Positions 1-24,219 of a stretch of DNA of 24,219 nt are shown piece by piece. The stretch is from a virus. A model generated the notes under the pieces. It saw nothing but the letters and a program-made list of their open reading frames with translations, had not been told where the DNA came from and made no database searches. Position numbers and translations under genes: made by a program. Every line of letters begins with the position of its first letter. The first letter of the stretch is position 1. The stretch lies in the IMG/VR virus record IMGVR_UViG_3300043464_000606, positions 1-24,219 of that record; one strand, 5' to 3'.

Positions 1-205
1 CAGCAGCAGCAAGGCGGTGGAAGTCGTTGTCGCACATGATCGGAGCGTCGATGTCGGGTAGTCCCTCGTCACCCACCGAACGGGGGTCGTCGCTGCTGCA
101 TGTCGGGCACAGCGTGGGCGGCGGGGAGCACATGCGGTCGTAGTGGATCATGTCAGCGATGTCGAAGTCGTCGTCATCGAAGTAGTCCTCCATCGTCACT
201 GGCAT
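1..205 (-). CDS. partial hypothetical protein, cysteine-rich, zinc-ribbon-like (3' end outside window)
   Basis: The reading frame is open from an ATG at 205-203 down to the left edge (68 codons seen, no stop), so the C-terminus is missing. The start overlaps the stop of the upstream gene as TGATG, which argues for coupled translation in a leftward operon. The visible part is very acidic at the N-terminus (five Asp in residues 7-13) and holds Cys26, a CPTC pair (Cys33 and Cys36), Cys58 and His63. This spacing could bind one zinc ion, but I do not recognise a named family. Function unknown; a small early or regulatory phage protein is a reasonable guess from its place in the operon and its size. 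Confidence 0.6.
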   Translation of the reverse strand, partial: MPVTMEDYFDDDDFDIADMIHYDRMCSPPPTLCPTCSSDDPRSVGDEGLPDIDAPIMCDNDFHRLAAA

Positions 206-423
206 CAGTAGTCCTCTCGGTTGTGCCTGCGGATCAACGGGTCCTCGTAGTGGTCACCTCGAATCGAACGCACGGCGTCGGTGAGTGCGGCGAGCCGATC
301 AGCGGCGAGCAGCAGGGCGCAGTCGTCGTGCCACTGCCAACACGCCTCGGAGTGGGTGCCGACGGCGTCAGGGTCGCGCACCATGCTGCGAATCCGGTCG
401 GCGAGGGTGCGGGGGTCGCTCAT
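205..423 (-). CDS. hypothetical protein (72 aa)
   Basis: A short soluble protein, charged and mostly helical by composition, with Arg/Asp-rich ends and a central Trp-rich CWQWHDDC segment (residues 28-35). Its ATG (423-421) overlaps the upstream stop in an ATGA arrangement and its own TGA overlaps the next ATG, so it lies in the middle of a four-gene leftward operon. No recognisable domain. The overlapping plus-strand frames in this stretch are lower quality (Arg/Ser-rich, no ribosome binding site) and I treat them as shadows. Function unknown. Confidence 0.6.
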   Translation of the reverse strand: MSDPRTLADRIRSMVRDPDAVGTHSEACWQWHDDCALLLAADRLAALTDAVRSIRGDHYEDPLIRRHNREDY

Positions 424-692
424 GTCGGCCCGTCCACGGCGTCAGCGATGCGGCGCACTTGGTCGACCCACCCAGCGGCGTCCCACTTCTCCATGAAGTG
501 TGCTGGGACGTAGGCCATCCATGACTCGGCTTCAGCGACGAAGACATCGGGGTCGCCGATGGCATCGAGGAGGGCTTGATGGTCGCGCAGCCGCTTCGCC
601 GCCGCTCGGGCCGCCACGCAGTCCGAACAGGAACACGTCTCGGACTGCACGAGCCGCTCGATGATGTCCTCGGTCGTCGGTTCGGCGCTCAC
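420..692 (-). CDS. hypothetical protein with CxCxxC motif (90 aa)
   Basis: The frame can be extended upstream to an ATG at 713, but I prefer the GTG at 692-690. It forms a GTGA overlap with the stop of the preceding gene (TGA at 691-689), the same coupling used by its neighbours. The protein has an acidic helical N-terminus, a CSCSDC cluster (Cys20, Cys22, Cys25 from the GTG start) followed by an Ala/Arg-rich helix, and a Trp-containing C-terminal half (ESWMAYVPAHF, KWDAAGWVDQV). The cysteine cluster could hold a metal, but with three closely spaced cysteines and no clear fourth ligand this is only a possibility. Ends in an ATGA overlap with the next gene. No known family recognised. Confidence 0.6.
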   Translation of the reverse strand: MSAEPTTEDIIERLVQSETCSCSDCVAARAAAKRLRDHQALLDAIGDPDVFVAEAESWMAYVPAHFMEKWDAAGWVDQVRRIADAVDGPT

Positions 693-871
693 TTGATATC
701 CTCCAACCGCCACCGGCCCACGCTGTTGCCGTTGATGTCAACGCACCGCCCGGAGCGGAATCCAGCGGGCACCCTACTGGCCACGTACGTCAGGATGCGC
801 TCGATCTCCAGATCGGCGTCTTCCTCGAAGGCTGCGTTGGCAGTGTCGAACTCAGCGACAAATCTGATCAT
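689..871 (-). CDS. hypothetical protein (60 aa), first gene of left operon
   Basis: First gene of the leftward operon. It is preceded by a purine-rich ribosome binding region (AAGGACGAGG, about 7 nt before ATG 871-869) and by a good promoter at 906-934. The protein is small and acidic in its first half (FEEDADLEIERI, residues 15-26), with a C-terminal half that looks like a compact beta fold (VDINGNSVGRWRLEDI). I recognise no domain. Being first behind a strong promoter suggests early expression, possibly as a host-interaction or regulatory factor, but that is inference. Confidence 0.6.
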   Translation of the reverse strand: MIRFVAEFDTANAAFEEDADLEIERILTYVASRVPAGFRSGRCVDINGNSVGRWRLEDIK

Positions 872-905
872 GGTGTACCTCGTCCTTGCTAGTGGCGTGA
901 CCTAC

Positions 906-934
906 AAAGTATCACACTGCTGTGGTCACGTCAA
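906..934 (-). promoter_or_regulatory. leftward sigma70-type promoter for the 871-to-1 operon
   Basis: On the minus strand, TTGACG (934-929) and TACTTT (911-906) are separated by exactly 17 nt. The expected transcript start is near 899, leaving a leader of roughly 28 nt with a purine-rich ribosome binding site before the ATG at 871. The surrounding 872-996 stretch is more AT-rich than the coding DNA on either side. Confidence 0.55.
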
Positions 935-942
935 CTTCTTGT

Positions 943-965
943 GTAAACTCATCTATGAGGTTTAC
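943..965. promoter_or_regulatory. palindromic operator candidate between divergent promoters
   Basis: GTAAACTCAT (943-952) and ATGAGGTTTAC (955-965) are inverted repeats with one bulged base and a 2-nt centre. The element sits between the -35 boxes of the two divergent promoters, and its right arm overlaps the -35 of the rightward one (961-966). That is the position of an operator able to control at least the rightward promoter. No repressor gene is visible in the window. Confidence 0.4.
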
Positions 966-989
966 TTAGCACTGACGGTCCGCTACACT
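961..989 (+). promoter_or_regulatory. rightward promoter, probably giving a leaderless mRNA
   Basis: TTTACT (961-966), a 17-nt spacer, then TACACT (984-989). The ATG of the next gene is at 997, only 7 nt after the -10 box and where transcription should begin, and there is no ribosome binding site in between. Leaderless mRNAs of this layout are common in actinobacteria. The -35 is only a partial match to consensus. Confidence 0.45.
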
Positions 990-996
990 AGCACCC

Positions 997-1509
997 ATGA
1001 AGCCCGTACTGTTCCTTGATGTCGACGGAGTGCTCAGCGCCCTGAGAGAGTCTCCGTGGGCGGAGTCGGTCTCGTCCGCAGTGAAGGTCGCAGACTACCC
1101 GCACTCGTTCCTCATCAACACCTCCCCTTTGCTCGGGTTCCGGCTTCAGCAGCTGCCCGTTGACATCCACTGGCTGACCACTTGGCGGGAGGACGCCAAC
1201 ACTCTGATTTCCCCTCTTGTTGGCTTGCCTGATGACTTGCCGGTAGTGGATTGGCAGATCGCCTTTGGCGAGCCGTCGAGCATCGACGGCAAGCGCCGTG
1301 CAGTGGAGGCGTGGACCGAGGCCAATCCCGGGCACCCCTACATCTGGATTGGGCGGGCTGTCCCTGATCGTCGGTCCAATGTCGTCTCGGGGCCTGACTC
1401 CAGAGGACATCGACAAGGTGGAGCAGTGGCTCTTGGGCTTGCCCGAAGAAGTACTATCTGGGGATGGCCGTCAGACGGGTTGGTGAGCTTCAGTTCCCCT
1501 TTCAGATGA
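997..1509 (+). CDS. HAD-family phosphatase-like protein, 3' part apparently frameshifted
   Basis: The N-terminus begins MKPVLFLDVDGVL, the DxDG motif I of the HAD superfamily: nucleophile Asp8 and acid/base Asp10 (residues 3-13). The WLTTWREDAN segment (about residues 59-68) and the following LVGLP resemble the small HAD domain (HAD_SAK type) common in actinobacteria and their phages, which is linked to nucleic-acid-end phosphate chemistry. After HPYIWI (about residue 117) this frame turns Arg/Ser/Gly-rich and loses family character. The +1 frame, ending at 1486, instead reads LSLIVGP and GLTPEDIDKVEQWL, which look like the family's last strand and helix. The Asp-rich motif expected after WI is absent, so a deletion or frameshift (real or an assembly error) is likely. 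Expression probably starts leaderless from the promoter at 961-989. The final stop overlaps the next gene. Confidence 0.6.
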   Translation: MKPVLFLDVDGVLSALRESPWAESVSSAVKVADYPHSFLINTSPLLGFRLQQLPVDIHWLTTWREDANTLISPLVGLPDDLPVVDWQIAFGEPSSIDGKRRAVEAWTEANPGHPYIWIGRAVPDRRSNVVSGPDSRGHRQGGAVALGLARRSTIWGWPSDGLVSFSSPFR

Positions 1510-2048
1510 CCATGTTCGAGCAGGCTCGCACGCTGGACACCGAGATGGTTCACGGGGACGTGATGAGTTCGGGCCGTGACGCCGATTCAGTCAGGGAGCA
1601 GAAGCTGCGAGAAGCCGCCAGCCCCGGATCAGCGGTGACTGCTCACAACGTGCGTGAGAAGTTCGTCGCTCGCACGCAGGGAGTCGGGTCACTTCGTGAC
1701 TCCATCGCCAGTAGCGGCGTCACTGAGCCGGTTCATGTCAGCCTTGGCCAACGATGGTCGAGTCGAGCAGAGCCGACGCTGGACAACGGCCACCACCGTG
1801 TGTACACCGCCGCCGACCTCGACCCCAACATGGAAGTTCCCGTGAGGTGGCTGGACCATCGTGCTCCGGCCGACCAGCCGCACGGGGAGTACCAGATCTA
1901 CCGAAAGATCCACAACAGGCATCCCGGCATGGCCGAGGCCGCAGCCGCCGCCCGCAGCTTGTACGCCGATCAGAAGGCCAAGGACGATCAGGCCCTCAGC
2001 GTGAAGAGTTCGGGAAGCGGCGCAACCCGCAGCGGTAGCAGACCGTAA
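1464..2048 (+). CDS. ParB-like nuclease-fold protein (194 aa)
   Basis: Residues about 63-130 read as a ParB/sulfiredoxin-like fold. A helix and strand containing SLRDSIASSGVTEPVHV is followed by LDNGHHRVYTA (residues 107-116), where NGHHR matches the G-E/H-H-R nucleotide-binding box of ParB N-terminal domains, then MEVPVRWLD. In phages such stand-alone domains occur as nucleases, DNA-binding factors or co-genes of methyltransferases; which applies here cannot be told. The C-terminal third is Ala/Lys/Ser-rich and probably flexible. The start is uncertain: ATG 1464 is the longest with only weak TGGGG upstream, while ATG 1506 would remove the overlap with the HAD gene. It converges with the leftward operon that ends at 2112. 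Confidence 0.6.
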   Translation: MAVRRVGELQFPFQMTMFEQARTLDTEMVHGDVMSSGRDADSVREQKLREAASPGSAVTAHNVREKFVARTQGVGSLRDSIASSGVTEPVHVSLGQRWSSRAEPTLDNGHHRVYTAADLDPNMEVPVRWLDHRAPADQPHGEYQIYRKIHNRHPGMAEAAAAARSLYADQKAKDDQALSVKSSGSGATRSGSRP

Positions 2049-2111
2049 TCGTGCCGCGAAGGCGGGGCCTCTGCGCCCACCTGTGGCCTAGTACGAAGCA
2101 CCAGATTTGCC

Positions 2112-2759
2112 TCACCTCGGCTCCTGAGAACGAAGCCATGACACAGCCCCTTCACGGGACATGGCCTGCTGGTAGCGATCGGCATCGCCGGTCATCGCCT
2201 TCAAGGACGACAAGTGCTCTGCAGCCTTTGAGCTGTTCTGCAAGCCGATGTGGACCGCTGCAGCCTTGGCGTGGTAGCCGACCTCGTTGTACACGGGGAG
2301 CTGGTGATGCCCCAAGGTGTAGTCACGACGGGCGTTGTATAGATCGTCCTCGGTAGAGACCGGCTGGCCTTGTGACTCTCGGTAGCGGCTATTACCTGCT
2401 TGCTGTTCGGCAACCTCACGGTCATAGCCGTAACGGCTGGTCAGGTAGCCCAGCTGGCTGTGGACCTTCGGAATGACGTACTCCGGGTTGTAGCGCCCAC
2501 GGGTGGCGTACGGTTCATTCATTCGGTGCGTGAGATCCCCGATGTGTTCCAGACTGTGAGAGTACAGTCCACCGCCAAAGACCTGTTGGGCGTGGTCCAT
2601 GGCATGCTCCGGGCGGCCTCGCTGCATGTGCGCCACGTCGTTGAGCACGACGTTGTACTGGTCGTCGGTCATGCCTTCGATCTCGTCAGCGTTGAATGGA
2701 GTGTTGGCAGCGTGCCGCCTCTTCACCATTTCACCGAACTGACTGTCACTCAAAGTCAT
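2112..2759 (-). CDS. hypothetical protein downstream of terminase (215 aa)
   Basis: Last gene of the leftward operon, beginning 15 nt after the terminase stop with no obvious ribosome binding site. It is rich in His, Tyr, Gln and Arg, contains no transmembrane stretch, and is predicted by eye to be mostly helical (N-terminal DEIEGMTDDQYNVVLNDVAHM, C-terminal SKAAEHLSSLKAMTGDADRY). I recognise no domain. Its position next to the packaging ATPase could mean a DNA-packaging or virion role, but codon-level clues do not decide this. The plus-strand ORF over 2400-3071 crosses this gene and the terminase and is a shadow. Confidence 0.6.
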   Translation of the reverse strand: MTLSDSQFGEMVKRRHAANTPFNADEIEGMTDDQYNVVLNDVAHMQRGRPEHAMDHAQQVFGGGLYSHSLEHIGDLTHRMNEPYATRGRYNPEYVIPKVHSQLGYLTSRYGYDREVAEQQAGNSRYRESQGQPVSTEDDLYNARRDYTLGHHQLPVYNEVGYHAKAAAVHIGLQNSSKAAEHLSSLKAMTGDADRYQQAMSREGAVSWLRSQEPR

Positions 2760-2774
2760 GAGCTACAGGTTACT

Positions 2775-4382
2775 TCAACGAAACCACGGGGCCTCTGCCA
2801 CTTCCACGACTTCGCCGACATCCTCTACCGTCATCATGGTCGCAATGGCGAGACTGTCCACATAGTCATCGTGGGCGTCCCTGCTGTCGTCTGGAGCCTG
2901 AATGAGCATGTAGTTGCCCTTCATGACCTTCTCGGCGTCCTCCATCTGCTGCCGAAATCGCTTCCAGACACGAGTCCTGCGGGCCTTGGAATGCCCCGGG
3001 TACAGCAGCAGGTTCCTCTGCAGCAGCTGAATCAGGTGCTTCCAGCGATCCGCCTGATTCTTGAGGTCTGACGTGACGGGAACGACCTCAACCTGATGTC
3101 CAATCAGGCGGTCAAGTCGTTGAGCAACGGCATCACCCATGCCCTGAGCGTCGACTCCAACTCTGGCGATGTTGTAGTTGGAGAGAAAGTCCACGATCTG
3201 GAAGTACTGCTCTTCCCAGTCCGTGTGGGTGATCTCCAGCCAGTTCAGGATGCGGTGTTCGTAGTACCCCGCCGGGTCTGGATGATCCCAATCTACCCAG
3301 CACACCGTGACCACCGTCGAGTCCTTGACTCGTGCCACGTCGATTCCCGCCACACATGGCGTGCGGTGCCATGACTTGACTATCTCCATGGACTTGTCCG
3401 CTAGATAGTCAAGGTCATCTTCAGTGACCAGCATGCCCCGGTCGAGCATCCACTTGAGTGCGTAGCTGAGCTGGAACTCGTCCGAGTCCTCGCCGAGTCT
3501 CACCTTCTCCTTCTGGATGAACTTGGCGTAGTACGGGTTGTACTTGGAGACAACCTTCCAGTTGTACTCGAAGTGGTAGTTCTTTGCTCCTCGGTTGGTG
3601 GAGCGACGCTTGTTGTGCTGGATGGCCTTGTAGTAGTCACCCTTGTGGAAAGAGGGCGTGCCGATCTTGCAGATCGTCCCAGAGTTCGCAGCCAACATCG
3701 GATGTATCGACTTGCGTACCATCAGGTCGTCAGCCTCCTGCGCCTCGTCAAGGATGATGACGTGGTAGGAGGCGCCTTCGATCTTGGCCTTTGGGTTGGC
3801 GGTCTGACGGCGACAGAATGACCCTGACTTCAGCTTGAGGATCTTCGACCCGTCATCGACCTTCTCGTCAATTTCCGGGTCAGACAGGAACATCTTCGCT
3901 CGGTCGTTCGTGAGCTTGTCACGTACGCGCCCGTAGATGAACTCGCTCTGAGTGTCGGTTGGGGCGAAGAGGCCGACCCACACGCCCCGCTTGAAGCGGT
4001 CGAACATCGGGTACGACAGCGCCAGCTTGGGGAACAGCACTATCACGCCTGCCACGATGATCGCCATCGTCTCTGACTTCCCCGACTGACGCGACCACGT
4101 AGCGGTCAGTTCCTCGCCGTCGGCAAGGAGGATCGACTCGATAAGCCGGTAAGCCATGTCCCGCTGGTACGGGCGCAGCTCCATGTCGGCCAGCTCCTCG
4201 CAGAAGACGATTGTCCTCAGGATGATCTGGTGGATGAACTCCTTGTCGGACTCCGACAGGGCAGCGTAGGCAAGCCCGGTGCCGTCGTCCTCGTCCGGCT
4301 CCAGCGGCTCGGCTTCCTCCTCTAGGGGGTGCTCGAAGAGCATCTCGGGGTTGCCAAGATCTTCGTACAGAGGAGTCGCCAT
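2775..4382 (-). CDS. terL: terminase large subunit (packaging ATPase/nuclease)
   Basis: A complete 535-aa large terminase, the motor that translocates and cuts the phage genome at the portal. The ATPase domain shows Walker A SRQSGKS (residues 97-103), Walker B VIILDEAQ (208-215, Asp212 and Glu213) and coupling motif GTPS (241-244). The C-terminal RNase H-like nuclease shows GIDVA with Asp348, VGVDAQ with Asp411, and a final acidic patch with Asp505/506 and Asp509 (HDDYVDS). All expected active-site residues are present and the length is typical. The first 40 residues are an acidic, probably flexible extension. It lies in a leftward operon, 9 nt after a small cysteine-rich coiled-coil gene, and opposite in direction to the portal and capsid genes, which is unusual. 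Confidence 0.95.
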   Translation of the reverse strand: MATPLYEDLGNPEMLFEHPLEEEAEPLEPDEDDGTGLAYAALSESDKEFIHQIILRTIVFCEELADMELRPYQRDMAYRLIESILLADGEELTATWSRQSGKSETMAIIVAGVIVLFPKLALSYPMFDRFKRGVWVGLFAPTDTQSEFIYGRVRDKLTNDRAKMFLSDPEIDEKVDDGSKILKLKSGSFCRRQTANPKAKIEGASYHVIILDEAQEADDLMVRKSIHPMLAANSGTICKIGTPSFHKGDYYKAIQHNKRRSTNRGAKNYHFEYNWKVVSKYNPYYAKFIQKEKVRLGEDSDEFQLSYALKWMLDRGMLVTEDDLDYLADKSMEIVKSWHRTPCVAGIDVARVKDSTVVTVCWVDWDHPDPAGYYEHRILNWLEITHTDWEEQYFQIVDFLSNYNIARVGVDAQGMGDAVAQRLDRLIGHQVEVVPVTSDLKNQADRWKHLIQLLQRNLLLYPGHSKARRTRVWKRFRQQMEDAEKVMKGNYMLIQAPDDSRDAHDDYVDSLAIATMMTVEDVGEVVEVAEAPWFR

Positions 4383-4391
4383 GGCCTGATC

Positions 4392-4697
4392 CTACTTACG
4401 GTTGTCGTAGTAGTACTTCCGGTAGTAGGCCCGGCCCTGCTCTACGCAGGCCCCTCCACACCCCTGCTGGTAGCGGTAGGTCGAGAAGTACTCGCAGGTC
4501 TCCCCTGACGGCTTGCCGGTGACCACACAGACGCCGGGGGGCGACTCTCCCGATCGCTTCTTGCGCTGCGGCAGGTTGTCGAGCTTGGCTTCGATCTGCG
4601 AGAGCCGGGCTTCGAGCTGATCGAGTGCGGCTTCGAGCTGAGTGATGCGGGCAAAGACCCGCTTGAACCCACCGCTGGCAGCGGCTTCCTCAGTCAT
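4392..4697 (-). CDS. small coiled-coil, cysteine-containing protein upstream of terL (101 aa)
   Basis: I start it at ATG 4697, preceded by GGAG, rather than at the upstream ATG (4748), whose extra 17 residues lie deep within the previous gene. Residues 14-42 form a clear leucine-zipper-like coiled coil (ITQLEAALDQLEARLSQI heptads). The C-terminal half holds Cys57, Cys68, Cys80 and Cys84 among many tyrosines (TYRYQQGCGGAC, YYRKYYY), which could form one zinc site. Small terminases usually sit just before terL and oligomerise by coiled coils, so this is a candidate TerS, but I see no helix-turn-helix and the call stays open. It overlaps the preceding gene by 8 bp. Confidence 0.6.
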   Translation of the reverse strand: MTEEAAASGGFKRVFARITQLEAALDQLEARLSQIEAKLDNLPQRKKRSGESPPGVCVVTGKPSGETCEYFSTYRYQQGCGGACVEQGRAYYRKYYYDNRK

Positions 4698-5058
4698 CGG
4701 AGGACTTCTCCAGCCAGTCGAGACCGCCCCGCACCACCTCGGCGCCATGGGTCGGGGTGTACAGGTAGGCGGTGAAGCTCACGGAGTCACGTCGGGTCAG
4801 CTCGAACTTCGAGTTCTCGGCCAGCGCTGCCACGATCTGCAGCGTGTTGAGGTGGAAGAAGAGCACCGCAGCGGCGTCTGCCTCGGTGGGGTAGGTGTCG
4901 GCACCTTCCATCACGTCTCGGTTGCCGATCGTGATGTAGGGGCGGAACTGGTACTGGCTGGCCTCCCCGAAAGGAAGCTCCAGCTGCGTGTATTGAAGGG
5001 TGTTGGTGTCGCTCATGCCCCACATCTTACTAAAGGCATTTAGGAAATGCAAGCTCAT
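4690..5058 (-). CDS. hypothetical protein (122 aa)
   Basis: ATG 5058-5056 makes an ATGA overlap with the stop of the preceding gene, which favours this start. An internal ATG at 5016 (MSDTNTLQ) is the alternative and looks more like a natural N-terminus. The protein reads as a mixed alpha/beta fold with strands such as YQFRPYITIGNRDV and DSVSFTAYLYT and a helix EADAAAVLFFHLNTLQIVAAL. No known family recognised. A 6-bp inverted repeat with a 3-nt loop (5036-5050) lies just inside the longer start and might matter for start choice. Member of the terminase operon. Confidence 0.6.
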   Translation of the reverse strand: MSLHFLNAFSKMWGMSDTNTLQYTQLELPFGEASQYQFRPYITIGNRDVMEGADTYPTEADAAAVLFFHLNTLQIVAALAENSKFELTRRDSVSFTAYLYTPTHGAEVVRGGLDWLEKSSDD

Positions 5059-5282
5059 TCGGCCCGAGCCTGCATCTCCTCGGTCCCCAGCAGAGCCTGC
5101 TGCAAGTACAGGTGTACCTCGTGCAGATGCTCAGGGGCCTTGGAAGGCGGAGCGTGCCGCAGGGCGTCGTAGTGGATCTGGGCGTTCATCAGCGACGTCT
5201 CCACCACGTCCATCAGCTCACTGGAGGAGAACTTGACGAACTTGGTAGGGGCGAGCGGAGCCTTCTGCCTACGCCGCCTCAT
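5055..5282 (-). CDS. hypothetical protein (75 aa)
   Basis: I place the start at ATG 5282-5280 because it overlaps the previous stop as ATGA; a longer version from 5312 would add ten residues inside the upstream gene. The product begins with a basic MRRRRQK tail, then a helical body with many Leu, His and Glu residues (HLHEVHLYLQQALLGTEEM). Its basic N-terminus could touch nucleic acid, but nothing specific is seen. Its neighbours on both sides are coupled to it. Function unknown. Confidence 0.55.
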   Translation of the reverse strand: MRRRRQKAPLAPTKFVKFSSSELMDVVETSLMNAQIHYDALRHAPPSKAPEHLHEVHLYLQQALLGTEEMQARAE

Positions 5283-5629
5283 GGGGCGGATCGAGGAGCC
5301 GGGGGACGCCACTTGCCGATCTCCTCAGGAGGGGTCTCACCAAGAGCCTCTGAGTTACCGAGGACATCCGCATGGGACTTTGCGCCAGACCGCTCAGCAA
5401 TACCGATGTGAAATGCTGACTCTCTACCCATTCGGAACCTGTAACCACGCCCAAGGCGGTACGGCTCGGTCTCTTCCAAGAACCAGAACGGGATGGCCCA
5501 GCGGTTGTTCTTCTCGATCTCGTCCTCCAGCCCGAAGTACAGCCACTTACGCCATAGGGGGATGAAGTGGATGGACCACACTGCATGCAGGACCCAGAAC
5601 TTGACAGTGAGCCACCACTCGGTCTTCAT
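5279..5629 (-). CDS. hypothetical aromatic-rich protein (116 aa)
   Basis: ATG 5629 overlaps the stop of the KTSC gene as ATGA. The first 35 residues are strikingly Trp/Phe/Leu-rich (WWLTVKFWVLHAVW, PLWRKWLYFGLED) and might lie at or in a membrane, though charged residues interrupt any clean transmembrane helix. The middle (RLGRGYRFRMGRESAFHIGI) is strand-like, and the C-terminus is Pro/Gly-rich and probably disordered. No family recognised. Part of the leftward terminase operon, with overlaps at both ends. Confidence 0.6.
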   Translation of the reverse strand: MKTEWWLTVKFWVLHAVWSIHFIPLWRKWLYFGLEDEIEKNNRWAIPFWFLEETEPYRLGRGYRFRMGRESAFHIGIAERSGAKSHADVLGNSEALGETPPEEIGKWRPPAPRSAP

Positions 5630-5949
5630 GGCCGGGACTGCACTTCCTTGCGGTTCGGATTCGATGGGGCCTGCACCTGATCCGGGGTCGCAGGCGTGTA
5701 AGGCAGGCCGTTGAGCACCCGGTTGACCATCTTGCCCTTCGATGAGGCACGAGCGAACCGTCGGTACAGCTCGGAGTCAGCCGCTCCGTACACCGTGACG
5801 ACGTGCCCTCGGCCGTTCTTCCAGACGACCTGCAGCTCGCGAGTCCCATAGTCGTAGCGGTAGCGGGTGAGGCGGCTCGACTGCGGCGACTCGATCCACG
5901 GCCCGAGGTCGTGGACTGGATCATCGGCCTCTTGGTACGGCGAGGGCAT
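5626..5949 (-). CDS. KTSC-domain protein (107 aa)
   Basis: Residues about 24-79 match the pattern of the KTSC domain: SSRLTRYRYDYGTRELQVVW, then a short hairpin, VVTVYGAADSELYRRF, and ASSKGKMVNRVL, where the K-G-x-x-x-N-R block is the hallmark. KTSC domains (named after a lysyl-tRNA synthetase C-terminal segment) occur alone in many phages and bacteria, with a proposed nucleic-acid-binding role and no firmly known function. The tail after residue 80 is Pro/Asn-rich and likely disordered. Start and stop both overlap neighbours (TGATG upstream, ATGA downstream), so expression is tied to the terminase operon. Confidence 0.7.
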   Translation of the reverse strand: MPSPYQEADDPVHDLGPWIESPQSSRLTRYRYDYGTRELQVVWKNGRGHVVTVYGAADSELYRRFARASSKGKMVNRVLNGLPYTPATPDQVQAPSNPNRKEVQSRP

Positions 5950-6272
5950 CAGTCGTCCGTCTCGTCAAAGAAGGTCTGGGGGTACTTGTTGGAGACCCGA
6001 GTCAGCACGTCGAGACGGCTTGCGCTGTCAGTGGCCCCTTCGGCCTCGCACTGATCCTCGGCCTCTCTCAGCAGGTTCTGGGTGCGGAGGAAGCTCTCCA
6101 GCAGCGGGGTCAGGTTCTCCGCCGTGCCGAGCGAGACGAACGTCTGCCCGTGATCTGGGTCCAGCACCCCGAGCAGGATCACGAAGTCCAGCGTGTCGGT
6201 AGGAGACATGCCGACGATGAGACTTGTCTGCCCTGCGATGTAGAGGGGTGTCGTATCCAGCTCGTCATTCAT
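5949..6272 (-). CDS. hypothetical acidic protein (107 aa)
   Basis: An acidic protein (many Asp/Glu, few basic residues). A hydrophobic strand-rich first half (PLYIAGQTSLIVGM, TLDFVILLGVLD) is followed by helices (ENLTPLLESFLRTQNLLREAEDQCEAEG). It overlaps the preceding gene by 8 bp and the following KTSC gene by one base (TGATG). No domain recognised. The composition fits a small soluble phage protein. Confidence 0.6.
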   Translation of the reverse strand: MNDELDTTPLYIAGQTSLIVGMSPTDTLDFVILLGVLDPDHGQTFVSLGTAENLTPLLESFLRTQNLLREAEDQCEAEGATDSASRLDVLTRVSNKYPQTFFDETDD

Positions 6273-6462
6273 TCTCTTCTGCCCTCATCGCTTCTGCAGC
6301 GGCAACTGCTGCGTCCATGGCCACTTGCTGTCGGAACAGGTCGGCGGCAGCCATCGCCCCTACGTGCAGAGCGTTGGGGTAGCCACCTGCCCAAGAGCCT
6401 AAAGCCCCTATCGCAACGGCGCCAGCGATGTCCAGACTCTGGAGGTCGTCGTAGGTAGACAT
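6265..6462 (-). CDS. hypothetical Ala-rich protein, first gene of terminase operon (65 aa)
   Basis: The frame is open from 6546, but the first 28 codons lie across the promoter, so I start at ATG 6462, preceded by a GGAAGGA ribosome binding sequence (about 12 nt upstream). The protein is Ala-rich and helical (AGAVAIGALGSWAGGY, MDAAVAAAEAMRAEENE), with a weakly hydrophobic N-terminal half. This stretch (residues 12-30) is too short and Gly-rich to call a membrane helix with confidence. It heads the leftward operon driven by the promoter at 6494-6523. Function unknown. Confidence 0.6.
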   Translation of the reverse strand: MSTYDDLQSLDIAGAVAIGALGSWAGGYPNALHVGAMAAADLFRQQVAMDAAVAAAEAMRAEENE

Positions 6463-6493
6463 TGGTATCGGAATCCTTCCTGTGTGCTGGCTT

Positions 6494-6523
6494 TCAAGAT
6501 ACCAAATGTGGTTTACAACATTC
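6494..6523 (-). promoter_or_regulatory. leftward promoter for the terminase operon
   Basis: On the minus strand TTGAAT (6523-6518) and TATCTT (6499-6494) are 18 nt apart in an AT-rich stretch between divergent genes. The transcript would begin near 6487 and carry a short leader with a GGAAGGA site before the ATG at 6462. This should drive all nine genes down to 2112. Confidence 0.5.
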
Positions 6524-6537
6524 AAGGGGAAATATCT

Positions 6538-6567
6538 CCTTGACACGCTGGCGACACCTTTGGTACC
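6538..6567 (+). promoter_or_regulatory. rightward sigma70-type promoter
   Basis: Perfect TTGACA (6538-6543), an 18-nt spacer, then TACCTT (6562-6567). The transcript should begin near 6574, and AGAGGAG (6588-6594) supplies the ribosome binding site for ATG 6605. It is the strongest-looking promoter in the window and is back to back with the leftward terminase promoter. Confidence 0.6.
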
Positions 6568-6604
6568 TTGTACTCATCGTTCGACACACAGAGGAGCACG
6601 ACAC

Positions 6605-6889
6605 ATGGCAAAGGTTCTGAACGAGTTCGACTTCAGGTCGGGCCGGGCTGGAGGGCACGAGAAGTACCCGTGGGCAGAATGGTTCGATGGGCGGATCTGG
6701 AAGCTCAGCCCCGAGGGCTGGGACTCCAAGGAGGAGCCGGGTGACTTCGTCGGCTCGCCCGAAGACTTCCGGACCACCTGCTACTCGGCCGCCAAGCGGC
6801 GTGGGGTCAAGATCAAGACCTCCGTCAACACCGTCGAGAACTACCTCGTGATCCAGAAGGTGGCTGACTTGACCCCGGTCGAGTCCTGA
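6605..6889 (+). CDS. small conserved-looking hypothetical protein (94 aa)
   Basis: Start at ATG 6605, ten nt after AGAGGAG; upstream codons of the same frame lie in the promoter. The protein has an N-terminal strand and loop (VLNEFDFRSG), a YPWAEWFDGRIWKL block, then SPEDFRTTCYSAAKRRGVKIKTSV and a terminal strand NYLVIQKVA. This order (WxxWxDG, then an AAKRRG helix, then VKIKT) resembles small proteins I associate with actinobacterial phages and prophages, possibly nucleic-acid-binding, but I cannot name a family. It stands alone between a very strong promoter and a hairpin cluster, so it may be made at high level as its own transcript. Confidence 0.7.
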   Translation: MAKVLNEFDFRSGRAGGHEKYPWAEWFDGRIWKLSPEGWDSKEEPGDFVGSPEDFRTTCYSAAKRRGVKIKTSVNTVENYLVIQKVADLTPVES

Positions 6890-6891
6890 GA

Positions 6892-6940
6892 TCTGACCGG
6901 AGTGCAAACCCCTCCCTCTCCTTGCCGCACTCCGGTCAGA
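6892..6940 (+). terminator. perfect 14-bp hairpin with 21-nt pyrimidine-rich loop after the 94-aa gene
   Basis: TCTGACCGGAGTGC (6892-6905) and its exact reverse complement (6927-6940) flank a 21-nt loop that contains CCCCTCCCTCTCC. It starts 3 nt after the stop codon. There is no U-tract after it, so it is not a classic intrinsic terminator. It could stabilise the 3' end of the mRNA, help termination, or be a regulatory RNA hairpin. Confidence 0.5.
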
Positions 6941-6953
6941 CAGCATGAGGATG

Positions 6954-6991
6954 GACACTTTCTAGCCTGCCCCCACAGCTAGTTGAGTGTC
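6954..6991. other. second intergenic hairpin (interrupted stem)
   Basis: GACACT (6954-6959) pairs with AGTGTC (6986-6991) and CTAGC (6962-6966) pairs with GCTAG (6978-6982). A small internal bulge and an 11-nt C-rich loop complete the structure. It lies between the first hairpin and the intrinsic terminator, in a stretch with no convincing open frame. Confidence 0.4.
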
Positions 6992-7005
6992 TCCTCGGCC
7001 AGAGA

Positions 7006-7040
7006 AGGCCCACTCCGTTTCGGAGTGGGCCTCTTTGCGT
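7006..7040 (+). terminator. Rho-independent terminator
   Basis: AGGCCCACTCCG (7006-7017), loop TTT, and CGGAGTGGGCCT (7021-7032) form a perfect GC-rich 12-bp stem followed by CTCTTTGCGTCTT. This is the best intrinsic terminator in the window and should end the transcript of the 94-aa gene before the membrane-protein genes. Confidence 0.7.
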
Positions 7041-7075
7041 CTTGGGGTCAGCTACTATTGTGCAAGATCTTCTCG

Positions 7076-7444
7076 ATGATCAACTGCTACTGGAGCCACC
7101 CGTTGCTCTCATTGACATATTACCTGTCTGATACCAACGCAGCGGGCCTCTGGTGGTCAGCGGTAACTTCCTCACTTGCGGCAGTACTGTCTCTTGCGGG
7201 AGCATGTCACGGATTATCTCGTCACAGGTTTGCACGGACGGTTCTAGGCGTATCGGTGGCCGCAGCTGCCTTGAGCTATTGGGTCGACATCCTAGGTGAG
7301 TACGGATTGGGGGCAGAACTGCGGCGTGGAGCCAGCTACGTTCTCTGGCCGTCGTTGCTGTGGGTGGCATGGACTGGCATCTCCTACATGCGGGCAAGAG
7401 AGGCCATGGTTCAGCAGATTCTTGAAGGGGTGCGGGATGAATGA
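7076..7444 (+). CDS. three-helix membrane protein, holin-like candidate (122 aa)
   Basis: I start at ATG 7076; the longer open frame runs back through the terminator and is unlikely. A -10-like TACTAT (7053-7058) lies upstream, giving an almost leaderless message. Three hydrophobic helices are visible: residues about 22-46, 53-73 and 85-104, joined by short loops (SRHRFAR, GEYGLGAELRRG), with a charged tail of about 18 residues. Together with the next gene, also a membrane protein and overlapped by 8 bp, it resembles the tandem small membrane proteins in actinophage lysis modules. However, no endolysin lies in the window, so a holin role is only inferred. Confidence 0.6.
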   Translation: MINCYWSHPLLSLTYYLSDTNAAGLWWSAVTSSLAAVLSLAGACHGLSRHRFARTVLGVSVAAAALSYWVDILGEYGLGAELRRGASYVLWPSLLWVAWTGISYMRAREAMVQQILEGVRDE

Positions 7445-7745
7445 CTGGCCTCCACAGATCTGGGGCCTGTTCATTGCCGTTGTCGGGGCAGTTTCAGGAT
7501 GGGTCGGAAGAATTTCCAACAACCGAGCAGATGCGGCGGCAGTCTTGACGGACGGTGCGTTGAAGATGGTCCACGAGTTCCAAGAGGAACTCACCAATCT
7601 CCGTACTCGACAGACCCGACTAGAGATGGAACAACGTCTGGAACGAGAGTGGTGTGACCTCAGGATCAGCCAGCTGGTCACCGCACTGCACTTGGAAGGT
7701 ATTGAAGTACCTCCCCCACCTACTCGTCCGGACTACTCCTCGTGA
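7437..7745 (+). CDS. single-span membrane protein with coiled coil, holin-like candidate (102 aa)
   Basis: Start at ATG 7437, seven nt after AAGGGG; it overlaps the previous gene by 8 bp. One N-terminal hydrophobic helix (residues about 8-24, IWGLFIAVVGAVSGWVG) is followed by a charged coiled coil (about 42-82, EFQEELTNLRTRQTRLEM and onward) and a Pro-rich tail. One membrane helix plus coiled coil is the architecture of a class of small phage membrane proteins found beside holins in actinobacteriophages. Pairing with the three-helix protein before it supports a two-component membrane module for lysis or virion exit. Exact family not assigned. Confidence 0.6.
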   Translation: MNDWPPQIWGLFIAVVGAVSGWVGRISNNRADAAAVLTDGALKMVHEFQEELTNLRTRQTRLEMEQRLEREWCDLRISQLVTALHLEGIEVPPPPTRPDYSS

Positions 7746-7812
7746 GTAGTTAGCTGCCAATCTGTGGCATACTCTTGGCGACGAACTACTTCGACGTCAG
7801 GAGACTCCTCCA

Positions 7813-8172
7813 ATGAGCTACGCACCAGATGGCGGCTACGAGGCCACCTACGCACCCAGCATCCCCGGCAACAAGGGACCGCTCCGATTCGAGGAGGGCG
7901 TCGCCACCGACACCGACGTCCCGATGGAGTTCGGTCGTGGCGCCTACGGCGACACAGTTGGCTCGGTTGCTCTCGGCACGCTCGCAGGCATGACCAAGAC
8001 CCCGGTGGAGACCATGCGTGAGCGCGCCCACGTCGGGTCGGCCAGTTGGATCGAGGCCCCCATGCAGCTGCAGGAGTTCGTGCAGGGTGCCAGCATGGAT
8101 CACCCCACCTTCGAGCGGGTTGCCGGGAGCGAGTCCCGCATCTACCGCTGGAACCCGACCCGAGTCGGCTGA
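7813..8172 (+). CDS. hypothetical protein (119 aa)
   Basis: Start at ATG 7813, about ten nt after CAGGAGA. The protein begins with a Tyr/Gly/Pro-rich loop-like segment (YAPDGGYEATYAPSIPG). A mixed body follows (DTVGSVALGTLAGMTKTPVETMRERAHVGS) and a C-terminus with ESRIYRWNPTRVG. No domain recognised. It opens a run of short closely spaced genes. A -10-like CATACT preceded by TGG (7765-7773) lies in the gap before it, but no -35 is evident. Confidence 0.55.
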   Translation: MSYAPDGGYEATYAPSIPGNKGPLRFEEGVATDTDVPMEFGRGAYGDTVGSVALGTLAGMTKTPVETMRERAHVGSASWIEAPMQLQEFVQGASMDHPTFERVAGSESRIYRWNPTRVG

Positions 8173-8177
8173 GACCC

Positions 8178-8357
8178 ATGCCCGAGCACGACCGGCACTA
8201 CCCGGACACTGCGTACCATCCCGCCCGTCGGCCCACCCCGGGGTACGACCCGGCTCCCGCCAGCCCGAAGGGCTTCACTCCCTCTGAGCAGCAGCCCAAG
8301 CCCGAAGAGAGCTGGGAAGACCCCGACGCCGGGACCGGACAGATCTTCCGGAAGTAA
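8178..8357 (+). CDS. short Pro-rich hypothetical protein with MPEH N-terminus (59 aa)
   Basis: Begins 5 nt after the previous stop. The product is rich in Pro, Asp, Glu and Arg and probably has no stable fold. Its first residues, MPEHDRHYPDTAYHPARRP, closely match the N-terminus of the next gene (MPEHGRFYPDKAHDIRRRP), so the two probably arose by duplication or share a docking tag. The ribosome binding site is weak, which suggests coupling to the upstream gene. Function unknown. Confidence 0.5.
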   Translation: MPEHDRHYPDTAYHPARRPTPGYDPAPASPKGFTPSEQQPKPEESWEDPDAGTGQIFRK

Positions 8358-8369
8358 CTCAGATCTCTC

Positions 8370-8723
8370 ATGCCTGAGCACGGCCGCTTCTACCCAGACA
8401 AGGCTCACGACATCCGGCGGAGGCCGCCAGAGCCTCGCAGCGGGGACGGCTCGACTCTGAGTTGGACGCAGGACGATGAGATCGACGGGCCGAACGTCAC
8501 GCACACGAGCTACATGTCGAACTTGTCGGGGTACGACATCACCCGTTCGGTGCCCCGAAGCATGTACACCGTTGGTGCGGCAGCCGAGTACTCAGCAAGC
8601 ACTCCTGATGGGGTGACCGGAGGATTCGATTCTTTCGAGTCTGCCGAAGCCCACGTCGCCTCCCATGCCGGGTACGTCAAGGACCGGGGCGCCGACCGCT
8701 ATCGAAGACTGGACCTGAACTGA
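8370..8723 (+). CDS. hypothetical protein sharing an MPEH N-terminus (117 aa)
   Basis: The N-terminal 19 residues repeat the motif of the preceding gene (MPEHxRxYPDxAxxxRRP). The rest is different: a Ser/Thr/Tyr-rich region (THTSYMSNLSGYDITRSV, YTVGAAAEYSAS) and a charged end with FESAEAHVASHAGYVKDRGADRYRRL. No known domain. The stop overlaps the next start as TGATG. Probably a phage accessory or minor structural protein. Confidence 0.55.
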   Translation: MPEHGRFYPDKAHDIRRRPPEPRSGDGSTLSWTQDDEIDGPNVTHTSYMSNLSGYDITRSVPRSMYTVGAAAEYSASTPDGVTGGFDSFESAEAHVASHAGYVKDRGADRYRRLDLN

Positions 8724-9004
8724 TGGCTTACACCCCGTTCAACACCCAGCTCGGGAAGTCCGACCAGCCGGGGCGCCCGGTATCGGTCAAGGGCTTGGTT
8801 GTCCTGCGTCAGCCCAACACCCCTGAGGGGTTCGAGTGGTCATCTCCCTCGATGAAGCCTCAGGCGCTGGAGCGGGCCAAGAGCCAGTACCTCTCCAAGC
8901 ACGAGATGCCGCCAGCCCTGCGCCCGCAGAGCGTGGGGGCAGTGAACCAGATTCGCCGCCGGAACATCTCCGCCGGTTGGCGCAACCCCCGAGGTATCGC
9001 CTGA
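8723..9004 (+). CDS. hypothetical basic protein (93 aa)
   Basis: ATG 8723 overlaps the previous stop (TGATG) and its own stop overlaps the next ATG in the same way, so three genes are coupled. The protein is basic and Pro-rich, with one strand-like segment (SVKGLVVLRQP), a helix (QALERAKSQYLSKHEMP) and an Arg-rich C-terminus (QIRRRNISAGWRNPRG) that could contact nucleic acid. No family recognised. Confidence 0.55.
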   Translation: MAYTPFNTQLGKSDQPGRPVSVKGLVVLRQPNTPEGFEWSSPSMKPQALERAKSQYLSKHEMPPALRPQSVGAVNQIRRRNISAGWRNPRGIA

Positions 9005-9543
9005 TGTCTGCTACCCAGAAGTTGTCCTCCGACCAGTTCGCCGCTCTTGCTCAGCGGGTGAACCGGCAGCAGGCAGATGGTGAGGACATCGGCTTCAGCG
9101 TCTACAGCAGCGGCCCCAAGGTCGGTCAGGATGTCACCAACGCCTACATGGTGGGTGGGTACGGTGCCCCTGAAGGCGAAGTTTCGCTCCCTGCCGTTGG
9201 TGAGGCCATCAAGGGCTACCACGACGCCAACGTCTCCACCTTCAGTAGACCCGACGCCACCCTTGGTGGATGGGGGCCGGAAGGGGAAGGGCGTGTACTC
9301 CTTGACTCCTCAGAGTCGTTCCCCCCGACTAGCGCAGGCTATCGTGCGGCCCTGAAAGCTGCCGGGAATCGGACGGATTCAAAGGGTCAACCTCGCCCAG
9401 AACGGGCTATCGGTCACATCAGCCCTGAAGGGGAGTACACCGAAACCCGTCTTCGTAGTGGCCCCCCGACCGGGACTACTCGTCGTAGTGGCCCCCTGAC
9501 CGGGACTACTCGTCGTAGTGGAAGCTCTCGGCCACTGGATTGA
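9004..9543 (+). CDS. hypothetical protein with repeat-extended C-terminus (179 aa)
   Basis: Starts at ATG 9004 overlapping the previous stop. The body is mixed alpha/beta (SSDQFAALAQRVNRQQ, DIGFSVYSSGPKVGQDV, AVGEAIKGYHDANVSTFS), including a GRVLLDSSESFPPTSAGY stretch that looks like a folded domain. I do not recognise it. The last 30 or so residues come from a 30-bp tandem repeat, giving two RSGPxTGTTR units and a third start. This tail overlaps the end of a minus-strand gene (9506-9688) by 38 bp, so it may be a recent extension caused by the duplication. Confidence 0.55.
   Translation: MSATQKLSSDQFAALAQRVNRQQADGEDIGFSVYSSGPKVGQDVTNAYMVGGYGAPEGEVSLPAVGEAIKGYHDANVSTFSRPDATLGGWGPEGEGRVLLDSSESFPPTSAGYRAALKAAGNRTDSKGQPRPERAIGHISPEGEYTETRLRSGPPTGTTRRSGPLTGTTRRSGSSRPLD
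9454..9521. repeat. 30-bp tandem direct repeat, 2.3 copies
   Basis: Unit 1 (9454-9483) and unit 2 (9484-9513) start CGTAGTGGCCCCC and end GACTACTCGT. They differ by a single base, and a partial third copy CGTAGTGG follows at 9514-9521. The unit length equals ten codons, so the plus-strand frame is kept. On the minus strand the right-hand part encodes the last codons and TAG stop of the 60-aa gene, so copies of that gene end lie beyond its stop. Confidence 0.85.
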
Positions 9544-9688
9544 TGTCCCAGTGAGCGGCGCAGGCGACCAGCCCGTAGTAGTTGATACCGATGGCTCGTT
9601 CGGTGCAGCAATCACATCGTCTGAACATGTTGCGGCTGCCCGCCACCTGTCCTCGCATCTTGGTGACGTTGTCGTACTTCGTTGTCAT
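9506..9688 (-). CDS. small cysteine/histidine protein on the opposite strand (60 aa)
   Basis: The only minus-strand gene inside the rightward block. Support is a strong ribosome binding site (GGAGG at 9698-9694, five nt from ATG 9688) and a protein-like sequence. A CDCC cluster (Cys25, Cys27, Cys28) and CAAH (Cys43, His46) could form one zinc site of zinc-finger type. The rest is ordinary (AIGINYYGLVAC, HWDINPVAESF). No known family recognised. A 67-bp gap to the divergent gene at 9756 may hold its promoter, but I find only poor matches there. Lone opposite-strand genes of this kind in late regions are often morons, expressed independently of the lytic programme. Confidence 0.65.
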   Translation of the reverse strand: MTTKYDNVTKMRGQVAGSRNMFRRCDCCTERAIGINYYGLVACAAHWDINPVAESFHYDE

Positions 9689-9755
9689 TCACACCTCCAT
9701 TGGCAGGGTTCCCAGCCTAGCCTGACACGCTGATAACAGCAAGGACACTTTCCCC

Positions 9756-11111
9756 ATGGCCGCTCGCCCCCGACCTAACAGCCGCAGTAGGGACATCCCG
9801 TACAGCGAGCATGTGGACGTGCCGGTACAGGGACCCGAGGCGGACAACGTCTTCCGGCCCGGAAGCCCCCGCAGCAAGGGAGCACTGCCCACCGACAGGT
9901 CCCGCTTCGCTCGGCCCCCCAAGGACTTGACTCCGGAGGAGAGCGCCTCGATCAGGGGGGCCTCGGTAGCCCGGGACCACTGGGAAGCTACGCCTGAGGG
10001 GGAGGCCCGGACCCGGGACGTGTCGCAGCTACTCAGTACCCAGATGAAGCCTGCTCAGATCTACGCCGTCAACGGCTGGGATCAGCAGACCGGCGTGGGT
10101 CCTCGTCACTACGACCGGCAACTGCCGGGAATGTCGGACCCTGCCGCCGCACCCCGACCGGTTCGCTGGGAGGAGCACTCCCCAGAGACCCGCAGGCACA
10201 TCGAGCGGGCCTTGGCGGCACATGGGACCAGCATCGACCAGATGGCCGATGATCTGGGCGCTCAGATCGACCAAGCCAACGTCCGAGCCGCTGAGGCCGG
10301 GCACTCGGGGAACCCCTACGCCATGGACTTCTACTCGACGGGTGAGCCACGTGCGGTGCTCGACCAGTCGGCTCGGGATCTCGGCATCCCGCAGCCCACA
10401 CACGCTCTGATGAACGCATTCACGTCCCCGCAGACGAAGTTCTCTCAGGACACCAACTCAGGGCGGAGGTACCCCAACGATGAGGCCGCCCGACATGTTG
10501 TGGAGCATGTTCAGGGCGGGGGCACGGCCACCAGTCTCACGAACGAGCGCACCGATGGCTCAGGTAAGCGCCATCAGGGGTTCGTAGGCAACATGCGAAC
10601 TGCTGCGACGGCGATGGAGATGCACCTGCAGGGGATTCCTCCGCAGGACTGGGCAGGACCATCAGGCGACCCCATGGTTGGTCCCAAGACCGGGTCCTAC
10701 GCCAACTCGTGGTCGGACTCACACCCTCAGTTCACCGTGGCCGATGTCCATACCGGGGGTGGGGGAGCGCTGCCACACCTCAGCTCTGAGAAGCCACTCC
10801 TTCGGGGGGAGTCAGGCGAGGTGCTGCTGTCCCAGAGCGGGGCCGAGAGGCGAGATAAGTCCGAGCGTGAGAAGGCGATCGAGACCATCCCGTACGCCCA
10901 CGCAGCGATCGATTACGCCATGCGGCAGGCCATGCAGAAGAGAGGACTCGGCAGCATACGGGACTCTCAGGCCACCCAGTGGGGAGAGGAGCAGCTGCAG
11001 CGAGGCGAGGCTGGGCTGCGTAGTGCTCCCAGCAGCAGCACGGCCTATCCGACCCGTCCGAGTGGCCGGAGGCAGATCGAGGGCCAGATCGAAGCCTTCC
11101 CGGGTGTGTAG
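9756..11111 (+). CDS. conserved-looking phage protein of unknown function, possible DNA-glycosylase-like fold (451 aa)
   Basis: The first 130 residues are Arg/Pro-rich and probably flexible; the rest looks like a folded alpha-helical domain. Visible blocks in order are HALMNAFTSPQTKFSQDTNS (217-236), FVGNMRTAATAMEMHLQG (276-293), GPKTGSYANSW (309-319), FTVADVHTGGG (326-336) and SQATQWGEEQ (404-413). The order SP-x-T-K, then K-x-x-S/F, then VxDxH, then QAxxWxE recalls phage proteins distantly related to helix-hairpin-helix DNA glycosylases. In those the Asp of the VxDxH block would be catalytic. I infer this from pattern only. It stands between the small unknown genes and the portal module. 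The ribosome binding site is weak (AAGGAC about 12 nt upstream). Confidence 0.6.
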   Translation: MAARPRPNSRSRDIPYSEHVDVPVQGPEADNVFRPGSPRSKGALPTDRSRFARPPKDLTPEESASIRGASVARDHWEATPEGEARTRDVSQLLSTQMKPAQIYAVNGWDQQTGVGPRHYDRQLPGMSDPAAAPRPVRWEEHSPETRRHIERALAAHGTSIDQMADDLGAQIDQANVRAAEAGHSGNPYAMDFYSTGEPRAVLDQSARDLGIPQPTHALMNAFTSPQTKFSQDTNSGRRYPNDEAARHVVEHVQGGGTATSLTNERTDGSGKRHQGFVGNMRTAATAMEMHLQGIPPQDWAGPSGDPMVGPKTGSYANSWSDSHPQFTVADVHTGGGGALPHLSSEKPLLRGESGEVLLSQSGAERRDKSEREKAIETIPYAHAAIDYAMRQAMQKRGLGSIRDSQATQWGEEQLQRGEAGLRSAPSSSTAYPTRPSGRRQIEGQIEAFPGV

Positions 11112-11128
11112 TCTGCGGGTCGTGTAAC

Positions 11129-11248
11129 GTGGGTCTCGGCTACTTCTACGACAGCCCTGAGCGGTTGAAGAGCGCCATCACGTATTTGTCCGGAGACTCG
11201 GTGTCGGCACCGCACGTCGTAGCAGTGGAAGGGGGTGAAGGTGAATGA
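11129..11248 (+). CDS. tiny ORF translationally coupled to the portal start (39 aa)
   Basis: GTG at 11129 opens a 39-codon frame (VGLGYFYDSPERLKSAITYL at the N-terminus, GEGE at the end). Its TGA overlaps the ATG at 11245 as ATGA, with GGAAGGGGGTGAAGG just before. The overlap suggests that ribosomes finishing this ORF start the portal reading frame. The frame is also open upstream of the GTG with two cysteines (CGSC), but there is no start there. No family recognised. It could be a leader peptide for portal translation or simply a small gene; the start has no good ribosome binding site. Confidence 0.4.
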   Translation: MGLGYFYDSPERLKSAITYLSGDSVSAPHVVAVEGGEGE

Positions 11249-11400
11249 CTGCATTCTTCTCACCGTCCTACCGAGCTGCAGCTTCGGACCTGACGGTTTC
11301 AGTCTCGCCTCTGGGCCTAGTTGAACTTGCTGACGAGGAGTTCGAGGTGCATGGCCCTCGACTCAACCGTTACGCGAGCAACTGGGCCTGGAGACCCTAA
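11245..11400 (+). CDS. N-terminal portal segment in a different frame (51 codons), separated by an apparent frameshift
   Basis: ATG 11245 has a strong upstream purine tract and an ATGA overlap, the best start signal in this region. It encodes ELADEEFEVHGPRLNRYASNWAW, ending WRP and stop. The portal frame resumes as ETLRYLGHHWAYRREMG immediately if the reading slips back one base after the Trp codon at about 11388-11390. The joined sequence (NWAW then ETLRYLGHHWAYRR) is what one expects at the N-terminus of an SPP1 gp6-like portal. So this is most likely the true start of the portal gene, cut off by a missing base (real mutation or assembly error) or joined by an unrecognised -1 shift. No canonical slippery heptamer is present. 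Confidence 0.6.
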   Translation: MTAFFSPSYRAAASDLTVSVSPLGLVELADEEFEVHGPRLNRYASNWAWRP

Positions 11401-11435
11401 GGTACCTTGGACACCACTGGGCCTACCGCCGTGAA

Positions 11436-12917
11436 ATGGGTGACGCACAGCTGACGTTCAACTACGTCAGAGCACTTGCTGACTACAAGATCAACTTCAC
11501 CTTTGGTACCCCTATTCACTTCGGGTCTCCAGAGGCAACTGAAGTCATCACTCCCTTCCTTCTGAAGAAGGTATGGGACGATGACAACGATCGCAGGTCG
11601 TTGATCTGGGAAATCGGTCAGTTGGGCACGGTATCTGGCGATGTGTTCGTCAAGGTCGCCTACGAGCCTCCCTACGAAGACCCGCTGGGTAACCCCGTTG
11701 CAGGCAAGATTCGCATCCTGCCTCTCAATCCGGCGCACTGCTTCCCGGAATTTCATCCTCATGATCGGGCAAGGTTCACCCGTTTCAAGTTGAAGTACAA
11801 GTTCTGGGGCACGGGGGCTGACGGCACCCGCCAGATTCATACTTACACCGAGATCATCACTGACGAGATGGTTGAGGAGTACATCAACGACGACCTGATC
11901 GATTCCCGGCCCAATCCTCTCGGCATGATTCCGATCGTCCATGCGACGAACATCGCCGTGGCATCAAGCCCGTGGGGGCTGTCTGATATTCAGGACATCG
12001 TCGGCCTGAACCGTGAGTTCAACGAGAAGGCCACTGAGGTCTCCGACATCATCAACTACCACGCTGCTCCGGTGACAGTGGTGACGGGCGCCAAGGCGTC
12101 GAACTTGGAGAAGGGGCCGAAGAAGGTCTGGGCCATCGGGAGTAAGGATGCCCGGGTCCAGAACCTGACCATGGATACGAACTTGGCAGGCCCCATGGGC
12201 TACATGGAGCTGCTCAAGACGGCCATGCACGAGATCACTGGGGTGCCCATGAGCGCTCTGGGGCAGGTTCAGCCGATCTCGAACACGTCGGGAACTGCTC
12301 TCCACATGACCTACTTCTCGCTGATGCAGCAGCACACGATGAAGAAGGTGCAGTACGCCAAGCTCTTCAAGAACATCAATGAGCTGGTGATCCGCACTGC
12401 GGTGGCCTACGAGCCGGAACTCCTTGAGTACCGCCCTGAAATCGCAGGGGTATACCCGAAGCCCGGGCAGTACGTGCTGCTCGACCCCCGGGACCCTGCC
12501 ACCTACAAGAGCACCATCGAATGGGATTCCCCGCTACCGATGGACTCGCTCATCAAGCTGAACGAGGTGCAGGGCCTGATGACAATGGGCTTGGAATCCA
12601 AGAGGGGTGCCCTGAAGTCGATGGGGAGCAGCTTCCCAGACCAGAAGCTGCAGGAGATCTTCGAGGAACTGCTCGAAGACATGAAGCAGCAGGGCGGCTT
12701 GGGTCTCACTCAGGCGCAGATCAACCAGTTCATCCTTGCTGCCACCGGCTTCACCGCCGACGGCCAGCCGGTGGTGGTGCCCGGGACCGAACAAACAGAC
12801 GCCGAAGGCAACCCTGTAGGCATGGCGCCAGCTGTCAACCCTGACATGGCAAATGCTGTGATGGAGAAAGCCTTTGGTGTGATGCCCCCAGCAAGAGATG
12901 ATCTGACTGAGGATTGA
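11436..12917 (+). CDS. portal protein, SPP1 gp6-like (main frame; true start probably upstream)
   Basis: The portal forms the dodecameric ring at one head vertex through which the terminase pumps DNA. The sequence shows the family's opening LTFNYVRALADYKINFTFGTP, the GDVFVKVAYEPP and ILPLNPAHCFPEF strands, a central SPWGLSDIQDIVGLNREFNEKATEVSDII stem region and the ALHMTYFSLMQQHTMKKVQY helix. A Pro/Ala/Glu-rich C-terminal tail follows. The 493 aa from ATG 11436 lack the usual first 60 or so residues, and this ATG has no ribosome binding site. Upstream codons in the same frame (YLGHHWAYRRE, from 11403) still look like portal, while the start signals lie in another frame at 11245. The gene is followed by the scaffold and capsid genes, the normal head order. 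Confidence 0.9.
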   Translation: MGDAQLTFNYVRALADYKINFTFGTPIHFGSPEATEVITPFLLKKVWDDDNDRRSLIWEIGQLGTVSGDVFVKVAYEPPYEDPLGNPVAGKIRILPLNPAHCFPEFHPHDRARFTRFKLKYKFWGTGADGTRQIHTYTEIITDEMVEEYINDDLIDSRPNPLGMIPIVHATNIAVASSPWGLSDIQDIVGLNREFNEKATEVSDIINYHAAPVTVVTGAKASNLEKGPKKVWAIGSKDARVQNLTMDTNLAGPMGYMELLKTAMHEITGVPMSALGQVQPISNTSGTALHMTYFSLMQQHTMKKVQYAKLFKNINELVIRTAVAYEPELLEYRPEIAGVYPKPGQYVLLDPRDPATYKSTIEWDSPLPMDSLIKLNEVQGLMTMGLESKRGALKSMGSSFPDQKLQEIFEELLEDMKQQGGLGLTQAQINQFILAATGFTADGQPVVVPGTEQTDAEGNPVGMAPAVNPDMANAVMEKAFGVMPPARDDLTED

Positions 12918-12919
12918 CG

Positions 12920-12948
12920 CTGAAACCTTGTGCAAACGTGTGTAGTGT
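12920..12948 (+). promoter_or_regulatory. possible promoter upstream of the scaffold gene
   Basis: CTGAAA (12920-12925), 17-nt spacer, TAGTGT (12943-12948). Both boxes are partial matches. A TTGTGCAAAC motif lies in the spacer (12928-12937), close to TTGTGTAAAC in the first divergent promoter region. The 74-nt gap before the scaffold gene also carries ACGAGGT, its ribosome binding site. Confidence 0.3.
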
Positions 12949-12991
12949 TACCTCTACGTAGCACTTCCCCACTAAACGAGGTATCCCACAC

Positions 12992-13879
12992 ATGTCAGTT
13001 CAGCAGAACCTCCCGCCGTCGCAGCAGACAGTGACCGACACGGCCAACGGTTTCATCGTCGGTGTCGACCCGGCAACTCCCCCGCAGGGCGGATTGATCA
13101 CTGAGAGCGCAGTCGCTCAGAGCCAGCAGGACGGGCTGCTCGTTCCGGTGCAGGAGCAGGCCCTGCAGCAGGTGCCCCAGACGGTCGAGTCGCTGCCGAG
13201 CCTCGGCAATGAAGGCCAGCAGGAGCAGTACTTCACTGCTGATCAGGTCGCCCGCATCCGGCAGGAGGAGAAGGAGAAGCTCTACTCCCGGCTGGAGCAG
13301 ACCGAACAGCAGCTCAACGAGATGCGCCGCCTGCAAGAGGAGCGGGAGAAGGCTGAACTGACTGAGCGGGAGCGGATCGAGGCCGAGCGCAAGGCTGAAG
13401 AAGAGAAGGCCATGGAGGTCCGAGATCTGCTGGAGCGCCGGGAGCAGGAGTGGAACGACCGCTTCACCCAGTTGGAAGAAGATCGGGCACGGCAGGAAGC
13501 CCTCTTCCAGCGAGAGCGAGAGCTGCAAGAACTCGACAGGTACCGCCAGCAGATGACGGAGCAGAACGCTGAGTACATCATGCCCGAACTTCGGGATCTG
13601 ATCAGCGGAACAACGGTCGAGGAGATTGATCGTTCTGTGAACGAAATGCGGGAGCGAACTTCCGCTATCATGCAGAACATCGCAGACGCTGCACAGCAAG
13701 TTCAGCGTCCGACCATGCGGGGTGTGACACCTACCGGTGCCCCTCCCGTTGGGCCAATGGAACAAGCATCGACGTACGAGAACCTGACCGCTGATCAGAT
13801 CAGCAATATGAGCATGGATGAGTATCGCCAGCATCGAGATCGGCTCCTCCAAGCGGCCAGCCCCAATTTCCGGGGCTGA
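12992..13879 (+). CDS. head scaffolding protein (295 aa)
   Basis: Assigned from position between portal and major capsid genes and from composition. The N-terminal part is Gln/Pro/Val-rich. It is followed by a long, highly charged coiled coil (residues about 84-190, with EEKEKLYSRLEQTEQQLNEM and later ELTERERIEAERKAEEEKAM), and a C-terminal region containing ISNMSMDEYRQHRDRLLQAA that could be the capsid-binding helix-turn-helix. Scaffolding proteins act inside the procapsid to guide shell assembly and then leave. Starts 7-8 nt after an ACGAGGT site. No protease domain is seen, so a separate or absent maturation protease is implied. Confidence 0.75.
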   Translation: MSVQQNLPPSQQTVTDTANGFIVGVDPATPPQGGLITESAVAQSQQDGLLVPVQEQALQQVPQTVESLPSLGNEGQQEQYFTADQVARIRQEEKEKLYSRLEQTEQQLNEMRRLQEEREKAELTERERIEAERKAEEEKAMEVRDLLERREQEWNDRFTQLEEDRARQEALFQRERELQELDRYRQQMTEQNAEYIMPELRDLISGTTVEEIDRSVNEMRERTSAIMQNIADAAQQVQRPTMRGVTPTGAPPVGPMEQASTYENLTADQISNMSMDEYRQHRDRLLQAASPNFRG

Positions 13880-13928
13880 CGGCACCAACAACCCCCCATA
13901 ACCCGTCTCTCACGGAGGACACCCACTC

Positions 13929-15308
13929 ATGGCATTCCAGATCCCCAACGGGTCCGGCATCACCGGTACCGGCCGGGTCACATCCGGCACCGCCGGTTCG
14001 GCCTACGGCGCGATGCAGCCGACCGGCAGCCCGGTCGGCAACAACATCACTGGCGGCTACGGCTCCAGCGCCACCACCGGCTCCACGATGCTCTCCCCGG
14101 CCATCCAGACCGTCTGGTCGAAGGAGATCCTGTTCCAAGCGATGCCCGTGCTGCGCTTCGAGCAGTTCGCAGTGAAGAAGACCGAGCTGGGCGTCATGCC
14201 CGGCCTCACGGTCAACTTCATGCGCTACAACAACCTCCCCATCCCCTCCGGGGCGCTGGTTGAGGGCATCCGCATGAAGACCCACGGCATCTCGGCCCAG
14301 CAGTACCGCATCACGGTCGCTGAGCAGGGCTTCGCTGTGGCGCTCTCGGAGCTGCTCCTCAACGCTTCGTTCGATGACGTGATGGCCTCGGCCTCCCGCC
14401 TCCTCGGGCGCAACATGGCCCTGTACATGGACGAGCAGGCCCGTTCGACGCTGCAGTCGGCCTCCTCGATCGTGAACGGCTACACCCAGCCGTCGGACCT
14501 CACCGTCGGTCGAGGCATCTACAACAACGGAGCGCAGGCGCAGACCCTCGCCGAGCTGAAGAACAACGAGGCCCGGTACACCCTGACCCCTGCTGCGATC
14601 AAGGATGCCGTGCTCGAACTGAGCACCAAGAACATCCCGCGGCTGGGCGAGACCTACGTGTGCTTCATCCACCCGGCGCAGAGCCGCCAGCTCCGGGACA
14701 CCCCGGAGTTCATCGAGGTCACGAAGTACGCCGCTCCCGGCAACTTCATGCTCGGTGAGATCGGCCGCCTCTACGACGTGGTGTTCATCGAGACCACTCA
14801 GGTTGGCACCATCGCCGACGCTGGTGGCGTGATTCAGCGCTACGACAACGGTCAGGCTCTCGACTGGCGTACCCCTGCCCAGCAGGGTCTGGAGACCGGC
14901 AAGGCCGCCGAGGACGGCTCCGCCGGTACGGCAACTCCCGTCACCGATCCGTTCGAGACGCCCGGTGCTTCCGGGACGCCCGGTCAGGCGACCGAGGGGT
15001 CGACGGCTGAGCCGCAGGCCACTCCGGGCACCAAGCAGGTTCCCGGGTGGGATGAGCAGTGGCCCTCTACCTATGGGCAGTCGCGACTCGACACCAACCT
15101 CGGTGGCAACGATCTCGGCGACGAGGACGTGTACGAGGCGCTCATGCTCGGCGACAACTCGTTCGGCCACGCCATCTCGCTGCCGGTCGAGCTGCGTGAC
15201 GGTGGCGTTCTGGACTTCGGTCGTGAGCACGCTCTGGCGTGGTACTCGATCTGGGGCTTCGGTCTGGTGACCGACTCCGCCGTGGTCAAGATCCGCACCA
15301 ACGTCTGA
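13929..15308 (+). CDS. major capsid protein, N4-gp56 family (459 aa)
   Basis: The shell protein. The N-terminal 50 residues are Gly/Ser/Thr-rich. The body follows the N4-gp56 pattern: IQTVWSKEILFQAMPVLRFEQFA (59-81), VNFMRYNNLP (95-104), LVEGI (110-114), VAEQGFAVALSELL (130-143) and LGRNMALYMDEQARSTL (159-175). It continues with ETYVCFIHPAQSRQLRDTPEF (241-261), NFMLGEIGRLYDVVFIET (272-289) and a C-terminal strand set (SLPVELRDGG, HALAWYSIWGFGLVTD, VVKIRTNV). An unusual Ala/Thr/Gly/Pro/Glu-rich insert (about 319-372) interrupts the domain. Ribosome binding site CGGAGGAC lies before ATG 13929. Codon use is strongly biased to C/G third positions, as expected for the most abundant protein. Confidence 0.88.
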   Translation: MAFQIPNGSGITGTGRVTSGTAGSAYGAMQPTGSPVGNNITGGYGSSATTGSTMLSPAIQTVWSKEILFQAMPVLRFEQFAVKKTELGVMPGLTVNFMRYNNLPIPSGALVEGIRMKTHGISAQQYRITVAEQGFAVALSELLLNASFDDVMASASRLLGRNMALYMDEQARSTLQSASSIVNGYTQPSDLTVGRGIYNNGAQAQTLAELKNNEARYTLTPAAIKDAVLELSTKNIPRLGETYVCFIHPAQSRQLRDTPEFIEVTKYAAPGNFMLGEIGRLYDVVFIETTQVGTIADAGGVIQRYDNGQALDWRTPAQQGLETGKAAEDGSAGTATPVTDPFETPGASGTPGQATEGSTAEPQATPGTKQVPGWDEQWPSTYGQSRLDTNLGGNDLGDEDVYEALMLGDNSFGHAISLPVELRDGGVLDFGREHALAWYSIWGFGLVTDSAVVKIRTNV

Positions 15309-15319
15309 CCTCCCAAGGA

Positions 15320-15358
15320 AGAGAGCGGGGAGGGGGTAACTCCCCTCCCCTCCTCTCT
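15320..15358 (+). terminator. long GC-rich hairpin after the capsid gene
   Basis: GGGGAGGGG (15327-15335) pairs with CCCCTCCCC (15342-15350) around a 6-nt loop, extended outward by AGAGAG and CTCTCT arms across a small internal loop. It begins 12 nt after the capsid stop. The downstream tract GCGTTCTGT is only weakly U-rich, so it may be a partial terminator or an mRNA-stabilising element that raises capsid yield relative to the next genes. Confidence 0.6.
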
Positions 15359-15403
15359 GCGTTCTGTAGAACCAACCGATTCACGTACTGAGGAGAACTC
15401 CCC

Positions 15404-15730
15404 ATGGCTACCACGAGTGCAACTGCCCGCAAGCGTCAGGCGACGGTCGATGTTCAGGACATCGAAGGCGCCGATCCGGAGCGCATCGGGACGCTGAGCA
15501 GCGTTCTCGGCAGCGCCGAGATCGAAGTCGGCGCTCCCGAAGAGATCGTTCCGGATCACCTCCGGAACCGCATCAACATGATCCGTGTGCGGATCAACGA
15601 GGACATCGAGGAAATGAGCTACGTCGGCGGTGGCCAGCGTGAGTCCTACTCCTTCAAGATGGGCCACGAGTACCTCGTGCCGTGGTACATCGCCAACGAG
15701 CTGGAGAACAACGGAAAGGTGTGGCACTGA
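15404..15730 (+). CDS. putative structural protein downstream of capsid (108 aa)
   Basis: Start ATG 15404 follows GAGGAG. The N-terminus is Ala/Thr/Lys-rich, the middle acidic (QDIEGADPERIG, AEIEVGAPEEIVPDHL), and the end folded-looking (INMIRVRINEDIEEMSYVGG, ESYSFKMGHEYLVPWYIANEL). Small genes in this place after N4-gp56-type capsids usually code head-completion or decoration proteins, and this one may do so. The family is not recognised. It lies behind the capsid hairpin, so it is probably made at lower level than capsid. Confidence 0.6.
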   Translation: MATTSATARKRQATVDVQDIEGADPERIGTLSSVLGSAEIEVGAPEEIVPDHLRNRINMIRVRINEDIEEMSYVGGGQRESYSFKMGHEYLVPWYIANELENNGKVWH

Positions 15731-15731
15731 C

Positions 15732-16223
15732 ATGACCACGGTCGTCCATCACAGCACGATGTACGTGCATCAGTCGCAGGGAAGCGCAGGTAGCACCCTT
15801 GCAGCGGCAGTCACCAAGGTGACGGGCGGCCCTGCCACCTTCAACGGCCTTGCTCCCAGTACCAAGAAGGAACTGGACAAGTACTCCGTCGCCGCCGACT
15901 TCAACCCCGCAGTGGTTACCGCATGGGCGACGAACGAGTGGGTCGTCACCGACAGTGGCCGCTACTACCGCTGGAACGGCACGTCGTGGGTCACGGTGGG
16001 TCTTGCCACTGGTGTCACCACGTCGGCCGTAGTCAACGCCGAGCGGTTCTTCACGGGCGGCCGGGCACCCAAGGACGAGGCTGAGCTGGCTTCCAGCGCC
16101 TTCGGCCAGACCGCTGCGTGGACCGTGGCCGGGCAGTTCGTGCGCCTCAAGGGCGCCGGTACCGGCGGGCAGCAGTTCTACTGGAACGGCACCAGCTGGG
16201 TGGCGGGCGTTCGCCCGGCCTGA
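15732..16223 (+). CDS. putative virion protein with repeated YxWNGTSWV motif (163 aa)
   Basis: Start ATG 15732, one base after the previous stop, with AAGGTG upstream. Two copies of an aromatic hairpin motif are seen: YYRWNGTSWVTVG (about residues 78-90) and FYWNGTSWVAG (at the C-terminus). Each is preceded by a strand ending in a short turn (EWVVTDSGR; FVRLKGAGTGG). WNGTSW-type hairpins are common in phage fibres and adhesion modules, where they form small beta folds. N-terminal region SAGSTLAAAVTKVTGG is flexible. Likely a head or tail decoration or fibre-attachment protein. Confidence 0.6.
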   Translation: MTTVVHHSTMYVHQSQGSAGSTLAAAVTKVTGGPATFNGLAPSTKKELDKYSVAADFNPAVVTAWATNEWVVTDSGRYYRWNGTSWVTVGLATGVTTSAVVNAERFFTGGRAPKDEAELASSAFGQTAAWTVAGQFVRLKGAGTGGQQFYWNGTSWVAGVRPA

Positions 16224-16225
16224 TC

Positions 16226-16897
16226 ATGCCCCTAGACCCGCAGTGGTGGGGAAACACCCCCAATGTGTCCCCCTTCCGGGACAACGTCGATGGGTTGATC
16301 ACCGCCGGGACCTTGCGGAGTTTCGCCGAGGCAGTGGCGCTCAACGTCGCCGCCGTCGACTGGTATGAGTACATACCCGGGGCGACCAACTCCGGTGCCC
16401 CGTACGTCTGGGACCAGATCAACCAGTCAGAAGTCGTCTGGTTTGCGGGAGAAGGTACCGGGCAGTTGTCGGCCAGCTGGCAGTACGCCGCCACTCCAGA
16501 TGGGGAGGCGTACTTCGAGCACGCCAGCGGCAGCACTTCGGTGATCGTGGAGGTCTCTGTCGCCGGGACCGTAGTGGTGTCGGGGTTGACTTCCGGCACC
16601 ACCCTGACCCCGGTCATGTGGTCAGGCCCCTCCCTTGCTGCCCTTGAGTTCTCTACACCGATCCCAATCGGCAGCCCTGTAACCGCTGGTTCAGGGCTTG
16701 AGACGCTGACGTTGCGCGGAGAGGGGTTCTCCCGGTTGACCACCTCAGGTGGAGTGTCTCTCACGGGAATCCTGTTGCAGCCCCCTTCCGGGGCCAAGAT
16801 CGAAGCTTCAGCTGAAAGCGTGTCACTAGACTTCGGTGGCATGACTACCTTGGCGATCACTCGCCAAGCAGCGCAGGCTTCGTCCATCACTACCTGA
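16226..16897 (+). CDS. putative virion structural protein (223 aa)
   Basis: Start ATG 16226 two bases after the previous stop. The N-terminal 80 residues (PLDPQWWGNTPNVSPFRDNVDGL, YEYIPGATNSGAPYVWDQIN) look folded. The rest is beta-rich with alternating hydrophobic, Thr, Ser and Gly residues (SVIVEVSVAGTVVVSGLTSGTT, LETLTLRGEGFSRLTTSGG, VSLDFGGMTTLAITRQ), typical of a virion beta-sandwich or fibre base. No family recognised. It sits directly before the collar-domain fibre gene and could be an adaptor for it. Confidence 0.6.
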   Translation: MPLDPQWWGNTPNVSPFRDNVDGLITAGTLRSFAEAVALNVAAVDWYEYIPGATNSGAPYVWDQINQSEVVWFAGEGTGQLSASWQYAATPDGEAYFEHASGSTSVIVEVSVAGTVVVSGLTSGTTLTPVMWSGPSLAALEFSTPIPIGSPVTAGSGLETLTLRGEGFSRLTTSGGVSLTGILLQPPSGAKIEASAESVSLDFGGMTTLAITRQAAQASSITT

Positions 16898-16907
16898 GGA
16901 CTCCTTC

Positions 16908-18494
16908 ATGGCCCATCGTGCCGGGTTTCGTATCCCGAACGCCAGCAGCGACCAGATCGTCAACTTCCGTCAAGCGGAGCCAGATGCCGGGGACTTCTCG
17001 ATTCTCGGCAACGACCGCTACGGCGTCTTCTACGGCTGTGGCGTGTCGACCTCAGGTACGGGCGGTTTCACCGTCTCTCTGGAAGCAGGCCCTCACATCA
17101 TCCTTGTGGACGGGGTAGTCCAGCAGATTCCGTCCTCAGCGTCGGTGTCCTTGAGCACTGGGGCCACGACTGACCGGTTCGACCTTGTCGGGTGGGACGC
17201 TCAGGCCAATGCTCTGGCGGCGATCTCCGGCATTCCGGTCGATGACCCCACGTTCCCGGACATCCCGAACTCGTTCGTGGTGTTTGCCGCTGTGCTGGTG
17301 CCTGCGGGAGCGTCGAACATCACGCCGTACAACCTTACGGACAAGCGCAGGATGCTGCTCCACGGGGCACGGGGCGCTGCTGCGGCTGGCGACACCTTCC
17401 TCCGTAACCTCCTGCCGGACGGGGGAGTCGGCTTCCAAGCGACGGGTAGTGGCGCCATTTCGTGGGCCAACTCTGCTGTCACGCTGCAGTATGACGGGAC
17501 CGACCTCGTTATCAGCGGCAAGAAGCTCGCTGCCAACAACGGGCTGTCGGTCACCGGATCTGTCACGGTCCAAGGGGCTGTCACGGCCACGGGGGACTTC
17601 GCTGCGGACAACTTCAAGCGGGGGGCAGGCAACCCGACTGGGCTAGGGGTCACCGGAAAGTACGGGGACGAGTTCTCCAACACCTTGACAGGCCAGAAGT
17701 ACATCTGGCGGGGGCCTTCTGTTGGTTGGGCCGAGATCTACGCCGATGAGTACCCGCCCGGGACGGTCATCGCCTCGCTGCTGACCGGAGCTGACGCTGC
17801 TACCCACATGGTGGGGTGGCTCCCCCTCACCGGTCAGACGTACCCAGAGAGCGCTGTCGGTCGGCTCACTGACTTGGCGGCGCCATTCTCTTCGTGGGAC
17901 AACAACAACGGAACGTGGACGTTGCCGAACCTGCAGGGCCGCACGCTGCTCGGGGGGACACCGGGAGCCTTGGCAGGGTCCAACTCCGTAGTGCTGACAG
18001 CGGCCAACCTGCCCGCCCACCGGCACTTCAACAACGTCGGGGCGACCGCCACTGCGGGAGAGCACAGCCATTCTGGGTCTGCCAACAGCGCCGGGCAGCA
18101 CAGTCACAACGTCACCGCCGGGCAGCACAGCCATCCGGTAACCGACCCCGGCCACGCTCACCGGGGCCAGCACGGACTCAACGTGCCGACCAACTTCATC
18201 GTCACGATGTGGAACGGGGAGAGCACCCTTGACGGGATCGTGACCGATTCCAGCCACACATGGCGAGTCGGGGCGATGCCGTTCACGACCATCGACAAGA
18301 CCGACATCACCATTCCCAGTAGCGGTGCTCACACCCACGCCGTGACCCTGACCGGGTCCCACACCCACACTGTGAGTATCTCCTCTGCAGGCGGTCATAC
18401 GCACAGTCTCCCGCCAGAGTCTGCTGTGGGAGAATCACGTTCTGTGAACACCACCCCGTCCCACTTGGCCGTCACGTACTACGTGAAGATCTGA
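16908..18494 (+). CDS. tail fibre with phage tail collar domain and His-x-His repeats (528 aa)
   Basis: Residues 1-160 form an attachment-type domain (FRQAEPDAGDFSILGNDRYGV, DRFDLVGWDAQ). Residues 160-250 read as a beta-repeat shaft (NGLSVTGSVTVQGAVTATGDF). The C-terminal part begins PPGTVIASLLTGADAATHMVGWLPLTGQTY (from 283) and DNNNGTWTLPNLQGRTLLG (331-349), the phage tail collar domain. It is followed by eight His-x-His motifs (HRH 371, HSH 386, 398 and 407, HAH 416, three HTH near the end) and a final TPSHLAVTYYVKI. In T4 gp12-like short fibres such motifs hold metal ions along the trimer axis, so metal-stabilised trimerisation and receptor binding are expected here. It is preceded by a short gap with GAGGA. 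Confidence 0.85.
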   Translation: MAHRAGFRIPNASSDQIVNFRQAEPDAGDFSILGNDRYGVFYGCGVSTSGTGGFTVSLEAGPHIILVDGVVQQIPSSASVSLSTGATTDRFDLVGWDAQANALAAISGIPVDDPTFPDIPNSFVVFAAVLVPAGASNITPYNLTDKRRMLLHGARGAAAAGDTFLRNLLPDGGVGFQATGSGAISWANSAVTLQYDGTDLVISGKKLAANNGLSVTGSVTVQGAVTATGDFAADNFKRGAGNPTGLGVTGKYGDEFSNTLTGQKYIWRGPSVGWAEIYADEYPPGTVIASLLTGADAATHMVGWLPLTGQTYPESAVGRLTDLAAPFSSWDNNNGTWTLPNLQGRTLLGGTPGALAGSNSVVLTAANLPAHRHFNNVGATATAGEHSHSGSANSAGQHSHNVTAGQHSHPVTDPGHAHRGQHGLNVPTNFIVTMWNGESTLDGIVTDSSHTWRVGAMPFTTIDKTDITIPSSGAHTHAVTLTGSHTHTVSISSAGGHTHSLPPESAVGESRSVNTTPSHLAVTYYVKI

Positions 18495-18501
18495 GGCAGA
18501 C

Positions 18502-18714
18502 ATGCCTAGCTCCCCCTACCCCCTGTTGCCAGACCAGAACGAAACTGGAGATGGGCCTTCTGGCCCGGACATCATCGTCAGGTACCCTGCGGGACCCATG
18601 GGTCCAACGGGACCTACCGGTCCTGCTGGCGTGGCAGGGTCGATGCTCTTCCTTCAGCAGGGGGAACCCATTCCTACCGGTTTCGTCGGGCTTATCGCCA
18701 GACCTGCGGTCTGA
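18502..18714 (+). CDS. short collagen-like protein (70 aa)
   Basis: Starts 7 nt after the fibre stop. The core PAGPMGPTGPTGPAGVAG (about residues 29-46) is a collagen-like Gly-x-y run of about six triplets. It is flanked by a Pro-rich N-terminus and a hydrophobic C-terminal block (MLFLQQGEPIPTGFVGLIARP). Phage collagen-like stretches form trimeric stalks in fibres. Such a small separate gene could be a trimeric linker or cap for the fibre encoded just upstream. No assigned family. The run is short for a stable triple helix on its own. Confidence 0.65.
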   Translation: MPSSPYPLLPDQNETGDGPSGPDIIVRYPAGPMGPTGPTGPAGVAGSMLFLQQGEPIPTGFVGLIARPAV

Positions 18715-18722
18715 GAAAGCTG

Positions 18723-18728
18723 TAGTAT
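18723..18728 (+). promoter_or_regulatory. -10 box 6 nt before a GTG start (possible leaderless message)
   Basis: TAGTAT at 18723-18728, then six bases, then GTG at 18735. This mirrors the TACACT-to-ATG spacing at 984-997. No convincing -35 lies upstream, and the gap between the genes is only 20 nt, so the call is tentative. Confidence 0.25.
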
Positions 18729-18734
18729 CGAGCC

Positions 18735-18956
18735 GTGACTGATCTTGCTTTCAAGGAGAAGATCCGCAGTATCTCGTTTGGTGCTCCCCGTAAGCCTCGT
18801 GTGATGGTTGACAGGGACAAGGACGTCAAGCATGTGGAACTTGTCAATGAGTACAACGGCAGGCGCGCCGGTTACGAGACACACAAGCCCGACGGCACTT
18901 GGGATTGCACAATGACCCCTGATGTCGTGAAGCTCCCCCTCAACAAGGAGTCCTGA
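18735..18956 (+). CDS. hypothetical basic protein (73 aa)
   Basis: Starts at GTG 18735. There is no clear ribosome binding site, but a -10-like TAGTAT lies just upstream. The protein is Lys/Arg/Asp-rich with strands RVMVDRDKDVKHVELVNEYNG and a hairpin AGYETHKPDGTWDCTMTPDVVKL. It looks like a small beta domain rather than a fibre piece, unlike its Ala/Thr/Gly-rich neighbours, and its codon use includes more A/T third positions. Function unknown. Confidence 0.6.
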   Translation: MTDLAFKEKIRSISFGAPRKPRVMVDRDKDVKHVELVNEYNGRRAGYETHKPDGTWDCTMTPDVVKLPLNKES

Positions 18957-18959
18957 GCA

Positions 18960-19460
18960 ATGCCCTTCCCTACAGCAAGCAGCCTCTACGCAGCGAACCT
19001 TCTCGCCGCATGGGGAGCGTCGGCAACCGACATCGACCTCGACAGTACGACCCCGACGAACCGTATCAAGGTCGCCTTGTACAACGACTCCATGAATCAG
19101 GACCCGCTCGGTACCACTCCCCTCGGGTACAGCACCACTGGCGAACTCTTGCCCACCGGCGGCTCGAACTACACCACGGGCGGGAACCCCGTCGGCACAG
19201 TGACGTGGGCGGTCAACGGCGGCCTGCTGGTCTGCTCGGCAGCCTCGACCGTGTCGTGGGCGAGCGCCCAGTTCTCCAACGTCTACGGCTGTGTGGTCTA
19301 CGACGACGGGGCCACCTCCCCGGTCGCTGACGCCTGTATCGTGGCGGTGAGGTTCGGCACCGTCGGCTCGTCGGGTGGCGGTACGTTCACGATCGACTGG
19401 GCTGATCTGACCACGCCTGCGGTCAACAACGTGATCTTCACCATCGACCCGCAGCCGTGA
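18960..19460 (+). CDS. putative virion structural protein (166 aa)
   Basis: ATG 18960 follows AAGGAG. N-terminus PTASSLYAANLLAAWGASATDIDLD and the family-like RIKVALYNDSMNQDP are followed by Thr/Ser/Gly-rich beta segments (VTWAVNGGLLVCSAASTVSWASA, GGGTFTIDWADLTTPAVNNVIFTI). This resembles small beta-rich virion proteins encoded near the fibres of actinophages, but I do not name a family. Codons are strongly C/G-ending, as in the capsid and the 540-aa gene. Confidence 0.6.
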   Translation: MPFPTASSLYAANLLAAWGASATDIDLDSTTPTNRIKVALYNDSMNQDPLGTTPLGYSTTGELLPTGGSNYTTGGNPVGTVTWAVNGGLLVCSAASTVSWASAQFSNVYGCVVYDDGATSPVADACIVAVRFGTVGSSGGGTFTIDWADLTTPAVNNVIFTIDPQP

Positions 19461-19468
19461 GGTGACCC

Positions 19469-19912
19469 GTGGCTGACAATGTCGGTTACACGCCCGGCTC
19501 TGGTGAGAAGGTCGCCACCCGTGAGGTGTCCTACTCCGGCGAGACCGCTCAGGCGCAGGCTGTCGGCCTCGTCACGTTCAGTGGCGCAGACGATGCCAAG
19601 ACCGCAACGGACATCAGCGACGCCAACCCGTTGCAGGTGTCGGAGATCGGCACGCCGCACTCGCTCATGTCCCGGCTGCTGATGTTGTTGCAGTCCCCAC
19701 CGGGCTTCGACTCGCTTCTGCGCCGCCAGCGCTCCACGGCAGTGATCGAGTCAGGGACCATCACGACGGTATCGACCGTGTCGTCCATCAGCGGCGGCAC
19801 GATCACGACGGTCACCGGCCTCACGAACATCGACGGCCGCAACGGCTCCATGCTCATCAACGCCACGAACATGAGCGCATGGGCCGACTGCCACCGCGCT
19901 CGCATCACCTGA
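19469..19912 (+). CDS. putative virion protein with Thr/Ser beta-repeat segment (147 aa)
   Basis: Start GTG 19469, shortly after the previous stop, with GAGGTGA before it. The N-terminal half is hydrophilic (EKVATREVSYSGETAQAQAVG). A helix LMSRLLMLLQSPPGFDSLLRRQRS and a regular beta segment SGTITTVSTVSSISGGTITTVTGLTNI (about 95-121) follow. The latter contains the duplicated GTITTV unit that looks like fibre-shaft or beta-helix structure. Ends MLINATNMSAWADCHRARIT. Likely structural; no family recognised. Confidence 0.6.
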   Translation: MADNVGYTPGSGEKVATREVSYSGETAQAQAVGLVTFSGADDAKTATDISDANPLQVSEIGTPHSLMSRLLMLLQSPPGFDSLLRRQRSTAVIESGTITTVSTVSSISGGTITTVTGLTNIDGRNGSMLINATNMSAWADCHRARIT

Positions 19913-19925
19913 AAGGCCCAGCCTC

Positions 19926-21548
19926 ATGGCAAACACGTTCAAGAAGGTCATCGACCGTCAGATGTGGGCGCAGACGACGCCGAACATCGGCGCTCATGCG
20001 GCGGGGGCGAGTATGGCGTCAGACCTCCGCAACAACGCGACGCGCAACCCGTTCGTCTACTTCCTCGGTAACAACACGACCCTGCGGCGATTCAACATCG
20101 TGCAGAAGTCGTGGCAGAACCTCGCCAGTCCTGCGCTGGGCGGCACCTTCGGTGCAGGGTCCACGTCGTGGTTCGCTCCGAGCTTCGGCGCGGTCGGCAC
20201 GATCGCCGCGGGGGCCACCACTACATCGGTGGTCATCTCGACGGCGCTCCCGTCGGCGGTCGGTGTGAACATGCTCGCCAACCGGGGCGGGTCAGGTGAC
20301 CTCGGCTACCGCCTGCGGATCATCGACACCACGGCCGGCAAGACCGAAGAACGGTCGATCGTCGCCAACACCAGCGGCACAGCCCCGGTGATCACGGTCG
20401 ACGCAGCGTTCACGTTCACCCCAGCCTCGGGTGCCCGTTACGAACTGCTGTCGGGCCGCTTGTTCATGTTGGGGGCCAGCACGCTCGCTGCCTCGACCTT
20501 CCGCTCTTTCGAGGTGGCGACGAACACCTACGCTGATCGCAGCAACACGAACCTCGCGGCGTCGATCACGACGGACTCCGCAGCGACGGTGCTGGACGAG
20601 CAGTACGTTCCCCACAACCACGCCCCCGGTGAGGGCATGGTCAAGGGCAGCTTCACCTACGACACCGGCCTGAACTCGCTCACCGCCACCGCATCGGCAG
20701 CGAGCACGCTCACCGGGCAGGCGAGCGGCGGTGACGCCGTCATCGCTGCGAACGAGTACCGCAACTTCCAGATCCGCATCGTGGCCGACTCGACCACACC
20801 CGCCTCGGTCGGTCAGCGGCGAGTCATCCTGCACCACACCGCCGGGGCGTCGCCGGTCTACACGCTCGGCGCGGCCTGGACGACCCAGCCGAGTGCCACC
20901 GCCAAGTACGTCATTGAGCTGCCGAACCTCGTTCTGCTCCGCACGACGGCGAACACCGCCACCTACGTCTACAACTTCTCTGACGCCTCCTACACCGGCA
21001 ATGTGACCATCGCCGCCAACGCTTGGAACGCAACTTGGATCGCCGCTGCCCCCGGCAACCACGGCGCAGGCAACGTGTGGGCACCGTCGTGGGGCATCCA
21101 GCCCGACACGCCCCGCAACGCACGCCACGCCTTCTGCTTCAACTTCCGCGGCGCGACGACCACGCTCGACCTGCTCGACCTCTCCGGCGGCACCGGCTCC
21201 CCGACCGCAGGCGCACCGCCGCTGTGGACCGGCGCTGTCACCTACGACGGCGGCTTGGACAACATCGCCACCGGCTCCACCGCAGCGCACTCGCCGTTCG
21301 GCAATGAGGGGCGCTACACCTACATGAACATCTACGTCGCGTCGCAGGTGTCGCAGATCTACCGGTTCGACGCAGCGAATCGGGTGCTCTCCCCGCACGT
21401 CGCCACGGACTTCATTCAGAGCGGCTCCGCAGCGGTCGGCCAGAGGATGGCAGCGTATGCCGCGATCGACGGGAGCGACCTGTACGACGTTGTCCTGTTG
21501 CAGTCGCACCTGTCGCAGTTGACCCAAGAACTCATCCCCCTCGTCTGA
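19926..21548 (+). CDS. large putative virion structural protein (540 aa)
   Basis: Start ATG 19926. A long beta-rich protein made of Thr/Ala/Gly/Ser strands with recurring pieces such as NLASPALGGTFGAGS, GSGDLGYRLRIIDTTAGKTEERSI, YRNFQIRIVADSTTPASVGQRRVI and HTAGASPVYTLGAAW. The two segments RLRIIDTTAGKTEERSIVANTSGTAPVITV and IRIVADSTTPASVGQRRVILHHTAGASPVYTL look like repeats of one domain. The C-terminal third (RYTYMNIYVASQVSQIYRFDAANRVLSPHV) is less repetitive. Probably a fibre, collar or capsid appendage. No enzyme motif seen. Codon use is highly GC-biased, consistent with abundant virion protein. Confidence 0.65.
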   Translation: MANTFKKVIDRQMWAQTTPNIGAHAAGASMASDLRNNATRNPFVYFLGNNTTLRRFNIVQKSWQNLASPALGGTFGAGSTSWFAPSFGAVGTIAAGATTTSVVISTALPSAVGVNMLANRGGSGDLGYRLRIIDTTAGKTEERSIVANTSGTAPVITVDAAFTFTPASGARYELLSGRLFMLGASTLAASTFRSFEVATNTYADRSNTNLAASITTDSAATVLDEQYVPHNHAPGEGMVKGSFTYDTGLNSLTATASAASTLTGQASGGDAVIAANEYRNFQIRIVADSTTPASVGQRRVILHHTAGASPVYTLGAAWTTQPSATAKYVIELPNLVLLRTTANTATYVYNFSDASYTGNVTIAANAWNATWIAAAPGNHGAGNVWAPSWGIQPDTPRNARHAFCFNFRGATTTLDLLDLSGGTGSPTAGAPPLWTGAVTYDGGLDNIATGSTAAHSPFGNEGRYTYMNIYVASQVSQIYRFDAANRVLSPHVATDFIQSGSAAVGQRMAAYAAIDGSDLYDVVLLQSHLSQLTQELIPLV

Positions 21549-21560
21549 CCGGGAGCGCCG

Positions 21561-21725
21561 ATGACCCTCGACGACCTCAAGCTCATCCTCGCCAACCGGC
21601 TGTCGACCCTCGGCCAGCAGCGAGGCCACGCCGTCACCATCGGCAACCTTGAGCGGGTCAACGAACTCGACGCCGAGATCACCGACACCGAGTTGACGAT
21701 CACTCAGCTCCAGAGCCTCCTGTAA
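21561..21725 (+). CDS. small helical protein (54 aa)
   Basis: ATG 21561 lies 12 nt after the previous stop, with GGGAGCG before it. The protein is helical throughout with Leu/Ile at heptad-like positions (MTLDDLKLILANRLSTL and LERVNELDAEITDTELTITQLQSLL). It is probably a short coiled coil that forms oligomers. Such small genes between fibre genes may encode assembly chaperones or coiled-coil linkers. The length is modest, but the clean start, stop and GC-biased codons support it as a real gene. Function unknown. Confidence 0.65.
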   Translation: MTLDDLKLILANRLSTLGQQRGHAVTIGNLERVNELDAEITDTELTITQLQSLL

Positions 21726-21731
21726 CAGCTC

Positions 21732-24219
21732 ATGCTCCTGACGCTGCTCGCCCCTCAGAGCGGCTCCGGTAGTCCGGGGACGGTCGCCCCTGCTGCCGTA
21801 CAGGCTTCGGTCAGCATCCCCGCACCGTCGTGGGGCGAGTATGCGGACATCGTGCAGCCGCCGATCTTGCAGGAGACCGGGGCTGACGACGCCACCTACA
21901 ATTCTGCTGCGTTCACGTCAACGCAGACGTGGCAGTGGACGGGTACGTCAACCAACTCCAGCACCGGCGCTTGGACCGGCTTCCGGTTCAAGATTCCGGC
22001 GTCCATCGACCGCACGACGATCACGGACGTGCGCCTCGTGCTCACGACGTTGGATGGTGCTGGGGGCACCGCTACCACGGCCATCCGTGTGGAGCAGGGG
22101 CCAGCAGCGCAACTCTCCAGCTCTGGTGCCCGTCGTCCTGACACTCTGTGGGCATCCATCGGTGCTGGTTCGGGGGACACGGCTCAGGTGGCGTGGACCC
22201 ACGTTGGCGCCGCCGCTGACGCCACCAACACCTCCCCGAACATCTCCGCTGCGGTGGTGGCGGCGCTGGCGTCCATCAACCAGAGCACCGAGTACCTGAA
22301 CGTGATGATCGGGCCTACCGGCTCGTCCACTTCTCGCTACCGCACGTTCTCACACGACGACTCCACCCCGGCCCGCAGGCCGCAGCTACTGGTCACCGCT
22401 CGGCAGCTCGTCAATCCCACTCCGACTGTGGCTCCAGTCAACGCCGCCACGTCGATCCCGACCCCGACATCCACGCCTCCGATCAGCATTGCCTACACGA
22501 ACGGCACTGCGCTCACGTTCAAGGATCTCCCCAACTCTGCGCCGGGCGGTCGAAATCTCTCGCTCTGGCTCCCGAACGGTACTGCGCCGGAGACCGGTTG
22601 GCCGCTGTTCATGTGGATTCATGGCGGCTTCTTCTCCCAAGGCAGCCGCAGCGAAATCCCATCGTCCCTTGTCAACCAGCTGCTGGACCGAGGTATCGCT
22701 GTCGTCTCGGTCGACTACCGCTTGACCGAAGCCATTGCTGGGGGAGCGTTCGCAGAGGCGACGTTGTCGAACGGCAACGAGGCGTCGTTCCCGCTCGGCA
22801 TTCACGATGTGAAGGTTGCGCTGCGCTTCTTCCGCAGGGACAAGCTTGAGTCCAACCTCTACAACATCGACACCGACAACACGATCATCTCGGGCCACTC
22901 TGCGGGCACCTCGATCGCCCAGTTCGTGGCCTTCACCAAGGGCGACACGACGACGTACTCCGGCATATACCCCGGCTCATGGCCAGCTGGGGACATCTTC
23001 AACCCGAACCGGCACCAGCGTCCAGCGCATGTCGGCAGAAGCAACGGTGCCCCGAACACGTCGTACCCATTCGACTTTGGCCAGAACGGTGACACGATCA
23101 CCGCTTCCGGCAACTCACTGACGCTCAACAACAGCTACACGATCAAGGGCATGTTCCTCTTTGCCCCCGTCGTATCGCCCCAGAACGCTGTCAACCCGAC
23201 GCTCACGCCCAACGGTTCCAACCGGATCGTCATCAGCCTCGGACGCAGGTATCTGGTCTCTCGGTCTGGTCACGCTATCTCCGAGGCTTCTATCGACACC
23301 ACCGTCTACGGCGAGCTTGATGTCGACAAGTACATCAACCCCGCATCAGGCTCGCCAACGATCAACGAGCCATACCGTGGCAAGGCGGCTGTCGTCCCTG
23401 ACTTCCCGATCGGCATCGTGTTCGGCACAGCGGACGACCTGACGACCAAGGCCGCACACTACGACCAGCTGGTCACGGCCTTGACGAACGTCGGGTACGT
23501 CACCGGGCCACCGACACCGGGCGTCATCTCTTCTGAGAAGCTCACCTACTTCGAGTTGGCTGGCGTCGATCACGAAGGGGCAAAGACTAACGCCACCGGC
23601 ATCGCCAACTTCTTCAGCTGGCTCGATGCGTTCTCAGATGTCATCATCTCGCCGGAGTCGGTCGCAGCCACCAGTAGCATCCCAGCACCTACGTGGGGAT
23701 CTGGAACCCTACCTACTGCAGTCGCAGCAGTTACGGCCATCCTTCAGCCCCTGATCAATTCTGGGACACTGCCTACGGCGGTTGCAGCAGTTAGTGCTAT
23801 ACCAGCACCCGGGTGGGGACAGCAGGCTGTCCCGAGTTCCGTTACCGCAGTTACTACCATTTCTGCTCCTGCAGTCAGCTCTGGAGCAACTGCATCTGTT
23901 TCTGTAGTTGCCTCAATTAGCACTATTCCAGCACCCGGGTGGGGCGCCGGACCACTGCCTACTGCAGTTGCGGCCACCAGCAGCATCACGGCACCTACGT
24001 GGGGTTCTGGGACAGTTCCCGCTGCAGTTGCAGCAATTGCTGCCATCCCCTCTCCCACGACCAGCTCCGGGGCAACTGCGCCTGCTTCTGTGGTCGCTGC
24101 AGTTACTGCTATCCCAGCGTCACTGTGGGGAGCTGGACTAGCGCCCGCTGTCGTTACGGCCACGGCTGCGATTCCTGCGCCGGGAGTTTCTGCAGGAATC
24201 TCACTCACTCCTTCGGTAG
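21732..24219 (+). CDS. multidomain virion-associated alpha/beta-hydrolase (esterase) with IPAPxWG repeats; partial at right edge
   Basis: An ATG at 21732, 6 nt after the previous stop, opens a frame of at least 829 codons that runs off the window. Order: a short Ala/Val/Pro repeat (VAPAAVQASVSIPAPSWGEY, residues about 17-36); a beta-rich carbohydrate-binding-like domain (about 40-225); a Pro/Thr linker; then an alpha/beta-hydrolase (about 255-630). The hydrolase has oxyanion-hole HGG (297-299), VDYRL, nucleophile elbow GHSAG (Ser390), and candidate Asp568 (TADDL) and His614 (VDHEG) in the correct order for a catalytic triad. From about residue 640 it ends in Ala/Val/Thr/Pro repeats of 18-22 aa. 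Such esterases in phage appendages remove acyl groups from capsular or cell-wall polymers. No other gene reads this region; the overlapping minus-strand frames are shadows. Confidence 0.8.
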   Translation, partial: MLLTLLAPQSGSGSPGTVAPAAVQASVSIPAPSWGEYADIVQPPILQETGADDATYNSAAFTSTQTWQWTGTSTNSSTGAWTGFRFKIPASIDRTTITDVRLVLTTLDGAGGTATTAIRVEQGPAAQLSSSGARRPDTLWASIGAGSGDTAQVAWTHVGAAADATNTSPNISAAVVAALASINQSTEYLNVMIGPTGSSTSRYRTFSHDDSTPARRPQLLVTARQLVNPTPTVAPVNAATSIPTPTSTPPISIAYTNGTALTFKDLPNSAPGGRNLSLWLPNGTAPETGWPLFMWIHGGFFSQGSRSEIPSSLVNQLLDRGIAVVSVDYRLTEAIAGGAFAEATLSNGNEASFPLGIHDVKVALRFFRRDKLESNLYNIDTDNTIISGHSAGTSIAQFVAFTKGDTTTYSGIYPGSWPAGDIFNPNRHQRPAHVGRSNGAPNTSYPFDFGQNGDTITASGNSLTLNNSYTIKGMFLFAPVVSPQNAVNPTLTPNGSNRIVISLGRRYLVSRSGHAISEASIDTTVYGELDVDKYINPASGSPTINEPYRGKAAVVPDFPIGIVFGTADDLTTKAAHYDQLVTALTNVGYVTGPPTPGVISSEKLTYFELAGVDHEGAKTNATGIANFFSWLDAFSDVIISPESVAATSSIPAPTWGSGTLPTAVAAVTAILQPLINSGTLPTAVAAVSAIPAPGWGQQAVPSSVTAVTTISAPAVSSGATASVSVVASISTIPAPGWGAGPLPTAVAATSSITAPTWGSGTVPAAVAAIAAIPSPTTSSGATAPASVVAAVTAIPASLWGAGLAPAVVTATAAIPAPGVSAGISLTPSV
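23649..24219 (+). repeat. array of degenerate IPAPxWG protein repeats (about 60 bp units)
   Basis: About nine and a half units of 18-22 codons. Two unit types are mixed: one ends IPAPxWG (for example SSIPAPTWG, SAIPAPGWG, STIPAPGWG), the other ends in Ser/Gly without Trp (ISAPAVSSG, IPSPTTSSG). The core reads PTAVAAVTAIPAP. The DNA is degenerate, so selection acts on the protein. A single related unit lies at the protein's N-terminus (21777-21839). It continues past the right edge. Confidence 0.75.

Follow-up and report, generated by a model that had tools for sequence, protein, structure and literature searches.

A putative tail esterase of the BD-FAE type on a 22-residue repeat scaffold in a relative of Streptomyces phages BRock and LuckySocke

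The window analysed here is an entire IMG/VR record (IMGVR_UViG_3300043464_000606) of 24219 b. A single stop-free open reading frame begins at 21732 and runs to its right edge, giving 829 aa in the ORF listing. The sequence-only reading of this DNA had expected the remainder of the gene beyond that edge, and it was found on a second contig, L002 (IMGVR_UViG_3300044612_000742; 38066 b), which overlaps the window over 6348 b at 99.87% identity and carries the complete gene at 3861-7211 (1116 aa). The encoded protein comprises, in order, a repeat unit, an N-terminal domain (N-domain), a degenerate unit, an alpha/beta-hydrolase of the BD-FAE type, 21 repeat units and a short tail. The features of the window are the following.

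16908..18494, + strand: neighbouring tail collar/fibre gene, upstream of the esterase gene (PHROG tail collar protein, 1.8e-9)
21732..24219, + strand: repeat-armed esterase gene (ORF; first 829 of 1116 aa, remainder at L002:6348-7211)
21780..21839, + strand: N-terminal repeat unit, aa 17-36 (scored at 9.7 bits by a profile built on other loci)
21849..22406, + strand: N-domain, aa 40-225 (strands in a low-confidence model, DSSP)
22416..22475, + strand: degenerate repeat unit, aa 229-248 (motif fit; 1.8 bits with the profile)
22497..23651, + strand: alpha/beta-hydrolase, BD-FAE type, aa 256-640, bounds approximate (Pfam, PHROG, fold)
22620..22628, + strand: HGG oxyanion motif, aa 297-299 (invariant in alignment A4)
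22899..22901, + strand: predicted nucleophile Ser390 in GHSAG (invariant in A4)
23433..23435, + strand: predicted catalytic acid Asp568 in GTAD (invariant in A4; C-terminal profile)
23571..23573, + strand: probable catalytic His614 in GVDH (placed by eye, from position and motif, next to L190, L191 and L174)
23649..24219, + strand: start of the C-terminal repeat array, which runs on to aa 1080 in L002

Manual division of the C-terminal array (aa 640-1080) gives 21 units, all but one of which measure 20 or 22 aa, the remaining one 23, and in the full protein of L002 a 36-aa tail follows the array. A profile built from 368 units of 49 loci, with the window protein left out, finds 12 places of at least 3 bits in the full protein and scores positively at 12 of the 21 array units. 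One of these places is aa 18-33 (9.7 bits), and no match appeared in 200 shuffles of the protein or 200 of the array, which bears out the earlier claim that a short repeat of the same type as the array stands at the N-terminus. Repeat arms at both ends had likewise been described, and to these must be added a third, degenerate unit between the N-domain and the hydrolase, whose score of 1.8 bits does not rise above a stray 1.7-bit match inside the N-domain. The repeat first written as IPAPxWG is real, but that string is merely the local flavour of a unit of ~22 aa with the motif PxxVxAxAx[IV]PxP. The DNA motif of the repeat (GT-T-CC-CC form) occurs 16 times in L002 inside the esterase gene, in frame, and nowhere else on the contig. 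Judged by its in-register units, the window protein is a member of a wider 22-aa repeat set.

A DNA pattern of two units 22 aa apart is found in 98 stretches of IMG/VR and a stricter pattern in 63 stretches of GTDB species genomes. A filter of three in-register spacings, which counted even spacings only and left out L001 and L003-L006, was passed, besides L002, by at least 47 viral loci (among the matches listed, 80 of the 98) and by seven genome loci from the 63 stretches. All seven genome loci come from actinomycetes: five lie in four species of Nonomuraea, the others in Frankia and Mycolicibacterium. Many other pattern stretches are Pro-rich or chance occurrences. Set A1 holds 55 of 56 frames (the second frame of L052 was dropped), and by shared 12-mers these 55 repeat proteins reduce to 49 distinct ones, the same proteins recurring in the pairs L011/L031, L013/L049, L024/L146 and L041/L125 and in the trio L048/L120/L144. 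Of 16 rows in A5, A6 keeps 13 (L024, L041 and L144 dropped). A family search for the repeat had been proposed, and Pfam shows no repeat family in the 55 proteins; the nearest was a sub-threshold DUF7742 match in L002.

Such repeats could amount to a flexible, structureless Pro/Ala linker whose shared pattern is convergent, and their low-complexity composition and the low confidence of the array model (pLDDT 46.5) are compatible with this; no claim made here rests on that model. The register of the units argues otherwise. The 49 distinct proteins contain 211 pairs of neighbouring units, of which 168 have a spacing of 22 aa, 38 of 24 aa, three of 20 aa and two an odd one, figures biased towards even values because the filter counted even spacings and the scans required a spacing of 22 aa. 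An out-of-frame spacing of the same fixed bases returned one stretch, against the 98 in register. As the motif itself fixes positions 6, 8, 12, 13 and 15 in the profile units, conservation was read from 46 middle units outside the motif choice, and these retain V, I or L at position 12 in 43 cases and at position 6 in 39, Pro at position 3 in 36 and at positions 13 and 15 in 32 each, and Ala at position 10 in 29. A mere linker is therefore considered unlikely. Hydrophobic residues at alternate positions are suggestive of a beta strand ending in a P-x-P turn. A pectate-lyase-like match of the kind seen in beta-helix tailspikes is absent in Pfam and PHROG, with a beta-helix fold of the array still compatible. 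Searched against 50,697 phage records, the array has no relative at E <= 10, a result in which the low-complexity filter may mask the repeat, and it was unseen in the examined stretches of BRock, LuckySocke, Ponzi, Galactica and Keanu, which are partial records.

For the hydrolase, a family search, also proposed at the outset, matches Pfam BD-FAE (PF20434) over aa 279-406 at 58.1 bits against a cut-off of 26.8 (E 1.2e-15), spanning profile positions 4-113 (110 of 215) and hence only the N-terminal half of the profile, and the PHROG annotation 'esterase' at 7.2e-9. A PDB sequence search listed 44 entries, headed by the fungal-type lipase 1thg (1.6e-8); 6xyc and 6tkx, both carbohydrate esterases, come in at about 2e-5. 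No SGNH/GDSL hydrolase is among the Pfam matches at E <= 5, and the enzyme is of the BD-FAE/COesterase type. A five-row AlphaFold2 model of the protein is poor (pLDDT 38.3). From it, Foldseek retrieved 514 PDB chains at E <= 0.001, the first being 6tkx (4.4e-8), and VIA-align gave a Z of 15.1 to 3bxp_B (229 residues aligned, 3.7 A). This low-confidence model thus predicts an alpha/beta-hydrolase fold like that of carbohydrate esterases and carboxylesterases. By score, motifs and fold the hydrolase is of the BD-FAE type, its catalytic His being placed by position.

The motifs start in the expected order, with HGG at aa 297, GHSAG at 388, GTAD at 565 and GVDH at 611. Because the C-terminal half of the domain, which holds a long insertion between Ser390 and Asp568, aligned unreliably, the residues were judged from alignment A4 together with a C-terminal profile. 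A4 contains the window protein, three phage proteins, of which L187 and L190 are almost alike, and a secreted-type esterase encoded on a viral contig, and leaves out L184-L186 and L188; from the bacterial side, A2 takes three of 11 matches. Across these five sequences, in which the relatives are only 23-31% identical over A4, H297-G299, G388, S390, A391, G392 and D568 are invariant. The HGG motif and the predicted nucleophile Ser390 are firmly assigned. Asp568 as the predicted catalytic acid is supported, the profile of seven relatives placing it at E 0.015 on aa 400-640, a value under the HMMER inclusion threshold that nevertheless beats 100 of 100 shuffles (best shuffle E 0.67). His614 lies by eye at the expected place, outside the aligned columns of both A4 and the profile, and is the probable catalytic His by position only. 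The complete-looking core claimed from the sequence thus holds for the order of HGG, GHSAG, Asp and His, and the alignment with esterases secures Ser390 and Asp568 of the triad, leaving the His to its position.

On this evidence the domain might also be non-catalytic, the alpha/beta-hydrolase fold having been kept as a glycan- or receptor-binding fibre module. The poor alignment of the C-terminal half around its long insertion, and the placement of His614 outside any alignment, leave room for such a loss of function, but the retention of HGG, Ser390 and Asp568 in such distant relatives, with a His where one is expected, makes it improbable.

The N-domain has no convincing Pfam match, no PDB sequence match at E <= 0.1 and no phage relative among the 50,697 records at E <= 1; in viral contigs, a search tuned to close relatives returned the same phage only, and among ten further genomes or records it found the G007 copy, the rest scoring E 0.138 or worse. 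The VIA-align rows cover model residues 196-645, and since they start at residue 196 the fold of the N-domain is barely touched by that comparison. A carbohydrate-binding-like front had been suggested for this region. CBM96/DNRLRE, suspected by eye, was tried as a candidate and gained no support: searched with the Pfam CBM96 profile, the record shows no match at E <= 10, and the probability from hhalign against five CBM96 domains is 0.1%. The sequence tests do not support the suggestion.

Structural genes surround the esterase gene. The large terminase subunit (TerL), portal and tube proteins are 45-47%, 54-55% and 44-46% identical to those of Streptomyces phages BRock and LuckySocke, the longest segments of the capsid and sheath proteins reach 64-68% and 31-35%, and a baseplate protein matches BRock at 31%. 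Because all of these match, the phage is, as judged from sequence identity, a contractile-tailed relative of BRock and LuckySocke, and its host is probably a (soil) actinomycete. The esterase gene lies between the capsid gene and homologues of BRock gp143 and gp142, with the sheath gene downstream; the collar/fibre gene listed above precedes it and a collagen-like fibre gene follows. The sequence-only reading had placed it after a fibre gene cluster, and this is indeed the late structural cluster of a tailed phage. LuckySocke gp84, annotated as a tailspike, likewise lies between capsid and sheath in a phage of the same group, but no esterase or repeat was seen in it, and it comes after the gp82/gp83 pair whereas the window gene comes before. 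This difference in insertion point counts against a virion arm, as does the absence from the esterase protein of Dit or any other known tail domain in Pfam. As a whole, the protein has no close relative among the 50,697 phage records at E <= 1e-5.

Tail anchorage is better seen in other members of the repeat set. In three distinct proteins (L024, identical to L146, L093 and L080) an N-terminal domain is followed by repeats (~aa 220 to 360) and a Dit C-terminal domain (aa 515-644), so that the repeat forms the link between one domain and a Dit-like tail domain; against a Pfam cut-off of 25, the Dit scores are 25.7 for L024/L146 and, under it, 24.5 for L093 and 21.6 for L080. Residues 381-622 of L024 are ~30% identical to minor tail proteins of 23 Streptomyces phage records. 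Among the 55 proteins, PHROG matches to minor tail proteins comprise phrog_5577 (five), phrog_106 (three) and phrog_5360 (one), those to Dit phrog_33 (five) and phrog_202 (one), and one protein matches a head-tail adaptor. With Dit or minor tail matches in several of the 55, the repeat set would appear to have a tail-protein context.

The repeat also carries cargo. A stretch of at least 150 aa between two units is present in 12 of the 55 repeat proteins, or 11 of the 49 distinct ones, and Pfam enzyme domains occur in three of the 55, in each case between units. Besides BD-FAE in the window protein, these are DMFA2_C in L038 (2.1e-75), near a tape-measure gene, and an apiosidase-like domain in L096 (6.6e-29, with Collagen_bind_2 at 1.7e-6), near portal, protease and capsid genes. 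The notion of the repeats as a modular scaffold or arm into which an enzyme was inserted is thereby strengthened.

These contexts also bear on whether the esterase is a soluble enzyme, released at lysis or exported and merely encoded in the late region. Non-virion phage esterases are annotated, for example in mycobacteriophages, and the protein has no tail-anchoring domain of its own, yet its gene sits inside a head-tail gene block and its repeat is elsewhere fused to Dit-like domains and present in minor-tail-type proteins; a soluble role is accordingly thought rather improbable. An origin of the fusion in misassembly, a bacterial esterase gene having been joined to a phage gene, is hardly credible, common as BD-FAE esterases are in bacteria (13 of 14 control genomes), because the esterase already has two repeat units ahead of it in its own frame and L002 carries the same fusion despite eight nucleotide differences in 6348 b (all at 19285-21433, none in the esterase gene), so that misassembly was rejected as an accident of one assembly, with the caveat that the two records may derive from related samples.

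Related esterases occur in other phages. An esterase-only query matched 38 of the 50,697 phage records (best E 2e-5, none covering 80% of the query). Two further phage groups with a BD-FAE esterase and no repeats were found, one formed by L190 and L184-L187 and the other by L191 (BD-FAE E 1e-16 for L190 and 4.5e-16 for L191); L188 and L189 are secreted-type esterases on viral contigs. No phage esterases closer than the proteins of the L190 and L191 type were found (35-40% identity over 131-139 aa). These proteins are encoded beside tail genes, but their front domain is unrelated by eye to the N-domain of the window protein. Gene neighbours were examined for these two loci: L191 is accompanied by Dit, collar fibre, tail protein and endolysin genes and a weak tape-measure match, and L190 has a collagen-like fibre gene on one side and, a few genes away on the other, TerL. 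The carbohydrate esterases of PF20434 (6tkx, 6xyc) resemble the window hydrolase in score, HGG, GxSxG and fold, whereas the latter is embedded in a phage repeat protein and has the long Ser390-Asp568 insertion. Esterases of the BD-FAE family remove acyl groups and do not cut the glycan backbone, so 'depolymerase', the term first applied to this protein, is too strong.

Tail spikes and fibres with esterases have been described before. SGNH-type esterases of fibres and tailspikes (G7C gp63.1; Klebsiella and Acinetobacter prophages) deacetylate surface glycans, as proven or predicted (PMC13123978, PMC12115436), and an esterase fold has been reported in a receptor-binding protein of a Gram-positive phage (PMC9863714). 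The SGNH deacetylase fibres share with the putative activity of the window protein a receptor-binding, glycan-deacetylating role, but their fold is SGNH instead of an HGG/GHSAG alpha/beta-hydrolase, and such repeat arms are unmentioned in the parts of those reports consulted (PMC13123978, PMC12115436). The Gram-positive receptor-binding protein is alike in being an esterase of such a phage, a comparison made by description only (PMC9863714). In the literature searched, outside which most subscription journals fall, and in the portions seen, neither the 22-aa repeat nor a BD-FAE tail esterase was found. What appears new is the BD-FAE enzyme class on a 22-aa repeat scaffold, not tail esterases as such.

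Taken together, it is fairly likely that the gene product is an enzyme of a virion tail appendage in a contractile-tailed phage of actinomycetes, a putative ester-removing hydrolase on a repeat tether. This reading draws on the BD-FAE score over cut-off, the invariance of HGG, Ser390 and Asp568 in A4, the match of the model to carbohydrate esterases, the structural homologues of BRock and LuckySocke around the gene with a collar fibre upstream, the Dit and minor tail matches and insertions of the repeat proteins, and the related esterases in the tail operon of L191 and the fibre-TerL interval of L190. The positional assignment of His614, the poor model and the negative carbohydrate-binding tests of the N-domain count against it. 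The 21-unit array would form an extended, beta-rich arm holding the hydrolase off the particle. At the cell surface during adsorption, the predicted serine hydrolase would strip ester-linked groups, most likely acetyl, from host glycans, and this de-esterification could expose or alter the receptor; the N-domain may aid binding.

A broader proposition is offered tentatively, at somewhat less than even confidence: the ~22-residue repeat may serve the tails of actinomycete phages in general as a plug-in shaft, fixed at the tail tip in Dit fusions and carrying exchangeable cargo (carbohydrate esterase, glycosidase-like enzyme or lectin-like domains), with the glycan target switched by recombination between units. 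The repeat could in this way permit cargo swapping among phages, and the window protein, with a BD-FAE-class virion esterase, would be its esterase-loaded case.

Klebsiella and Acinetobacter phages are the better-known source of virion enzymes of this kind. If the proposal holds, the finding would be a pointer to virion enzymes directed against actinomycete surfaces. The repeat would serve as a search handle, since the scans for it retrieved tail proteins with diverse enzymes and binding-type domains which an enzyme-centred search would leave ungrouped, and the exchange of tail cargo by recombination between repeat units would become a testable idea.

The 22-aa repeat that forms the arms around the window's BD-FAE esterase also surrounds other enzyme-type domains, as seen in two phage contigs:

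L038, 8716-11364: DMFA2_C domain between units of the 22-aa repeat
L096, 2691-5396: apiosidase-like glycosidase between units of the 22-aa repeat

In several repeat proteins (those of loci L043, L041, L061, L023 and L059), the C-terminal tails contain short repeats rich in Trp, of the form RxWxxGxP, which perhaps serve as an attachment signal.

Elsewhere in the window, the major capsid protein (13929-15308) has ~90 additional amino acids compared with the capsids of LuckySocke and BRock:

Window 13929-15308, open-frame residues ~315 to ~405: additional capsid stretch, from comparison with the LuckySocke and BRock capsids

At 18960-19460, Pfam's Bc2l-C N-terminal lectin domain matches very weakly, below the cut-off (E 0.039). 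Across the 6348 bases compared with the related contig, five of the eight nucleotide differences fall within 58 bases (19642-19699), and the 19469-19912 protein reads identically in both.

Esterases related to that of the window occur in phage proteins adjoining tail genes, which constitute a second and a third lineage of phage BD-FAE esterases in this setting:

L190, 4011-5921: front domain and BD-FAE esterase, adjoining tail genes
L191, 3984-5888: front domain and BD-FAE esterase, adjoining tail genes

Gp11 of Streptomyces phage Galactica (L214, 2783-6094) is a minor tail protein that has a C-terminal array. Its A-x-TAHP-like repeat differs from the 22-aa repeat, and the domain preceding the array is related to the L041 domain flanked by the 22-aa repeat; the array is perhaps an arm analogous to that built from the 22-aa repeat.
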